NCBI RefSeq assembly: GCF_011008905.1
Contig: NZ_JAAIVI010000020.1
Location: 310,001-374,000, forward strand
Length of the DNA: 64,000 bases
From: Wenzhouxiangella sp. XN201
Lineage (GTDB): Bacteria; Pseudomonadota; Gammaproteobacteria; Xanthomonadales; Wenzhouxiangellaceae
Direction of reading: 5' to 3'
The translations under genes were made by a program, and so were the position numbers. Shown here piece after piece: positions 1-64,000 of the stretch. The notes under the pieces are model-generated. The model searched no databases. It was not told where the DNA came from and saw only the letters and a program-made list of their open reading frames with translations. How positions within the stretch are numbered: position 1 is the stretch's first letter; each line of letters opens with the position of its first letter.

Positions 1-905
1 GATTCAGCGAGCGGGCCCGGCGCGAGTTCATGGATCGCCAGGCGGGACAGTGGCAGCGTGACGATCTCGGGCCGGCCGACTTCCCGGAATTGCCCGAAGC
101 GATCACCACCCGCGGTGGCCACCGTGCCTGGCCGGCGCTGGTCGATCAGGGCCGCCGGGCCGGCGTGCGCTTGTTCGACAGCGAGATCGAGGCGCGCCAG
201 GCCCATCGCAATGGACTGCTGGTCCTGGCGCGCGAAGCGATTCGTGACAAGTGGAAATACTTGCAGAAAAACCATGCCCTGAGTCGCGACGCCCAATTGG
301 CCTGGGCGCGCGTCGAGGATCCGGCGGCCATGACCGAAAGCCTGCGCAGCCTCGCCCTGCGGGACCTGCTGAACGAAGCCTGGGCGGTTCGCGACCGGGC
401 GGCTTTCGATCAGAGGGTCGCTGCCATCCGTCAGGATCTTCTTATAAAGTATGCCGAACTGGCGCAAATTGCCGATAAAATGTTTGTATTGTGGCACCAG
501 GCGGATCGCTGGCTGAACAGTCTGGAAGAGGCCGTGCCCGGAGCCGTGAGGGATATGCAAAGCCAGCTCGAGGATCTGATGTATGCCGGATTTCTCGATG
601 ATATTGACGCGAGGCGTCTGCGGCACTACCCTCGCTACCTGGAGGCTCTGCACGTCCGTCTCGAGGTGCTGGAGCAGGATCCGGTGCGCGACAGGCAGCG
701 TATGGCCGAGGTGGGGCCGTGGTGGCAGCGATACCTCGATCACCTCGCCGAGGGCGGCTGGTACACGCCCACGCTTGACCGCTATCGCTGGCTGGTCGAG
801 GAATTTCGGGTGCAGGTATTCGCCCAGAAGCTGGGTACGGCCGAAAAGGCCTCCCGGCAGCGGCTCGAGTCGGCCTGGAAGGAAGTGTTGGCGGAGATTG
901 CGTGA
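1..905 (+). CDS. hrpA: ATP-dependent RNA helicase HrpA, C-terminal part (5' truncated by window)
   Basis: The frame is already open at base 3 and runs about 300 codons to the TGA at 903-905, so only the C-terminus is visible. It matches the C-terminal DUF3418 region of HrpA-type DEAH-box RNA helicases: aromatic, arginine-rich helices, the stretch around 'LLIKYAELAQIADKM', and the closing 'WLVEEFRVQVFAQKLGT' followed by a short basic helix. HrpA is a cytosolic RNA helicase that acts on stalled ribosomes and mRNA. The helicase motifs lie upstream of the window, so the call rests on the tail alone. An internal ATG at 30 is in frame but is not the gene start. Confidence 0.85.
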   Translation, partial: FSERARREFMDRQAGQWQRDDLGPADFPELPEAITTRGGHRAWPALVDQGRRAGVRLFDSEIEARQAHRNGLLVLAREAIRDKWKYLQKNHALSRDAQLAWARVEDPAAMTESLRSLALRDLLNEAWAVRDRAAFDQRVAAIRQDLLIKYAELAQIADKMFVLWHQADRWLNSLEEAVPGAVRDMQSQLEDLMYAGFLDDIDARRLRHYPRYLEALHVRLEVLEQDPVRDRQRMAEVGPWWQRYLDHLAEGGWYTPTLDRYRWLVEEFRVQVFAQKLGTAEKASRQRLESAWKEVLAEIA

Positions 906-1036
906 CTAAAGTCTCAGATTTCGGCCAGAAAGTCCTGAATTAACGGAACTTTTATGGCTTGGGGATAGTCACTGGGTCTGAAAAATGGGTACAATTGTGT
1001 TGTATACCGCCCAGACCAGCCAGGAGATTCCTGATA

Positions 1037-2344
1037 GTGAGACCAGCTAAGTTCAAGTTTTTGCCTGCCCTGCTGATTTTGGGGGTCGTCGCGGCGGCTT
1101 CCGCGCAGACGCCCAGTGTTCTTGATTTCCAGATTTCCGGCTCGCCCTATCACGACATCCTCGATACCGGGGCCGGCAGCCTGCTCAATTACGATCTGGC
1201 CAACGACCGGATCGATTTTGCCGTTGGTTCGACCGGCGTATACGACAGTCCGCTCTTCTGTTTTGATTTCGCTAGCCCGGAAGGCGTGACCTTGACTGCC
1301 ACCGATGCCAATGGCCATGTGGTGATGGATTCGGTGGGCATGGGTGCTGATCTTGGTTACGATCTGGCCGGTAACGCGATTTCCATGTCGCCTGCGAGTT
1401 CGGTGCAGTGCTTCTTCAAGTCGAGCAACGGCACGTTCGGTCCGTTCGGCAAAGCTGTCAATCCGTCGCGTAACTCTACCGATGACGGTGTTACCGACCG
1501 GTTTTTCAAGGACGACTTCGCCACTTATCCGGAAATTCAGATCGAATTCACCAACCTGAAGATTAACGGATCCATCGCGAATGAGGTCGGATCGTTCGAT
1601 AACGTTTCCGTTTCTCCGGGTGACCTGATCACTTACGATCTGGTCATTTCGAATACTGGGGAAGGCGCTGCCGAAACGCTGGCTTTTCAGGAACTGTTCC
1701 CGGCTAGCGATTCCTTGGATGCATCGCCCTTCGATGCATCGCTCAGCGCCGGGGATTGGATTTGTATTGGTGCAATGTTTGAAACTTTTGAGGATAACGG
1801 CGCCTGCCCCGCTTCGAGCGGTACCGGTTCGATTCGTTTCCAGGGTATTTCGCTACCGGCCCAGTCACAGCTGGTTTTCGAGATCAACCGTGAAGTCACG
1901 GCGGGTTCGGAGGGAGTCCTCAATCTGTACGCCGGGCTGGTTAACGGTGCCGGGTCCCAGGTCGAGAGTGACGTTGCCGAGGTGGACCTGGGAATTGTCG
2001 GTGAGGCAGTGGCAATGGCGTTTTGGAATCAGCCGGGCAGTACTGTAGCCGGTAATCTCGTCCTTACGGACCAGGGTGATCCCATCGAGGTGGCCATCGT
2101 CGATGCCAACAACAACCTGGTCAACAGTCACAACTCCGGCCAGATCAGCATGGAACTGTTCAATAGCAATGGATTCGTGGCCGAACTCCAGAGTTATATC
2201 GACGTGATCGATGGGAAAGCAGTATTTACCAACCTTTCGACACAAGGTCTGGGTCTTTCGGCGGGTACGGATTATGAATTGCGCGCCGTCTCGACCGAAT
2301 CGTTCAGTAGCGTCAGAAGCCAGCCTTTCGAGATCACGCTCTAG
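1037..2344 (+). CDS. Secreted protein with a DUF11-like beta-sandwich repeat
   Basis: 435 aa. I chose the GTG at 1037 because AGGAG lies at 1022-1026, ten bases upstream, and because it gives a clean Sec signal peptide: basic RPAKFKF, a hydrophobic core, and ASA|Q at residues 21-24. Longer in-frame starts (TTG at 959) would put 26 polar residues before it. About residues 190-330 read like a DUF11/conserved-repeat domain ('GDLITYDLVISNTGEGAAETL', then the 'FPASD' type of strand), common in bacterial cell-surface and secreted proteins. The rest is Ser/Thr/Asn-rich, predicted beta, with few cysteines. No enzyme motif is visible. Base composition is a little less GC-biased at third positions than in relA next door. 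Function unknown; probably periplasmic or extracellular. Confidence 0.7.
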   Translation: MRPAKFKFLPALLILGVVAAASAQTPSVLDFQISGSPYHDILDTGAGSLLNYDLANDRIDFAVGSTGVYDSPLFCFDFASPEGVTLTATDANGHVVMDSVGMGADLGYDLAGNAISMSPASSVQCFFKSSNGTFGPFGKAVNPSRNSTDDGVTDRFFKDDFATYPEIQIEFTNLKINGSIANEVGSFDNVSVSPGDLITYDLVISNTGEGAAETLAFQELFPASDSLDASPFDASLSAGDWICIGAMFETFEDNGACPASSGTGSIRFQGISLPAQSQLVFEINREVTAGSEGVLNLYAGLVNGAGSQVESDVAEVDLGIVGEAVAMAFWNQPGSTVAGNLVLTDQGDPIEVAIVDANNNLVNSHNSGQISMELFNSNGFVAELQSYIDVIDGKAVFTNLSTQGLGLSAGTDYELRAVSTESFSSVRSQPFEITL

Positions 2345-2376
2345 ACGCTGCGCGAGTTGGTTGTAGTGGAACTTAG

Positions 2377-4545
2377 GTGCATCAGCCTAGCGAAGCCTCG
2401 GATACGCGGTTAGTACGCGAGCTGATCGATTGGCTCGACAACTCGGATGCCGCACGCCAGGTTGCGGTCAGTAGGCAGCTGCGAGAATTGGTCGAAGGCT
2501 CACGAGCGCCCGGCAGCGGACTGGACGAATCCGGACTGGTCCTCGGCGCACTCAAGGCCCTTGAGCCGCTCTCCCCGGATTCAGATACCCTTGCCGCAAC
2601 CGTGATGCTGCCCCATGTGCTGGTGGCGGACCGCCTTCCGACTTCTGTCGAGGAACAGCTACCCGACTCGGTGCTGCGCCTGCTCGAGCAACTGGCCACA
2701 CTGAGCCACTTCGGCCGCAACTACCTCCCCGATGACCAATCCCGTGCCGAGGGCCTTCGGCGCCTGCTAATGGCATTGGTGGCTGACGTGCGCGTGGTGT
2801 TGATTGCGCTCGCCTGGCAGATCGCGCGCTTGCACGCAGTTCGCGATGACGAGGAGGCGACGCGCCGCGAAGTGGCGCGCGAGACGCAGTTGATCCACGC
2901 GCCGCTGGCCAATCGCCTCGGCATCTGGCAGCTCAAGTGGGAGCTCGAAGATCTGAGCTTTCGCTATCTTGAGCCGGAAACCTACCAGCGCATCAGCCAG
3001 CTGGTGGCTGAAAAGCGTTCCGATCGCCAGGCCTTCATCGAGCAGTTCATGAACCGTCTGCGCATGCTGCTGGCCGATTCCGATATCCCCGGCGATGTCA
3101 GCGGCCGGGCCAAGCATATCTACTCGATCTGGCGCAAGATGCAGCGCAAGGGCCTCGACTTCCATGAGCTGTTCGACGTGCGCGCGGTGCGCGTGCTGGT
3201 CGACAGCGTCGAGCAGTGCTACACCGTGCTGGGCCTGGTGCATACCCAGTGGCAGCCGGTGCCGGGCGAATTCGACGACTACATCACCAATCCCAAGGCC
3301 AATCTCTACCAGTCGCTGCACACGGCCGTTCGCACCGACAGCGGGCGAGTGGTGGAAGTGCAGATCCGTACCCACGAGATGCATCGCCATGCCGAGCTAG
3401 GGGTGGCGGCGCACTGGCGCTACAAGGAAGGCGGCCCGCGCGACGATGCGCTGGAAAAGCGTATCGGTGCGATGCGTCAGCTGCTCGAAGCCCAGGAAGA
3501 CGGCGACGATGATGAAGCGCTGCTGGAGAATTTCAGCAACCTCACCACCGAGGATCGGGTCTACGTGCTCACGCCGAAAGGCGAGGTGCGCGACCTGTCC
3601 GCCGGCGCCACGCCTCTGGATTTCGCCTACCTGATTCACACCGAAGTCGGACACCGCTGTCGCGGCGCGCGGGTCAACGGCCGCATCGTTCCGCTGACCT
3701 ATTGTCTGCGCAACGGCGACCGGGTCGAAATCCTGACCGGCAACGAGGCCCGGCCCTCGCGCGACTGGCTGGTGCCGCGCCTGGGCTATATCGGCACGGC
3801 GCGTGCCCGCGCCAAGGCGCGGCAGTGGTTTCGACAGGCCAACCAGGAAGAGAACCTGACGGCCGGCAAGCACTCCGTCGAGGCGGAATTCCGCCGTCTC
3901 GACATTGATCCCGACGAAATCCGCCGGGTCATGGAGCGGTTCAACGCCACGCGCGTGGAGGACCTGTACGTGAGCGTCGGCGCCGGGGAAGTGACGGCCA
4001 CTCAGGTAGCCCGGGCGGTCGAGCGCCTGCATGCACGGGAGCGCAAGGAAGACGAAGGCATTGCGGTCCAGCGACGGCCGGTCGAGTCCGGGAGTGACGA
4101 CGATGTGCGCATCGCGGGCGTTGGCAGCCTGCTGCACCAGATGGCGCGCTGCTGCCAGCCGGTGCCGGGCGATGCCATCGCCGGCTACATCACGCGCGGC
4201 CGTGGCGTAAGCATCCATCGCCAGGACTGCAAGCAGTTTCGCAACCTTCAACGGCGCCAGCCCGAGCGCGTGCTCGACGTCCGCTGGAGTTCGGGCCCGC
4301 GCAGCCGCTATCCCTCGCGGATCATCGTGGAAGCGTGGGACCGGCACGAGCTGATCAAGGATATCGGCACCCTGCTGGCCGCGGAGAAGGTCCATGTCAC
4401 GGCCATGAACGCCCACCAACCCGAGGCCGGCGGGAGCGTGAAGATCGAGCTGACCGTTCAGGTCGAGGACTTCGATCAGCTCGCCGCGCTGCTCAACCGC
4501 CTACAGACCATACCCGCCGTGACGGCCGCGCGTCGCCTTCGTTAG
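2377..4545 (+). CDS. relA: (p)ppGpp synthetase RelA (GTP pyrophosphokinase)
   Basis: 722 aa, GTG start. It makes (p)ppGpp on the ribosome during amino-acid starvation. Visible order: degenerate HD hydrolase domain (no HDxxED; 'VADVRVVLIALAWQIARLH' replaces the active signature), synthetase domain about 245-355 with 'GEFDDYITNPKANLYQSLHT', TGS about 390-450 ('RVYVLTPKGEVRDLSAGAT'), helical and zinc-finger-like region with 'MARCCQPVPGD' near 590, and a C-terminal ACT domain from about 645. The acidic ExDD motif (EFDD) in the synthetase is the RelA signature; bifunctional SpoT/Rel has RxKD. The length fits RelA (E. coli 744). The gene starts 32 bases after the secreted-protein gene and is followed by an inverted repeat. 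Confidence 0.95.
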   Translation: MHQPSEASDTRLVRELIDWLDNSDAARQVAVSRQLRELVEGSRAPGSGLDESGLVLGALKALEPLSPDSDTLAATVMLPHVLVADRLPTSVEEQLPDSVLRLLEQLATLSHFGRNYLPDDQSRAEGLRRLLMALVADVRVVLIALAWQIARLHAVRDDEEATRREVARETQLIHAPLANRLGIWQLKWELEDLSFRYLEPETYQRISQLVAEKRSDRQAFIEQFMNRLRMLLADSDIPGDVSGRAKHIYSIWRKMQRKGLDFHELFDVRAVRVLVDSVEQCYTVLGLVHTQWQPVPGEFDDYITNPKANLYQSLHTAVRTDSGRVVEVQIRTHEMHRHAELGVAAHWRYKEGGPRDDALEKRIGAMRQLLEAQEDGDDDEALLENFSNLTTEDRVYVLTPKGEVRDLSAGATPLDFAYLIHTEVGHRCRGARVNGRIVPLTYCLRNGDRVEILTGNEARPSRDWLVPRLGYIGTARARAKARQWFRQANQEENLTAGKHSVEAEFRRLDIDPDEIRRVMERFNATRVEDLYVSVGAGEVTATQVARAVERLHARERKEDEGIAVQRRPVESGSDDDVRIAGVGSLLHQMARCCQPVPGDAIAGYITRGRGVSIHRQDCKQFRNLQRRQPERVLDVRWSSGPRSRYPSRIIVEAWDRHELIKDIGTLLAAEKVHVTAMNAHQPEAGGSVKIELTVQVEDFDQLAALLNRLQTIPAVTAARRLR

Positions 4546-4550
4546 TCAAG

Positions 4551-4652
4551 CTAACCGCGAAGACGCGAAGAGCGCAAAGAAATCTACGACACTGATCGGT
4601 CCCCAACCAAAGTGCACTGCAATCTTGGCGATCTTTGCGTCTTTGCGGTTAG
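4551..4652. repeat. Inverted repeat with iterated arms between relA and a convergent glycosyltransferase gene
   Basis: The left arm 4551-4581 begins CTAACCGCGAAGACGCGAAG. The right arm 4621-4652, read on the minus strand, begins CTAACCGCAAAGACGCAAAG. About 26 of 31 positions match. Each arm holds three tandem units of the form CGC(G/A)AAGA. The element starts 5 bases after the relA stop and overlaps the last codon of the minus-strand gene. It could act as a bidirectional terminator, but there is no clear T-run. Confidence 0.75.
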
Positions 4653-7600
4653 TGCTTCTGAGTAAGGGAACCCAGCAATTCACTGATGGCGCTCTTGGCG
4701 GCCTCGAAGCTGAAATGGCATTCGACATTGACCAGACCACCGTCTGAGAGCGCGAGCCAGAGTGATTCATCGCTGTAGGCTCGAACGATGGCAGCGGCAA
4801 ACTCGTCGCTGCTATCGGCGAGGAGCACATCCTTGCCGTCTTCCAGGTACATGCCTTCGGCCGCGCAAGTGGTGGCGACGACCGGCAGCCCCCAGGCCAT
4901 GGCCTGGTTGACCTTGCCCTTGACGCCGGCGCCGTAGCGCAGTGGCGCCACGGACAGCCGGCAACCTTCGAGGTAAGGCTTCAGGTCTTCGACGTAGCCG
5001 TGCAGGACGACGCCGTCGACGCTCCGCTCACGCAGGTTCTCCGGCATGCGACTGCCGATGATGTGCAGCCGCACCTCGGGCAGTTCGGCCCGGACCCGCG
5101 GCATGATCTCATCCATCAGCCATTCGGCGGCATCGATATTGGGCGGGTGCTGGAAACCGCCGACGAACAGCAGGTCGCGTCGCTCGGACCAGTCGCGACT
5201 GCGGCCGTGGATGTGGTGGATGTTCGACAGCACCTGGATGTCGGCATCGGGAAGCGCCTGCTGCAGCAGGTCGCGCTCGACCGGGCTGACCACCAGGGTG
5301 GCGTCACTCGAGCGGATCAGGCCGAGTTCGGCCTTGCGGGTTTTCTCGGCCATACGCCGCGCACGCTCGTCGCCGGTCAGTTCGGCCATGCGCTGTTCGC
5401 GCAGGAAGTGCAGGTCGACGGTATCGAAGATCACGCGGGCGTTCGGACAGTGCTTGCGGATCGAATCGATCAGGGGCGCGAGCACGTAGTGGCGGCTGAC
5501 CAGCACCAGGTCGAGCGCCGTGCCGTGCTCATGCAGCCAGTCTTCGGTGCCGGTCACCCAGGGATGAAACAGGACCTGGACGCCGCGCTGTTGCAGGTTG
5601 CGCGTATAGCGGTCGGTCCAGGCCAGGTTCTCCGGCATGAAACTGACCCGATAGCCCATGTCGCGCAGGATGGTGAGCATGGCCTCCATGCGCATCGAGC
5701 CGGAGTCTTTGTCGGGTTCGGGCGTGACCGCATCGATAACCAGCACGCGGCCGAGGCTGCGGTGGTGCCGGGCGCGCCGGACCTGGTCGATGGCTTCCGG
5801 TCCGGGCACCGGGTCGGGCTGCCCGGCCAGCGCCTCGCGCCAGCGTTCGACGAATTTTTCGCGATTGACCGCCTGATAGCGCTTGGTGCCGGACGACTCG
5901 TCGGTGCCGGAACTGATGCCCTCGTGATGCACGATGGTGCAGCCGGGCTGGTAGACCACCTTCAAGCCGAGTTCGCGCACGCGAAAGCACAGATCGGTGT
6001 CCTCGTAGTAGGCCGGGGCGTAGTGCGAGTCGAAGCCGCCGGCCCGTTCGAAGGTCTCGCGAGGGATGGCCAGGCAGGCCCCCGAGACATAGTCGGCCTC
6101 GCAGGCGAAGCTGTACTCGGGCCGGTCGGGTTGGTCGCCGCGGCCGTAGTTCCAACCTGAGCCGTCGTGAAACACGATGCCGCCGGCCTCCTGCAGCCGA
6201 CCGTCCGGATAGACCAGCCGGGCGCCGACGATTCCGGTGTCGGGAAAATGATCGAAGGTGTCAATGAGAGCGGTGAGCCAGTGGCGGGTGACCGTGGTGT
6301 CGTTGTTGAGAAACACCAGGAACTCGCCGCGGGCGACGGCCGCGCCCGCATTGCAGCTGTAAATGAAGCCGCTGTTCGTGTCATTGCTGACGATGGTCAG
6401 TCCTTCGCACTGCGACAGGTACTCCGCGGTGGCGTCAGTCGAGCAGTCGTCGACCACGATCACTTCGAAAGAGTGGCTGCGGGTTTCCTCTGCGATGGCA
6501 TGCAGGCAGGCGGCCGTGTAGGCCAGCTTGTTGAACACCGGGATGACGATGCTCGTTGTGGGCCGGTTGGCGGTCTCCAGTCGTACCGGTTCCGGCGCTT
6601 CCGGCGGCGGCTCGAATATTGGCTCGAAGGGGGCAAGCGGCTCGGGACCGGCCATATCGGACTGCTGCATCAGATCCAGAGTGCCGCGCAGGCCATAGAG
6701 CCTGAGGTTGTGCAGCAGCCGAGCGATCAGCTTCGGCCAGCGCAGGGGGTTATAGATGCGTCGGCGCACGGCGTTGTCGGCCATGCGATTGACCACGCGC
6801 AGCGGCCGGGTCAGTTTCCAGGAACGGCTGGCGAAGATGGTCTGCAGTTCGTCATCCAGGTGCTGGATGCGGGATTGGGCCAGGTCAAGGTCGCGCTCAA
6901 GCGACTGCGCCCATCGGGTGCGCGATTCCAGCTCCCCCTCCAGTTGCGCCCTGAGCTGGGGAATGTCGTGATTTTCGAGCCGCTGCGCCCAGCGCGTGCG
7001 CTCCCGGGTCAATCGCTCCTGCTTGCGTGCCCAGGCGGTGCGTTCGGCCAGGTCCTGTTGCAGCGTTAGCCGATCGGCCTCGAGCGCGGCGATCTGCTGC
7101 CGGGCGTCGCTCTGGTCCGCTGCGGCGGCCTGCCACTGCGCCTGTATCAGCGAGTGGTTGATCGTGTCTGTTCGCCCCGGTGCGCGTTCTGAATCAACGT
7201 CGAGAGCCGCCAGTTGTGCGGCAGCGTCCGGTTCTTCCGGCAACGCCTGTCGCATGGCTTCGAATCGCTGCGGGTCGGCCTGCAGCTTCGCCACCGCGGC
7301 CACCAGGCTGTCGGCGTCGGGTTCGAACAGCACGCCGTCGCGACCGTGCTCGATGCGCTCGAGGAAACTGCCCGTGCGGGTGGCGATGGGGACCAGGCCC
7401 AGCGCCCGGGTCTCGCTCAGCACGTAGTTCCAGGTTTCCGGTACGGTCGACAGGAACAGTACGGCCTGTGCACCGACCCGGGCCAGGTATTCGGGCAGGG
7501 CGTCGTGCGCATAATCGAGGATGATGTCGACGCCGCGGCGGCCAAAGAAACGCATGCCGTGGCGGCCGCAGCCGATCAGGGTGATCCGGGCGTGAGCCGT

Positions 7601-9052
7601 CAGCCGTTCAAGCGACTGCTCGAGCAGGCCGCTGCCTTTTCCGGCCGACAGGCGGCCGACCACGACCAGGTTGAGGCGGCCGTCGGGCAGGCGGCGAGGC
7701 GCGATCGACGGCGTTTCGCTGGTCCATCCACCGAAGCCGTGGCCGATAACGCGCGCAATATCGAGCGGGTCGTCGACCAGCGCCTGCCAGCGCTCGAGAA
7801 CGTGCCGGGTCGGGGCGATCAAATCGACCTGGTTGTGCTGGACGATTTCGAGCCAGTCTTGCGCCAGGGCCTGCCAGGCCTGCGTCCGGCGCTCGAGAAA
7901 ATGAAAGCCCTTGCCGTTTTCCGCGATGGCGCGTTCGAGGTCAAACCCACCGTCGTCCTGGCGATAGGCGAAGGGGTCGAAATCCAGCACCGGCCAGGCC
8001 GGGTAGTAGTCGTGCAGCACCTGCAGGGTCGGCAGGCCGGTGGCCAGGGCGTCGAGCCCGTGACCGATCAGCGAAGAGACGACGACGCGCTCGACGGCGA
8101 AACGGCCGATCACCCGGTCGAGCGCTTCCCGATGTCTTTCATGATGGGTCTGTGTGCCGCTGATGGCTGGTGTCAGCGTCCACTGGCGCACCGGTGCTCG
8201 TCCCGGGCCGGCGGCATAGAGCTTGAGGACCTCGCCGTGCAGCTTGCCATCGCTGCGACCGCTGGCCGAAAGCACCAGGTGGTGGCGCTCGAGGTCGGCT
8301 GCGATGATGTCGGCAATCCAGCGGGCGACGCCGCCGCCCCAGTCGTGGCTGATGTGCAGGACCACCGGTTTCCCGTCCAGGCCGAACAGGGGTAGCGGGC
8401 GGTCGATGTCTCCCTCGATCAGTGTCTGTGCGGCCTGGCGGAGATGCCCGGTTGCCGCCCGGATATCGGGCTGATCGTAATCGCCCGCGCTGGCCGGTAG
8501 CGCCGGATCGTGGGCCCAGAGGCCGTCGTAGAGTGCACAGACACCGCGTTCGGCGGCCGCCACGGCCGCTTCCAGGCGGCCCGGCGGCACGATGGCAAAG
8601 CGCTGGGGGACATGATGGACAAAGGACCAGCCCGGCTCGGCCGCTGTCCACACCAGGGAATCGAGCACTTCGGGTCGTGGCAGTCCTTCCAGCCCGGCCA
8701 TCGGGTTCAGCGCTGACTCGTGATTGCCGGGACAGGTCGTCAGCGGCGGGCAGTCGGCGTCTTCGAGTATTCGCTCGATGCGTTTGCCGCTCAGCCGGGG
8801 CAGTTCGATGCCGGACTCGATGATCACCACGCCGTCTTCGGTGTCGGTGTCCGGCATGGAACCGATCCATTGCCACCACGGGCTGCGGTCGTCCGGGCCG
8901 CGATTCTCACCTTCGGGTGCCTTCCCGCCGCCGGTGATCAGGCGCTTGCCCGGCAGGACCTTGTCGAGACGATTGAGCCAGTCTGCATCGACCCGCTCGC
9001 CCCGGCGCGTCAGGACGACGATGATCGGCCTTGTCGGAGTGATAGAAACCAT
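4649..9052 (-). CDS. Giant three-domain glycosyltransferase (GT4 - coiled coil - GT2 - GT4)
   Basis: 1467 aa, no signal peptide, probably cytosolic and membrane-associated. Residues 1-210 are an unassigned N-terminal domain. About 228-590 is a GT4/GT-B domain ('LHISHDWGGGVARWI', 'VVVGRLSAGKGSGLLEQSL'). About 620-745 is a charged coiled coil with the repeated phrase 'R(T/S)xWAQ'. It ends in 'SRSWKLTRPLR', a junction often seen in large polysaccharide glycosyltransferases. About 833-1085 is GT2/GT-A ('SIVIPVFNKLAYTAACLHAI', 'VVDDCSTD', 'NNDT', 'YYEDTDLCFRV'). About 1100-1465 is a second GT4 ('LLFVGGFQHPPNIDAAEWL', 'APLRYGAGVKGKV'). Such proteins build O-antigen, capsule or surface glycans. It stands alone, divergent from mrcB, with no sugar-nucleotide genes nearby, so acceptor and sugars cannot be inferred. 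Confidence 0.9.
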   Translation of the reverse strand: MVSITPTRPIIVVLTRRGERVDADWLNRLDKVLPGKRLITGGGKAPEGENRGPDDRSPWWQWIGSMPDTDTEDGVVIIESGIELPRLSGKRIERILEDADCPPLTTCPGNHESALNPMAGLEGLPRPEVLDSLVWTAAEPGWSFVHHVPQRFAIVPPGRLEAAVAAAERGVCALYDGLWAHDPALPASAGDYDQPDIRAATGHLRQAAQTLIEGDIDRPLPLFGLDGKPVVLHISHDWGGGVARWIADIIAADLERHHLVLSASGRSDGKLHGEVLKLYAAGPGRAPVRQWTLTPAISGTQTHHERHREALDRVIGRFAVERVVVSSLIGHGLDALATGLPTLQVLHDYYPAWPVLDFDPFAYRQDDGGFDLERAIAENGKGFHFLERRTQAWQALAQDWLEIVQHNQVDLIAPTRHVLERWQALVDDPLDIARVIGHGFGGWTSETPSIAPRRLPDGRLNLVVVGRLSAGKGSGLLEQSLERLTAHARITLIGCGRHGMRFFGRRGVDIILDYAHDALPEYLARVGAQAVLFLSTVPETWNYVLSETRALGLVPIATRTGSFLERIEHGRDGVLFEPDADSLVAAVAKLQADPQRFEAMRQALPEEPDAAAQLAALDVDSERAPGRTDTINHSLIQAQWQAAAADQSDARQQIAALEADRLTLQQDLAERTAWARKQERLTRERTRWAQRLENHDIPQLRAQLEGELESRTRWAQSLERDLDLAQSRIQHLDDELQTIFASRSWKLTRPLRVVNRMADNAVRRRIYNPLRWPKLIARLLHNLRLYGLRGTLDLMQQSDMAGPEPLAPFEPIFEPPPEAPEPVRLETANRPTTSIVIPVFNKLAYTAACLHAIAEETRSHSFEVIVVDDCSTDATAEYLSQCEGLTIVSNDTNSGFIYSCNAGAAVARGEFLVFLNNDTTVTRHWLTALIDTFDHFPDTGIVGARLVYPDGRLQEAGGIVFHDGSGWNYGRGDQPDRPEYSFACEADYVSGACLAIPRETFERAGGFDSHYAPAYYEDTDLCFRVRELGLKVVYQPGCTIVHHEGISSGTDESSGTKRYQAVNREKFVERWREALAGQPDPVPGPEAIDQVRRARHHRSLGRVLVIDAVTPEPDKDSGSMRMEAMLTILRDMGYRVSFMPENLAWTDRYTRNLQQRGVQVLFHPWVTGTEDWLHEHGTALDLVLVSRHYVLAPLIDSIRKHCPNARVIFDTVDLHFLREQRMAELTGDERARRMAEKTRKAELGLIRSSDATLVVSPVERDLLQQALPDADIQVLSNIHHIHGRSRDWSERRDLLFVGGFQHPPNIDAAEWLMDEIMPRVRAELPEVRLHIIGSRMPENLRERSVDGVVLHGYVEDLKPYLEGCRLSVAPLRYGAGVKGKVNQAMAWGLPVVATTCAAEGMYLEDGKDVLLADSSDEFAAAIVRAYSDESLWLALSDGGLVNVECHFSFEAAKSAISELLGSLTQKH

Positions 9053-9063
9053 GAGCCCAAGGG

Positions 9064-9069
9064 TATAAT
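9064..9069 (+). promoter_or_regulatory. Candidate -10 box for mrcB
   Basis: TATAAT at 9064-9069 is a perfect sigma-70 -10 hexamer in the 101-bp gap between divergent genes, 85 bases before the mrcB ATG. No convincing -35 sits 16-18 bases upstream, so the call rests on the -10 and its position. Confidence 0.4.
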
Positions 9070-9153
9070 TGACGGACGCCGGACAGGCCGGTCAGGGCCG
9101 GGCAGTCCAAACGCGCAATTATCCGTCAATCCCCATCGGCTGTCACCTCGACC

Positions 9154-11445
9154 ATGGCCCGCAAGCCTCGACGATCCCGATCAACCCGAAGAAAGAGCCG
9201 CCGCGGCAAGTCAGAATCGACCCGCCGTTTTGGTTTGCATGCCGTGCTCTTCCTGGCCGGAGTGCTGCTCGGCCTGTTTGGACCCTGGATCTGGTGGCTG
9301 GACCGCGAGGCCGGCCTGCGCTTTGCCGACCGGCACCTGACCCAGGCCAGCCGCGTCTACGCTCGGCCGCTGGAGCTGCACGACGGCGTACAGATCGCGC
9401 GCCGCGACCTGATCGTCGAACTGGAAGCCGCGGGTCTGCGCGCCGGCTCGCCGCAACGCCCCGGCCACTTTCGGCAGTCCGGCCAAAGCTTCGAGCTGCA
9501 CCTGCCTGCCTTTGCCTTTCCCGATGGCGTCCAGCCGGCACAGCGAGTCGTCCTGAACGTGACGACTGACGGGATCGATCTCGACGGGGAGTCCGGCGTG
9601 CTGCGATTGCCGCCAGCCGAGCTGGGTCGCCTGATGCCGCTCGACGATCGTATCCGCACCCCGATCGCGCTGGCGGAGTTCCCGCCATTGCTGGTCACCG
9701 GAGCCCAGGCGGTGGAGGATCGTCGCTTCAAACATCACCACGGCATCGACCTGCGCGGCCTGCTGCGGGCCCTGTGGGCCAACCTGCGCGCCGGACGGGT
9801 GGTGCAGGGTGGCAGCACCATCACGCAGCAGTTGGTCAAGAACCTGTTTCTCTCGCCAGAACGCAACCTGCTGCGCAAATTCAACGAGGCGATCATGGCC
9901 GCCAGCCTGGAGCGGCGCTATACCAAGGCGGCGATTCTCGAGGCCTGGCTCAACGAGGTCTACATGGGCCAGGAAGGCGGTCGCGCCATTCACGGCTTCG
10001 GCCGCGCCGCCGAGTACTATTTCGGGCAATCGGTGCAAGCGCTCGATCCGGGTCAGATTGCCCTGCTGGTCGGCATGGCGCGCGGTGCGTCCTGGTATCA
10101 CCCCCTGCGCAATCCCGATCGCGCCCGCGAGCGCCGCAACCGGGTGCTGGCGATTTTCGAGCAGACCGGCCTGATCGATGCTGCCGACCGGCAGCGCTAC
10201 GCCGACGCGGGCCTCGGCCTCAACCCGGGCCTGCGTTCGGGGGCTGTTCAGTACGCGGCGTTCCTCGACCTGGTCCAGCGCCAGTTGCGTGCCGACTATC
10301 GTGATCGTGACCTGCGCGGCCGCGGCCTGAGTATTTTCACCACCCTGTCACCTTCGGCCCAGGCCCGGGCCGAGCATGCCCTGGAGCAGGGCCTTTCGCG
10401 GACCGGGCGTGCGGGCGATGAACTGCAGGGTGCCATCGTCCTGCTCGAGCCGGCCAGCGGCGAGGTACGGGCGCTGGTCGGTGATCGCGTCAGCGGTCGC
10501 CGTGGCTTCAATCGTGCGCTGGATGCACGGCGGCCGGTGGGATCGGTGATCAAGCCGCTGGTCTATCTGCTGGCGCTGGCGCAACCGGATGTTTTCAGCC
10601 TGGTCACACCGCTCGAGGACGAACCCCTGGTGCTGGACATCCCCGGTTCGGGCGAGTGGCGACCGGCCAACCACGATGAGGTCAGTCACGGCACGGTGCC
10701 ACTGCTCGAGGCCCTGGCGCAGTCTTACAACCAGGCTACGGTCCGCCTGGGCCTGGAGATCGGTGTCGATGCCCTGTTCGCTCTGATGCGCCAGCTCGGC
10801 GTCGAGCCGGGTCGGGATGCGCATCCATCGGCCTTTCTCGGCGCCGTCGAGCTGTCCCCGCTGCAGGTCGCCCAGCTTTATCAGCCACTGGCCGCAGAAG
10901 GCTACAGTGCGGCGGTGCGCGGTATCCGTGAGGTGGTCGACAGCGATGGCGAGGTCATCGGACGCTACCCACCACGGCTCAAGCCCCTTGCTGAGCGCGA
11001 GGCCCTCGCCCTGCTGGACTTCGCCCTGCGCCGCGTGGTCACCGACGGCACCGGCCGCTCGCTTTCATCGCATCTGCCTCAGGATCCGGGCGTGCGTGGC
11101 AAGACCGGCACAACCAACGACCGGCGCGACGCCTGGTTTGTGGGGTACACCGGCGACTGGCTGGGCGTGGTCTGGGCCGGTCGCGACGACAACCAGCCCG
11201 CCGCGGTCGGCGGTGCGAACACCGCCCTGCCGGTCTGGGCCGAACTGTTCGCTGCCTTGCCCTTGCGCCAGGTCCGGCGCGGCTGGCCGGACTCGATCGA
11301 GTGGTTCTGGATCGACTGGCCCGAGCCTATCCTGGCCGACGAGGACTGCCCGAATGCCGTGGCCATTCCCTTCCTGGCGGGCAGTCAGCCCGAGACGTTC
11401 TCCGACTGCATCGAGCGGCGCGGCCGCTGGCCGTTCGGGAACTGA
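9154..11445 (+). CDS. mrcB: Penicillin-binding protein 1B (bifunctional peptidoglycan glycosyltransferase/transpeptidase)
   Basis: 763 aa. It polymerises lipid II and crosslinks peptidoglycan at the periplasmic face. A basic cytosolic tail (RKPRRSRSTRRKSRRGK) precedes one membrane anchor at about 28-48. A UB2H-like segment follows at about 65-150, where the LpoB activator binds in E. coli. The GT51 domain shows 'VEDRRFKHHHGIDL' with the catalytic Glu, 'QGGSTITQQLVKNLF' and 'RRYTKAAILEAWLNEVYMGQ'. The transpeptidase shows SxxK as 'GSVIKPLVY', SxN as 'QSYNQAT' and KTG as 'GKTGTTNDRRDAWFVGYTGD'. The UB2H-like segment and class A layout favour PBP1b over PBP1a. All catalytic motifs are intact. 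Confidence 0.93.
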   Translation: MARKPRRSRSTRRKSRRGKSESTRRFGLHAVLFLAGVLLGLFGPWIWWLDREAGLRFADRHLTQASRVYARPLELHDGVQIARRDLIVELEAAGLRAGSPQRPGHFRQSGQSFELHLPAFAFPDGVQPAQRVVLNVTTDGIDLDGESGVLRLPPAELGRLMPLDDRIRTPIALAEFPPLLVTGAQAVEDRRFKHHHGIDLRGLLRALWANLRAGRVVQGGSTITQQLVKNLFLSPERNLLRKFNEAIMAASLERRYTKAAILEAWLNEVYMGQEGGRAIHGFGRAAEYYFGQSVQALDPGQIALLVGMARGASWYHPLRNPDRARERRNRVLAIFEQTGLIDAADRQRYADAGLGLNPGLRSGAVQYAAFLDLVQRQLRADYRDRDLRGRGLSIFTTLSPSAQARAEHALEQGLSRTGRAGDELQGAIVLLEPASGEVRALVGDRVSGRRGFNRALDARRPVGSVIKPLVYLLALAQPDVFSLVTPLEDEPLVLDIPGSGEWRPANHDEVSHGTVPLLEALAQSYNQATVRLGLEIGVDALFALMRQLGVEPGRDAHPSAFLGAVELSPLQVAQLYQPLAAEGYSAAVRGIREVVDSDGEVIGRYPPRLKPLAEREALALLDFALRRVVTDGTGRSLSSHLPQDPGVRGKTGTTNDRRDAWFVGYTGDWLGVVWAGRDDNQPAAVGGANTALPVWAELFAALPLRQVRRGWPDSIEWFWIDWPEPILADEDCPNAVAIPFLAGSQPETFSDCIERRGRWPFGN

Positions 11446-11505
11446 GCCGGGTCGCCGCGGGTTACCATACGACTCGATGTGAAATGCGCGGGTAACGCTT
11501 CAACC

Positions 11506-12015
11506 ATGCAACGTGAACATAACTTCAGGGGCCTCGCTCTGGCCGTGTCGGCCAGCCTGGTGTTGGCGGCCTGCGCCTGGCAGCCGACAATGGATGACCC
11601 CGAAATGGTAGAACGGGTCAGGGCGCCGGAGGGCGGCGAGGAACCGCGCGGCCTGCAGGTCTATCCGCTGAGAAATCCGGCCGTGCAGGAACTCGAGCAG
11701 GCGGCCGAGGCGGCCCGTAAGGCCGGTGATCTCGAGCGTGCCGAGAGCCTGCTCGAACGGGCCCTTCGGATCGAAGCACGTGATCCCGAATTACTCCAGA
11801 ACATGGCCGAGTTGCAGCTTGCGCGCGGCCAGTGGGAGCAGGCGGAGAACTACGCCGAGCGCTCCTGGGAACTGGGTCCGCAGGTCGGTGATATCTGCCG
11901 TCGCAACTGGCAGGCCATGGCCCTGGCACGTGAACGCAATGGGCAGGTGGTTCAGGCCGAGCAGGCGCGTGAGCGGGCTCGCGTGTGCCCGCTCGAACCG
12001 CCCGAGCGGTTCTGA
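11506..12015 (+). CDS. TPR-containing lipoprotein
   Basis: 169 aa from the ATG at 11506; a GTG at 11479 would put nine residues before the signal peptide. The signal ends in a lipobox, 'LVLAACA', so this is an outer- or inner-membrane lipoprotein. From about residue 55, alpha-helical pairs fit two to three tetratricopeptide repeats ('AAEAARKAGDLERAESLLERAL', then 'LARGQWEQAENYAERSWELG'). TPR lipoproteins often scaffold envelope assemblies. Its place just after mrcB would fit a role with PBP1b, but it is not recognisable as LpoA or LpoB. It ends 13 bases before yoaA. Confidence 0.75.
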   Translation: MQREHNFRGLALAVSASLVLAACAWQPTMDDPEMVERVRAPEGGEEPRGLQVYPLRNPAVQELEQAAEAARKAGDLERAESLLERALRIEARDPELLQNMAELQLARGQWEQAENYAERSWELGPQVGDICRRNWQAMALARERNGQVVQAEQARERARVCPLEPPERF

Positions 12016-12028
12016 CCCCGACCTGGCC

Positions 12029-13936
12029 GTGAGCCGATCGCTGGCAGAACTTTTCGGTGCCGATGGCCCGCTGGCCGAACGGCTGCCGGCTTTCCGGCCG
12101 CGCTCGGGCCAGCTCGAGCTGGCCGAAACCATTGATCGTTGCCTGGCCGGCGGCCAGGATCTGGTGGCCGAGGCGGCGACCGGCACGGGCAAGACCCTGG
12201 CCTACCTGTTGCCGGTCCTTTTGCGTGGCGAGCGCACCATCATCTCGACTGGCACACTCAATCTGCAGGACCAGTTATTCCGGCGCGACCTGCCGATGGC
12301 GCTCGAGGCCCTGGGCGTTGAGCGCAAGACGGCCCTGCTCAAGGGGCGTGGCAATTATCTTTGTCTGCACCGGCTCGAACGTCATCTCGCCGAAGCCGAG
12401 TTGTTCGACGAGGTTGCCGAGGAGTTGCGCACCGTGCAGCGCTGGTCACGCCAGACCCAAAGCGGCGAGATCAGCGAGGTCGACAGCATTTCCAGCCAGT
12501 CGCGCGTGTGGCCGCTGGTGACCTCGACCCAGGACAACTGCCTGGGCAGCGAATGCCCATTCCTGTCCGACTGCCACCTGGTGCAGGCGCGGCGCCGCGC
12601 CCAGGAGGCCGACGTGGTGGTTGTCAATCACCACCTGTTGTTCGCCGACATGGCCCTCAAACAGACCGGCTTCGGCGAAGTGCTGCCCGGGGCCGAGACG
12701 GTCGTCATCGACGAGGCCCACCAGGTTCCGGACACGGCCATGCGCTTTTTTTCGCGCGGCTTGAGCGCCTGGCAGGTCCGTGAGCTCGCGCGCGACACCC
12801 TGGCGGCCTGTGGCGGGTCTGCCGGCAGTCTCAAGTTTCTGCGCGAGCCAACCGAGAATCTGCGTGCGGCCCTGGAGCAGGCCATGAGCGCCTGTGCCGA
12901 TCTGCCGCCGCGCGGTGAATATTCCGGCCTGCGCAGGCAGCTCGACGAGTTGCAGGCACTGGCTCGGGCACTCAATGACCTGGCCCGCGCGCTCGATCCA
13001 CTGGCCGAGCGCACGCGCGACCTGAGCAACTGTGCCGAGCGGGCGGCGGTCCTGCACGACGGCCTGCACGACTTCCTCGTCGGCCGCGAAGGCTACGTGC
13101 GCTGGTTCAGCTCGCGCAACGGGCGCTTCCAGCTCAATCTGACACCGCTCGACGTGGCTGCGCCGCTGACAGAACTGCGCGAGCGCGTGCCGGCGACCTG
13201 GGTGATGACCTCGGCGACGCTGGCGGTCAACGGGCGCTTCGAGCATTTCACCCGACGGCTCGGCCTGGATTCGGCCGAAGAGCTGGTCGTGGAAAGCCCA
13301 TTCGACTATCCGGCCCAGACCCGCCTGTGGATTCCCGACCAGCTGCCCGAACCGCGCGACCCTTCGCATACCGAGTCGCTGCTCGAGCAGGTGTTGCCAC
13401 TGCTCAGGGCCGCCGGCGGGCGCGCCTTCCTGCTATTCACCTCGCATCGCGCCCTGCAGCGGGCGGCGCAGTGGCTGCGATCGCATTCCGACTTCAAGTT
13501 GCTGATTCAGGAAGACGCGCCGCGTCATGTGCTGCTCGAGCGTTTTCGCACCAGCCCCAACAGCCTGCTATTGGGCGCGGCCAGTTTCTGGGAAGGGGTC
13601 GACGTGCCGGGTCGGGCGCTGAGCGTGGTGGTGATCGACAAGCTGCCTTTTGCCGCGCCTGACGATCCAGTGCTGGAGGCCACGCTCAAGGCCGTGCGCG
13701 AGGCCGGCGAGAATCCGTTTACCACGGTGCAGTTGCCGCAGGCGGTGCTGGCGCTCAAGCAGGGGGCCGGACGGCTGATTCGTCAGTCCGATGATTTCGG
13801 CGTGTTGGTGCTCGGCGATCCACGCATCCTGCAAAAGCCCTACGGCCGGATCTTCCTCAAGAGCCTGCCGCCGATGACGCGTGCAGACAGCGCCAGCGAA
13901 GTGGCTGAATTCCTGCGCGAGCGATTGGCGGCATGA
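12029..13936 (+). CDS. yoaA: DinG-family ATP-dependent DNA helicase YoaA (iron-sulfur, XPD-like)
   Basis: 635 aa from the GTG at 12029. The open frame extends upstream to 11726, but that part overlaps the TPR lipoprotein gene and has no family similarity. Motifs: Walker A 'AEAATGTGKTLAYLLP', an iron-sulfur cluster made of the Cys in 'GRGNYLCLHRL' plus 'NCLGSECPFLSDC', the DEAH box 'VVIDEAHQVPD', and C-terminal motifs 'ASFWEGVDVPG' and 'QGAGRLIRQSDDFG'. YoaA is a 5'-3' superfamily 2 helicase that works with the polymerase III chi subunit in replication repair. The stop overlaps the tsaB start (ATGA). E. coli also has yoaA next to tsaB (yeaZ), which supports the YoaA call over DinG. Confidence 0.9.
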   Translation: MSRSLAELFGADGPLAERLPAFRPRSGQLELAETIDRCLAGGQDLVAEAATGTGKTLAYLLPVLLRGERTIISTGTLNLQDQLFRRDLPMALEALGVERKTALLKGRGNYLCLHRLERHLAEAELFDEVAEELRTVQRWSRQTQSGEISEVDSISSQSRVWPLVTSTQDNCLGSECPFLSDCHLVQARRRAQEADVVVVNHHLLFADMALKQTGFGEVLPGAETVVIDEAHQVPDTAMRFFSRGLSAWQVRELARDTLAACGGSAGSLKFLREPTENLRAALEQAMSACADLPPRGEYSGLRRQLDELQALARALNDLARALDPLAERTRDLSNCAERAAVLHDGLHDFLVGREGYVRWFSSRNGRFQLNLTPLDVAAPLTELRERVPATWVMTSATLAVNGRFEHFTRRLGLDSAEELVVESPFDYPAQTRLWIPDQLPEPRDPSHTESLLEQVLPLLRAAGGRAFLLFTSHRALQRAAQWLRSHSDFKLLIQEDAPRHVLLERFRTSPNSLLLGAASFWEGVDVPGRALSVVVIDKLPFAAPDDPVLEATLKAVREAGENPFTTVQLPQAVLALKQGAGRLIRQSDDFGVLVLGDPRILQKPYGRIFLKSLPPMTRADSASEVAEFLRERLAA

Positions 13937-14589
13937 TACGGCTGGGTATCGAGACAGCAACCGATTTCTGCGCCGTGGCGTTGGCCGTCGACGGCGATGT
14001 GCGCGTACGTGAGCAACTCGCGCCACGGCGTCATGCCGAGCTGCTGCTGCCCTGGATCGGCGAACTACTGGCCGAGGCGGGCATCGGCTATTGCGACCTC
14101 GATGCACTGGCAGTCTCGCGCGGACCGGGCGGCTTCACCAGCCTGCGCATCGGGCTGGGTGCGGCGCAGGGCATTGCCCTGGCCCACGATCTGCCGATCC
14201 ACCCGGTCTCGACCCTCGCGGCGCTGGCGCATGCGGCCGACCCGGAGACACGCTCGCCGCATGTCCTGGCGGTGCTCGATGCGCGCATGTCGGAGATCTA
14301 TGCCGGTTTCTTCGAACGCCGCGACGGCGCGCATGTGGCCATGGACCCCGAAGTGGTGGTACCGCCGCGGCAACTCGAGCTGCCGCACGACGGCCCATGG
14401 CTGGCTGCCGGTTCCGGCCTGGCGAACTACGGCGAGGAACTTGAAAGCGTACTGGACGGCAAGGTGAGCCAGGCGCTGCCGGAGGTCTGGCCCAACGCCC
14501 GCAGCGTTCTGGTACTGGCCGAGACCATCGAACCGGTGCCCGCCTGGGAACTGGAGCCGAAGTACGTGCGCGACGATGTGACGAGTTGA
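13933..14589 (+). CDS. tsaB: tRNA threonylcarbamoyladenosine biosynthesis protein TsaB
   Basis: 218 aa. TsaB is the ASKHA-fold partner of TsaD in making t6A37 on ANN-decoding tRNAs. It begins 'MIRLGIETATDFCAVAL', and the family motif 'SRGPGGFTSLRIGLGAAQGIAL' region is clear at about residues 58-80, followed by 'VLDARMSEIYAGFFE'. Length is close to E. coli TsaB (231). It is translationally coupled to yoaA by a 4-base overlap. The gene ends just before an inverted repeat that separates it from a convergent glycosyltransferase gene. Confidence 0.93.
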   Translation: MIRLGIETATDFCAVALAVDGDVRVREQLAPRRHAELLLPWIGELLAEAGIGYCDLDALAVSRGPGGFTSLRIGLGAAQGIALAHDLPIHPVSTLAALAHAADPETRSPHVLAVLDARMSEIYAGFFERRDGAHVAMDPEVVVPPRQLELPHDGPWLAAGSGLANYGEELESVLDGKVSQALPEVWPNARSVLVLAETIEPVPAWELEPKYVRDDVTS

Positions 14590-14596
14590 ATCAAAT

Positions 14597-14762
14597 CACA
14601 AATCTCAAGCACCAAATCTCAAACAAATTCGAAATTCCAATGACCGAATGAGCAAAGCTTGGCTCCGCCAAACGTGGGCCGCGGTTGTGTCTGTTTCGAT
14701 CATTCGAACATTGGTGCTTGGAATTTGTTTGGAAATTGGTGCTTGGAACTTGGTACTTGGTC
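14597..14762. repeat. Long imperfect inverted repeat between tsaB and a convergent glycosyltransferase gene
   Basis: The left arm (about 14597-14655) contains TCTCAAGCACCAAATCTCAA, then ACAAATTC and CCAATGACCGAATGA. The right arm (about 14696-14762) read on the minus strand contains TTCCAAGCACCAATTTCCAA, then ACAAATTC and CCAATGTTCGAATGA. Arms of about 50-55 bases are imperfectly matched over a 40-base spacer. The arms are A/T-rich in a GC-rich neighbourhood and carry short iterated units (CAAGCACCAA). Nothing coding is seen. Confidence 0.7.
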
Positions 14763-14766
14763 TTCC

Positions 14767-17097
14767 TTACACCAATTTCCGGAACAACCGATCATAGCGA
14801 CTGGCTATTTCCGACCAACTCAGCCGCCGGGCAAACGCGTGACCGCGCTCGGCCAGTTTGCGGCGGCGCCCGTCGTCCTCTAGGAGATCGGCGACGGCGC
14901 GCGCGAAGGCATCCCAGTCGTCGCGGATGAGCAGCTCGCGGCCGTCGTTGACCGGCAGGCCCTCGCAACCCTTGCGGGTGCTGACCACCGCCAGACCGGC
15001 GGCGAAATAATCCAGGATCTTCATGCGTGTACCACCGCCGGAGGTCAGCGGCACGATGGCCAGGTCGCAGGCCTTGAGCGGGGCGGCCAGATGGTCGAGG
15101 CTGCCGGGCAGGTAGACATCGGGGTGGTCGATAGCGGCTGGCGGCTCGCTGCCGATTGCCAGCAGCTGCACACGGTGTCCCAGTTTGGCCAGGCGCGGCA
15201 GCAACTCGGCGATGCTGGTCAACAGGGCCTGCTTGTTGGGACCGTAGGAAAACGTGCCGTGGTAGGCCAGCACCGGACGATCGGGATCGAGCCCGAAGCG
15301 TTCGGACAGGATCTCGGGCTCGGCTCGGTCGAAGCGCTCGATGTCGACCCCGTGCGGAATGGTGACCAGGTTGGCCGGGTCCAGGCCGTCGTCGATAAGC
15401 TGGCGTCGATCGCGGTCGGAAACGCAGACGACGGCATCCATGCAGTTGGCCAGCTTGAGTTCGACACCCTTCAGGCGCTCGAACGCGGAATCCGACAGGT
15501 CGCCGACCTGGTCGGCCAGGCGCAGATACTCAACGTTGTGCTCGGCCAGCACGGCGCGTCCGCCGTTGAACAGCCGGCAGATGCGCGCTGACTGTGCGTA
15601 GGCGGGAAACTCGGCCAGCGCGGTGGCGGCATCGATCTGCCGGCCGACCCAGGCGGCGCGCAGGCCGTAGCCGGGGTCGTACAGCGGCCAGTACAGGAAG
15701 GCGTTGCTGGCCGGCAGACCGCGCAGGCGATGGAGTAGGTGGCTGAGGGCCCGTGGCAGGCTCAACAGCCGTAGCCACCCGGGTAGGGGCCTTTCGCGGA
15801 TCTCACTATCTTCGATGCGGTAGTAGCGGCCACGATCGGCAGTCACGATGGCCACTGTCCGTCCGCCGGTGGAAAGCCCCCGGGCCGTCTCGACAATCTT
15901 GACCGCCGCGCCGTGGTCGGTCGGAAACAGGTCGGAGCGGGTGATGATGACCACGCCCTGGCCGTCGAGCTCACGCCGAAGCGGTCGCAGCAGCGCTCGG
16001 GTGAACATGCCGGTCAGGCTGGGACGGCGTTCCAGGCTGCCGGTCGAAGCGCTGGTCACGCCGGCCGAGGACGCTACGAAACGGCGTTTGCGTGCCCGGC
16101 CGAGCCAGTCGACCAGGGGCGCCAGGCAGGTTTTGTCGTCGTAATGCGTTGTGGCCAGTTCGCGGGCTGCAGCCGTTTTCTCGCGCCAGCGTTCCGGCTT
16201 TTCGAGCGCCTCGAGCACCGCCTTGCGGGCTTGCCCGGGTGAATCGACCACCCAGCCGGCATCATGGGCGCGAATCAATTCGGCCATCGGCAGGCAACTG
16301 TTGATCAGGACCGGCAGGCCAGCTTCCAGGAAAGAAGCGATACGAAAGGGCTGGGCCATTTCGCGCTCGAGATTGGGCCGGGCGAGCTCCACGCCGATGT
16401 GCGCGCGTGTGGCGAGAAAGTCCTGCCAGTCCTGCCAGGGGACCAGGCCGTGCTCCTCGGCCTCGGCACTGGCGTGACGCGGTCCGAAATGATGCAGGCG
16501 CACGCGTCCGGACTGCCCTTCGGGAACCAGTTGATCCAGCCAGCCGTCGGTTCGGCGCCAGGGCCACTGGCGGCCGCCGGTGGCGAGCACCAGCGGTTCC
16601 GAGTGATCAAGACGCGGCCGGGCCGGAGCACGGATCGGCAAGGGAACCTCGACAATCGGTACTTCGCGCCTGAGATCGGCGCCGTCGGCCAGCAGCCAGG
16701 CCGCCAGCAGGCTGCGCTGGCGGTCGTTACCCACCAGCATCAGGTCGACCCGAGAGAGCGCCTTCAAATAGCGTTGGATGTAATGCTGCGAGGCCACCGG
16801 ATCGACGAAATGCGCCTCCAGGGGTCGTGGCGCGATGCAATCAGCGATGACCGGCAGCGAAAGCGAATCGGGTAGGCGCTCGGCCAGCTGCCAGTAACCC
16901 AGCAGCAGGCAGTCGGGGCGTACGCTTGGCAGCAACCCGGCGATTGCCTCGTTAGTCCAGTCTTCCTGCCAGTGATGTTCGACTTCGAGCCCGGCCCGTT
17001 CCAGGCCAGCGATCAGCCGCGCGCTACGCAGCTGGTTACCGGTCGCCGAGCGATCGGCCTCGAACGGCGCTTCCTCGGTCAGGTAGAGAATGCGCAT
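14767..17097 (-). CDS. Tandem glycosyltransferase (two GT-B/GT4-like halves)
   Basis: 776 aa from the ATG at 17097, four bases after the ptsI stop. A longer start at 17199 would overlap ptsI by about 100 bases and adds a non-homologous tail, so I reject it. The N-terminal half (1 to about 340) begins 'MRILYLTEEAPFEADRSATG' and ends in a GT-B-like 'PFRIASFLEAGLPVLINSCLPM' segment. The second half (about 375-776) begins 'GVVIITRSDLFPTDHGAAVK' and has the GT4 donor-site region 'PLTSGGGTRMKILDYFAAGL'. It also has 'AEHNVEYLRLADQ', typical of GT4 enzymes. No signal peptide; probably a cytosolic surface-glycan enzyme. It is the last gene of the train from caxA or kdsD, so it may be co-expressed with the PTS genes. 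Confidence 0.82.
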   Translation of the reverse strand: MRILYLTEEAPFEADRSATGNQLRSARLIAGLERAGLEVEHHWQEDWTNEAIAGLLPSVRPDCLLLGYWQLAERLPDSLSLPVIADCIAPRPLEAHFVDPVASQHYIQRYLKALSRVDLMLVGNDRQRSLLAAWLLADGADLRREVPIVEVPLPIRAPARPRLDHSEPLVLATGGRQWPWRRTDGWLDQLVPEGQSGRVRLHHFGPRHASAEAEEHGLVPWQDWQDFLATRAHIGVELARPNLEREMAQPFRIASFLEAGLPVLINSCLPMAELIRAHDAGWVVDSPGQARKAVLEALEKPERWREKTAAARELATTHYDDKTCLAPLVDWLGRARKRRFVASSAGVTSASTGSLERRPSLTGMFTRALLRPLRRELDGQGVVIITRSDLFPTDHGAAVKIVETARGLSTGGRTVAIVTADRGRYYRIEDSEIRERPLPGWLRLLSLPRALSHLLHRLRGLPASNAFLYWPLYDPGYGLRAAWVGRQIDAATALAEFPAYAQSARICRLFNGGRAVLAEHNVEYLRLADQVGDLSDSAFERLKGVELKLANCMDAVVCVSDRDRRQLIDDGLDPANLVTIPHGVDIERFDRAEPEILSERFGLDPDRPVLAYHGTFSYGPNKQALLTSIAELLPRLAKLGHRVQLLAIGSEPPAAIDHPDVYLPGSLDHLAAPLKACDLAIVPLTSGGGTRMKILDYFAAGLAVVSTRKGCEGLPVNDGRELLIRDDWDAFARAVADLLEDDGRRRKLAERGHAFARRLSWSEIASRYDRLFRKLV

Positions 17098-17101
17098 CGC
17101 T

Positions 17102-18841
17102 TCAGCGCCCGTTGCCCGAATGTCGCAGGGCCTCGAGCAGGTCGTCGGTGCCCCGGCGGTCCTTTCGGTAGCGCTCGACGATTTCGCGGCAGTGCTCATA
17201 GCCGGCCTCGATCAGGCTCTTCTTGACGCCGGCGACCTGGGCCGGCGGCATGCTGAAATGCGTCACGCCGAGACCCAGCAGCATGCGTGCGGCGCGCTCG
17301 TCCCCGGCCAGTTCGCCGCACACCGTGACTTCGATGCCCTGGTGCCTGCCGGCCTCTACGGTGCGCGCCAACAGCTCCAGCAGACCGGGATGGGTCGGAT
17401 CGTACAGGTAGCTGACCAGCTCGTCCTGGCGATCGATGGCGAGTACGTACTGGATCAGGTCATTGGTGCCGATGGACAGGAAGTCGAGTTCCCTGGCCAT
17501 GGCCTGGACGTCGAGGGCGGCTGCCGGGGTCTCGATCATGCCGCCGACGGGCAGTTCCGGATCGATGGTCAGGCCCTCGGCGCGAAGCTCCTCGCGGCAC
17601 TCGGCGATCAGCTGCCGGGCCTGGGCGATTTCGGCGGTGGTCGTGAGCATCGGCAGGAGAATGCGCACCGGCCCCTCGACCGATGCGCGCAGGATGGCGC
17701 GCAACTGCTCGCGGAACAGGTCGGTGACCGACAGCGACAGGCGCAGACCGCGCAGGCCCAGAGCCGGGTTGGGTCCGCGGGTCAGTGCCAGGGCGTCCGG
17801 CAGCTTGTCGCCACCGGCATCGAGCGTGCGAATGGTCACCGGTCGGCCGGCCATGGCGCGCAGGGCATTGCAGTAGGCACGGTACTGGGCATCTTCGTCG
17901 GGAATCTGGTCGTCGAGAAACAGGTATTCGGTGCGCATCAGGCCGATGCCCGTCACGCCGGCTTCCAGGCAGTTTTCGAATTCGATTGGCAGTTCGGCGT
18001 TTCCGAACAGGTGAAAGGAGCGGCCGTCGTGGGTGCGCGAGGGCTGCGCAAGATAGCGTTTGAGCTCGTTGCGGTGGCGCAGGCTGGCCGCCTGCTTGTC
18101 GCTGTAGTGTCGCTGTAGATTTTCGTCCGGACGGACCAGCACCGCGCCGTAGTGGCCGTCGAGAACGACCAGCTCGCCTTCTTCCAACAGCTCGAGCGCG
18201 TGGTGTACACCCAGTACCATCGGAATCTCGAGGCTGCGGGCCAGAATGGCGGAGTGCGACCAGGGGCCGCCGTGCTCGGTGATCAGTCCGGCGACGCGGC
18301 GCTGACTGAGAATGGTCAGATCGGCCGGCGCCAGTTCGGCTGCGACCAGGATGGTGTCGTCGAGTCGGTGCGGCACCTGGGTGCTGAACAGCGCCGAAGG
18401 CTGCTCGGCCAGCTCGCGCTGGATCAGGCTGACGACCTGCTCGAGGTCTTCGCGCCGGAGCGCGAGATACTCGTCATCGAGGCGCCGGAATTCTTCCTGC
18501 AGGCTTTCGCCCTGCAGGGCCAGGGCCCACTCGGCGTTGATTTGCTGATCGCGAATGCGCTCGCGGGCCGCCTCGATCAGCATCGGATCCTGGAGGATCA
18601 GGCGGTGGGCCTCGAGCAGTTCGCGGGCTGTCTCATTGCCGGATCCGCCGACGCGCTCGAGCACCCCCGACAGGAAGCGGTCGCCGCGCTGAACCGCCTG
18701 CCGCATGCGCTCGGTCTCGGCCTCGACGGCGTCGGCATCGAGGTGATATTCGGGCAGGGTCAGCTCGCCCGGCGTAAGCCGGTGCACCCGACCCAGGGCA
18801 ATGCCGGAGGTGACACCGATGCCGGTCAGTGTCAGGCTCAT
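17102..18841 (-). CDS. ptsI: PTS enzyme I (phosphoenolpyruvate-protein phosphotransferase)
   Basis: 579 aa from the ATG at 18841, which overlaps the ptsH stop by 4 bases. The upstream extension to 18940 is a shadow of ptsH. EI autophosphorylates from PEP and passes phosphate to HPr. The phosphohistidine site is 'EHGGPWSHSAILARSLEIP', His196. The PEP-binding domain shows 'GIGLMRTEYLF', 'TLDAGGDK', 'SIGTNDLIQYVLAIDR' and the catalytic Cys in 'VTVCGELAGD'. There is no N-terminal GAF domain, so it is PtsI-like rather than EI-Ntr (PtsP). The cluster holds no sugar permease, so its outputs are probably regulatory. Confidence 0.93.
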   Translation of the reverse strand: MSLTLTGIGVTSGIALGRVHRLTPGELTLPEYHLDADAVEAETERMRQAVQRGDRFLSGVLERVGGSGNETARELLEAHRLILQDPMLIEAARERIRDQQINAEWALALQGESLQEEFRRLDDEYLALRREDLEQVVSLIQRELAEQPSALFSTQVPHRLDDTILVAAELAPADLTILSQRRVAGLITEHGGPWSHSAILARSLEIPMVLGVHHALELLEEGELVVLDGHYGAVLVRPDENLQRHYSDKQAASLRHRNELKRYLAQPSRTHDGRSFHLFGNAELPIEFENCLEAGVTGIGLMRTEYLFLDDQIPDEDAQYRAYCNALRAMAGRPVTIRTLDAGGDKLPDALALTRGPNPALGLRGLRLSLSVTDLFREQLRAILRASVEGPVRILLPMLTTTAEIAQARQLIAECREELRAEGLTIDPELPVGGMIETPAAALDVQAMARELDFLSIGTNDLIQYVLAIDRQDELVSYLYDPTHPGLLELLARTVEAGRHQGIEVTVCGELAGDERAARMLLGLGVTHFSMPPAQVAGVKKSLIEAGYEHCREIVERYRKDRRGTDDLLEALRHSGNGR

Positions 18842-19107
18842 TCGTCTTCTCCGAAGCGGTCGGCCACGAGTTTGGCAATCGTCCGGGCGGCCTCGTCCTC
18901 GTCTGGCCCATCCACCTCCAGCGTCAGCTCTCTGCCGCAAGGGGCGGCCAGCAACAGCACCCCCATGATCGACTTGGCGTTGACGCGCTTGTCGCCGTGC
19001 GCCAGCCAGATCCGGCTGTCGAAACCGGAAGCAGCCTGAACCAGCTTGCTGGCGGCACGCGCGTGCAGTCCGAGCCGGTTGACCAGTTCGAGCTCGACTC
19101 GCTTCAT
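18838..19107 (-). CDS. ptsH: Phosphocarrier protein HPr with both His15 and Ser46 sites
   Basis: 89 aa. His15 lies in 'NRLGLHARAASKL' and takes phosphate from EI. Ser46 lies in 'VNAKSIMGVLLLAA', the exact position and context phosphorylated by HPr kinase in Gram-positive bacteria and in Proteobacteria with HprK. With hprK four genes upstream, dual phosphorylation is a strong inference. ATGA overlaps join it to the EIIA gene upstream and to ptsI downstream, so translation is probably coupled. The tail (DRFGEDE) is acidic. Confidence 0.95.
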   Translation of the reverse strand: MKRVELELVNRLGLHARAASKLVQAASGFDSRIWLAHGDKRVNAKSIMGVLLLAAPCGRELTLEVDGPDEDEAARTIAKLVADRFGEDE

Positions 19108-19481
19108 GTCTGCACCACCCCCTGAATGCCGCCGGTGGCGGCCAGTTTGGCCAGTTCGGCCGGCGCTCGGGCCGCGTGGTTGACCACCTTGAGCAGCATC
19201 GGCAGGTTCAGCCCGGAGACGACCGGGGTGCCTGCTTCCGAGGCGGCTCGTGAGGCCAGGTTGTGGGGGGTGGCACCCGGCAGGTCGGTCAGCACCAGGG
19301 CGCCGTCGCCGTCGGCAGCGGCGGCCAGCGCAGTGCGAAGGGCATCGAGCGTCGCCTCGACATCGGCCTGGTAGCTGACCGCGATCGTCACCACCGGAAG
19401 AGAGCGGCCGAGGATGTGCTCGGCCTGGCGCCGCACGGCCTCGCCCAGGTCGTCATGGGTGACCAGGACGATGCCCGTCAC
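19104..19481 (-). CDS. PTS mannose-type EIIA component
   Basis: 125 aa, GTG start overlapping the rapZ stop. The protein opens 'MTGIVLVTHDDLGEAV' with the phospho-accepting histidine at residue 9, and 'LVLTDLPGATPHNLASR' is typical of the ManX/EIIA-Man fold. No EIIB, EIIC or EIID follows, which suggests a signalling EIIA rather than sugar uptake. Similar orphan EIIA-Man genes lie between rapZ and ptsH in several beta- and gammaproteobacteria. Partner proteins cannot be told from sequence. Confidence 0.88.
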   Translation of the reverse strand: MTGIVLVTHDDLGEAVRRQAEHILGRSLPVVTIAVSYQADVEATLDALRTALAAAADGDGALVLTDLPGATPHNLASRAASEAGTPVVSGLNLPMLLKVVNHAARAPAELAKLAATGGIQGVVQT

Positions 19482-20341
19482 TGGCCGAGTTCCCGGTGAC
19501 TGACGAGTACGCGAACGCCTTCCTCGCGTAGCTCGTGTGCGATCCGGTCGACAATGTAGACCGAACGGTGCTGCCCGCCGGTACAGCCGATGGCGACGGT
19601 GACCAGGCTGCGCTGATCCTCGGCCAGCGCCGGAAGCCAGCGCCGTACGAAGGTCAGCACGTCGTTACAAAAATCGTCCACGATGGGTTGCGCCTCGAGG
19701 TACTCGCGCACCGGCACTTCCAGTCCCGTATGGGCGCGCAGACCCGGCTGCCAGTGCGGGTTGGGAAGGCAGCGGGCATCGAAGACCATATCGACATCGC
19801 GCGGCACACCTCGCTTGTAGGCGAAGGACTCGAGCACCAGCGACTGCACCGACTCGTTGTCGGTCACGCCGATGGCGCGCCATACCTGGCGCCGAAGTTG
19901 GTGAATATTGTTTTCGGACGTATCGATGATCCAGTCGGCGCGTTCGCGGATGGGCGCGAGTAGCCCGCGCTCGGCCTCGATGGCCGCTTCCACGCCGCCG
20001 AGGTCGGCCAGGGGATGGCGTCGCCGCGTTTCACTGAAGCGCCGGATCAGTACGCGCGAATCGGTATCGAGAAAAAGTAGCCGGAAGGGACGGTCGCCGG
20101 ACAGCGAGGCGAGCAGTTCCGGCAGTCGCTCAAGCCCTTCCGGACCGGAGCGGGCGTCGATGCCGATGGCCACGCGCGGGTAGCGATCGGGCTGGCTGCG
20201 GACCTCGCTGGCCAGCGCGGGCAGCAGGTTGCCTGGAAGATTGTCGACGCAGTAATAGCCGAGATCCTCGAGGGCGTGCAGGGCGACCGTCTTGCCGCTG
20301 CCTGACAGGCCGGAAATGATTATGAGCGGGCTAGCCTGCAT
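19478..20341 (-). CDS. rapZ: RNase adapter protein RapZ
   Basis: 287 aa. Walker A 'GLSGSGKTVALHALEDLGYY' is followed by 'VDNLPGNLLPAL'. The C-terminal domain has 'SFAYKRGVPRDVDMVFDARCLPNP' in pieces and 'VAIGCTGGQHRSVYIVDRIA'. In E. coli RapZ senses glucosamine-6-phosphate and steers RNase E to sRNA GlmZ, tuning amino-sugar precursor supply for the envelope. No GlmZ-like RNA was recognised in the window, so the target here is open. The gene overlaps the EIIA gene by 4 bases and follows hprK after about 75 bases. Confidence 0.95.
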   Translation of the reverse strand: MQASPLIIISGLSGSGKTVALHALEDLGYYCVDNLPGNLLPALASEVRSQPDRYPRVAIGIDARSGPEGLERLPELLASLSGDRPFRLLFLDTDSRVLIRRFSETRRRHPLADLGGVEAAIEAERGLLAPIRERADWIIDTSENNIHQLRRQVWRAIGVTDNESVQSLVLESFAYKRGVPRDVDMVFDARCLPNPHWQPGLRAHTGLEVPVREYLEAQPIVDDFCNDVLTFVRRWLPALAEDQRSLVTVAIGCTGGQHRSVYIVDRIAHELREEGVRVLVSHRELGQ

Positions 20342-20416
20342 GCTTCACCGGCCCTATAGGGAGCCTCCCGCAACGGTGTCGTCGTGCCCGTGCAGCGTTG
20401 TTCAGAGGCGCCCTGG

Positions 20417-21358
20417 TCATTGCTTGTCGGCCAGCAGCCGTCCGTGGCGTTCGACGAATTCGGCCGCGGCGTCGAAACCTTTCATGCGCAGCATGAAGTC
20501 GCGCACCGCGGCCTCGGCGATCACCGCCATGTTGCGGCCGGCCAGTACCGGCAGGTTGATCTGCGGGATTTTCAGATCGAGCACCTGGCGCTGGCTGTCG
20601 TTGCCCTTTAGGCGGTCGATGTCGGCGTCTGCCTCGCGCGGCATATTCAGGTGAATGATCAGGCGCAGGTATTTGCTGGCCTTGATTGCCGCATCGCCGA
20701 ACATGCGCCGGATGTTGAGAATACCCAGGCCGCGGACTTCCAGGCATTCCTTGAGCACCGGCGGGCAGGAACCTTCGACGATGTCGGGCGTGAGCTGTGT
20801 GAACTCGGGCGCGTCATCGGCGATCAGGCGATGGCCGCGAGTCAGGAGTTCGAGTGCCAGCTCACTCTTGCCGGTGCCGGACTCGCCAGTGATCAAAACG
20901 CCGATGGTGAAAATCTCCATGAACACGCCGTGCAGGGTCTCCCGCGACGCCAGGCGGCGTGAGATCTGGTATTCAAGGAAATTGACCAGTTCCCAATCGT
21001 TCTGACTGGAGGTCAGGACCGGGGTGTCGGTCTCGCGCGCCTGTTTGAGCAGATCGTCGGCCACTTCCAGGCTGTTGGCGACGATAATCGCCGCTGGACG
21101 GGCGTCCATGATGCGCGCCAGGGTTTCCCAGCGGGTGCGCGCATCGAGGCCTTCGAGCCAGTCGTATTCCTCGCGCCCGATGACCTGGATGCGGGTCGAA
21201 TGAATGAGATTGAGAAATCCGACCAGAGAGGGCCGCGAGTGGAAGCCGGTCGGCTCGAGTTCGCGCCGGACTGCTTCCGACTTGCCGTTGACCCAGTGCA
21301 GGTCGAGGCGGTCGGAAAACTGCTCGTAGAGCTCTGCCGGCGTGACGCGCTGACTCAT
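20417..21358 (-). CDS. hprK: HPr kinase/phosphorylase
   Basis: 313 aa. HprK phosphorylates and dephosphorylates Ser46 of HPr. The N-terminal half has the MurF/MurE-like regulatory domain ('SRPSLVGFLNL', 'NSLEVADDLL'). The C-terminal half holds P-loop 'GVLITGESGTGKSELALELL', then 'HRLIADDAPEF' and the HprK signature around 'EVRGLGILNIRRMFG'. Length is normal (about 310). It overlaps the ptsN stop by 4 bases. Enteric bacteria lack it, so its presence beside an HPr with Ser46 marks the non-enteric regulatory PTS. Confidence 0.95.
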   Translation of the reverse strand: MSQRVTPAELYEQFSDRLDLHWVNGKSEAVRRELEPTGFHSRPSLVGFLNLIHSTRIQVIGREEYDWLEGLDARTRWETLARIMDARPAAIIVANSLEVADDLLKQARETDTPVLTSSQNDWELVNFLEYQISRRLASRETLHGVFMEIFTIGVLITGESGTGKSELALELLTRGHRLIADDAPEFTQLTPDIVEGSCPPVLKECLEVRGLGILNIRRMFGDAAIKASKYLRLIIHLNMPREADADIDRLKGNDSQRQVLDLKIPQINLPVLAGRNMAVIAEAAVRDFMLRMKGFDAAAEFVERHGRLLADKQ

Positions 21359-21825
21359 TGCGCCGCGGTTTCGGCCGGGTTTTCCGACAGCAGACGCAGC
21401 AGCTCGTCGGCGTCGTCGATCTGGCGCAGGGCATCGCGCTGGACTTGCCGTCCGAGCCGGTCAGCCATCTCGGCCAGCAGCTTCAGGTGCGAGTCGGTGC
21501 ACTGACCGGGTACGGCCAGTGCGAAGAACAGGTCGACTTTCTCGTGGTCGGGGGCATCGAAGTCGATCGGCCGTTTGAGCCGGATCATCGCCCCGGCAAC
21601 GGCCTCCTGGTTGTCGACCCGGCCGTGCGGGATGGCCACGCCGTGGCCCAGCCCGGTCGAGCCCAGCCGCTCGCGCTGACACAGGCTGTCGAAGATTTCG
21701 CGAGCGTTTGCACTGCCGGACGCGTTGGCCAACAGTTCGGCCGCCTTCTCCAGCAACGTCTTCTTGCTCGATACCGAAACATTGATCGCGATGCGATCGT
21801 TCGCGAGCACGTCCACTAGCTGCAT
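21355..21825 (-). CDS. ptsN: Nitrogen-regulatory PTS protein EIIA-Ntr
   Basis: 156 aa. Phospho-acceptor His67 lies in 'LGHGVAIPHGRVD', matching the PtsN consensus, and 'QRERLGSTGL' precedes it as usual. In E. coli PtsN links the phosphorelay to potassium transport, RpoN-related nitrogen control and stress responses. Here it takes part in the hpf-ptsN-hprK-rapZ run and overlaps hprK by 4 bases. Phosphate would come from HPr, since no separate NPr is present in the window. Confidence 0.94.
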   Translation of the reverse strand: MQLVDVLANDRIAINVSVSSKKTLLEKAAELLANASGSANAREIFDSLCQRERLGSTGLGHGVAIPHGRVDNQEAVAGAMIRLKRPIDFDAPDHEKVDLFFALAVPGQCTDSHLKLLAEMADRLGRQVQRDALRQIDDADELLRLLSENPAETAAQ

Positions 21826-21857
21826 CGGTTCAGACCCCTTCCTGGTCGGGTTGCCCG

Positions 21858-22178
21858 CTAGCCGGCCTCGGCCGGCCTCGTGGCGCGGTGATCGGTGACC
21901 TTGTCCTTGTGCCGGCGGACCTGGCGATCGAGTTTGTCGATGAGGGCGTCGATGGCCGCATACATGTCTTCTGCCGCAGCGTCGGCATGGATTGGATTGG
22001 TCCGGCCACCAACGCTGATCGTGCCTTCGGCGGTATGCACGAGTTTTTCGAGGTGAAGCACGAAGTGTGCTGAAATCAGGTGGTCGAAGTGGCGTTCCAG
22101 GCGTTCGGTCTTCTCGGCCACGTAGGCCCGCAGGGCCTGGGTGATTTCAACATTCTGTCCGCTGACTTCGAGTTGCAT
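21858..22178 (-). CDS. hpf: Ribosome hibernation promoting factor (short HPF)
   Basis: 106 aa, the short form that helps dimerise ribosomes in stationary phase. It opens 'MQLEVSGQNVEITQALRAYV' and has 'ISAHFVLHLEK' and 'AAAEDMYAAIDALIDKLDRQ', the helix that contacts 16S rRNA. There is no long-HPF C-terminal domain. It sits between rpoN and ptsN, as in E. coli. The coding end contains a GC palindrome (GCCGGCCTCGGCCGGC). Confidence 0.94.
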   Translation of the reverse strand: MQLEVSGQNVEITQALRAYVAEKTERLERHFDHLISAHFVLHLEKLVHTAEGTISVGGRTNPIHADAAAEDMYAAIDALIDKLDRQVRRHKDKVTDHRATRPAEAG

Positions 22179-22229
22179 CGACTTGCTCCTTGTTTCAAGA
22201 GTCCATGTTAATACAGTCGGCGATTGCGG

Positions 22230-23645
22230 TCAGCCTGCATGCAGGCGTGCCGCCCGCCGACGCTGGGCGGAGCCCGGTATCCCGAGCTGTTCGCGGTACT
22301 TGGCGACCGTTCGCCGCGCCAGCTTGATGCCGGATTCGGCGAGGTGGTCGGCCAATGCCTGGTCGGACAACGGCTGGCCGGGAAGTTCCTCACTGATCAG
22401 CTTGCGCACGCGGGCCTTGACCGCGGTGGCGGCCACCTGTTGGCCGTCGCTGGTGTCGATGCCGACCGAGAAAAAGAACTTGAGTTCGAAGGTACCGCGC
22501 GGCGTATGGGCATATTTCTGGGTCGTGGCGCGTGACACCGTCGATTCGTGGACACCGACCGCTTCAGCCACCTCCCGCTGCAGTAGCGGTTTGAGTCCGG
22601 TTTCGCCCTCGCGAAAAAACTCCTGCTGGTGTTCGACGATCGCGCGAGTCACCGCCAGCAGGGTCTGATTGCGCATCTCCAGGCCGCTGATCAGCCAGCG
22701 GGCTTCCTGCAGCCGGTCGTTGAGATACTTCTTGTCCTGGCCTTTGGCCTGGCGAGCCATGCGCACGTAGAGATCATTCAATCGCAGGCCCGGGTCATTG
22801 TCCGGATTGAGGGTCACGCGCCAGCCGTCTTCGGCCGGGTGGACGTAGACATCGGGCACCAGGTAGTTCTCGTCGTCGCTGCCGAAGCGCGAGCAAGGGT
22901 GCGGGTTGCAGCGCCGGATGACATCGAGGGCGGCGTGAATCTCGGCCTCGCCGACGCCGGTGGTTTGCACCAGGCGCTTGATGTCCTGCCGCCCCAGCGT
23001 CTCCAGGTGGTGTTCGACCAGGTGACAGGCCAGGCCCAGTGCATGCGTGTTCGAGGGCATGGCCCGCAACTGCACCAGCAGGCTTTCACCCACGCTCCGG
23101 CTGGCGACACCAATCGGTTCGAAGTGCTGGATGCGTTCCAGCACCGCGGCCACTTCCTCGATGCTGACCAGGTACTCCGGCGCCAGCGAGGCGCGCAGCG
23201 TGGCCAGGTCGTCCTGCAGGTAGCCCTCTTCGTCGAGCGCGTAGATGATGGCACGGGCTATGGCCTCGTCGGTTTCGCTGAAACCCGACAGGTTGACCTG
23301 CCAGAGCAGGTGCTGCTGCAGCGATTCGTCGGCACGGTCGCTGATGAATTCGTCGTAGTTGGGCGCCGGGCCGGAAGTGATCGAATAGCCGTCCGGCAGG
23401 TCGTCGAAGCCGTAGTCCTCTTCGTAGTCGACCTCGCTGTCGAAGTCGCTCTCGTCGCCGGTTTCGCCCGTATCCTCGCCCGTATCCTCGGTCCGTTCCA
23501 GCAGCGGGTTGGTATTGAGTGCTTCGCGAACTGTTTGCCGCAGTTCGATGCGGTTGAGTTGCAACAATGCGATGGCTTGACGCAGCTGGGGTGCCAGCTT
23601 GAGCTTCTGGCCCAGCTTGAGCTGGAGACGGGCACCCTGTTTCAT
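22230..23645 (-). CDS. rpoN: RNA polymerase sigma-54 factor RpoN
   Basis: 471 aa. Region I is the Gln/Leu-rich N-terminus ('LKLGQKLKLAPQLRQAIALLQ'-type), region II is acidic (Asp/Glu-rich at about 55-85), and region III ends in the RpoN box 'ARRTVAKYREQLGIP', which reads the -24 element. Sigma-54 promoters need AAA+ activators; none is encoded in the window. The gene lies downstream of lptB across a 179-base gap holding an inverted repeat. Confidence 0.96.
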   Translation of the reverse strand: MKQGARLQLKLGQKLKLAPQLRQAIALLQLNRIELRQTVREALNTNPLLERTEDTGEDTGETGDESDFDSEVDYEEDYGFDDLPDGYSITSGPAPNYDEFISDRADESLQQHLLWQVNLSGFSETDEAIARAIIYALDEEGYLQDDLATLRASLAPEYLVSIEEVAAVLERIQHFEPIGVASRSVGESLLVQLRAMPSNTHALGLACHLVEHHLETLGRQDIKRLVQTTGVGEAEIHAALDVIRRCNPHPCSRFGSDDENYLVPDVYVHPAEDGWRVTLNPDNDPGLRLNDLYVRMARQAKGQDKKYLNDRLQEARWLISGLEMRNQTLLAVTRAIVEHQQEFFREGETGLKPLLQREVAEAVGVHESTVSRATTQKYAHTPRGTFELKFFFSVGIDTSDGQQVAATAVKARVRKLISEELPGQPLSDQALADHLAESGIKLARRTVAKYREQLGIPGSAQRRRAARLHAG

Positions 23646-23712
23646 GGCTTCGATTCTACTCGCACGGCAAGTATCGGGCCAGTTGCATCGCCGTATTTCC
23701 GGCCTTCATACC

Positions 23713-23812
23713 TGGAAACACGGCAGGCACGGAGAACACTGAAGTGCATTGCGCTCGGGTTTCGAATTGAGCTGCTTCGTGTCCGTGAATTCCGTGTCTT
23801 CCGTGGTTTCCA
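23713..23812. repeat. Inverted repeat with iterated CACGG arms between lptB and rpoN
   Basis: The left arm 23713-23744 begins TGGAAACACGGCAGGCACGG. The right arm 23774-23812, read on the minus strand, begins TGGAAACCACGGAAGACACG and continues GAATTCACGGACACGAAG. Both arms are built from repeated CACGG/CACGGA units. The element sits inside a minus-strand gene train, so it could reduce or modulate readthrough from lptB into rpoN. No T-run is evident. Confidence 0.7.
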
Positions 23813-23824
23813 AACGGGTTTGAG

Positions 23825-24544
23825 CTACAGTCGGAATTCGCGTCCCAGGTAGACATCGCGGACGTTGTCGTCGGCCATCACCTCGGCGGGGCTGCCGTGG
23901 ATGAGCAGGCGGCCCTCGCTGATGATGTAGGCGCGGTCGCAGATGCCGAGGGTCTCGCGCACGTTGTGGTCGGTGATCAGGATGCCGATATCGCGCTCGG
24001 TGAGATGGCGCACGATCTGCTGTATCTCGCCGACCGAAATCGGATCGACGCCGGCAAAGGGTTCGTCGAGCAGCATGTAGGAGGGGTTGGTCGCCAGCGC
24101 GCGGGCAATTTCGACACGGCGCCGTTCACCGCCCGACAGGCTGATCCCGGACTGGTCCGAGAGGTGGGCGATGCCGAACTCTTCCATCAGCCGTTCGAGC
24201 TCCTGCCGCCGGCCGTTGCGGTCGAGGTCCTGGCGCAATTCGAGCACGGCCATGATGTTTTCAGCCACCGAAAGCCGGCGGAAAATCGAGGCTTCCTGCG
24301 GCAGGTAGCCCAGTCCGAAGCGGGCACGCTGATTCATGCTGGTGCGGGTGATGTCGCGGTCGTCGAGAACGATGCGGCCACCGTCGGCGGCGACCAGGCC
24401 GACGACCATGTAGAAGCAGGTGGTCTTGCCGGCGCCGTTGGGCCCGAGCAGGCCGACGACCTCGCCGGTGTCGACCTGCAGGGACATGCCATGGACCACG
24501 GCGCGCCCGCGGTAGCGCTTGGCCAGTTGCTCGGCGATCAGCAC
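23825..24544 (-). CDS. lptB: LPS export ABC transporter ATP-binding protein LptB
   Basis: 239 aa. Cytosolic ATPase of the LptB2FGC extractor. Walker A '[20 protein letters not shown]', signature '[15 protein letters not shown]', Walker B '[13 protein letters not shown]' and the switch His in '[12 protein letters not shown]' are intact. '[20 protein letters not shown]' is the LptB Q-loop region. It lies 3 bases after lptA, as in the conserved lptC-lptA-lptB order. LptF and LptG are not in the window. Confidence 0.96.
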
Positions 24545-24547
24545 GGC

Positions 24548-25072
24548 TCAGTCCGGCTCCGGCGGGTCTTCGTCGTCTTCCCCGATGGCTTCGGGCTCGA
24601 CGGTCATCTGAATGCCGCCGCGACCCTCGGTTTTCTGGGTGTCGAGGTTGTAGACCAACTCGCTGCCGGAAAAGGTGCCGCGCGGCTCTTCGATATAGGC
24701 GTTGCCGATCAGGGTGACGGTGCGTGCGAGCAGATCGTAAACGACCTGGTCGGCATGGCCGGTGGTTTCCGTGCCGTCTTCGGTCAGGGCCTGCCAGCGG
24801 ACCGGTTCGCCGAACAACTCGACGCGTTGCAGGCCGTTGTCGCCACGATAGCTGAAGCCTTCGTCGGCCGTGACTTCCAAGCTGCCGCGGGTGATGCGCA
24901 CGTTGTCGCGCAGGTGAGTGGCTCCGCGCTCGTGGTCGTAGGTGGCGTCTTCCGCGTCGATGCTGATGCGACCCTCGAACTGGGCTTCAGCCGCCGTTGC
25001 CACCATCATCGCCAGCATCATCGGCAGCCATATCGTCGCTCGTATCCGGCTCAAATTCGCCTTGTACACCAT
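24548..25072 (-). CDS. lptA: Periplasmic LPS-bridge protein LptA
   Basis: 174 aa with a signal peptide ending 'VATAAEA|QF' near residue 30. The beta-jellyroll OstA/LptA domain shows 'ISIDAEDATYDHERGATHLRDNV' in parts, and 'GHADQVVYDLLARTVTLIGNAYIE'-type strands follow. LptA filaments carry LPS across the periplasm. The C-terminus is very acidic (GEDDEDPPEPD). The chosen start (25072) lies inside lptC, giving an 86-base overlap. A later Met at about 25024 would remove the basic part of the signal, so I keep the longer form. Confidence 0.9.
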   Translation of the reverse strand: MVYKANLSRIRATIWLPMMLAMMVATAAEAQFEGRISIDAEDATYDHERGATHLRDNVRITRGSLEVTADEGFSYRGDNGLQRVELFGEPVRWQALTEDGTETTGHADQVVYDLLARTVTLIGNAYIEEPRGTFSGSELVYNLDTQKTEGRGGIQMTVEPEAIGEDDEDPPEPD

Positions 25073-25592
25073 CGGTCAGTTCCAGAAGATTGTTGTCCAG
25101 CTCGATCTTGAGACCGCCCGATTGCAGAATCGATCCAGCCTGCGTGATTTCAACGGGGGTATCGGCGGAAAGTATACGCGTGCGGCGATCGTAGCGCAGG
25201 CGCTCGGTGCGGACCCTGAGCTCGCCGTGCCTGGCGCGGTGGATGAGCTCGATGTCGCCTTCGAGAATCAGTACTTCCTGATCGCGCAGCACACGGGCAT
25301 TGGCGGCGCTGCCGCGCCAGTCCGCGCCCTCGGGCTCGATGTGAAACTCAGGGGCTTCTACCCGCGCCACGCGTTCGGCCCAGACATGCTCCAGACGCGG
25401 TCCCGCCAGCACCAGCTCGACCCGGTTGTCGGCATCGCGAAAACGCGCCGAGAATTCGGTCAGGGTGTAGTCGAAGCGCGTGTCGGGGACGCTGGTCGGT
25501 GGGGTGGCGCTGCGGTCGGTCGGCATCAGCCAGCGAATGCCCAGTGCCAGGATCAGCGCCAGGCAGGCGGTGAGCACGATCCGCCAGGTCAC
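24987..25592 (-). CDS. lptC: LPS export protein LptC
   Basis: 201 aa from the GTG at 25592, which overlaps the kdsC stop (GTGA). The frame extends upstream to 25769, but only as a shadow of kdsC. One N-terminal membrane anchor ('IVLTACLALILALGIRWLM') is followed by an LptC beta-jellyroll ('DYTLTEFSARFRDADNRVEL'). LptC hands LPS from LptB2FG to LptA. The last residues, a run of Asp, Gly and Asn, look disordered and lie in the region overlapping lptA. Confidence 0.9.
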   Translation of the reverse strand: MTWRIVLTACLALILALGIRWLMPTDRSATPPTSVPDTRFDYTLTEFSARFRDADNRVELVLAGPRLEHVWAERVARVEAPEFHIEPEGADWRGSAANARVLRDQEVLILEGDIELIHRARHGELRVRTERLRYDRRTRILSADTPVEITQAGSILQSGGLKIELDNNLLELTDGVQGEFEPDTSDDMAADDAGDDGGNGG

Positions 25593-26119
25593 ACGAAGCG
25601 ACCCTGCCAGGCCTCCAGCAGGCCATGCCCCTGGAGGATGAGTTCGCAGACCTCGCGCACGGCGCCGTGGCCGCCGGGCCGGGTGGTGATGAAATCCGCC
25701 CGCTGACGTAGCCACAGGCTGGCGTCGGCGGGCGCACACTTGAGGCCGCACGCGCGCATCGCCGGCCAATCGACCAGGTCATCGCCGGTGTAGGCCAGAT
25801 CGCCGCCATGAAGTCCGGTGCGCTCGAGTAATTCGTCCAGTGCCCGGGCCTTGTCCTCGCGGCCCTGGATGACGTGGGTCAGGCCCAGTTCATCAGCGCG
25901 GCGGTCGACGATGGCCGACTGCCGCGCAGTGATGATGGCCACTTCGATGTCGTTGCTGATCAGGCCCTTGATGCCGAGCCCGTCGCGGGTGTGGAAGGTC
26001 TTGAACTCACGGCCGTCGTCGGTATAGCCGATGCGGCCGTCGGTCATCACCCCGTCGACGTCGAATACCGCCAGGCGGACTTTGCCGGCGCGTTCAAGCA
26101 GGTCATCGCCAATGCTCAT
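25589..26119 (-). CDS. kdsC: 3-deoxy-D-manno-octulosonate 8-phosphate phosphatase KdsC
   Basis: 176 aa HAD phosphatase of the C0 type. The nucleophile motif is 'AVFDVDGVMTDGRI' (DxD), with 'AIITARQSAIVDRRADELG' and the metal-binding 'YTGDDLVDWPAM'. It makes Kdo from Kdo-8-P for the LPS inner core. It overlaps kdsD by 4 bases upstream and lptC by 4 bases downstream, so Kdo synthesis and LPS transport are translationally linked. Confidence 0.95.
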   Translation of the reverse strand: MSIGDDLLERAGKVRLAVFDVDGVMTDGRIGYTDDGREFKTFHTRDGLGIKGLISNDIEVAIITARQSAIVDRRADELGLTHVIQGREDKARALDELLERTGLHGGDLAYTGDDLVDWPAMRACGLKCAPADASLWLRQRADFITTRPGGHGAVREVCELILQGHGLLEAWQGRFV

Positions 26120-27093
26120 ACGACCCCCGCCTGGAGCAGATCCTGGAAGTTGAGTGCCCCGACCAGGCGCCCGCCGTTGCCGGTGACGAGCACGCCCTGA
26201 ATACGATGGTTCTGCATGATCTCGACCGCGGCGGCGGCCAGCTCATCCTGCCCGATGGTGCGCGGATCGGCGGTCATGATGCGCTCGACCGGCGTGTGGC
26301 GGATATCGGCCAGCTCGTCGACGTGACGACGCAGGTCACCATCGGTGACGATGCCGACCAGCTGATCGTCCGTGTCGAGCACGGCGCACAGGCCCAGCCT
26401 GCCTCGCGTCATCTGCATGATGCACTCGGCGATGCTCTCGCCGCTGTGGATGGTGGGCAGGTCATCACCACTGTGCATCAGGTCGGAAATCCTCAGCAGC
26501 AGCCGGCGGCCCAGGCTGCCGGCCGGGTGCGAGCGGGCGAAATCATCGGCCGTGAAGCCGCGAGCATCGAGCAATGCGATCGCCAGGGCATCGCCGAGGG
26601 CAAGCTGGACCGAGGTCGAGGCGGTCGGTGCCAGGCCGAGCGGGCAGGCTTCCCGATCGACGCTCGTGTCGAGATGCACGTCGCTGTGCTGAGCCAGGGT
26701 TGAATCCGGATTGCCGGTCATTGCGATCAGGCCGACGCCCAGGCGCTTGAGACCGGGGAGCAGGCGCAGCAATTCTTCGGTCTCACCCGAGTTGGACAGG
26801 GCCAGCACGAGGTTGTGCTCGCCAATCATGCCCAGGTCGCCGTGGCTGGCCTCGGCCGGATGGACGAAGAAGGCCGGCGTGCCTGTCGAGGCCAGCGTCG
26901 CGGCCAGCTTGTGGCCGATGTGACCGGACTTGCCCATGCCGGTGACCACCAGGTGGGAGCGGCATTCCAGGATCAAGCGGCAGGCCGAGACGAATTCCTC
27001 GCCGATGCGATCGCTCATCGCCCGGATGGCGGTTGCCTCCGTGTCGAGTACCTCGGTGGCCGTGTCGAGCAGGCGCCGTGCGTTGATCTTCAT
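26116..27093 (-). CDS. kdsD: D-arabinose 5-phosphate isomerase KdsD
   Basis: 325 aa. The N-terminal SIS domain (about 40-180) shows 'VVTGMGKSGHIGHKLAATLASTG' in pieces and the family His in 'HPAEASHGDLGMI'. Two CBS domains follow (about 205-325; 'MTRGRLGLCAVLDTDDQLVGIVTDGDLRRH' in pieces). It converts ribulose-5-P to arabinose-5-P, the first dedicated step to Kdo. It starts 18 bases after caxA, as in E. coli yrbG-kdsD. Confidence 0.95.
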   Translation of the reverse strand: MKINARRLLDTATEVLDTEATAIRAMSDRIGEEFVSACRLILECRSHLVVTGMGKSGHIGHKLAATLASTGTPAFFVHPAEASHGDLGMIGEHNLVLALSNSGETEELLRLLPGLKRLGVGLIAMTGNPDSTLAQHSDVHLDTSVDREACPLGLAPTASTSVQLALGDALAIALLDARGFTADDFARSHPAGSLGRRLLLRISDLMHSGDDLPTIHSGESIAECIMQMTRGRLGLCAVLDTDDQLVGIVTDGDLRRHVDELADIRHTPVERIMTADPRTIGQDELAAAAVEIMQNHRIQGVLVTGNGGRLVGALNFQDLLQAGVV

Positions 27094-27111
27094 GGCCCTG
27101 ATTCTAATCGA

Positions 27112-28092
27112 CTATCGAGCGAGCAGGGCCTGCCACACGACCAAAGCCTGATAGCCGAGATAGCTGGCGAACAGTAAGGCGGCCGCGGGGCGATTGATCC
27201 GGCCGTGACCGATACGGCGCCAGGCCAGCAAGAGCAACAGGACCGAAATGGCGAACATCGCCAACATGTCGCGGTGCAGCAGCGCCGGCTCGATGGCCAT
27301 CGGCTGAATGACTGCGGCGAGGCCCAGGACGCCCAGCAGATTGAACATATTGGAGCCGAGGATATTGCCGATGACCAAGTCATCCTCGCGCCGGTAGGCC
27401 GAAGCAGCGGCCGCTGCCAGCTCCGGCAAGCTGGTCCCGAGAGCGACCACCGTCAGTCCAATCACCGCATCGGAAACGCCGACAACCATGGCCAGCGTGA
27501 CCGCGCCCTTGACCAGGACCTGGGCACTGAGCGGAAGCAGCACCAGGCCGACGATGGTCCACAGGATGGCCGAGCGCATCGGCAGTTTCTCGGGTACTTC
27601 CCCGGTCAGTGCCACTGCGACCGGATCGCGGCCGCCGCTCCTGATTCCCAGCAGGATCATCGCGCCGATCAGCAGCCCGAAGCCGGCCAGCAGGATGACG
27701 CCGTCGAAACGGCTGAAATGCAGATTCAGCATCAGGATCAGCGTCAGCACCATGATGACGGCCAGCACCGGCACCTCGCGTTTGATCGTGGCCGATTCCA
27801 CCCGCAGCGGGTAGATCATGGCCGTCAGCCCGAGGATCAGGCCGATGTTGGCGATGTTCGATCCGAGGGCATTGCCGATTGCCAGCGACGGGTTGCCCTG
27901 CAGCGAGGCGATCGCCGAGACGATCATTTCCGGGGCCGAGGTGCCGAAGCCGACGATGGTCAGGCCCACGATCAGTGTGGACACGCCCAGGTTTCGGGCC
28001 AGCGCCGAGGCGCCGGTCACCAGCCGGTCGGCTGCCCATATCAGCAACACGATTCCGGCAGCAACTTGGATCAAAGCGATGGTCAGGGTCAT
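27112..28092 (-). CDS. Calcium/sodium antiporter (CaxA/YrbG family)
   Basis: 326 aa, about ten membrane segments in two inverted halves. Each half has an alpha-repeat: 'IVGFGTSAPEMIVSAIAS' with 'GNALGSNIANIGLILG', and 'VALGTSLPELAAAAAS' with 'GNILGSNMFNLLGVLG'. Those GTSxPE and GSNxxN motifs bind the cation in the CaCA superfamily. Probable role: Ca2+ (or K+-dependent) exchange against Na+ at the inner membrane. It is the likely first gene of the kds-lpt-rpoN train and is divergent from ibaG. Confidence 0.92.
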   Translation of the reverse strand: MTLTIALIQVAAGIVLLIWAADRLVTGASALARNLGVSTLIVGLTIVGFGTSAPEMIVSAIASLQGNPSLAIGNALGSNIANIGLILGLTAMIYPLRVESATIKREVPVLAVIMVLTLILMLNLHFSRFDGVILLAGFGLLIGAMILLGIRSGGRDPVAVALTGEVPEKLPMRSAILWTIVGLVLLPLSAQVLVKGAVTLAMVVGVSDAVIGLTVVALGTSLPELAAAAASAYRREDDLVIGNILGSNMFNLLGVLGLAAVIQPMAIEPALLHRDMLAMFAISVLLLLLAWRRIGHGRINRPAAALLFASYLGYQALVVWQALLAR

Positions 28093-28198
28093 TCGCCATC
28101 CTGGCTTGTCGCGGTGGGGTGAAGGGTCGATTGGGTTAAACTAGCCGAGGCGGTTATCGACCGCACTCGATCTGTATTCTTGCATTCCCCCGAAGGTC

Positions 28199-29711
<1,513 letters not shown>

Positions 29712-29719
29712 CCAGCCAT

Positions 29720-29953
29720 TCAGCGCGGCTCATCGTCCTCGTTGCCCGGCACCGGGTCCTTGCCGCCGGCACACAGCGGGTGGCAGCGCAGCAGTCGTTT
29801 GACGCTCATCCAGCCGCCGCGCCAGGGGCCGTAGAGCTCGATCGCCTGCATCGCGTAGACCGAGCAGGTGGGCTCGAAACGGCACTGGCCGCCGACCCAG
29901 GGCGAGAGGATATAGCGGTAGGCCCGGATCAGGGCGAGAAGGAAAGTTTGCAT
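29720..29953 (-). CDS. yidD: Membrane protein insertion efficiency factor YidD
   Basis: 77 aa. The family core is complete: 'LIRAYRYILSPWVGGQCRFEPTCS', split here as RYILSP..G..CRFEPTCS, then 'YAMQAIELYGPWRGGWMSVKRLLRCHPLCAGGKDPVP'. Cysteines are at positions typical of the family. YidD helps YidC insert membrane proteins and usually lies in rpmH-rnpA-yidD-yidC. Here it is alone, convergent with murA and divergent from dksA. Confidence 0.93.
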   Translation of the reverse strand: MQTFLLALIRAYRYILSPWVGGQCRFEPTCSVYAMQAIELYGPWRGGWMSVKRLLRCHPLCAGGKDPVPGNEDDEPR

Positions 29954-29982
29954 GGAGTTGCTCGTTGGTCGGCAACAGGATA

Positions 29983-29988
29983 TATAAT
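29983..29988 (+). promoter_or_regulatory. Candidate -10 box for dksA
   Basis: TATAAT at 29983-29988, 42 bases before the dksA ATG in the yidD/dksA divergent gap. The best -35, TTGCTC at 29958-29963, gives a long 19-base spacer, so the promoter may be weak or activator-dependent. Confidence 0.45.
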
Positions 29989-30029
29989 CGGCGGTTTTGC
30001 AACAACCAAGGCGTAGAGGCCACGATTCG

Positions 30030-30458
30030 ATGGCGAGTAAGATTGTCGATCTGCCGAAAGGCTACAAGCCCTCCGAGAAGGAGGAATACATGTGCCAGGA
30101 ACACCTGGAGTACTTCCGTCGCAAGCTTTTGCAGTGGCGTGAGGACCTGATCCAGGAGTCGCAGGAGACCATCAACAACCTGCGCGGCGAAGTGCGTGAC
30201 GTCGGCGACGAAGCCGAACGCGCCAGCCGGGAAACCGAAAACAGCCTGGAATTGCGCACCCGCGACCGCTACCGCAAGCTGCTCAACAAGATCGACCAGG
30301 CCCTGGCCCGCGTCGACGACGGCAGTTACGGCTACTGCGAGGAAACCGGCGAGGAAATCGGCCTGGCCCGTCTCGAGGCCCGCCCGAACGCCACGCTGTG
30401 CCTGGATGCCCAGGAGCGCTGGGAGCTCAAGCAGAAGCAGATGCGGGATAGCCGCTGA
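30030..30458 (+). CDS. dksA: DksA-type RNA polymerase-binding regulator with a two-cysteine (C/T/C/A) finger
   Basis: 142 aa from the ATG at 30030. DksA enters the RNA polymerase secondary channel and, with ppGpp, resets promoter choice. The long coiled coil carries the tip acidic pair D57xxD60 ('DVGDEAERAS') and 'SLELRTRDRYRKLLNKID'. The zinc-finger positions are Cys103, Thr106, Cys124 and Ala127 ('GYCEETGEEIG', 'TLCLDAQ'). Classical DksA has four Cys; this C-T-C-A pattern is that of Pseudomonas aeruginosa DksA2, which works without zinc. relA is also in the window. A strong terminator follows. Confidence 0.93.
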   Translation: MASKIVDLPKGYKPSEKEEYMCQEHLEYFRRKLLQWREDLIQESQETINNLRGEVRDVGDEAERASRETENSLELRTRDRYRKLLNKIDQALARVDDGSYGYCEETGEEIGLARLEARPNATLCLDAQERWELKQKQMRDSR

Positions 30459-30488
30459 CCGGGTTGCGGCCCGGTTGCCGCTGTTTTT

Positions 30489-30526
30489 GAAAAAGCCCCG
30501 CTTTGTGGCGGGGCTTTTCTGTTTTT
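30489..30526 (+). terminator. Rho-independent terminator of dksA
   Basis: Stem AAAAGCCCCGC (30491-30501) and GCGGGGCTTTT (30508-30518) around a 6-base loop, followed by a T-rich tail to 30526. It lies 33 bases after the dksA stop. Confidence 0.9.
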
Positions 30527-30544
30527 GGGGTTTTGGCACTGGGC

Positions 30545-30680
30545 AGTGTGGTGCTACCGCCAGGTTGGCGGGCCTCGACAAGTCAAAGGCGGTTTCGCCC
30601 GGCTTGCTTCGCAAGCTCTTTGGGCGAGGTACTTTTGTCAGTCGCGACAAAAGTACCCAAAAGCGCTCTTAGAAGACGCG
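30545..30680 (+). repeat. Structured intergenic repeat, copy A (three successive hairpins)
   Basis: Copy A shares its whole plan with copy B (30996-31133) on the other strand. Hairpin 1: ACCGCC-aggtt-GGCGGg near 30555. Hairpin 2: GCTTGC-TTC-GCAAGC at 30602-30616. Hairpin 3: GGTACTTTTGTC (30628-30639) with GACAAAAGTACC (30646-30657). A run CAAAAGCGC follows. No gene is predicted in it. It resembles widespread intergenic repeats with a GTACTTTT...AAAAGTAC palindrome in other GC-rich gammaproteobacteria (from memory, not searched). Confidence 0.75.
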
Positions 30681-30995
30681 GTTGTTCCGCAGGGCCAGAT
30701 GGCTGCGGGGCTTAACGGAGATTATGCTTGAGCCTTCGCGATGGCTCGGTCGTGAAACATGGCGTTTTCGATAAAGGCTTGGCGTTGCCCGCACCTAGAT
30801 TGCACGACTTCGATCGGGGTTGGCTTCGATTGAGGATGGTTAAAGCTCCTAGGGTGGAACGCTACTCGAAGTCGTAGTGCCAGATGCGGGCCGCTGCAGG
30901 CGTCATCGCAAGCCAGCATGTTCCTCAGCCGGGCCAAAGCAAAGCCCCAGTCACAGTCCGTGAAGCCACTCCCAGGCGAGGTTTTCGAAGCGTAA
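30681..30995. other. Non-coding or unassigned segment between two inverted repeat copies
   Basis: About 315 bases between repeat copies A and B. The longest open frame is 71 codons on the minus strand (30722-30937, TTG start), Arg- and Ala-rich, with no motif I recognise and no clear ribosome site. I see no terminal repeats of an insertion sequence and no transposase motif. It may be cargo of a small mobile unit bounded by A and B, or simply spacer. Confidence 0.5.
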
Positions 30996-31133
30996 CCGCC
31001 TGCTTTTAAGCGCGTTTTTTGGTGACTTTTTTCGCGCGGGAAAAAAGTTACCCGCCATCAGCCCGCGAAGCGGGCGGGCGGAACAGAAGTTGACTGGTCG
31101 AAGCCGCCAACCCGGCGGTAGCACCGCACAACT
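30996..31133 (-). repeat. Structured intergenic repeat, copy B (inverted relative to copy A)
   Basis: Read on the minus strand, it gives hairpin 1 ACCGCC-gggtt-GGCGGc, hairpin 2 GCCCGC-TTC-GCGGGC (31060-31074) and hairpin 3 GGTaACTTTTTTC with GAAAAAAGTcACC (31021-31051). An AAAACGCGC run follows. The order and spacing match copy A, and the stem sequences differ in ways that keep pairing. It ends about 60 bases before the sufE stop. Confidence 0.75.
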
Positions 31134-31196
31134 GAGCGGCGGCGAAGCTGACGAGCCAAACGCAATGGCTGCTTCGGCCGCCATCCCGACGGCCGG

Positions 31197-31616
31197 TCAG
31201 GCGCGCGCGAGCGCCAGCTCAGCCTGGCGCCGAATCTCCCCGAGCATGGCATTGAGCCCATTCGCCCGCGTGGGTGAAAGATGCTCACTCAGGCCGATGT
31301 CTGCGACGAATTGTGGCTGCGATTCGAGGATTTCGCGTGCGCTGCGGCCAGAGTAGACCTTGAGCAGCAGGGCGATCAGCCCGGAGACGATGGCGGCATC
31401 GGAGTTGGCGCGAAAGTCGAGCCGTTCCGCGTCCCCTTCGGTGATCAGCCAGACCTGCGACTGGCAGCCGGCGAGCAGGCGGTCGTCGGTCATCTCCGAT
31501 TCGTCGAGTTCGGGCAGCTTTCGCCCCAGGTCGATCAGGTACTGGTAGCGGTCCATCCAGTCGTCGAACAGGGCGAATTCCTCGACGATCTCGCGCTGGG
31601 CGGCCTCGATGCTCAT
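31197..31616 (-). CDS. sufE: Cysteine desulfuration protein SufE family
   Basis: 139 aa. SufE takes persulfide sulfur from the desulfurase SufS for iron-sulfur cluster assembly. The acceptor cysteine is in '[13 protein letters not shown]', about residue 51, and '[19 protein letters not shown]' is the family N-terminal helix. It overlaps cysS by 4 bases (ATGA), an arrangement that pairs two sulfur-related functions but may be chance. SufS is not in the window; it could equally be the CsdE paralogue. Confidence 0.88.
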
Positions 31617-32989
31617 GTCGTCACCTTCCAGCGCGTGCCGTCGGCGCCGTCCTCGAGTTCGATGCCTTGCTCGGCCAGTTCGTCGCGGATTCGATCGGCG
31701 GTGGCGAAATCGCGTGATTTGCGTGCGGCGTTGCGTTGATCGATCAGCGCCTCGATCGCTTCGGCGTCGATCTCGTCCTCGCCCTCGGGCAGGCGGGTGA
31801 ACCAGGTTTCGGGATTGTCCTGCAGTAAACCCAGCAGGCCGGCCGCGGCCTTTAGTCGGGTTGCCAGCGCCGGGCGGTCAGCGGCGGCTGCCGTGCCGAG
31901 TTCGCGCGCCAGGCCGTTGATCTCGGCCAGCGCCGTGGGAGTATTGAGATCGTCTTCCAGAGCCTCGATCACGACCGGATCGGGTTCAGCGGCGACATCG
32001 CCTGGCGGCGTTTCGCGCAGCAGGCCGTAGAGGCGGTCGAGCGTGGTCCGGGCCTGTTCGAGCGCCTTGACCGACCAGTCCAGCGGCTGCCGATAGTGGG
32101 CTGAAAGCAGTACGTAGCGCAGCACTTCGCCCGGCCACTGCTCGAGCAGATCGTGCACGATCAGGGTGTTGCCCAGCGACTTCGACATCTTGCGCTTCTC
32201 GACCGTGACAAAGCCGTTGTGCAACCAGTAGCGGGCAAAGTGGTCGGTGCCGTGGGCGCAGCGGCTCTGGGCGATCTCGTTTTCGTGGTGCGGAAAGATC
32301 AGGTCCTGGCCGCCGGCGTGGATGTCGATGACATCGCCCAGGTGGGCCGCGCTCATGGCCGAGCACTCGATATGCCAACCTGGCCGGCCGCGGCCCCAGG
32401 GGCTGTCCCAGCCCGGCTGCTCTTCGCTCGAGGGCTTCCACAGCACGAAATCGCCCGGATGCTTCTTGTAGGGTGCGACCTCGACGCGCGCGCCGGCGAT
32501 CATCTCGCGCATGTCGCGGCGCGAGAGCTCGCCGTAGTCCGCGGCCGACTCGATGCTGAACAGCACGTGGCCTTCGGCTTCGTAGGCACAACCCTTCTCG
32601 ACCAGGTGCTCGATCATGGCAATGATCTCGCCGATGTGCTCGGTGGCACGCGGCTCGACGGTCGGCCGGGCAACGCCCAGGGCGGCCATGTCCTGATGGT
32701 AAATGTCGGCGAAACGCTTCGTGATGGTGTCGATCGGCACCCCTTGTTCAGCCGCCGCCTTGTTGATCTTGTCGTCGACGTCGGTGATGTTGCGGGCGTA
32801 AATGACCTGCTCAAAACGCCGCGAAAGCACGCGATGGAGCAAATCGAAGATCACCGCCGGCCGGGCATTGCCGATATGGGCGTAGTTGTAGACCGTCGGG
32901 CCGCAGGCATACATCGTGACCCGCTCTGGATCGAGCGGCACGAAGTCTTCCTTCTGCCGGGTCAGGGTGTTGTAAACGCGGATGCTCAT
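31613..32989 (-). CDS. cysS: Cysteinyl-tRNA synthetase
   Basis: 458 aa from the ATG at 32989. The frame extends 36 codons further, but that stretch crosses the pepQ start region and is not conserved. Class I synthetase with HIGH-like '[13 protein letters not shown]' and KMSKS in '[13 protein letters not shown]'. Zinc ligands: Cys in 'YACGPTVYN', Cys in 'WHIECSAMS', and His/Glu in '[11 protein letters not shown]'. Length is normal (E. coli 461). No Shine-Dalgarno is evident before the start. It is divergent from pepQ over 70 bases. Confidence 0.95.
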
Positions 32990-33059
32990 CGGGGAAAGAA
33001 CGGGCGCTGACGCGCTAGAATGATCATCTTGAAATTCTAACCGATCGAGGCCCGAACTC

Positions 33060-34385
33060 ATGCCCAATCCGGACGCGCTGCTGTATGCCCGGCACATCGA
33101 GCACCGCCGCGAGGAAATCGACTCGATTCTTGCCGAACTCGGCTACGACGGACTGCTGATTCACTCCGGTCGCCCCGAGAACCGACTGTTCGACGATTCG
33201 CATCCGCCGTTTCGCGCCCACGGGCCCTTCGTCGCCCTGGTGCCGCAGCCCTTTGCGGCTGACAGCCTGCTCGAGATTCGACCGGGCCGGCGCCCGACGC
33301 TCTGGTTCTGCCAGCCCGATGATTTCTGGCATATGCCGCCGAAAGCCCCGGCCGATTGGTTGGCCGACCCGCTGGATATCGAGATCGTCAGTTCGCCTGA
33401 ACAGTGGCACGAGCGCTTCGGCCGTCAGCGCGCGCTGGCGGTCATCGGTGACGAACGCGCGCTGGGCGAATTGCTCGACGGTGCCGATCTCAATCCGCCC
33501 GAACTGATGTGGCGCCTGGACGAAATCCGAACCCGCAAGACGGCGTTCGAGCGCGACTGCATCGAGCACGCCAACCGCCTGGCGGTGAAGGGTCACATGG
33601 CCGCCGCACGGACTTTCCGCGAAGGCGGCAGCGAGCTCGAGATTCACCTGGCCTACCTGGCTGCGACCGGCCTTGATCAGGACATGCTGCCTTACAACAA
33701 CATCGTTGCTCTCAACGATCACGCTGCCGTGCTGCACTACCAGTTCCGCGCGCCCGAACGCCCGAAATCCCCGCGCAGCTTCCTGATCGACGCAGGCGCC
33801 GACTGGCGCGGCTATGCCGCCGACATCACGCGTACCTGGACGCTCGACGAGCATCGCGAGTTCGGCGCACTGATCGAGGCCATGGACGAGGCCCAGCGCC
33901 GCCTGGTCGATCAGGTCCGGCCGGGCCGCAGCTTCGTGGACCTGCATCGCCAGGCCCACCTGGCGGTGGCAGCGGTTCTCGAGCAGGCCGGCATCGTCGA
34001 CATGCCGCCCGACGAACAGGTCGATTCGGGGGTGAGCGCCCATTTCCTGCCGCACGGCCTCGGGCACTTCATCGGTGCCCAGGTGCACGACGTGGCCGGG
34101 CTCAGGGACAAGTCCGGACAGGATTTGCCAGCGCCCGAAAGCTATCCGGCACTACGGCTGACCCGCAAACTCGAGGCCGGCAATGTGGTCACCGTCGAGC
34201 CGGGGCTGTATTTCATCGACACTTTCCTCGAAAAGCTCAAAGCCGGCGAACATGCCGACCGGGTGGACTGGCAGTCCGTCGATCGGCTGGCGCCCTTCGG
34301 CGGCATTCGCATCGAGGACAACGTGTTGGTCAGCGAGAGCGAGCCGGTGAATTTCACGCGACAGGCATTCGCTGAAGCTGGCTAA
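33060..34385 (+). CDS. pepQ: Xaa-Pro dipeptidase (prolidase) PepQ
   Basis: 441 aa cytosolic M24 metallopeptidase that splits X-Pro dipeptides. The N-terminal creatinase-like domain is about 1-165. The pita-bread domain has the metal ligands: Asp in '[19 protein letters not shown]' (both Asp), His in '[16 protein letters not shown]', Glu in 'TVEPGLYFI' and Glu in '[11 protein letters not shown]'. Length matches E. coli PepQ (443). It is a single gene with a cytosine deaminase convergent downstream. Confidence 0.93.
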
Positions 34386-34420
34386 TTGTCAGCAGTCGTT
34401 TCTTGACGTTTCTTTGCGGG

Positions 34421-34858
34421 TTACGTTCCGATGTCTTCGTTCCAGAGCGCGGGCGATTCGGCGATAAAGCGCTCCATCAGGGCAATGCACTCGTCGCTGT
34501 CGACCACGGTCAGTTCCACGCCGCGGGCGCGCAGGTGGTCCTCGTCGCCCAGGAACGTACGATTTTCGCCGATAACCACGCGCTTTATGCCGTAGAGCAG
34601 GATCGCGCCCGAGCACATGGGGCAGGGCGATAGCGTGGTGTAGAGCGTGCTTTCGCGATAGACACCGGCCGGTTGGCGGCCGGCGTTTTCCAGCGCATCC
34701 ATCTCGCCGTGCAGCACCACGCTGCCCGACTGCACGCGTTGATTGTGGCCGCGCCCGATGATGCGCCCGCCGTGGACCAGCACCGAACCGATCGGAATGC
34801 CGCCTTCGGCCAGCCCCTGGCGGGCTTCGTCGATGGCGGCTTGCATGAATTCGTCCAT
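34421..34858 (-). CDS. Yeast-type cytosine deaminase (Fcy1-like, CDA fold)
   Basis: 145 aa. Zinc site: His50 and catalytic Glu52 in 'SVVLHGEMDALENAGR', Cys79 and Cys82 in 'YTTLSPCPMCSGAILLYGI'. Against yeast Fcy1 the match runs the full length: 'EGGIPIGSVLV', 'GRGHNQRVQSGS', 'VVIGENRTFLG', 'RGVELTVVD' and the C-terminal 'NEDIGT', which caps the active site in Fcy1. That is much closer than to TadA, whose family it also shares. Expected reaction: cytosine to uracil (pyrimidine salvage). Bacterial cytosine deaminases are more often CodA (amidohydrolase fold). Confidence 0.82.
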   Translation of the reverse strand: MDEFMQAAIDEARQGLAEGGIPIGSVLVHGGRIIGRGHNQRVQSGSVVLHGEMDALENAGRQPAGVYRESTLYTTLSPCPMCSGAILLYGIKRVVIGENRTFLGDEDHLRARGVELTVVDSDECIALMERFIAESPALWNEDIGT

Positions 34859-34975
34859 GACTTGTGCCTCATGTGAATCAATCTTCGATTCAGCATACTC
34901 GACCTGTCTGTAACCGAAACCCGTTTTCGGCGCTACAAGGGGTTACACATCCATGCCATTGCGAGGCAAGTAATC

Positions 34976-35854
34976 ATGTTTCGATCCTTACTCCTGACCC
35001 TCTTCCTGCTGCCGATCGCAGCCCCGGCCGCCGGCGCTACGCTGGGCGAGGACAGCCGCTGGTTCGTCCAGGTCAACCTGGCGGCCATGCGCGATGCTTC
35101 TGACGACGGTGCTCTATACGGCTGGGTTCAGCGCGAGGTGATCGACGACCTCGAAGAAGAATTCGGGGAAGGCAGTGTTGACGACTTCGATGCCGTCACC
35201 GTCTTCGGTGCGAGCGATGATGGCGCCGAACTGGGCATCGTGCTCGATGGCCGCATGGACGCTGACATGCGCCAGAGCGTGATCAAGCGACTGGCTGCCG
35301 AACCGCTTTCCGACATTCCCGGCGGCGATGCCTGGGTGGTTGGGGCCAACGAAGAGCTGGCCGGCGAACTGAAATTTGATATCGACGAGCGCTCGCTGTT
35401 TCTCGCCTTCGGTGAGGGTACTGGCAGTTTTGTGACCACCAGCCGTTCGCTGCTTGATGCTTTTCTGGCCGGCGCAAGATTCGCACCCGTGACGGCATCC
35501 GAGTTGCTGGTCATCCGGGCCGAGCCGCTGCTTTCCGGCGCCGTTGATACCGAATCGATCGGCGCCGGCCACGGCAACTGGAATTCGAAAGTCATGCGAA
35601 ACATCCGGAAGGCGGGCTTCGCGCTGACCGACGCCGATGGTAGCTACGACGTCAACATCGAACTGATCGCTGTCGATGAGGCCCAGGCCCGGGCGCTTCA
35701 GAACATCGTTCAGGGCGTCATCGGTCTGCAGGCCCTGGCCAATGATGAGCCTGAGCTGGCTTTTGTCTCTACGCTGCAGACGCAGCGCGATGGCGAACGC
35801 GTGAGTCTGTCGGTACAGGTCAGCTCGCAGGAGTTGATGGAACTGCTGGACTGA
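34976..35854 (+). CDS. Secreted protein of unknown function, upstream of an ECF sigma/anti-sigma pair
   Basis: 292 aa with a Sec signal peptide ending near 'PAAGA|T' (residue 22). The mature part is acidic and mixed alpha/beta; it has no cysteine and no enzyme motif I recognise. Phrases such as 'FDAVTVFGASDDGAELGIVLDGRMD' and 'SLFLAFGEGTGSFVTTSRSLLDAFL' suggest a substrate-free beta-sheet domain repeated in degenerate form. It lies 19 bases before the sigma factor gene, so the three genes probably form a unit and it may be a target or sensor of that pathway. That link is inference. Confidence 0.6.
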   Translation: MFRSLLLTLFLLPIAAPAAGATLGEDSRWFVQVNLAAMRDASDDGALYGWVQREVIDDLEEEFGEGSVDDFDAVTVFGASDDGAELGIVLDGRMDADMRQSVIKRLAAEPLSDIPGGDAWVVGANEELAGELKFDIDERSLFLAFGEGTGSFVTTSRSLLDAFLAGARFAPVTASELLVIRAEPLLSGAVDTESIGAGHGNWNSKVMRNIRKAGFALTDADGSYDVNIELIAVDEAQARALQNIVQGVIGLQALANDEPELAFVSTLQTQRDGERVSLSVQVSSQELMELLD

Positions 35855-35873
35855 GCGGGCGCCGGTTTGAGCA

Positions 35874-36431
35874 ATGAGTCCGGACGTGGAACGTGACCTC
35901 ATCAGGCGAGCCCGCTCGGGCTCGCTGGTTGCGTTCGAATCGCTGATGCAGGCCCACCAGGACCGACTGTTTCGATTCGTGCTGGTGCGCGGCGCTTCCC
36001 GGGCGGACGCAGAGGATATCGTGCAGGACACCTTCCTGGCCGCCTGGCGCCATCTGGGCAGCTACCGGAATCGCTGGCGATTTTCCACCTGGCTCTACAC
36101 CATCGCCCGCCGGCAGGCGTCGGGGCGGCGCTACGATTTTGCCGAGCTGCCTGCCGGCCTGGTCGATCCGACGCAGGGCCCGGAGGATGCGGCGCAGCGG
36201 GGTCAGCAGCGCGATAATATCTGGGCGCTTGCGCGTGAACTGCTACCATCTGAGTGGTTCGACGTGTTGTGGCTGTACTATGCCGAAGATCGCACGACCC
36301 GGGAAATCGCCCGGATCCTCGGTCGCTCGGTGGCCTGGGTTAAGGTAACGCTGCACCGCTCGCGCCAGCGCCTGGCCGAATCGATCGATGCCGCGGACTG
36401 GCTGTCCGAAGAGGTCGTCTCGAATGAATAG
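35874..36431 (+). CDS. ECF sigma-70 family RNA polymerase sigma factor
   Basis: 185 aa. Sigma region 2 (about 20-90): 'AFESLMQAHQDRLFRFVL', 'DAEDIVQDTFLAAWRHL', 'WRFSTWLYTIARRQ'. Region 4 (about 120-172): 'LPSEWFDVLWLYYAEDRTTREIARIL' in pieces, and the helix-turn-helix 'RSVAWVKVTLHRSRQRLAES'. Sigma-70 region 3 is absent, as in all ECF factors. The next gene starts inside its last codons and encodes a probable anti-sigma factor, so sequestration at the membrane is expected. Confidence 0.9.
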   Translation: MSPDVERDLIRRARSGSLVAFESLMQAHQDRLFRFVLVRGASRADAEDIVQDTFLAAWRHLGSYRNRWRFSTWLYTIARRQASGRRYDFAELPAGLVDPTQGPEDAAQRGQQRDNIWALARELLPSEWFDVLWLYYAEDRTTREIARILGRSVAWVKVTLHRSRQRLAESIDAADWLSEEVVSNE

Positions 36432-36816
36432 ACAGGATCTGGAATACCGACTGCGGAATGATGCCGAGCGCCTTCGGGTCTCGTGTCCGCCGCACCTGCG
36501 GCACCGCGTTGCCGCGCGACTTCGCGCAGGAAAGCTTCGACCGGACCGATGGCCCGTCGGCTTTCCCGCGCTGGCCGGTACCCTGGGAGCATTGGTGGTG
36601 ATCGTCTCCGTCTGGATGCTCTGGCAGCCTCCCGGAGTCGAGGATCCGACGCTTCGCGTGGCCGGCTTGAATGCGGCGCCGGTCGTCGCCAGTTCTGATC
36701 GACTGCTGGCGTCGCGCGAAGCGGCCCTCGAAAACGAGCGGCAGTTGCTCGAGCGCGACCTGCGCAATCTGCGTGACCATGTCACGGCGACTTTCGAAAT
36801 CAATCCGAACGGCTAG
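36424..36816 (+). CDS. Probable membrane anti-sigma factor
   Basis: 130 aa from the ATG at 36424, overlapping the sigma gene by 8 bases. An N-terminal Arg-rich segment (1-50; 'PPHLRHRVAARLRAG') is followed by one membrane helix ('LAGTLGALVVIVSVWMLW', about 50-67) and a periplasmic part ending in a coiled coil ('REAALENERQLLERDLRNLRDHV'). There is no zinc-binding HxxxCxxC motif, so it is not a ZAS-type anti-sigma. The call rests on coupling to the sigma gene and on topology. Confidence 0.65.
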   Translation: MNRQDLEYRLRNDAERLRVSCPPHLRHRVAARLRAGKLRPDRWPVGFPALAGTLGALVVIVSVWMLWQPPGVEDPTLRVAGLNAAPVVASSDRLLASREAALENERQLLERDLRNLRDHVTATFEINPNG

Positions 36817-36821
36817 AGCTC

Positions 36822-37487
36822 ATGTCCAATCAATCCATCGGCCTCACCGACGAACTGCAGCGCTATGTCCTGGATCATGCCCTGCATGAACATCCATTGC
36901 TTGCCGAGCTGCGCGAGGAAACCGCCCGGCTCGAAGAGCGCAATATGCAGATCGCACCCGAGCAGGGTCAGTTCATGGCCCTGATGGCACGCCTGATCGG
37001 TGCCAAACGCTATATCGAAGTCGGGACCTTCACCGGCTACAGTGCGCTGGCGGTCACCCTGGCCATGCCGGACGACGGTCGCACCATTACCTGCGATGTC
37101 AGCAAGGAATGGACCGATATTGCCCGCCAGTTCTGGCAGCGAGCCGGTCTGGAGGAACGCATCCTGCTCGAGCTCGGACCGGCCCTGAAGACCCTGGAGG
37201 AGCTGCTGGTCTCCGGTTGCGAGGACACCTTCGACCTGGCCTTCATCGACGCCGACAAGACCGGCTACATCGATTACTTCGAGCGCTGCCACGAGCTGGT
37301 CCGCCCGGGTGGGCTGATCATGATCGACAATACGCTGTGGGACGGCAAGGTAGTCGACTCGGGCGCGCTCGACGAGGACACCGAGGCGATCCGTGAATTC
37401 AACGATTACCTGCGCGATCGCGAGGAAATCGACGTCTCGCTGGTACCGATCGGTGACGGACTTACCCTGGTGCGCAAGCGCTCATAG
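36822..37487 (+). CDS. SAM-dependent O-methyltransferase (caffeoyl-CoA OMT family)
   Basis: 221 aa. Class I Rossmann methyltransferase of the OMT-3 type: 'YIEVGTFTGYSALAVTLAM' binds SAM, 'FDLAFIDADKTGYIDYFE' gives the metal-binding Asp, and 'GGLIMIDNTLWDGKV' the second Asp/Asn. The family uses Mg2+ and methylates catechol-type hydroxyls. Bacterial substrates are mostly unknown. It starts 6 bases after the anti-sigma gene, so it could be part of the sigma operon, although nothing in it suggests a link. Confidence 0.88.
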   Translation: MSNQSIGLTDELQRYVLDHALHEHPLLAELREETARLEERNMQIAPEQGQFMALMARLIGAKRYIEVGTFTGYSALAVTLAMPDDGRTITCDVSKEWTDIARQFWQRAGLEERILLELGPALKTLEELLVSGCEDTFDLAFIDADKTGYIDYFERCHELVRPGGLIMIDNTLWDGKVVDSGALDEDTEAIREFNDYLRDREEIDVSLVPIGDGLTLVRKRS

Positions 37488-37556
37488 TGCGACTGCGCGC
37501 GCTTTTCGCAGACGACCCGATACACTGACTTGATTCCCAACCTGACGAGAGATCCT

Positions 37557-39509
37557 ATGCGACGCTTGTTCATCGTTTCGATTGTGTTCGTCTTGGCGGC
37601 GTCTGCGGCCAACGCCGAAGTCGACCGCCGCACCGCCAATTCCGGCAACGTCGTGCTTGAGGATGTGCCCGAGATTCCCGAGCGCATCAGTGAGGCGCTG
37701 ACGCAGTACCAGAACACACGCTCGGCCGGTCTGATCGACTGGAGCGCGGACGGCGAGAGTATTTACATCTCCACGCGCTTTGCCGAGGTCAGCCAGATTC
37801 ATCGCGTCGATCAGCCGGGCGGGACGCGACACCAACTGACCTGGTATGAGGAACCGGTCGGCGGTGCCGCCCGCCGCCCGGGCAGTGACCTCATGGCCTT
37901 CCTGATGGACGAGGGTGGTAGCGAGTTCGACCAGATCTATCTATTCGATCCGCGCGACGGCAGCCGCGAGATGATCAGCGACGGTTCCTCGCGCAACGGC
38001 GCCCTGGAATGGTCCGAAGACGGCCGCTACCTGGCCTTCCAGTCGACGCGCCGCAACGGCCGCTCGAACGATATCTGGATGTTCGACTTCGAGAACGACC
38101 GCGAGGCCGAGATTGTCCTCGAATCCCCGGATGGCAGCTGGTGGGGGCCGGTCGAGTTTTCCGACGACAACGGCAAGCTGCTGATCGTCCAGTACGTCAG
38201 CATCAACGACTCGCGCATCCATGTCCTGGACCTGGACTCGGGTGAACTGACGCGTATCGCCGGCAGCGAGGAAGAGCCCTCGCGTAACTTGCCCTTTGGC
38301 TTCGACGCCAGCAACAAAGGCGTGTATCTCAGCACCGATGCCGGGAGTGAATTCGCCCAGTTGGCATGGCGCCCGCTCGACCCCGATGGTGAGGCGCGCG
38401 TGATCACCGGCGACATTCCGTGGTCGGTGCAGGGCCTGGAACTCAATCATGCTGGCGACGCCGGCGTGTTTGCCACCAATGAGGACGGTATCAGCCGCGT
38501 TTACCGCTTCGACCCCGCTGACGAAAGCTACAGACGCATCGACTCTGTTCCCGAAGGACTGGTCTACGGCGCTTCGTTCAGCGAAGACGACCAGTCGCTG
38601 GCCCTGGTGGTCAACAATCCGCGCTCGCCCAGCGACGTCTACGTCATGGATTGGGAAAGTGCCGAGCTCACACGCTGGACTTATAGCGAAGTCGGCGGTC
38701 TCGATACCGAGCAATTCGTCATGCCGGAATTGGTCCACTATCCGACCTTTGACGAAGTGGACGGCGAGCCACGCGAGATCCCGGCCTTTGTCTACCGTCC
38801 GGCGGGCGAGGGGCCGCATCCGGTCATTATCCAGATCCACGGCGGGCCGGAGGGCCAGTCGCGCCCCGGCTTCTCCAGCACCTACCAGCTGTGGATCGAC
38901 CATCTCGGCGCGGCCGTTATCCGGCCTAACGTGCGTGGTTCGTCCGGTTACGGCAAGAGCTACCTGAGGCTCGACAATGGACTGCTGCGCGAGGACTCGG
39001 TCAAGGACATCGGCGCGCTGCTCGACTGGATCGAGGCCCAGCCCGACCTCGATGCCGACCGCGTGGCCGTCTACGGCGGCAGCTACGGCGGCTACATGGT
39101 GCTCGCCAGCGCCGTGCACTACAGCGACCGGCTCAAGGCCGCCGTCGATATCGTTGGCATCAGCAACTTCGTGACCTTCCTGGAGAACACCCAGGACTAT
39201 CGTCGTGATCTGCGGCGCGTCGAATACGGCGATGAGCGCGACTCGGAAATGCGGGCTCACCTGCAGGCCATCAGCCCGCTCAATAACGTCGAGAAGATCG
39301 ACGTGCCGATGTTCGTTGTCCAGGGCGAGAATGATCCACGCGTGCCGGTCAGCGAGGCCGAGCAGATCGTCGCCGCCTTGCGCGAGCAGGGCAGCCCGGT
39401 CTGGTACATGAACGCGCTCAATGAAGGTCACGGCTACCGCCGCAAGGAAAACCGCGACCTCTACAGCGAGGCCGTGGTTCTGTTTCTCGAAAACTTCCTG
39501 CTGGACTGA
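37557..39509 (+). CDS. Secreted S9-family prolyl oligopeptidase
   Basis: 650 aa from the ATG at 37557 (GAGAG upstream; a TTG at 37530 is less likely). Signal peptide 'MRRLFIVSIVFVLAASAANA|E'. About 40-395 form a WD40-like beta-propeller ('GLIDWSADGESIYISTRFA', 'ALEWSEDGRYLAFQSTR'). The alpha/beta-hydrolase domain follows, with Ser in 'YGGSYGGYMVLAS', Asp in 'ENDPRVPVSEAEQ' and His in 'NEGHGYRRKEN'. It cleaves oligopeptides in the periplasm or outside. A terminator lies 36 bases downstream. Similar enzymes are abundant in protein-degrading marine bacteria. Confidence 0.9.
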   Translation: MRRLFIVSIVFVLAASAANAEVDRRTANSGNVVLEDVPEIPERISEALTQYQNTRSAGLIDWSADGESIYISTRFAEVSQIHRVDQPGGTRHQLTWYEEPVGGAARRPGSDLMAFLMDEGGSEFDQIYLFDPRDGSREMISDGSSRNGALEWSEDGRYLAFQSTRRNGRSNDIWMFDFENDREAEIVLESPDGSWWGPVEFSDDNGKLLIVQYVSINDSRIHVLDLDSGELTRIAGSEEEPSRNLPFGFDASNKGVYLSTDAGSEFAQLAWRPLDPDGEARVITGDIPWSVQGLELNHAGDAGVFATNEDGISRVYRFDPADESYRRIDSVPEGLVYGASFSEDDQSLALVVNNPRSPSDVYVMDWESAELTRWTYSEVGGLDTEQFVMPELVHYPTFDEVDGEPREIPAFVYRPAGEGPHPVIIQIHGGPEGQSRPGFSSTYQLWIDHLGAAVIRPNVRGSSGYGKSYLRLDNGLLREDSVKDIGALLDWIEAQPDLDADRVAVYGGSYGGYMVLASAVHYSDRLKAAVDIVGISNFVTFLENTQDYRRDLRRVEYGDERDSEMRAHLQAISPLNNVEKIDVPMFVVQGENDPRVPVSEAEQIVAALREQGSPVWYMNALNEGHGYRRKENRDLYSEAVVLFLENFLLD

Positions 39510-39545
39510 CCGGTCGATTGCGGTAATTTTCATTCTGATCTGAAA

Positions 39546-39570
39546 CGCCCCGCTACGGCGGGGCTTTTTC
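39546..39570 (+). terminator. Rho-independent terminator after the S9 peptidase gene
   Basis: Stem GCCCCGC (39547-39553) and GCGGGGC (39558-39564) with a 4-base loop, followed by TTTTT. Confidence 0.9.
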
Positions 39571-39617
39571 GTGGTCGAAATGTTATTACAGGACCGTAAT
39601 GCGGTAGATTCTCGATC

Positions 39618-40514
39618 ATGGGCTCGCATAACCACCATCACGCACCTTCCAGTGGAAACGCGCTGCTGGCCGCCCTGTGCCTGACGCTGGCCTTCGCAGT
39701 CGTCGAGTTCGTCGCCGGCCTGTGGGCCAACTCCCTGGCCCTGGTGGCCGATGCCGGCCATATGCTGACCGATTCCTCGGCCCTGGGCCTGGCCGCCTTC
39801 GCCGCCTGGATGGCGGTACGCCCGGCCAGCAATCGGCGCACCTGGGGTTATGGTCGAGCCGAAGTGCTGGCCGCGCTGATCAACGGTGCGGTGATGCTCG
39901 CCCTGGTGGGTTCCATTGCCTGGCATGCCTTCGAGCGTTTTCAGGACCCACGTGAAATCAGCGGCGGCACGGTTCTGGCCGTGGCCCTGGTCGGGCTGGT
40001 GGTCAACCTGCTTGTGTTCTTCGTGCTCAGCCGCGGCCGCAGCAATCTCAACCTGCGTGGCGCTTTGTTGCACGTACTCGGCGACTTGCTGGGGTCGGTC
40101 GCGGCCCTGGTCTCCGGCATCGTCATCCTGGCCACCGGCTGGGCACCGATCGATCCGATCCTGTCACTGCTGATCTGTGCACTGATCCTCGTGGCTGCTG
40201 TGCGCCTGCTCATGGAGGGTGCGCACGTGGTCATGGAAGGGGTGCCGCAGGGCCTGGATCTCGAGAAAGTCTGTTCGACCATGACTGCAGTGTCAGGCGT
40301 CGAGGAAATTCACGACCTGCATGTCTGGCAGGTCTCCAGCGATCGCGTCGCGCTTTCGGCGCATGTGGTGGTCGCCGACCTGGGAGACTGGCCGTCTACG
40401 CTGGCGGCCCTCAATCGCAGATTGCTGGAGGTGCACGAGATCGATCATCCCACCTTGCAGCCGGAGCTCGCCCAGGCCGGAAACTGCGATCACCAGCCCG
40501 AGGCCTGTCGCTGA
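39618..40514 (+). CDS. Cation diffusion facilitator (CzcD/ZitB-like metal exporter)
   Basis: 298 aa inner-membrane protein, six helices (about 16-205) and a cytosolic C-terminal domain. A His-rich N-terminus (MGSHNHHHAP) precedes the transport motifs 'DAGHMLTDSSALGLAAFA' and 'HVLGDLLGSVAALVSG'. Each gives the HxxxD pair that binds Zn2+ (and often Co2+ or Cd2+) in the transport site. The C-terminal domain has 'VSGVEEIHDLHVWQVSSDRVALSAHVV', typical of CzcD/ZitB, and ends with a His/Cys-containing tail ('GNCDHQPEACR'). Exports divalent metal by proton antiport. It overlaps the next gene by one base. Confidence 0.9.
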   Translation: MGSHNHHHAPSSGNALLAALCLTLAFAVVEFVAGLWANSLALVADAGHMLTDSSALGLAAFAAWMAVRPASNRRTWGYGRAEVLAALINGAVMLALVGSIAWHAFERFQDPREISGGTVLAVALVGLVVNLLVFFVLSRGRSNLNLRGALLHVLGDLLGSVAALVSGIVILATGWAPIDPILSLLICALILVAAVRLLMEGAHVVMEGVPQGLDLEKVCSTMTAVSGVEEIHDLHVWQVSSDRVALSAHVVVADLGDWPSTLAALNRRLLEVHEIDHPTLQPELAQAGNCDHQPEACR

Positions 40515-40783
40515 TGGCCGGGGGCTGGGCAAGGGACGATGCGGTGCAAGACCAGATTGACAGCACCGTGGAGGATGGGCTGGCGCGTGTGCGCGACCGA
40601 ATTCCCAAGGGGGAGAGCCGGCAGGACTGTGCGGAGTGCGGCGAGCCGATTCCCGAAGCGCGCCGCAAGGCACTGCCCGGCGTTCAGCTATGCCTGTCTT
40701 GCCAGGAAGAACTCGACGAAGCCGAAAAGAAAAGCTTCAGCGGCTACAACCGGCGTGGCAGCAAGGACAGCCAGTTGCGTTAA
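40514..40783 (+). CDS. TraR/DksA-type C4 zinc-finger protein
   Basis: 89 aa, similar to E. coli YbiI. Four cysteines form a finger: 'DCAECGEPIPEARRKALPGVQLCLSCQE' contains the CxxC and CxxC pairs about 17 residues apart. An N-terminal helix precedes it. TraR-like proteins bind RNA polymerase without needing ppGpp. It is coupled to the metal exporter by a 1-base overlap. It complements the zinc-less dksA earlier in the window. Confidence 0.85.
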   Translation: MAGGWARDDAVQDQIDSTVEDGLARVRDRIPKGESRQDCAECGEPIPEARRKALPGVQLCLSCQEELDEAEKKSFSGYNRRGSKDSQLR

Positions 40784-40831
40784 GGCGCTCGGCCCGATGC
40801 GCAGGCCGGGATATTCAGAATCTCGCTTCGA

Positions 40832-41938
40832 TCAGCTTTCGTCCTCGTCTTCGCCTTCCATTTCGGCTTCGGCTTGCCCGATGCGTTTGAGCAGGGTGTC
40901 GAGGATTTCCTGTCCGGTCTCCCCGGTCTGCTCGATATAGGTGTCGCGAACACCCATGCTGGCCTCGCGGAAGGCCTCGCGCTCTTCGTCGGTCAGTTCG
41001 ACCCATTCGGTGCCGCCCTGGTCGAGGATGATCTGACGGCGTTCCTCGTTGAACTGGATTTGTTCCTCGTCGATCCAGTCGACCAGTTCGTCGCGCACCT
41101 CGAGCACCATCGTTTGCTGTTGCTCCGACAGCGAATCGAACCACTGCCGGCTGGCCGCCAGGGTCGAGATGAACTGGGCGTGTCGGCCGGAGGTGAGGTA
41201 GTCCTGCTCCTCGTAGAAGCTCATTTCCTCGATCGCGAAGATCGGGTTGACCTGGCCGTCGATCTGGCCAAGCTGCAGGCCACTGTAGACTTCGGAGTAG
41301 GGCATCGGCGTCGGGTTTGCACCGTACGCCCGGTACGACTCGACCAGGATCGGCGAGGTCATGGTGCGAATGCGGAAATCCTCGAAGTCGTCCAGCGTGC
41401 GTAGCGGCTTGTTGCCGCTCCAGACCATCCAGCCCTCGGGGACGATGTCGAGCAGCTGCAGGTCCTGATCGTTGTACAGGGGCTGAAACAGCGTGTAGAT
41501 GGCATCGTCCGACAGCACTTCCCGGTTGACCTCGTTGTGTTCTGACAGCACGAAGTGCAGTGTAAACACGCCCACCTCCGGAATCAGGTCGGCCAGGTGG
41601 CCGGGCGAGGCGAAAGTCAGTTCGATACCGCCGCCCTGGGCCATCTCGGTCAGCTGAGACGAGGTGCCCAGCGCGCCGTAGGGGTAGATCTCGATCTCGA
41701 TCGCCCCGTCGCTGCGTTCCTCGATGCGGCGCTTGAACTCCCGGGCGTAGGCGTCCTGCACGCTGCCTTCGACTTCCTCCAGCGCGAACCGCCAGGTCGC
41801 CGTTTCTTCGGCTTGCGCCTGGTCTTCCTCGCCGCCGTTGGTCTGCTCTCCTGGCGTCTGTCCGGAGTCACCGCAGGCGCTCAGCAGCAGCGCGAACAAC
41901 AGGATCATTCCGATACGGGCAGTGCGTGCTCGGTTCAT
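40832..41938 (-). CDS. dctP: TRAP transporter substrate-binding lipoprotein (DctP family)
   Basis: 368 aa from the ATG at 41938, with GGAGG seven bases upstream; the frame extends to 42043 without homology. The signal ends in a lipobox, 'ALLLSACGDS', so unlike soluble DctP it is membrane-tethered. The body matches DctP: 'FALEEVEGSVQDAYAREFKRRIEE' region, 'YPYGALGTSSQLTEMAQGG', 'VPEGWMVWSGNKPLRTLDDF', 'YSGLQLGQIDGQVNP'. The Arg that pairs with a substrate carboxylate sits in 'FRIRTMTSP'. A very acidic tail (EGEDEDES) closes it. It is divergent from dctQM. Substrate: probably an organic acid, unresolved. Confidence 0.9.
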   Translation of the reverse strand: MNRARTARIGMILLFALLLSACGDSGQTPGEQTNGGEEDQAQAEETATWRFALEEVEGSVQDAYAREFKRRIEERSDGAIEIEIYPYGALGTSSQLTEMAQGGGIELTFASPGHLADLIPEVGVFTLHFVLSEHNEVNREVLSDDAIYTLFQPLYNDQDLQLLDIVPEGWMVWSGNKPLRTLDDFEDFRIRTMTSPILVESYRAYGANPTPMPYSEVYSGLQLGQIDGQVNPIFAIEEMSFYEEQDYLTSGRHAQFISTLAASRQWFDSLSEQQQTMVLEVRDELVDWIDEEQIQFNEERRQIILDQGGTEWVELTDEEREAFREASMGVRDTYIEQTGETGQEILDTLLKRIGQAEAEMEGEDEDES

Positions 41939-42122
41939 GTCTTGCCTCCAACAATGAGACTTGCATTCAACATAACATGCTCCCTGCCGGCCGGCCGGAC
42001 GAAGCCCGGGAAACGAATCGTGCGGTGTGTAGAATGGATGCAAGTTCAGGGACGAGAGGCAAGCCGAACGTGCACCCGGGGACTGTTACAGGGCTGTGTC
42101 GGCCAGATACGGGCAAAAGCCA

Positions 42123-43016
42123 ATGAACGATTCCAGGCCAGGTTCGCGAAGCGGCTGGCGACAGGCTGTCCGGCGTCCGTTCAACTGGTTCGACAAGGGG
42201 TTGGACTGGTTCGAGCGGTTTGTGCTGGTCACTGGCATTTCAGCCATGGCCATCGTCAGCGTGGTCAACGTGATTTCGCGCAACACCGTGGGTTCGAGCC
42301 TGCAGTTTGCCGCCGACGTGACGCAACTTTTGCTGGTCGTCGTGACCTTCATGGGCATCGGCATCGGGGCACGCAACGCTCGCCATATCCGCGTTTCCGC
42401 GATTCACGACTTGCTCCCCGCGTCGGCGCAGAAAGTCTTGCTGACCCTTGTCGGCTTTGGCACCTCGGTGCTGCTTTTCCTTTTCGCCAGCTATGGCTGG
42501 GCCTATGCGCAGTCGGCGCAGCGCAGTTGCCGCGTGCTGCCCGAGGCATTCGGCGCGACGCCGCTTTGGCTCGGACTGGCCCTTACGCTGATTGCCATGG
42601 TCCTTAGCGGTCATCTCATACGGCTCGTGGCCGAGGTCGGTGGCCGTTTGCTCGGCGCCATGTCCAACAGGCGCCGCCACATCGTATTGTTTGTGACGAT
42701 TGCCGCCGGGTTGGCTCTCGGGGCACTTCTGTTCGGCCTGTTCATCGAACTGGTCGAAAATCGCAGCGGCCGCTGTCGGGTGACCTCGTCGACCGGCTTT
42801 CCGGTCTATCTGATCTACATGGTCGTGCCGCTGGGCTTCTTCCTCGGCGGCGTGCAGTTCTTCCTGGCCGGCCTGCGCAACGTCGTCAGTCGCGACAACT
42901 ATTTGTCCTGGTACCACCGTGACGAGTATGAAAGCGAGGAGCAGGCAGTCGGGCAGACTTCCCTGGGCCGGATTCCTGGCGAAAACGACGACAAGCGAGA
43001 GGGCGCCGATGGCTGA
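42123..43016 (+). CDS. dctQ: TRAP transporter small permease DctQ with an apparent internal duplication
   Basis: 297 aa from the ATG at 42123. DctQ proteins usually have four membrane helices and about 160-200 residues. I see six: about 34-52, 64-83, 104-128, 148-168, 186-210 and 226-249. The helix-loop-helix 104-168 (with 'RSCRVLPEAFG') and 186-249 (with 'GRCRVTSSTGF') look like duplicates: same order, each with a CRV before the second helix. Partner of DctM in a Na+-dependent organic-acid uptake system. It overlaps dctM by 8 bases. Confidence 0.85.
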   Translation: MNDSRPGSRSGWRQAVRRPFNWFDKGLDWFERFVLVTGISAMAIVSVVNVISRNTVGSSLQFAADVTQLLLVVVTFMGIGIGARNARHIRVSAIHDLLPASAQKVLLTLVGFGTSVLLFLFASYGWAYAQSAQRSCRVLPEAFGATPLWLGLALTLIAMVLSGHLIRLVAEVGGRLLGAMSNRRRHIVLFVTIAAGLALGALLFGLFIELVENRSGRCRVTSSTGFPVYLIYMVVPLGFFLGGVQFFLAGLRNVVSRDNYLSWYHRDEYESEEQAVGQTSLGRIPGENDDKREGADG

Positions 43017-44340
43017 GTTCTTCGACCTGCTGGGACTGGCCGCACTGAGCGACGCCCAGGTGGCGCTGGTGGCCGCCGCCGTCATGGTGGTGCTGTTGCT
43101 GCTGGGCTTTCCCATGATGGTGCCGCTGACCGTTGGTGCCATGGTGCTGCTGTTTTCCAAGTTCTCGATGCTCGAGCCGGGGATGCTGGTTCAGCAAATG
43201 ATCGGCGGGGTCGAGCAGAGCGTCCTGGTGGCCGTGCCGATGTTCATCCTGGCCGCCGATATCATGATCAAGGGACACACCGCCGAGCGTCTGCTCGACC
43301 TGGTCAGTCGATTCGTCGGCCATGTTCGTGGTGGGTTGGCGGTGACCACGGCGGTGTCGTGCACGCTGTTCGGTGCCGTGTCGGGCTCCACGCAGGCCAC
43401 CGTGGTCGCCATGGGCAAGCCGTTGCGGCCAAAACTGCTCGAAGCCGGCTACACCGATCGCTTCTCCATGGCGCTGATCATCAACGCCAGCGACATCGCG
43501 CTGCTGATTCCGCCCTCGATCGGCATGATCATCTATGGCGTGGCGTCGGGCACTTCGGTGGGTGACTTGTTCATCGCCGGTATCGGGCCGGGCCTGATGA
43601 TTCTGGCGCTGTTCGCCGTCTACTGCTATGTCATTTCGGTGTGGAAGAAGGTTCCGCCGCGCAAGGCGGCCACCTGGCCGGAGCGCTGGCTGGCCCTGCG
43701 TCGGGCGGGTCTGGCTTTTGGTTTTCCGGTGATCATCATCGGCGGCATCTACTCGGGCTATTTCAGTCCGACCGAGGCGGCATCGATGTCGGTCGCCTAT
43801 GCACTGCTGCTCGAAATGGTCGTTTACCGCGAAGTCAAGTTCTCGGATCTGCCGGGGATCGCGCTATCGACCGGCATGATCACGGCGGTGGTCTTCATTC
43901 TGGTTGCCGCCGGCATGGCATTCTCCTGGATCGTGTCCTTTGCCCAGATTCCCGATCTGCTGCTCGGTGATGTGGTTGCCAATGCCGCCGACAATCCGTT
44001 GATGGTGCTCGCGCTCGTCGCGGTCGCCTACTTCGTCGGTTGCATGTTCGTCGACCCGATCGTCGTCATCCTGATCCTGACTCCGATCTTCGCGCCGGCG
44101 ATCCAGTCGGCCGGGCTTGATCCAGTGCATGTCGGCACCATCGTCGTATTGCAGGCGGCCATCGGCTCGGCCACACCGCCGTTCGGCTGCGATATCTTCA
44201 CGGCGGTGGCCATCTTTCGGCGGCCCTACCTCGATGTCATTGCCGGTACACCGCCGTTCGTGGCCATCCTGTTGTTGTCGACGGTGCTACTGATCCTGTT
44301 CCCGCAGATTGCACTCTTCCTGCCGGAGCTGATGCGCTAG
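43009..44340 (+). CDS. dctM: TRAP transporter large permease DctM
   Basis: 443 aa from the ATG at 43009, overlapping dctQ by 8 bases. About twelve membrane helices with the DctM motifs 'SCTLFGAVSGSTQATVVAMG' and 'NASDIALLIPPSIGMIIYGVASG' (the PPS helix break), 'SPTEAASMSVAYALL' and 'GCMFVDPIVVILILTPIFAP', and 'GSATPPFGCDIFTAVAIF'. It forms the transport core, and it works with the divergent binding lipoprotein. The gene ends in a hairpin shared with the convergent helicase gene. Confidence 0.94.
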   Translation: MAEFFDLLGLAALSDAQVALVAAAVMVVLLLLGFPMMVPLTVGAMVLLFSKFSMLEPGMLVQQMIGGVEQSVLVAVPMFILAADIMIKGHTAERLLDLVSRFVGHVRGGLAVTTAVSCTLFGAVSGSTQATVVAMGKPLRPKLLEAGYTDRFSMALIINASDIALLIPPSIGMIIYGVASGTSVGDLFIAGIGPGLMILALFAVYCYVISVWKKVPPRKAATWPERWLALRRAGLAFGFPVIIIGGIYSGYFSPTEAASMSVAYALLLEMVVYREVKFSDLPGIALSTGMITAVVFILVAAGMAFSWIVSFAQIPDLLLGDVVANAADNPLMVLALVAVAYFVGCMFVDPIVVILILTPIFAPAIQSAGLDPVHVGTIVVLQAAIGSATPPFGCDIFTAVAIFRRPYLDVIAGTPPFVAILLLSTVLLILFPQIALFLPELMR

Positions 44341-44363
44341 GAGAGTTTTCAGCGATCTCCTAG
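44337..44363. terminator. Hairpin joining the stop codons of two convergent genes
   Basis: CTAGGAGA (44337-44344) and TCTCCTAG (44356-44363) pair perfectly around an 11-base loop. Both arms contain a stop codon: TAG of dctM at 44338-44340 and TAG of the minus-strand helicase (44360-44362). There is no T-run on either strand, so if it terminates it does so weakly. Confidence 0.5.
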
Positions 44364-47300
44364 CAAGATTCGATCAGCCGGTCGTGCCGGGGCAGGTAGA
44401 GTGCGGCCCGGATGTCGGTTTCACCGAGTTGTTCGAACAGGCGTCGATACAGTCCCAGTTGCACTTGGTAGCGCGCGGCCTCATCAGCCAGGAAGTCGTC
44501 GAGCGCGCCGCCGGCGTGATAGCCGGACTTGTAGTCGATGATCCAGCGCGTGCCGTGCTCGTCGATGAAGGTGCGGTCGATGACGGCGTTGACCAGTTCA
44601 CCGTCGATTACGCCGGTCAGCGGCAGCTCGCAGGCGGCCTCGCGATGCCGCCCGCTGAGAATCCAGCGCCCGGTGTCACTTTCGATGGTCTGATCGAAGG
44701 CCTCGCGGATGGGTGCCACTGCAGTTTCGAGATCAGGGTTGCCGGTGCCCATGGCCCTCAGCAGGCCGGGGATGCGATCCCGCAGCGCCTGCTGCCGGTT
44801 CTTGTCGAAGTGCTCGATGCCGACCTGCCCGACCCGTTCTAGCAGGCGGTGCAACACCGTGCCGATGCGCCGGGCCTGCACGCCGGCCCAGTTGAACTCG
44901 ATCTCGACTTCGCGCTCTCTTGGCGGCAGGGCCGGGCGCCAGTTCAGGCGCTCGCCGATTGGTGGCTGCCAGTTGGCACTCACCCGGCGCAGGGACTGGT
45001 CGGGGCGCGCGTCGGCACTCGGCGCCGAGCTGCCTGCATCGGGTGCCTGTTCGAGGGCGTGCAGAAAGTCCCCGCCGCAGGTCGGCCACAGATCCGCCAG
45101 CAGACTGCCCGAGGAAGGATTGATCTCGTCGCGTTCGGGATCGAGTGTTGCCGAAAGCACGAGCTGTTCACGCGCCCGGGTTGCCGCCACATACAGCAGG
45201 CGCTGGTGCTCGAATGCTTCGCGTTCTTTCTGCTCGGTGCGAATCAGCTTGATCAGGTCGCTGTTGTCGTCTTGCTCGGCCGAACGCAGCGGGGCCAGCA
45301 GCACACGCTCTTCTCCGGCTTCGGGCGTGAACGGCAGCCAGTAGAGCATCTCCCGGTTGTTGCCGCCGGTGCCGCGGTCGAGACCGGGCAGCACCACCAG
45401 GTCCCACTCCAAGCCCTTGGCGCCGTGCATGGTCAGGATCTCGAGTTTGATGTCGTCGCTGGGCGGATCGCCCTCGGTGTAGCGCTCTTCGAGCAGCTCC
45501 ATGAAGGCATTCCAGTCGGCGAGCAGATCCTGTTCCTCGGCGGTGGCGATCGCACCGAGACAGGCTTCGGCATCGCGTCTTTCCGATTCGGGCCTGGCCA
45601 GCACCTGCGGGCCGCCCAGTCGCGTCCAGGCGCCCTCGACCAGGTCGCGCATCGAGCGCTTGCGCCACAGTTCCCGCGCATGAGCCAGTGCCTCGAACAC
45701 CCGCGCGGCGCGATGGCGGCCGTCTTTGGAAAGCCGCTCGAGGGCATTCTCGTCATTCAGTGATCGGCCGTCGCCGGCCAGGGCGTGCAGGTCGGCCAGC
45801 GTCAGCCCGCAGGCCGGTGAGCGCAGCACGGCCAGCACGGCGGTGGTATCGGCCGGATTGATGATGGCCCGCGTGATCGCCAGCAAGTCCTGGACCACCG
45901 GCCGGGTCAGCAGGGGGTCGAGCTTGACCGCACGATAGCCGATATCGTGGCGCTCCAGCGCCGGCAGGATGTCGGCCAGGTGCGAGCGTGCCCGCACGAT
46001 GATCGCGGCGGAAAAGTCCGAGTCGTCGCGATGCTTGTCGATTGCCCGGGCAACCGTCTGCGCCACGGCTTCCGCTTCCGAGCCACGGTCGGGCCGGGCC
46101 AGAATTTCGACGCTTCCGCCCGCATCGCGACCCGGCTCGGAAGTCGCGTAGCTCACCGCGCCGGCGGAAATGTCCTCGACCTCGGGAAAGACCGGACCCA
46201 GCCGTTCGTTGACCCATCCGACGACTTCGGCGCGCGAGCGAAAGTTGCGCGTCAGGCGGCAGGATTCGACCGCCTGTGCGCCGATGCCGTGCTCGCGCGT
46301 GCGCATGAACAGCCCGACCTCGGCCTCGCGGAAACGGTAGATCGACTGCATTGGATCGCCGACCAGGAACAGGCTGCGTTGCTCGCCGGGCTGCCAGCCG
46401 CCGACCAGTTTCTCCAGCAGGTGGAACTGGCCCCAGTTGGTGTCCTGGTACTCGTCGACCAGGATGTGGCGGATACGCCGGTCGAGGTAGAGAGCCAGGT
46501 CGGTGTAACCCGTTTCTTCATCGCCCAGTCCGCGCAGGGCGGCCGCACCGATGCCGGCAAAGTCGGTCTGGCCGGTTTCGGCGAACACCAATTCCAGCTC
46601 GGCGGCGGTGGCCTCGAGTACCCGGATCATCGCGGCGAGCACGTCCCATTCCTCGTCGCCGTAGCGCGGCTCGGGCAGACTGCGCGCACGATCGATCCAG
46701 CCGGCCAGTTCAGCGTTTCCACGCAGCGCATCGAGCATCGCCACGATGCGGTCCTTGTGCTCGCTCTTCGCCGGAAAGCCCTGGTTCTTGTTGGGTGCGG
46801 CCCGCCAGCCGCCCCCGTTGGTCAGCAGGGCAAAACCCAGCGCGCGCCAGGCCGGCAGATCGGTCGGGTCGGTCCCGGGCAGGTGGGTGAGATCGGCGCT
46901 TTCGTCAAAGGGCGAGGGCCTGTCTTCGGCCTGCAGGCTGGCGACAGCCTGGCGCAGGACTTCGAGCAGAGCCTCGGGATCGACGCGCGCTTCGGTCAGG
47001 CCGGCCTGAAGCGCCTGCCGCGCTGTATCGAGCTGGTCGGAAACCACCTCCTGCAGCGTTCGCTCGAAGACCGCGCGTTCGGGACGGCCGCTCATGCCCA
47101 GGGCGCGCAGCCACTGCTCGCGCTTGCCCAGCAGGGCCACCAGCAGATCCTCGATGTCCTGGCTGCGGTGGTCGCGCCACAGCAGCAGGCACTTGACGTC
47201 CTCGGCCAGTTCGTCGCGGCCGTCGGCGCGCGTGAGAACGCGGCGCGCGGCCTCGCGGTACAGGGCGCGAGCGTTCTCGGCGGGCGCGGGCACCGGGCCG

Positions 47301-47683
47301 AGCTGGCTGGCCACCGGCATGGTCCGCGCCAGATAGTGATTGAAGCTGTCGATCGTGCGGATCAACAGCCGCTGGGGATTGTCGAGCAGGCCCCATCCGG
47401 CGACCTTGCCGGCCACGGCTTGCGCTTTGGCGAGCGCGGCTTCCTCGTGCGGGCCGTCCGCCTGGTAGCCGGGTTCCAGAAACTGCAGGATACGCTCGCG
47501 CATCTCGGCGGCCGCCTTGCGCGTGAAGGTGATCGCCAGGATTTCCTCGGGCACCTCGACCACGCCGAGCAGGCCCAGGTAGCGCTCGACCAGCAGGGTG
47601 GTCTTGCCCGATCCGGCCGGTGCCTGGACGATCACCGAGCGCTGCGGCTCGACCGCGAGCCTGCGTTGCCTGTCGTCACTCAT
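44360..47683 (-). CDS. UvrD-type helicase/exonuclease, AddA-like subunit
   Basis: 1107 aa. Superfamily 1A helicase motifs in order: I 'QAPAGSGKTTLLVERYLGLL', Ia 'ILAITFTRKAAAEMRERI', II 'ILVDEYQDTNWGQF' (about 411), III 'LFLVGDPMQSIYRFREAE', IV 'LTRNFRSRAEV', V 'ILTMHGAKGLEWDLVVLPGL', VI 'LLYVAATRAREQLVLSAT'. A C-terminal PD-(D/E)xK nuclease ends the protein: 'IDRTFIDEHG', 'WIIDYKSGYHAGG' and 'YQVQLGLYRRLF'. This is the AddA/RecB plan: unwinds and resects double-strand ends for RecA loading. It overlaps the AddB-like gene upstream by 8 bases. RecB/RecC/RecD architecture is not seen. Confidence 0.88.
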   Translation of the reverse strand: MSDDRQRRLAVEPQRSVIVQAPAGSGKTTLLVERYLGLLGVVEVPEEILAITFTRKAAAEMRERILQFLEPGYQADGPHEEAALAKAQAVAGKVAGWGLLDNPQRLLIRTIDSFNHYLARTMPVASQLGPVPAPAENARALYREAARRVLTRADGRDELAEDVKCLLLWRDHRSQDIEDLLVALLGKREQWLRALGMSGRPERAVFERTLQEVVSDQLDTARQALQAGLTEARVDPEALLEVLRQAVASLQAEDRPSPFDESADLTHLPGTDPTDLPAWRALGFALLTNGGGWRAAPNKNQGFPAKSEHKDRIVAMLDALRGNAELAGWIDRARSLPEPRYGDEEWDVLAAMIRVLEATAAELELVFAETGQTDFAGIGAAALRGLGDEETGYTDLALYLDRRIRHILVDEYQDTNWGQFHLLEKLVGGWQPGEQRSLFLVGDPMQSIYRFREAEVGLFMRTREHGIGAQAVESCRLTRNFRSRAEVVGWVNERLGPVFPEVEDISAGAVSYATSEPGRDAGGSVEILARPDRGSEAEAVAQTVARAIDKHRDDSDFSAAIIVRARSHLADILPALERHDIGYRAVKLDPLLTRPVVQDLLAITRAIINPADTTAVLAVLRSPACGLTLADLHALAGDGRSLNDENALERLSKDGRHRAARVFEALAHARELWRKRSMRDLVEGAWTRLGGPQVLARPESERRDAEACLGAIATAEEQDLLADWNAFMELLEERYTEGDPPSDDIKLEILTMHGAKGLEWDLVVLPGLDRGTGGNNREMLYWLPFTPEAGEERVLLAPLRSAEQDDNSDLIKLIRTEQKEREAFEHQRLLYVAATRAREQLVLSATLDPERDEINPSSGSLLADLWPTCGGDFLHALEQAPDAGSSAPSADARPDQSLRRVSANWQPPIGERLNWRPALPPREREVEIEFNWAGVQARRIGTVLHRLLERVGQVGIEHFDKNRQQALRDRIPGLLRAMGTGNPDLETAVAPIREAFDQTIESDTGRWILSGRHREAACELPLTGVIDGELVNAVIDRTFIDEHGTRWIIDYKSGYHAGGALDDFLADEAARYQVQLGLYRRLFEQLGETDIRAALYLPRHDRLIESC

Positions 47684-50294
47684 CGTCAGCCTCCGGCAGG
47701 ATCACGCGTTCGTTGATACGGCAAAGCGCGTGCAAGTGGCAGTACTTGCAGACCTGGTTGTCGCGTGGTTCGACCTGCGAATGACCGGCCAGGAAGTCCG
47801 CGGCCAGATCATCCAGGTGCCCACGCCAGTCGGCGACCAGTGATGGCCAGGACTCGACCTCACTGAACTTCGAGCGGCCCTTGATCTCGCCGATGACCTG
47901 CACGCCGTCAATCCCGGCGTCAACCTCGGCCAGGCCGTCGAAGCCCATGTTGTCGGGACGAAGTCTTGCGAACGCGATGGCGACGGGACGGGGCTGAAGA
48001 CTTGTCGCATAGGCGGGCAGCTGCACGTCGGCCAGGTGTGTCTCCGGCGCCCAGCCGTTCTTGCCGGACGCCCCCGTCTTGTAATCGATCACGACTGAAC
48101 CGCCGCCTTCCAGTTCGTCGATGCGGTCGATCTTGCCGCTCAGGTGGAGCCGGTCGAAGGCCAGATCGATCTTTGTCTCCCGTGCCGTGACGGAAAACGG
48201 CGCTCGATCGCGCTCGATCGCCAGCCATCCTGATAGCGCGCGTTCGAGGCACCGGGCCTCGATGGTCAGCCCGGCCTCGGTCAGGGCCAGCGGGCTGCGC
48301 CGGGCGAAATCTTCCAGCGCCGCATCGCGGGCAGCGGCAATACGCTCGCCCAGGGCTGTCTCGTCGAGTGATTCGAGCGCATCGCGGCCGTCGAGCTCGG
48401 ACCAGAAATGCTCCAGCGCCTTGTGCACCAGGCTGCCGCGGTCGCGTGCGTCGAGACCGGGTCGGGGCGGCGTCAGGTCGCCGGCGCCCAGGCGCGTCTC
48501 GGCGAAGGCCTTGAACGGACAATCGGACTGGCGCTGCAGCACCGATGTTCCGCCTCGGACCTCGCCGCCGGGATGCTCGGGCGCGAACGTGTCCTCGGGC
48601 AGGGTCTCGATTTCGGCCGGCCTCGGGGGTTCCAGTGCGTCGGCTTCCCCGACCGGGCAGTCGGCCAGCAGCGGCGTGAGATGACGTTGCTCGTCGTCAC
48701 TGCCGCGGCTGAAGCTGCCGGTCACAGCGGGTGCCGCCCTTGTCAGGCCGTCGAGCTCGCTGCGGGCGCGCTCCAGGGCGCCATCGGCGCTGGCGGCCGG
48801 GACATCGGCTTGCAGGCTGGCGGGGATGAACGGATCACGCCGTGTCGGCGACGGCCAGGTCTGGTGGTCCAGGCCGGTGATCCGGATTGCGTCGAAACGA
48901 GAACCGAGCGCTTCCTCAACGCCCAGGATTTCGACCGGGGCGCCGGGGTTTCGCTCGCGAAACGCCGCCGTTGCGGCGCGCTCGTTCAGGCGGCGCACGG
49001 CCTCGGGTCGGGAGATCGGTCGCTCGATCACCAGGTCAAGTGCGCTGAAATCCTCGAGCAGGTCGTGAAAGCGTTGCAGGACCTGAAACTCGCGGCTATC
49101 GAGGCCGCGACCGCGGCCGAAGCCCATGGCTTCGAGCTCCGTCTGGAAGTGCGCCACCCATTGCGATGGCAAGCTCTTGTCGCGGTGCTCGCGCCGAAGC
49201 AGCTCCCATTCGGTCAGCCTGCCGGAAAGCTGCTTCGCACCGCTTTCGCCAAGTTGCCAGGCGAGCTGCCCGGCGTGCAGCCAGTAGGGGCGGTAGCGGA
49301 TGACGGCAGCCAGTGCGCTGGCGCGGGCCAGGGACTCGACCTCCCAGCCGCTGAGGAATGGGGATCGCAGCAGGGTGCCGACCTGCGGCTGGCTGATGCG
49401 GTGCGGGTCGATCCTGAGCAAGGACAGGGCGTCGGCCACCAGTGGCCAGCGTGCCAGGGTCGGGCCCAGCGAGATGTGCCAAGGCTCGTTGCGATCGGCA
49501 TCCAGCGCGAAACCTGGCGGGTCGAACACCTGGCGGAAAACCCGCTCTACCGTACCCAGCCGATCACGCAGGCCGGGCACGACGACGGCGATGCTCTGGT
49601 CGGGTTGTGCTTCCAGAAGGCCACGAGCCCAGCGTGCGGCGTCGATCAGTTCGTCCGTGTCTTCGGTGTGAGCGGTCACCGTTTCAATTACACCCGCGCC
49701 CTCGCGCGCGGGGCCCGGCTCAATGCGTGTTCCGGCTGCTTCGGCGGCCTCGAGGATGGTGCGCTGCAGCGGCGTCATCGCCAGCTCGAAGCCGGACAGA
49801 CGAATGGTTTCCGGTAGCGCAATCTCGCCGGCCCGGATCAGGTCGGGAAGCCGAGCGGCAAAGCCCCACTCGTCGATCAGTCCGCGCTGTTCGCACAGTT
49901 CGAGGAAGCGTCCGGACCAGTCGCGGAAATGCCGGCTGTCCTCGCTGAGAATCAGATCGGACCAGTCGGCAGGATCATCGATGCAGTACTCGTGAACAAG
50001 GCGCCAGCTGGCGGCCACCATCTCGGCCACCCGGGGTTCGCCGATGAACACGTCACGGTCGATCACCGACTGCCACAAAACCAGGGCCTGGGAGGCGCTG
50101 ATCGGGACCTGCGGGGCTGCGGCGGTCAGAAACCAGTCGTCGCGCAGTCGGCCGATCCAGCTCGGAAAGGCCAACACTTCCGGCGATTGCCAGGCTTGCT
50201 CGCCCGCGGCCTGCCGCGCCATCGCCTGGCGCCGCTTCTCGGACCGCGCCAGGCGCGCGGTAGGGGTGAGGATGAAAGTCCGTTCGCCAGCCAT
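47676..50294 (-). CDS. AddB-like DNA repair nuclease with an iron-sulfur motif
   Basis: 872 aa. The N-terminal half has a helicase-like fold with no Walker A ('ILTPTARLARSEKRR', 'VLAFPSWIGRLRDD', 'VVVPGLRDRLG'), as in AddB. The C-terminal nuclease shows 'GSLVHKALEHFW', 'LSGKIDRIDELEGG' and 'VVIDYKTGASG'. Four cysteines (one in 'RQSDCPFKAF', about 590, and three in 'VCKYCHLHALC', near 850) match the AddB 4Fe-4S clamp. It fits a proteobacterial family of about 900 aa, called 'probable DNA repair protein', related to AddB (family recalled from memory). Acts with the AddA-like gene downstream. Confidence 0.85.
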   Translation of the reverse strand: MAGERTFILTPTARLARSEKRRQAMARQAAGEQAWQSPEVLAFPSWIGRLRDDWFLTAAAPQVPISASQALVLWQSVIDRDVFIGEPRVAEMVAASWRLVHEYCIDDPADWSDLILSEDSRHFRDWSGRFLELCEQRGLIDEWGFAARLPDLIRAGEIALPETIRLSGFELAMTPLQRTILEAAEAAGTRIEPGPAREGAGVIETVTAHTEDTDELIDAARWARGLLEAQPDQSIAVVVPGLRDRLGTVERVFRQVFDPPGFALDADRNEPWHISLGPTLARWPLVADALSLLRIDPHRISQPQVGTLLRSPFLSGWEVESLARASALAAVIRYRPYWLHAGQLAWQLGESGAKQLSGRLTEWELLRREHRDKSLPSQWVAHFQTELEAMGFGRGRGLDSREFQVLQRFHDLLEDFSALDLVIERPISRPEAVRRLNERAATAAFRERNPGAPVEILGVEEALGSRFDAIRITGLDHQTWPSPTRRDPFIPASLQADVPAASADGALERARSELDGLTRAAPAVTGSFSRGSDDEQRHLTPLLADCPVGEADALEPPRPAEIETLPEDTFAPEHPGGEVRGGTSVLQRQSDCPFKAFAETRLGAGDLTPPRPGLDARDRGSLVHKALEHFWSELDGRDALESLDETALGERIAAARDAALEDFARRSPLALTEAGLTIEARCLERALSGWLAIERDRAPFSVTARETKIDLAFDRLHLSGKIDRIDELEGGGSVVIDYKTGASGKNGWAPETHLADVQLPAYATSLQPRPVAIAFARLRPDNMGFDGLAEVDAGIDGVQVIGEIKGRSKFSEVESWPSLVADWRGHLDDLAADFLAGHSQVEPRDNQVCKYCHLHALCRINERVILPEADDE

Positions 50295-50390
50295 GAGCGA
50301 ACATTATGCCGAAGATTTTCTCAGAACCCGAGAATGGTTGGGGCGGCGACACCGCCGGGTGGGCTGTGCCGCATGGACGGCTGAACGCGT

Positions 50391-50825
50391 TCAGTCCTTC
50401 TGCAGTATTTCGATCATTCGGCGGCCGGCGGCGTGGGCTTCCTTCACCGCGTCGTCGTTGATTCCTGCGTCGTGCAGAGCCTCGAGGCGATCGAGAAGCT
50501 CAGCTTCCCGGTCGGCCAGGGCGCGCTGAAGGTATGAATGGCGTTCGTGATCAAGCCACTCTCGGAAGCGATCAGCCAGGCGTGCGAGATCCTCGCGATC
50601 GACGTTGATGTCGTGCGGCAGCATGCCTCTGTCACGGATGCGGGCTTCCAGGGTGTCGCAAAGGGTGCGCAGCGCCTCGTGCCGAACTTTCAGGCGATCC
50701 CTGAGTTCGCCGCCATCGAGCAGTTCATCACAGGCATGGTTGTAGCGCTGGGACAACGCGCAGGCGTGAGCATGGGCGTCTAAAAGGGCGGCCTGTTCAT
50801 CGCTGTAGACGATCGGTTCGTTCAT
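50391..50825 (-). CDS. Helical hypothetical protein
   Basis: 144 aa from the ATG at 50825; GGAG nine bases upstream favours this over the ATG at 50840. It is predicted almost wholly helical and acidic, with 'YSDEQAALLDAHAHACALSQRYNHACDELL' repeating Ala/His/Leu spacing and later 'RADFREWLDHERHSYLQRALADREAELLDRLEAL' style heptads (quoted in approximate form). I do not recognise the family. No signal peptide or membrane segment. A four-helix bundle or DNA/RNA-associated coil is possible, unproven. Neighbours do not clarify it. Confidence 0.5.
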   Translation of the reverse strand: MNEPIVYSDEQAALLDAHAHACALSQRYNHACDELLDGGELRDRLKVRHEALRTLCDTLEARIRDRGMLPHDINVDREDLARLADRFREWLDHERHSYLQRALADREAELLDRLEALHDAGINDDAVKEAHAAGRRMIEILQKD

Positions 50826-50942
50826 GACCTTCGGCTCCATGCTTGCTCGACGATGGTGCTGCCATGCAGTCTATCCGCCCCGGCCCGGTCCGTACAGTTG
50901 CTCGACCCGCAGAGCATGATGGTGTCATGACGCAAAGTGGTT

Positions 50943-51812
50943 TCAGCGCGGCGCGTAGATCGACAGGCACGAGGGAATGACGCGGCATTTGACCGGTGTT
51001 CTGGTCAGAATCTCGCCGTCGGCCGTGACGTCCATCGGGGTGCCGGTTTCGATGCTGATCTCGCTGCAGCGCCAGTGCACAAGAGTATCGGACGGGCGCG
51101 TGACCCCGGTGCGAAATCGGTGCGCATTGCCCAGCAGGCTCAAATGACTTTGTTTCGGCACCAGTAGTACATCCAGCCGGCCGTCGTCGAGCTTGGCATC
51201 GTCGGCGATGGTCATGCCGCCACCATAGTGAATGCCGTTTGCAATGGTGATCTGCATATACTCACCTTCATCCGAGCGTTCTTCGCTTTCGATGCGGGCG
51301 TGGAAGACGTGCTTGCGCTGAAGAACCTCCACGATTCCCTTGAGATAGGCCAACACGCCGAGCTGCGCCTTGGACTCAGGGTCCATCTCGCGCGTCATCT
51401 GCGGGCCCATGCCGATGCCGATGGCGTTGATGAAGCTCACGTCGTTGGCGCGGCCTGCGTCGAGTCGGCACAGGTGTCCGGCCAGGATGACATCGACGGC
51501 GCCATCGACTTTGCCGGGGATGCCGAGCGATCGTGCCAGATCATTGGCGGTGCCCAAGGGCAGAATGCCGACGGGGATGTCGACGTCCAGCAGAGCGTCG
51601 AGGGCGAGGTTGATCGTGCCATCGCCGCCGCCGAGCACAATACGGTCGAATTCGCGTGCGCGCTCGCGAATGGCATCCGGCAGCTCCTGCGGTTTGTCCG
51701 GCCTGATCACTTCAACGCGACCGCCGTCTTGCAGCCTCTCCGCCGCCTGATCGATATCGCCGTCGCCGGAACGGCTGCCGGGATTGGTGAGCAACAGGGT
51801 CGATCCACTCAT
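50943..51812 (-). CDS. Diacylglycerol/lipid kinase of the YegS/DagK type
   Basis: 289 aa from the ATG at 51812; the frame extends to 51971 without family similarity. Nucleotide site 'IVLGGGDGTINLALDALL', then 'GILPLGTANDLARSLGIP' and 'NAIGIGMGPQMTREMD'. The C-terminal beta-sandwich has 'NGIHYGGGMTIADDAKLDDGRLDVLLV'. Members phosphorylate diacylglycerol, sphingosine or phosphatidylglycerol-like lipids at the inner membrane. Substrate not determinable. It is divergent from osmC over 132 bases. Confidence 0.88.
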   Translation of the reverse strand: MSGSTLLLTNPGSRSGDGDIDQAAERLQDGGRVEVIRPDKPQELPDAIRERAREFDRIVLGGGDGTINLALDALLDVDIPVGILPLGTANDLARSLGIPGKVDGAVDVILAGHLCRLDAGRANDVSFINAIGIGMGPQMTREMDPESKAQLGVLAYLKGIVEVLQRKHVFHARIESEERSDEGEYMQITIANGIHYGGGMTIADDAKLDDGRLDVLLVPKQSHLSLLGNAHRFRTGVTRPSDTLVHWRCSEISIETGTPMDVTADGEILTRTPVKCRVIPSCLSIYAPR

Positions 51813-51944
51813 GGGTGAAAGCATACGCCCAACCCGGGTATCGAGCCTACAGTGCCGGCGTCGCTCGAATCTTAGCGTTGCGCTACCGTTCACAGGCGTG
51901 GAGCGTACAATTGGTCCTGACTTCAGCAAACCAGGAGCGATGAC

Positions 51945-52370
51945 ATGAGCGTAAGAAAAGCCAATGCCCACTGGCAGGGTGACCTCAAATCAGGCAAGGG
52001 CCGCATGGCGTTCGGTAGCGGTGCCTGGGAAGGTCAGTATTCCTTCAGTTCGCGTTTCGAGGAAGGCACCGGCTCCAATCCCGAAGAGCTGATCGCCGCC
52101 GCGCACGCCGGCTGTTTCTCGATGGCGCTGTCGAACATCCTGGCCGAGGCCGGTCACACACCCGACTCGGTCGAGACTGAGGCCAGTGTGCATCTCGAAG
52201 TGGGTGACGACGGGCCGGGAATCACCAGGATCGAACTGGTGACCGAGGCCGTGGTGCCGGGCATCGATGACGACGAGTTCCAGAAGCATGCCGAAGCGGC
52301 CAAGCAGGGTTGCCCGGTATCGAAGGTGCTGGCTGCCGCCGAGATCTCGCTCAAGGCCACGCTCAAGTAA
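51945..52370 (+). CDS. osmC: OsmC-family peroxiredoxin
   Basis: 141 aa. Strong ribosome site AGGAG ten bases before the ATG. Cysteine pair: Cys57 in '[14 protein letters not shown]' and a second in '[12 protein letters not shown]', the catalytic pair that reduces organic hydroperoxides. '[17 protein letters not shown]' and '[13 protein letters not shown]' are typical OsmC N-terminal elements. Ohr is a close relative, but the spacing and '[13 protein letters not shown]' favour OsmC. A hairpin 12 bases downstream separates it from debris. Confidence 0.9.
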
Positions 52371-52382
52371 GCATGATAAAGA

Positions 52383-52411
52383 GCACCGGGAGCGCTGCCA
52401 GCTCCCGGTGC
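52383..52411. terminator. Perfect 11-bp hairpin downstream of osmC
   Basis: GCACCGGGAGC (52383-52393) and GCTCCCGGTGC (52401-52411) with a 7-base loop. On the minus strand the stem is followed by TCTTTATC, so it looks most like a terminator for minus-strand transcription from the debris, though it may also stop osmC. Confidence 0.7.
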
Positions 52412-52580
52412 CTGTTGAATCCTCGAACCGATCGGCGAAAATGAGGTCGCCGCGCTTGATGGCTGCCAGGGCGTCGAAACCGGCGCGCTGCCAGCTCGGA
52501 TGCTCATTCAGTTCAACCGCCGTTGGAACGAATTCCCCACGTATCGGGGTTGTACTCCACGACTTCGTCGTCCCTGATGT
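52412..52580 (-). pseudogene. Remnant of a secreted protein with an IFxDRFE tail, plus intergenic DNA
   Basis: The 52371-52819 stretch has no intact gene. On the minus strand one frame reads 'AIKRGDLIFADRFED' (motif at 52419-52442) and a second frame reads 'DDEVVEYNPDTWGIRSNGG' with a stop at 52513-52515, resembling a Kelch-type strand. The two fragments are in different frames, as expected of a decayed gene. From 52581 to 52819 I see only intergenic DNA leading to the sigma gene. Confidence 0.35.
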
Positions 52581-52819
52581 GTGACGCCGTAGACAGCCCT
52601 CGCCGAGAAGGGGGCCGGCAGGCACAAGGCCGGCATTGGAAATCATTTATTAATCCGTCATGTCCTTTTTTATCAATGGGTTGGGCGATTCCGGTCCCGA
52701 ATCGGGAGCGGTTTCAGTGGTTCTAGTGACTCTGGTTTGATTTCCGTGCCAAAACCGCAGAGAATCCTTCCAAGACGCGCCTCGGGCGCCTTCGAGTAAT
52801 CACGGGTCAGGGAGTCGCA

Positions 52820-53365
52820 ATGACGGAGGTCGAGCGGGATACTCGGGGGGAATTGTCCAGAGCTTCCGCTCGGGACGAGTACTTCGTCCAGGTTTATCGC
52901 CAGTTGCGCCAGGCGGCCCGGAATGCGCGTTCGGTGAACCCCCAGCAAACCATGAACACCACCGCCCTGGTGCACGAGGCCTGGCTCAAGCTTGAGCAGT
53001 CCGATGCACCGGCCAACAATCGCATGCATTACCTCAAGACCGCTGCACTGGCAATGCGGCAGTTGCTGGTCGACTATGCGCGCTATCGCGGTGCGGAGAA
53101 GCGAGACCGCGCGATGGAACTACCTCTGTTCGAGGAGTTATTGCCGAGCGTCAACAATGATTCGGGTGATGACCTGCTCGCCCTCGAGAAGGCGCTGGAG
53201 CGGCTGGAGCGGCTCGATCCCCACGCGGCGGAGCTGGTCGTTCTGCGCTTTTTCGGCGGCGCGACGCTCGAAGAAGCGGCCGAGATGATGGTCACCTCCC
53301 GCCGTAGTGCCGCACGTTACTGGGCGCGTGCCCGGGCCTACCTGCGCACGCAATTGGCGCCGTGA
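52820..53365 (+). CDS. ECF-type sigma factor of the Sig-70_X6 group (kinase-linked)
   Basis: 181 aa. The distinctive N-terminus 'MNTTALVHEAWLKLEQ' and 'LVDYARYRGAEKRDR' are hallmarks of this sigma group. Region 4: 'DPHAAELVVLRFFGGATLEEAAEMM' with recognition helix 'SRRSAARYWARARAYLRTQL'. Members usually lie next to a Ser/Thr kinase with TPR repeats, as here: the kinase start overlaps its stop (GTGA). That coupling implies the kinase controls this sigma, or both form one signalling module; not shown. Confidence 0.9.
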   Translation: MTEVERDTRGELSRASARDEYFVQVYRQLRQAARNARSVNPQQTMNTTALVHEAWLKLEQSDAPANNRMHYLKTAALAMRQLLVDYARYRGAEKRDRAMELPLFEELLPSVNNDSGDDLLALEKALERLERLDPHAAELVVLRFFGGATLEEAAEMMVTSRRSAARYWARARAYLRTQLAP

Positions 53366-56067
53366 CCCCTGATCGCCAGGTCTGGTCGCAGGCCGCGGCC
53401 CTGTTCGATGAGCTGGCCACGCGCCCTTCGAGCGAGCGCGAACACATCATGGCCGGTCGCGATGTCCCCGATTCCGTGCGCCGGTGGCTGAACGAATTGC
53501 TCGAGGCTCACGACGCCGACCGCTCGCTCATCATTGATCGCAGAATCGACGATCTTGCCCGTGGATTGAGCGGCGCACCGGGCGGCCCCGCCCCGGAAGA
53601 GCTTGTCGGTCAGCAGTTCGGACCCTGGCGGGCACGCGAGCACGTGGGGCGGGGCGGCATGGGTCTGGTGCTCGAAGGCGAGCGCGCCGACGGCCGTTTC
53701 GAGATGCGGGTGGCTATCAAGGTGCTCGATCCGGATGCCATTGATGCGGATGCCCAGTCCGTCATCGAGCAGGAAGTGCGCACCCTGGCGCAACTCGAGC
53801 ATCCCGGAATCGCACGGCTCGTCGACGGCGGTGTGCGCGAGGACGGGGTGGGCTGGCTGACCATGGAATTCGTGGACGGACTCGCCCTGGATGCCTGGTG
53901 CGATCGTCATGAACCATCGCGGAATGAGCGGATCGCGTTGTTCCGGCAGGTGGCCGACGCAGTGTCCTATTGTCATCGCGCGCTGGTGGCTCACGGCGAT
54001 ATCAAGCCCGGCAATATCCTGGTCGACGACAACGGGCGGGTGAGGCTCCTGGATTTCGGCATTGCCGCGCGCCTGGCTGACTCGACTTCTTCCTCAACTG
54101 CGGTTGAGCCGATGCGCTGGTGTTCTCCCGGCTACGCTTCTCCCGAACGTCTGGCCGGTCGAGCGCCGTCGATCAGCGACGATGTCTTCGCCCTGGGCGC
54201 CTTACTCTTCAGGCTGATTGCCGGACATGGCATTCGCTCGGCGCCAGAACAAACTCGCCTGATCAGCGGCGGGTTTACCGAGTCGAATGGAGATGTCGGA
54301 GTGCGCGCCTTTACCAGCGACGATGCCGATCTCGATGCCATCATCGGGCAGGCCCTGACCGCCAAACCGGAGAACCGTTACCGCAGTGTCGAAGCCTTGC
54401 TCGATGACCTGGATCGCTGGTCCGATGGTTTCCCGGTGGCCGCGCGTAAGGGTGGCAGTGTCTATCGCTTCAGACGTTGGTTCGGTCGCCATCGCAGCCT
54501 CGCTACGGCAGGCGTTCTCGCTGTCGTGGCCCTGCTGGCGGGGACAGCAGTGGCGTTCTGGCAGGCGGACCGCGCGCGCCTTGCCGCAGATCGGGCCGAG
54601 CGTAATGCCCAAGCGGCCGAGGCATCACAGGCGCGGGCGGAAGCCACCAATCGCTTCCTGCTCGATTTGTTCGAAGCCGAGATTCCTGACCTGCCGCCGG
54701 ACGAAATGCCCACCACTCGTCAGATCGTCGAGCAGGGTATCGAGCAAGCGCGCGATCCGGTAACCGGTCCGCCCGAGGTACGAGCGGATTTGATGCTGAC
54801 GCTCGCCGGGATCCTGCTCTCGCGCAAGCAGCTCGATCAGGCTGATGTCCTTATCGAGGAAGCGCATAGCCTGGTTGACACCGAAGCTCATCAAGCTCTG
54901 GCGATTCGGCTGGCGATGTTGGACGTGGACCGGACGCGTCTCCGGAATGAATTCAATGCCATGGAATCGGCGCTCGAGCACGCCATTGCGATGCTTGATC
55001 GACACAATCCGCAAGCGATCGAGCGTCTGGAGATGCAGCGCGATCTCGGTCGACTTCACATGCGGCGAGAACAGCACGAGCGTGCCGCCGAAATCCTCGA
55101 GGACGTCCAGCGCTCGGCTCGCTCAAGGGCAGACACTGACGATCTGCAGCTGCGTCTGGCCGGTGACCTGGCGGTGGTGGCCGGGCGTTCCGGTCAGTTC
55201 GAACGGGCCATTTCACAATTCGAGGAAGTGCTGCGCCTCAAGCGCACCGATGAACAGGTGAGTCCATTGTCACTGGCTACCACGCTCGTGAACCTGGCCG
55301 GCCTGCACGCCCAGATCGGCCAGTATCGGCTGGCCGAGTTCCGTCACAATGAAGTGCTGGACTTGCTCGAACCATTCGGCGACTTGCCCCAGGGCACGCG
55401 TGCTACCAGCCTGTTGGGCCTGGCCGATATCCGGCGATGGCAAGGGCGGTTCGAGGAAGCCGAACGGTTGATCGAACGCAGCGCCGAGGAGTGGCGTCGC
55501 CTGCTCGATCTCGATACGGTCGAGGAAGATTTCTTCATCCATTATTACCGTGCAGAGCTCTATGGCGATGCCCATCGATATCAACAAGCCGCTGAGAGCA
55601 TTGAAGTGGCTATCGAGCGGATGAGCATGGGCCAGGAAGCTCCACCGGGCCGTATCGCCGAGGCGCAGGCCGATTTGGCACGCTACCGCTGCGAGATCGG
55701 TCAACCGACGCAGGCTGAGCCATTACTCGATAACGCTCGCTCGGCGCTGGTGTCGGAGAGCTCGCGGGCGCTGGCCGAAGCCGAGGCAGCCTGTGCCATG
55801 GCCGGGCTGACGGATGTCGAGGCCTCGATTATTCCTGACTCCTTGATCGAACAGGCGCGCCTGGAACCTGGAGACGTCTCCGTGATCGCCCGGCTGGAAA
55901 TCCGGCGTGCCGAGCAGTTGCTGTCCATGTCCGAGGCGGAAGGTGCCCGCGAACTGGTCGAGATTGCTGCCGTCCGTTTGCAGGCCAGTGACGTAGTCGC
56001 AGGGCATCCGCTCCTGGCCAGGGCAGAAAGGCTCGAGCAAAGACTGGACGAGCAGCCCGGCGGGTGA
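53362..56067 (+). CDS. Membrane serine/threonine protein kinase with C-terminal TPR-like repeats
   Basis: 901 aa, GTG start. Kinase domain about 85-360: Gly loop 'VGRGGMGLVLEG' (95-101), Lys120 in 'RVAIKVLD', catalytic loop H211-G212-D213 'AHGDIKPGNILV', DFG at 231-233. The Arg of HRD is Gly, so this is a non-RD kinase, which often does not need activation-loop phosphorylation. One membrane helix at about 379-400. The periplasmic part (about 420-900) is a long array of helix pairs of TPR type ('LAGLHAQIGQYRLAEFRH', 'ADIRRWQGRFEEAERLIE'). It senses an unknown envelope signal. Coupled to the sigma gene. Confidence 0.9.
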   Translation: MTPDRQVWSQAAALFDELATRPSSEREHIMAGRDVPDSVRRWLNELLEAHDADRSLIIDRRIDDLARGLSGAPGGPAPEELVGQQFGPWRAREHVGRGGMGLVLEGERADGRFEMRVAIKVLDPDAIDADAQSVIEQEVRTLAQLEHPGIARLVDGGVREDGVGWLTMEFVDGLALDAWCDRHEPSRNERIALFRQVADAVSYCHRALVAHGDIKPGNILVDDNGRVRLLDFGIAARLADSTSSSTAVEPMRWCSPGYASPERLAGRAPSISDDVFALGALLFRLIAGHGIRSAPEQTRLISGGFTESNGDVGVRAFTSDDADLDAIIGQALTAKPENRYRSVEALLDDLDRWSDGFPVAARKGGSVYRFRRWFGRHRSLATAGVLAVVALLAGTAVAFWQADRARLAADRAERNAQAAEASQARAEATNRFLLDLFEAEIPDLPPDEMPTTRQIVEQGIEQARDPVTGPPEVRADLMLTLAGILLSRKQLDQADVLIEEAHSLVDTEAHQALAIRLAMLDVDRTRLRNEFNAMESALEHAIAMLDRHNPQAIERLEMQRDLGRLHMRREQHERAAEILEDVQRSARSRADTDDLQLRLAGDLAVVAGRSGQFERAISQFEEVLRLKRTDEQVSPLSLATTLVNLAGLHAQIGQYRLAEFRHNEVLDLLEPFGDLPQGTRATSLLGLADIRRWQGRFEEAERLIERSAEEWRRLLDLDTVEEDFFIHYYRAELYGDAHRYQQAAESIEVAIERMSMGQEAPPGRIAEAQADLARYRCEIGQPTQAEPLLDNARSALVSESSRALAEAEAACAMAGLTDVEASIIPDSLIEQARLEPGDVSVIARLEIRRAEQLLSMSEAEGARELVEIAAVRLQASDVVAGHPLLARAERLEQRLDEQPGG

Positions 56068-56148
56068 AGCGGCTTCGGCCAAAAAGGCCCGGGTAACGTG
56101 GAATTGGTAGGATGAAACGCTCAGAGTCCTGAGCAGGGAGAGAATCTC

Positions 56149-57054
56149 ATGCTGCATCGAATCACTGGAATCGCCCTCTTCGCGGGGTTGTTGCTCGCTT
56201 CCGGGTTGCTGTCTGCACAATCCATGGAAGATGTCGAGATCGGCGTCGAGACGGTCGCCGAGGGTGTCTATATGCTCACCGGCCGCGGTGGCAACATCGG
56301 CCTGGTGGTGTCCGAAGACGGGGCCTTCCTGATTGATGATCAGTACGCGCCGTTGACCGACAAGATTCTGGCGGCGGTTCGTTCCGTCACCGACCAGCCG
56401 GTGAAGTTCGTGCTCAATACGCACTGGCATGGTGACCACACCGGGGGCAACGAAAACCTGGCTGCAAAGGGCACCTTGGTAGTTGCCCACGATAACGTGC
56501 GCGAACGCATGTCGAGCGAGCAGGTGAGTGAGTTCTTCGGCCGCACCACGCCGGCATCTGCCGATGGGGCCCTGCCGGTGGTGACCTTTAATGACGCAAT
56601 CTCTTTTTACCTGGGTGACCACGAGATTCGCAGCTTCCATTTGCCGCATGCGCATACCGATGGCGATTCGGTGGTACACCTGCCCGAGGCCAATGTCATC
56701 CATGCCGGTGACGTGGTTTTCTACGGCTTGTATCCCTTTGTCGATGTCGACTCTGGCGGGAGCCTTGATGGCGTGATTGCAGGTGTGGAGCGTATCGCCG
56801 AACTGGCCGACGAAAACACTGCCATCATTCCAGGGCACGGGCCGCTCATCGACCGTGAGCAACTGCTCGGCTATCATGAGATGCTGAAGATCGTTCACGA
56901 ACGGCTCGGCGATGCGATCGAGCAGGGCATGTCCCTGGAGGAGATCCAGGCCGCAGGCATTACCTCGGAATTCGACGAGCAGTGGGGTGGTGGCTTTATC
57001 CCGCCCGATCGCTGGCTCGAACTGCTCCATCGCGGTGCGACCGAAACCCATTGA
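56149..57054 (+). CDS. Secreted metallo-beta-lactamase-fold hydrolase
   Basis: 301 aa. Signal peptide ends near 'LLSAQS' (residue 23). The metal site HxHxDH is 'NTHWHGDHTGGNENL' (His92, His94, Asp96, His97), followed by 'SFHLPHAHTDGDSVVHLPEANVIHAGD' (His and Asp ligands) and 'AIIPGHGPLID' (last His). Overall form is the B-type hydrolase group that includes lactamases, lactonases and cyclases; substrate unknown. GGGAGAG lies upstream. It follows the kinase gene by 81 bases and precedes the cupredoxin lipoprotein. Confidence 0.85.
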   Translation: MLHRITGIALFAGLLLASGLLSAQSMEDVEIGVETVAEGVYMLTGRGGNIGLVVSEDGAFLIDDQYAPLTDKILAAVRSVTDQPVKFVLNTHWHGDHTGGNENLAAKGTLVVAHDNVRERMSSEQVSEFFGRTTPASADGALPVVTFNDAISFYLGDHEIRSFHLPHAHTDGDSVVHLPEANVIHAGDVVFYGLYPFVDVDSGGSLDGVIAGVERIAELADENTAIIPGHGPLIDREQLLGYHEMLKIVHERLGDAIEQGMSLEEIQAAGITSEFDEQWGGGFIPPDRWLELLHRGATETH

Positions 57055-57107
57055 GCTGCCGGCGCAACCGTGAGAGCGCAACTTCTGCCTATTGACGGGA
57101 GGACGTC

Positions 57108-58112
57108 ATGAAAAATGTATCGACATTAAGGGCATTGATTCTCGCGACACTGATATTCAGCCTGGCCGGATGCGGTGCGGACACTTCGCAGGAACAGGAA
57201 GAGCCGGGAAAACCAGACGCGTCTGAGACGCCGTCGAATGCGGCTGAGGACGACGTTGAAGCAGGTGCCGAAGCCGCACCGGATGCACCAGAAGAGCGTG
57301 TGATCGACGTTATTGCGCGGGACTTCTCCATCGAGGCGCCCGAGCAGATGGATACTGGCTGGTACACCATGCGCCTCGATAACCAGGGCCAGCAGACCCA
57401 TTTCGTGATCATGTACCGCCTCGCCGAAGGCAGGACCATCGAAGACCAGCGCCGCGAAGTGGTGCCGGCATTCGACGCTGTAATGGCGGGTATTCGCAAT
57501 GGCGAGATTGAAAAAGCCGATATCGGCAACTTCCTGGTTGAGAACATCCCCGAATGGGGCTTGCAGATGACCTATATCGGCGGCGCAGGTCTGGTGGCGC
57601 CTGGCAAGACGACCCAGTCCAGCTTCCGGGTACCGGAAGCGGGCACTTACCTGATGGAGTGCTACGTCAAGTCGACCGACGGTACCTGGCACACTTCGAT
57701 GGGCATGCTGACCCAGGTCGAGGTGACCGATCAGGAAGACGAGGGTGTCGAACCCGAGTCCGACTTTACGATTGCCATCTCGAATGACGGGATCGAGGCA
57801 CCCGAGACCTTGCCTGCCGGCCGGCAGACGATTCGGGTCGATATCAACGACCGCCCCGAGACGTTCATGCCCTATGACGTCAACCTGGCGCGGCTCGGGG
57901 AGGACTCGGATCTTGAAGAGATTGTTTTCTGGATGGACTGGTCGAACGTCGGCGGCCTGCGCGCGCCCGCACCGGTGGAATTCCTCGGCGGCGTGGAGCA
58001 CATGGAAGCCGGCAATCACGGTTACCTGACCGTCGACCTGTCCCCCGGGCGTTACCTGTGGATTTCGGAAATCAACGCCGGCGAGATGCACAAAGTATTT
58101 ACGGTCGAGTAA
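57108..58112 (+). CDS. Lipoprotein with two cupredoxin-like domains, first with copper-ligand pattern
   Basis: 334 aa. Lipobox 'FSLAGCG' gives lipidated Cys22. A low-complexity Glu/Ala linker (25-60) follows. Domain 1 (about 64-207) shows a possible type-1 copper set: His98 in 'GQQTHFVIMYRL', Cys185 in 'TYLMECYVKS', His195 in 'GTWHTSMGM' and Met200. Spacing C-x9-H-x4-M resembles the C-x8-H-x4-M of NirK. Domain 2 (about 215-334) repeats the start ('FTIAISNDGIEAPETLPAGRQTI' region) but lacks Cys and His ligands. Function open: electron shuttle, copper handling or a non-metal beta-sandwich. Ribosome site GGGAGG at 57096-57101. Confidence 0.7.
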   Translation: MKNVSTLRALILATLIFSLAGCGADTSQEQEEPGKPDASETPSNAAEDDVEAGAEAAPDAPEERVIDVIARDFSIEAPEQMDTGWYTMRLDNQGQQTHFVIMYRLAEGRTIEDQRREVVPAFDAVMAGIRNGEIEKADIGNFLVENIPEWGLQMTYIGGAGLVAPGKTTQSSFRVPEAGTYLMECYVKSTDGTWHTSMGMLTQVEVTDQEDEGVEPESDFTIAISNDGIEAPETLPAGRQTIRVDINDRPETFMPYDVNLARLGEDSDLEEIVFWMDWSNVGGLRAPAPVEFLGGVEHMEAGNHGYLTVDLSPGRYLWISEINAGEMHKVFTVE

Positions 58113-58116
58113 GCGA

Positions 58117-58797
58117 TCACTCGCTCAGCGTGCCGAACCAGATGAAATGACGTGCGCCCTTGCCAGCCCGGTGAGGGCGCACGACGCGTTCGTCGACCTG
58201 GAAGCCAGCCTGCTTCATACGCTTGACGAACAGGCGGTCGGGTCCGGCCGACCAGATCGACAGAACGCCGCCGGGCCGCAATGAGCGGGCGATGGCGGCC
58301 AGTCCGGCGGTCGAGTAGAGCCAGTCGTTCTCGCGCCGGATCAGTGCCTCGGGCCCGTTATCGACGTCGAGCAGGATCGCGTCGAAGCCGCTTTCGGGCT
58401 TGCGGATCACGTCACTGACGTCGCCCACGTAGACGGTGGTGCGTGGGTCGGCCAGGGGATGACCGGCCGGTTCGCCCATCAGGTCACGGTTCCAGTCGAC
58501 CACTTCCGGTACCAGCTCGGCCACGACCACTTCGGCGTCGGGTCCGGTTGCTTTCAGGGCCGAGGCCAGCGTGAAGCCCATGCCCAGGCCGCCAATAAGC
58601 AATCGCGGATTCGAGACATTCTTGATCCGCTCGCAGGTCAGCTCCGCCAGCGCCTTTTCAGACCCGTTGACCCGGCTGTTCATCAACTCGCCCCGACCGG
58701 GGATGGTGATCGAGAACTTCACCTCGTGCTGGTAGAGCAGCATCTGCTTGTTGGTGTCCGGGATTGTGGCGGTGCCGAGCAGGACGGAAGGTTTCAT
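58117..58797 (-). CDS. Spermidine-synthase-like class I methyltransferase-fold protein
   Basis: 226 aa. Rossmann-type core: 'PRLLIGGLGMGFTLASALKA' (glycine loop), 'VVVAELVPEVVDWNRD', 'VGDVSDVIRK' and 'GFDAILLDVDNGPEALIRREND'. The last resembles the aminopropyltransferase DVDxG region, and the family is often annotated spermidine synthase-like. The polyamine-binding N-terminal strand domain is partial, so a plain methyltransferase is possible. It overlaps the serine hydrolase by 4 bases, so the two are co-transcribed. Confidence 0.7.
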   Translation of the reverse strand: MKPSVLLGTATIPDTNKQMLLYQHEVKFSITIPGRGELMNSRVNGSEKALAELTCERIKNVSNPRLLIGGLGMGFTLASALKATGPDAEVVVAELVPEVVDWNRDLMGEPAGHPLADPRTTVYVGDVSDVIRKPESGFDAILLDVDNGPEALIRRENDWLYSTAGLAAIARSLRPGGVLSIWSAGPDRLFVKRMKQAGFQVDERVVRPHRAGKGARHFIWFGTLSE

Positions 58798-60044
58798 GGC
58801 CCTTCGGCGATGTCGGTTCGCCCGGAAATAGCAGCAATCGGCGTGGCGGAATTGCCAGGGCGGGGTTCGGCGCCTGGTCGCTCATCCCGGGCGATGAGCG
58901 ACGGTTCGGCCAGTGTCTGCTTCCAGAAATGCGCGGTCATGGCGTTGAGTGCGGAGGTTTCGGCGTTCAAAAGGACTGCAATACCGGTACGACGGTCGCG
59001 TGAGTAGCCCACCTGGGCGACGAAGCCGCGGACCCAGCCACTGTGCATGACGATATCTTCATCGCCGACGGTGTAAATCCGCCAGCCCAGGCCGTAGTGG
59101 GCATCGGTCAGCAGGCCGCGCCAGCTCTTCTGGCGCATGTCACGGGCCGTGCGCAGGCGTTTTCGCGTCAGCTCGCCGACCAGTTCAGGGGCAATGATGT
59201 CGGGACGATGCCCCATTTGGGCGATCAACCACTGGCCCAGGTCGAGGGCGCTGGCATTGATCCCGGCTGCAGGTGCAACCCGGTAGTAGTTCTCGTTGAC
59301 GTCCGTCGGCGCCCAGCGCCAGCGATTGACTTTGACGTGCGGCGTTGCGCGGTTCTGGTCCGACAGATAACCGGCCAGGCCGACCGAAGCTTGCTGCATC
59401 TCCAGGGGTTCGAACAGGCGCTCTTCCAGCAACTCGGCGTAGTCGCGCCCGGTGCTGGCCTTGATCGCTGGCTCGAGCAGGGAGAACAGCACGTTCTGGT
59501 AGGAGTAGCACTCACCGGGTGGGCACATCGGCTCGACCTGGCCAAACTGAGGCAGGATCTGATCAAGCGTGCGCCCGGCGTTAAGCAGGTTGTCGTAGGC
59601 GTTGGGCACGATGCCGGCGGACTGGCCGAGCAGGTGTTCGATGGTCAGCCGCTGCGCATGATCGGGCCGGGCCAGGGTGAATTGCGGCACGAAACGCCGG
59701 ACCGGGTCGTTCCAGCGCAGCGTGCCCTCGGACACAAGTTGGCCGGTGAGCTGGGCCGCGAAAGTCTTGGACACCGAGGCGATGCGGAAGACGGATTCGG
59801 GTGTTACCGGTCGAGTGCCGCCGCTGCTGAGCACGCCGAATCCGGTCGCGTGCACGATATGCCCGTCGCGCACGACGGCCCAGGCTGCACCCGGCACAGC
59901 CGCCGATTCCAGAATCTGGCCGAATTCGCGATCAAGCTTTGCCCATTCATTGCTGCCCGACGCCTGCTGCGCGGCCAGGGCCGGCAAGGCGGTCATCAGC
60001 AATAGCGCCATCAAAGGGTGGAGCAGGCGGAGCATCAGCAGCAT
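58794..60044 (-). CDS. Secreted serine hydrolase, beta-lactamase class C/PBP-like family
   Basis: 416 aa with signal peptide ending 'PALAAQQA'. SxxK in 'RIASVSKTFAAQLTGQ' gives the catalytic Ser, YxN in 'CYSYQNVLFSLLEP' the Tyr, and the third motif is HSG ('MHSGWVRGF'), as in many esterase/peptidase members. It could be a D-aminopeptidase, an esterase or a beta-lactamase-related hydrolase. A true AmpC usually shows KTG, so resistance is not implied. It overlaps the methyltransferase-fold gene and is divergent from PAP2. Confidence 0.85.
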   Translation of the reverse strand: MLLMLRLLHPLMALLLMTALPALAAQQASGSNEWAKLDREFGQILESAAVPGAAWAVVRDGHIVHATGFGVLSSGGTRPVTPESVFRIASVSKTFAAQLTGQLVSEGTLRWNDPVRRFVPQFTLARPDHAQRLTIEHLLGQSAGIVPNAYDNLLNAGRTLDQILPQFGQVEPMCPPGECYSYQNVLFSLLEPAIKASTGRDYAELLEERLFEPLEMQQASVGLAGYLSDQNRATPHVKVNRWRWAPTDVNENYYRVAPAAGINASALDLGQWLIAQMGHRPDIIAPELVGELTRKRLRTARDMRQKSWRGLLTDAHYGLGWRIYTVGDEDIVMHSGWVRGFVAQVGYSRDRRTGIAVLLNAETSALNAMTAHFWKQTLAEPSLIARDERPGAEPRPGNSATPIAAISGRTDIAEGP

Positions 60045-60205
60045 TCACAATGAAGATCAAACCGCGATTATACGGCCTCGGCCGTCAATCCCGATCCGAA
60101 TTGGATGGAAACGTCCAATCTTGGCCCTTGTGACCTCCCGGGACCAATTGGCTGCGAACCTACGCATTCGTGCGGGCGCCGGGGTATATTCAAACCGAGA
60201 AAAAC

Positions 60206-61129
60206 ATGGCGAAGGCGCCCGGTTTGGAAACCAACCTGATCTTTCTGGCCACGCTGGTCGTCGCCCTGATCCTCGTCCGCTGGCTGGCCTGGTTGTCGCT
60301 CAAAAGCACCAATCATTTGATTGCCAAAGCCAGTTCAGTGGCCACAACGGGGCGGCCGGGTGAGCTTTTCCGCTCGACACGCGCCAACCTGGGTAAGATG
60401 TTTCCGCGCACCATGGCTTTGATCGAAGCACGCCTGACTCCGAGAAAATTCACTGGTCTGGCGCTTACGCTGATGGTGCTGGCTGCCGTCTACATCGCTG
60501 CCCTGCTCGGCGGCCTGATCGATGAACTGCGCGAGGCCGAGGAGCTGGTCAGGATGGATGAGGGTATCAACGATGCCCTTGCCGTCTTCCGCACCGACGA
60601 AATTGTGCATGTCTTTGCCTTCATCACCGAATGGGCCAATGCTTCAGCCGTTGTGGCTGTGGCGGCCGTCACCACCGGCCTGCTGCTGGCGCTTCGTCAT
60701 GGACACCTCGTGATGCCGCTGTGGGTGGTGGTGCTTGGCTCGCAGATGACGACTTACGCGGGCAAATATGGCTTTGGTCGCGAGCGACCGGAGTTCCTGA
60801 CCGAAATCATAGCCGTTACGCCCTCGTTTCCCAGCGGCCACGCTACCAGCGCCATTGCCGTCTACGGCTTCATCGCCTATGTGCTCTCAAGAGAGGCAGT
60901 CACGGTCCGGCGGCGCTTCGAGATCGTGTTCTGGTCGGCGGTGCTGATCGTGCTCATCGGTTTCAGCCGCATGCTGCTGAGCCTGCACTACACCAGCGAC
61001 GTGGTTGCCGGGTTCCTCGTAGGCGGGTTCTGGCTGCTGGTCGGGTTTGCCCTCGCCGAGTTGATTCGGTCCAGGCGCAGCGCGCCAGGTCATCCAGATG
61101 GCTCCAATTCACGCAATCAGGGACCCTGA
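60206..61129 (+). CDS. PAP2-superfamily membrane phosphatase
   Basis: 307 aa from the ATG at 60206; a GTG at 60170 is an alternative start. About six membrane helices. The three PAP2 motifs are 'KYGFGRERPEF' (KxxxxxxRP), 'SFPSGHATSAIAVYG' (PSGH) and 'SRMLLSLHYTSDVVAG' (SRxxxxxHxxxD). The active site faces the periplasm. Members dephosphorylate phosphatidate or undecaprenyl pyrophosphate; which is not told. A second helix group near the N-terminus (about 13-32) is family-atypical. Confidence 0.87.
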   Translation: MAKAPGLETNLIFLATLVVALILVRWLAWLSLKSTNHLIAKASSVATTGRPGELFRSTRANLGKMFPRTMALIEARLTPRKFTGLALTLMVLAAVYIAALLGGLIDELREAEELVRMDEGINDALAVFRTDEIVHVFAFITEWANASAVVAVAAVTTGLLLALRHGHLVMPLWVVVLGSQMTTYAGKYGFGRERPEFLTEIIAVTPSFPSGHATSAIAVYGFIAYVLSREAVTVRRRFEIVFWSAVLIVLIGFSRMLLSLHYTSDVVAGFLVGGFWLLVGFALAELIRSRRSAPGHPDGSNSRNQGP

Positions 61130-61254
61130 CTCCATTTCTGGTCAGCGGCCTCATCAATGGGGCCCGGTCTATACTGGCTGCCGGAGTCGAGAGCGATCTA
61201 TCGTGACAACACGAAGATGCTGTTGCACCAACTCTTTCCCGGCGAGGATCATCG

Positions 61255-62076
61255 ATGGTCACATCACCACGGGCACGTAGCGGCCGCCTCGTCGAGACGT
61301 ACGAACGAATTTTCACGTTGTTGGCGCGGGTGGGTTATGCGGCGCGTGCGGCGGTTTACGTGCTGCTGGGCCTGTTTGCGCTTTTGATGACACCGAAGAG
61401 CACGCGCGGCGCGCTCGGTGAACTGCTGAATCATCCTGGGGGTTCGACCCTGCTGGTGGTGATTCTGCTCGGGCTGCTGTGCTATTCGATGTGGCGCTTT
61501 GCCGAGGCGGTGTTCGACACCGATGATCACGGACGCTCGCTCAAGGGGCTGGTGGTGCGCATGGGGCTTTTGGTCAGCTGCATCCTGCATTTGTTGCTGG
61601 CGTTGCTCATGTTCGACATTGTCTTCCAACTGGGCATCTTCGTCGTCTATGACAGCGGCGACAACGGTTCCCGAACCTGGGTTGGCTGGCTGATGTCGCA
61701 ACCGGCGGGCCGCTGGGCGGTGGCGGTCGTCGGTATCGCGGTGTTGGGTGCGGGCGTTGCACATCTGGTCAAGGGTTATCGGAAAAAGTATGACCGGTTT
61801 CTTCAAATCCCCTCCGACAAGCGCCGCTGGACCGATCCGGTCTGCCGCACAGGTCTCTACGCACGCGGTCTCGTCTTTCTCATCATTGGCTATCTTCTGA
61901 TACTGGCCGCCTGGAGAGTGACCCCGGACGAAACGCAGGGGCTCGAGGGCGCCCTGGACTGGTTGCTCGCGCACACCCATGGCCGAATATTGCTGGGCGC
62001 CATGGGCCTGGGACTGCTGGCTTTCTCCGGCTACAGCGCGCTTCAAGCAGGCTTCCGGTCGATCAATCCGCCCTGA
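61255..62076 (+). CDS. DUF1206 multi-pass membrane protein
   Basis: 273 aa. Three similar units of paired helices: 'ARVGYAARAAVYVLLGLFALL', 'GLVVRMGLLVSCILHLLLALLMF' and 'TGLYARGLVFLIIGYLLILAAW'. Each begins with Gly-x-x-x-Arg-Gly/Ala and matches the DUF1206 pattern. Function unknown; often found near redox or stress genes. It is not coupled to its neighbours. Confidence 0.85.
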   Translation: MVTSPRARSGRLVETYERIFTLLARVGYAARAAVYVLLGLFALLMTPKSTRGALGELLNHPGGSTLLVVILLGLLCYSMWRFAEAVFDTDDHGRSLKGLVVRMGLLVSCILHLLLALLMFDIVFQLGIFVVYDSGDNGSRTWVGWLMSQPAGRWAVAVVGIAVLGAGVAHLVKGYRKKYDRFLQIPSDKRRWTDPVCRTGLYARGLVFLIIGYLLILAAWRVTPDETQGLEGALDWLLAHTHGRILLGAMGLGLLAFSGYSALQAGFRSINPP

Positions 62077-62129
62077 CTCACACCTTCGAACAATCTTCAT
62101 CCTGACTTTCGTGGTTCTCTCCAGACCCC

Positions 62130-62309
62130 TCAATAGTCGATGAGTACCAACACCACCACGACGGTCACCGGGATGATCAATGCCGCAATCGGGAAGGCCA
62201 ATTTTTCGTATCCCGGGGGGAACCACCCAGTGGCGGCGAGTCCCGCTCCCAGGAGCACAAACGCGACCACGTAAGCAATGACAGTCCTGTGTTCTGGTTT
62301 GAGTTTCAT
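62130..62309 (-). CDS. Small membrane protein, 59 aa
   Basis: Open frame on the minus strand, ATG at 62309 and TGA at 62130-62132, below the usual length cut. Translation starts MKLKPEHRTVIAYVVAFVLL. Two hydrophobic helices at about 10-30 and 38-57 are joined by 'GWFPPGYEKLAFP', with a basic N-terminus. It lies between a + strand DUF1206 gene and the aminotransferase, antisense to both. No Shine-Dalgarno seen. Confidence 0.5.
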   Translation of the reverse strand: MKLKPEHRTVIAYVVAFVLLGAGLAATGWFPPGYEKLAFPIAALIIPVTVVVVLVLIDY

Positions 62310-62358
62310 GGCGACAAATTCTACATTGGAGCCATCGAATCACTCCCATGGAGAGGAT

Positions 62359-63507
62359 ATGCCCAGATTCCCCGAGATCGCCGAGTCCGTGCAGGGCGTA
62401 AAGGGCTCGGTCTATTCCGGACTCAAGAAAAAGCCCGCTTCCGGCCGGCCCCCGGTGCCGCTGCATGTCGGCGACACCTGGATGGAACCTGCAGACGGCT
62501 GCCGCATGCAGGACCTAACGATCGACGACCATCCCGGCATGCACCGCTACTCGCCCGTGCCGGGCTATCCACAGTTGCGCGATCGCATCGCCGAAGTCCA
62601 CGGCGAGCGCACTGGTATCGCCACCGAACGCAGCCAGGTCTTGGTCACTGGCGGCGCGACGGCCGGCCTGGCCGCGGTGGTCGGCGCCCTCGTATCGCCC
62701 GGAGAGGAGGTGTTGTTGATCGCCCCTTACTGGCCGCTGATCGCTGGCAGCGTGCGCGCCTTCGGTGCCACGCCGGTGGACGTGCCCATGATGACCGAGG
62801 TTGAGGCCGCCGAAGAAGCCGTCGCACGTCTCGAGCAGCACCGGAGCGACAAGACCGTAGCTGTCTACTGGAACACCCCGCACAACCCCACCGGCCGGCT
62901 ACTGCCGCGCGACTGGCTCGAAGCGATGAGCAAGTGGGCGCGCAAGCACAATCTTTGGATTTTCTCCGACGATGTCTACGAGGACTACGTCTACAAAGGT
63001 GAACACGTCTACACCCGTTCGCTCTCGCCGGACAACACGATCTCCGTACACAGCTTCTCCAAGGCCTACGGCATGGCCGGCAACCGCTGCGGCTACCTGA
63101 CCGGCCCCAATGAGGCCATCGATGCGGTCAAGCGCATCATGACCAACATCAACTATTCGGCCTGCTCGGCCTCGCAACTGGCCGCCCTGAAAGCACTTGA
63201 CGGTGCGGCCGACGACTGGGTCGCGAATGCGCGTGAGAAATATGCCGAACTGGGCCGGCACGCCGCCATGGCCCTCAAGCTGCCAGAACCCAAGGGCAGT
63301 ACCTTCCTGTTCCCGGATGTTTCGCACGCCCTTGATGATCGAGGTCTGGACGGTTTTCTCGGCGACCTGGCCGAGGCCGGCGTACTGGTCGCCCCCGGTC
63401 CCAGTTTTGGCCCCTACCCCGAACACATCCGCCTCTGCTTCACCGCTGCACCGCCGGCAGAGATACGCCGCGGCGTCAAAATCCTGGCGTCGAAACTACA
63501 AAATTGA
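62359..63507 (+). CDS. PLP-dependent aminotransferase, class I/II fold type I
   Basis: 382 aa from the ATG at 62359, with GGAGAGG upstream (62350-62356). The PLP lysine is in 'VHSFSKAYGMAGNRCGYL'. 'TGGATAGLAAVVGALVSPGEEVL', 'WNTPHNPTGRLL' (Asn that contacts PLP) and 'FSDDVYEDYVYKGEH' (Asp, Tyr) are conserved. The Arg that binds the carboxylate is in 'EHIRLCFTAA'. Substrate uncertain; close to pyridoxal-dependent aspartate/aromatic or kynurenine aminotransferases. Confidence 0.88.
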   Translation: MPRFPEIAESVQGVKGSVYSGLKKKPASGRPPVPLHVGDTWMEPADGCRMQDLTIDDHPGMHRYSPVPGYPQLRDRIAEVHGERTGIATERSQVLVTGGATAGLAAVVGALVSPGEEVLLIAPYWPLIAGSVRAFGATPVDVPMMTEVEAAEEAVARLEQHRSDKTVAVYWNTPHNPTGRLLPRDWLEAMSKWARKHNLWIFSDDVYEDYVYKGEHVYTRSLSPDNTISVHSFSKAYGMAGNRCGYLTGPNEAIDAVKRIMTNINYSACSASQLAALKALDGAADDWVANAREKYAELGRHAAMALKLPEPKGSTFLFPDVSHALDDRGLDGFLGDLAEAGVLVAPGPSFGPYPEHIRLCFTAAPPAEIRRGVKILASKLQN

Positions 63508-63518
63508 GTTGATCTGTC

Positions 63519-63539
63519 ATCCCGGCCTTGTGCCGGGAT
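63519..63539 (+). terminator. Hairpin after the aminotransferase gene
   Basis: ATCCCGGC (63519-63526) and GCCGGGAT (63532-63539), loop of 5. Widely seen as a 'GTCATCCCGG...CCGGGATC' repeat in Proteobacteria (from memory). There is no long T-run, so it may be a repeat rather than a terminator. Confidence 0.5.
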
Positions 63540-63580
63540 CTCGTATAGCAGCTTGGCACGGCCCTGCCAACGCCATGTAC

Positions 63581-63745
63581 TTATAACGTCGGCGACCCTT
63601 CAAACCGATCGCTGAAAATCACTTCCGGAGCGAGCTCCGGTCCCAGATCTCGAGCGAGAAAATCCGCCCGCCCGCGCCGCTGTCCTGCGGGTTGCCTACA
63701 GTCCGCGCAGGAAACAGCTGCCCCGCTCAACTCAGGGATCCATGG
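63581..63745 (-). pseudogene. Remnant reading frame ending IFSDRFEGSPTL
   Basis: Minus-strand frame with a TAA at 63581-63583 reads ...FLARDLGPELAPEVIFSDRFE, then GSPTL. Start not found before the DUF2141 gene. It includes a perfect CCGGAGC-GA-GCTCCGG hairpin at 63625-63640. The tail repeats the IFxDRFE seen near 52430, so it looks like another decayed gene end or a shared short repeat. Confidence 0.3.
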
Positions 63746-63750
63746 GTCTT

Positions 63751-64000
63751 CTAGTAATTCAAACTGATCGTAAGATCCAAGTTTTCCCCATCGTAGGAAA
63801 AGCTCGCGTCCTCGAACGAGGGCGCGCTCATGGAGACCTTTGCCCCCGATGAGAAGCCATAGCCTTCCTCGGGGGCTCCCAGCCAGTTGGTGTCCATCTT
63901 GCCGTTCATGTTTTCATCATGAATGACGGCCAAGGCATACGTGCCGGGTTCTATATCCAGAAAGTCGCAGCGTCCCTTCGTGTCCTCGATTTTCATCATC
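63751..64000 (-). CDS. DUF2141-family secreted protein, C-terminal part (5' end beyond window)
   Basis: At least 82 codons, with the frame running to the window edge. Family signature: 'DIEPGTYALAVIHDENMNG' and 'KMDTNWLGAPEEGYGFS', where Asp/Asn-rich residues suggest a Ca2+-like site, then 'APSFEDASFSYDGENLDL'. The start codon is outside; the Met at 63999 is probably internal. Full-length relatives carry a signal peptide. Role unknown. Confidence 0.85.
   Translation of the reverse strand, partial: MMKIEDTKGRCDFLDIEPGTYALAVIHDENMNGKMDTNWLGAPEEGYGFSSGAKVSMSAPSFEDASFSYDGENLDLTISLNY

Follow-up and report, generated by a model that had tools for sequence, protein, structure and literature searches.

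Several findings have been revealed in the present analysis of the window, which is the whole stretch of 64,000 nucleotides of Wenzhouxiangella sp. XN201 DNA considered here. First, the two structured repeats described in an earlier sequence-only reading (copies A and B) belong, as its inverted arms, to a single non-coding foldback element of ~607 bp at positions 30535-31141. Second, the element consists of inverted arms and a core at a genome-specific spacing, and its stems carry compensated changes. Third, many of its slots between genes are shared by different species, while its sequence is genome-specific, its orientation at shared slots is random and its copies are mosaics. The parts of the window copy and its neighbours are as follows.

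29997-30458, plus strand: flanking ORF, dksA-like
30535-31141, no strand assigned: whole foldback element, ~607 bp, with ends from the alignment of 44 flanks
30535-30574, plus strand: left tip with stem 1 (GTGCTACCGCC/GGCGG region), from the repeat search and the end alignment
30568-30680, plus strand: arm A, 113 nt, the segment modelled by covariance model R1 (129.7 bits)
30595-30627, plus strand: stem TCGCC/GGCGA around hairpin 2 (30602-30607/30611-30616)
30628-30657, plus strand: hairpin 3 of arm A, 12 pairs
30709-30967, no strand assigned: core, with closing helix GGCTTAACGGA (30709-30719)/TCCGTGAAGCC (30957-30967) and no ORF of 80 aa
30995-31109, minus strand: arm B, the inverted copy of the arm
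31021-31052, minus strand: hairpin 3 of arm B, 13 pairs
31053-31080, minus strand: stem CGCC/GGCG around hairpin 2 of arm B (31061-31066/31070-31075)
31197-31616, minus strand: flanking ORF, sufE-like, convergent to the dksA-like ORF

The repeat search recovered both arms at the positions claimed for them and as inverted copies of each other, with the outer tips (30546-30571 and 31104-31129) forming an inverted match of 26 nt at 92% identity. The three hairpins that the arms were said to have in common, in the same order, were confirmed, and stem 2 reads GCTTGC/GCAAGC in A and GCCCGC/GCGGGC in B, exactly as had been described. The sequences given for stem 3 were also correct, but its length had been underestimated, as the helix comprises 12 pairs in A (30628-30639/30646-30657) and 13 in B (31021-31033/31040-31052). 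The ~315 bp that the repeats were thought to bracket indeed contain no ORF of 80 aa or more, but they are not separate filler, being aligned end to end in 26 full copies; the view of two repeats bracketing something has thus been replaced by that of a single element formed by the A-B pair and its middle. A gene in the core was ruled out at the ORF threshold of 80 aa. The ends of the element are defined by a conserved GSCGCTRG-like motif that lies, on either side, ~40 nt beyond the TCGACNNGTCA anchor, and since this motif is imperfect in the window copy, the boundaries given above are accurate to a few bases. A terminator-like hairpin of the left flanking ORF adjoins the left side of the element; the two flanking ORFs are presumably dksA and sufE.

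The changes in both arms of a stem had been taken to suggest that structure is maintained, and this proposal was supported by a test of 57 pairs, assigned to seven helices on the basis of the window copy, across an alignment of 42 copies from three genomes (25 from G000, the genome of the window, 14 from G017 and 3 from G011). The alignment omits L022, which has a run of N, and the G017 loci L130, L137 and L142, so that 14 of the 17 loci L128-L144 were used. Standard pairs were observed in 93.2% of 2306 pair cells, compared with 85.5% after shuffling, and 16 of the 57 pairs were changed on both sides, compared with 11.1; neither value was reached in any of 500 shuffles, although the counts refer to cells (sequences) and not to events, and related rows may exceed shuffles even without structure. 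The number of further pair types showed no excess (28 versus 27.2 shuffled, reached in 215 of 500 shuffles). When the partners were slid by 1-3 columns, pairing dropped to 40-49%, a comparison in which the structure, being taken from the window copy, has an advantage over the slid ones. A fold predicted afresh from the same alignment comprised 90 pairs, 22 of which retain a double change. Among the standard pairs of the arm stems, a two-sided change was counted in 149 cells and a one-sided change in 15, and 104 arm-stem cells were unpaired; the corresponding counts for the core helix were 14, 26 and 52. Support for the fold is weaker at the core-closing helix, with 86.9% of cells paired and one of 11 pairs changed on both sides; by eye, GGCTTAACGGA/TCCGTGAAGCC of the window is represented by GGCTCCAGAA/TTCTGGAGCC in G017 and GGCTTCAGTATT/AATACTGAAGCC in G011, the alignment being gapped at this place. 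In the consensus of G000, G017 and G026, the whole element folds back, and in that of G063 chiefly the arms do so. By eye, the inverted symmetry of some copies in G010 and G017 (L093, L054, L138, L128) seems to continue outside the arms in further shells with TTCGTTC-type runs, and a GTCCCGGACGGAGCG...CCGGGAC hairpin flanks L054 on both sides, as if the palindrome grew outward layer by layer.

The reading as a structured, dispersed and non-coding unit is supported, and neither of the outcomes named beforehand as refuting it (a lack of further copies, or copies without preserved stem pairing) occurred. Its own genome (22 contigs, 3.13 Mb, 97.9% complete) contains other copies, with 52 matches to arm A, itself included, a recurrence that is far beyond chance. 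Twenty-six full-length copies, including that of the window, were aligned, and the other 25 are 81-90% identical to the window copy. A 27th, more divergent copy (74%) was found at C22:194996-195552, along with several partial copies, most of them at the ends of contigs, giving ~30 element places in all. Six contigs (C13, C15, C17, C18, C19 and C21) start or stop inside element copies, and because the assembly breaks at the element, the copy number is a lower bound.

Beyond this genome, DNA matches were observed in 9 of 61 genomes, the own included, and the plasmid and phage records contained no DNA match to the element. A covariance model of the arm (R1, built from 43 arms), the check proposed together with the sequence-only reading, matched 15 of the 43 genomes of the family, again with the own included, when 87 candidates were scored per genome. 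Class-wide, with 10 candidates scored per genome, at least 14 of 370 genomes (own included) matched R1 at 1e-5, and this number is a lower bound. The distance between paired arms is typical of each genome, ~541 bp in G000 and 585 bp in G017. In G063, 20 of 23 arm matches form ten inverted pairs of 498-700 bp, and in G026, 12 of 13 form six such pairs of 577-656 bp. G026, a genome in one contig, has a core sequence of its own, and four of its six pairs lie between minus-strand tandem genes. Inverted arm pairs of the same shape recur in other gammaproteobacterial families, with 12 of 19 matches in six pairs of 598-629 bp in G140 and 6 of 17 in three pairs of 535-570 bp in G161, the remaining arm matches of these two genomes being unpaired at the threshold used. 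The core is similar within a genome and hardly alignable between most genomes.

The positions of the copies were compared between species using tblastn, with the flank proteins of the 30 places in G000 searched against the element loci of eight other genomes. The flanks were taken as probable orthologues from these matches, and flank matches of ~25-46% identity were read as paralogues and excluded from the shared sites. For 17 of the 30 places, one or more of the other genomes carry an element next to similar flanking genes, and 12 of the 17 G017 loci (L128-L144) share their slot with G000, 10 of these 12 with both flanks matched. By chance, ~0.2 shared loci would be expected with an assumed 2900 slots (P ~7e-22), and P would be ~2e-6 if only 150 slots were possible; the loci were fetched by element similarity and not by flanks, and therefore the overlap is not built in. 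In a tree of CysS and SufE, much of the remainder of which lacks resolution, the carriers G000, G003, G010, G011 and G017 form one clade (support 100/98). G027 adjoins this clade (91/95) and has two DNA traces, a half element and a relic tip, both of which sit at slots shared with G000.

Slots are also shared outside the carrier clade, though more rarely. At L021, an element is present in G063, which belongs to another genus, one arm in G034 and a relic element in G027; no arm was found there in six genomes of the genus (G003, G008, G009, G018, G019 and G026) or in G061 and G062, with G011 and G014 left out of the count. At L038, the element occupies the slot in G011 and G017 and also in G003, as judged from a contig that begins in the element, with no arm in G009, G018, G019, G026, G027, G034, G061 and G062 and with G022 and G063 left out of the count. 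The gap between dksA and sufE contains the element in G000, G010 and G011 and only 9-186 bp with no arm in G003, G008, G009, G019 and G022, whereas G017, in which the contig ends, was left out of either count. Slots that are empty in relatives mean that the element has been gained or lost. At L036 (1465-2233), the slot is filled in G000 between a plus-strand and a minus-strand gene, and the matching G011 gap (L050 235-281) measures just ~46 bp.

Shared position keeps almost no memory in the sequence. The median identity within a genome was 0.856 for G000 (325 pairs) and 0.890 for G017 (120 pairs), and that between G000 and G017 was 0.732 for same-site pairs (11) versus 0.723 for other pairs (54 sampled from 416, with L130 omitted as short). 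Likewise, the orientation relative to the flanking genes was kept at 6 of 12 G000-G017 sites, L130 being marginal (137 versus 135), and at three of the four examined G000-G011 sites (six are shared), one of these pairings having been corrected by hand because the gene order puts that G011 locus at site L036b and not L036a. With 9 of 16 kept overall, orientation at shared sites is as good as random. The copies are also mosaics: for five block markers in 25 G000 copies, all four combinations were found in 7 of 10 marker pairs, a count that excludes m2 with m3, whose flag only reflects a three-variant marker, and the hairpin-2 form of 14 of the 25 B arms also occurs in 5 of the 25 A arms. Dispersed copies thus seem to exchange sequence, opposite arms included, and one such process can explain both the homogeneity and the flipped orientation. 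The lone half element of G027 (L047 1986-2248) is 81% identical over 265 nt to the window copy, above the 73-74% observed for the same part between G011 and G000 copies; such closeness would be expected from a slower change of single copies than of families that are homogenised.

Herein, we propose that an old non-coding foldback element occupies fixed intergenic slots and is homogenised within each genome by copy-to-copy conversion, an explanation to which we give about an even chance of being correct. An ancestor of the Wenzhouxiangella clade would already have had these slots filled, and most would have been passed on by descent. During replication, the long imperfect palindrome, when single-stranded, might form a hairpin or cruciform and might then be cut, for which we take SbcCD to be the obvious candidate enzyme, and the cut copy would be repaired by recombination with another copy. 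Since one arm repeats the other in inverted orientation, the donor could pair either way, and conversion would homogenise the sequence and randomise the orientation at the same time. In other words, we favour slot inheritance together with ectopic conversion between palindromes, probably started by the cutting of a hairpin, perhaps by SbcCD. Several observations count against parts of this explanation. Inheritance requires losses, as G003 has an empty dksA-sufE slot where its close relative G010 has a filled one, and L021 is armless in the six genomes of the genus and filled in G063; empty slots among relatives also fit re-insertion into preferred slots. Conversion would leave orientation random, and yet all seven tandem copies in G000 are oriented with the flanking genes; as only two of three are so oriented in G017 (and one of one in G063), the G000 co-orientation is not relied on here. 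The unpaired arm-stem cells and a pair-type count within the range of the shuffles speak against the fold, and the greater stability of the plus strand in 14 of 16 G017 copies against strand neutrality.

A tentative alternative, which we consider on the unlikely side, is site-targeted transposition, in which a MITE-like element is mobilised in trans by a site-preferring enzyme (e.g. one acting just behind the terminators of particular genes) in lineage-specific bursts. Because some slots require several losses under inheritance, re-insertion is a serious rival, and both processes may operate. Random orientation and genome-specific sequence would be explained, as would the filling of L021 in another genus while six relatives within the genus are armless there. 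The placement of the copies is also consistent with such targeting, since the element starts shortly behind the dksA terminator in three species (by eye) and the 25 G000 copies with both neighbours called comprise 14 convergent, 7 tandem and 4 divergent ones, according to a crude codon-usage caller trained on the window, some divergent calls of which overlap the element. Convergent placement is enriched in G000 compared with the gene pairs of the window (14 of 25 versus 9 of 51, Fisher P 0.0009), and was observed for 6 of 10 G017 copies with both neighbours called. In G063 it was not clear, with 2 of 6 copies for which both called neighbours are near (3 of 8 counting far ones); the value of 1 of 6 in G026 indicates that the preference is not general.

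Against site-targeted transposition, a very narrow target choice would be needed to account for the shared slots, even with only 150 of them available. No target-site duplication was detected in 12 single-module copies, where the longest left/right match averaged 4.4 nt versus 4.6 nt after shuffling, although old insertions could have lost it. The link to a REP-associated transposase (RAYT), a search for which had been proposed with the sequence-only reading, was rejected for G000: a search of 61 genomes for PF01797 (Y1 transposase), the one transposase family searched, gave no match in G000, G003, G010 and G017. The other six of the 10 element-bearing genomes among the 61 possess PF01797. The copies are 79-92% identical to one another, with no sign of a fresh burst (G000 copies are 8-21% apart), and the shuffling of blocks requires recombination anyway. 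With neither a RAYT nor a target duplication found, the mobility of the proposed non-autonomous mobile unit is a conjecture.

We regard as rather doubtful the broader idea of a gammaproteobacteria-wide superfamily of ~500-650 bp foldbacks that persist without a transposase of their own, as homing palindromes that are cut because they fold and are rewritten from their sisters either way, so that at fixed chromosomal slots the family would undergo concerted evolution in the manner of a dispersed ribosomal DNA.

It is improbable that the element represents a structured RNA from 3' regions, the transcript of which is under selection as a terminator, RNase III substrate or CsrA sponge. A gene 3' end lies on at least one side of 21 of the 25 G000 copies, which would suit a transcript, as would the seven co-oriented tandem copies, and in 14 of 16 G017 and 4 of 6 G026 copies the more stable fold is that of the plus strand, which counts against a DNA-level reading; the corresponding value in G000 is just 13 of 26. 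Members in G140, from another family, and in G210 match the Rfam family TwoAYGGAY above threshold, but the matches of the two halves in G140 fall on opposite strands, as those of a palindrome in DNA would. A selected transcript should favour G-U on its own strand, whereas G-U was no commoner than A-C at pairs predicted on both strands (42 versus 73 cells in G000, 29 versus 26 in G017 and 21 versus 22 in G026). This strand-neutral variation favours a DNA-level fold or DNA-level copying, without amounting to proof. Orientation also flips at shared slots, and for the window copy the suggestion of a structured RNA was not borne out, as no RNA family was matched at the gathering scores; the single Rfam match in 30500-31200 (10.6 bits, E 4) was read as chance. 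Very improbable, finally, is an origin without selection, in which template switching in imperfect palindromes at replication rewrites one arm from the other, since the excess of changes on both sides of arm-stem pairs and its strand neutrality are as expected but the 104 non-standard cells show that unmatched single changes occur and persist, and the shared slots, the homogeneity within genomes and the constant architecture over genera are left unexplained, although such switching could act together with conversion in slots.

No description of this element was found in the open-licence literature searched. Term searches gave no mention of Wenzhouxiangella in the RepRanger paper and no repeats of this foldback kind in the paper on strain AB-CW3, and the sections consulted of the 2008 survey of stem-loop families contained nothing recognisable as the element. 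Group II introns of class C are strongly folded and have insertion sites behind terminators; the element differs in that no intron family of Rfam is matched in the window. TwoAYGGAY (RF01731) is listed as probably an RNA in the relevant entry of one report (PMC2864571) and, in a passage of another, is proposed to bind CsrA (PMC4333381). The core of the relatives in G140 and G210 matches this family, with matches inside element relatives at L173 1642-1984, L191 1629-1964 and L170 1602-1732, and differs from an RNA in the opposite strands of the matches in the two halves of one G140 palindrome. In the window, no TwoAYGGAY match was obtained at the gathering score, nor at E 5 in 30500-31200. Some of the catalogued TwoAYGGAY matches may be halves of a DNA palindrome.

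Palindromic repeats of bacteria are usually read as passengers of a transposase or as RNA hairpins. In the element these properties come apart, with position shared across species, sequence homogenised in each genome and orientation random. Bacteria thus offer a case in which the concerted evolution of dispersed non-coding DNA can be tested, and in which one can ask if conversion between copies is driven by DNA hairpins. Bacterial MITEs (NEMIS/Correia, ERIC and RUP) are described, in the parts of the sources that concern them, as non-coding foldbacks with terminal inverted repeats near genes (PMC2229807, PMC3733652) and a size of 70-300 bp (PMC3733652). The present element likewise has terminal inverted repeats, no coding capacity, a foldback structure and a position near genes; in contrast, it is larger (~607 bp), no target-site duplication was found and its slots are shared between species. 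With regard to ends shared with an autonomous transposon, no arm pair around a gene-sized insert was noticed among the arm matches listed, PF01797 being the transposase family searched. REP, REPIN and BIME sequences are, in the corresponding parts of the sources, intergenic, palindromic and genome-specific, occur in inverted pairs and have a reported preference for convergent or unidirectional gene ends (PMC3116915, PMC3733652), with short REP units of 20-40 bp (PMC3733652). The element resembles them in being intergenic, palindromic and genome-specific and in its inverted pairs (20 of 23 arm matches in G063, 12 of 13 in G026), and differs in its arms of 113 nt with two hairpins, its core of several hundred nt and total of ~607 bp, the lack of a detected RAYT in G000, and slots that are shared between species with homogenised sequence. 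As RAYT, size and target duplication all fail, the element is filed under neither REPIN nor MITE. These two are the nearest known kinds, and thus the type of the element is familiar, whereas its behaviour over species is not.
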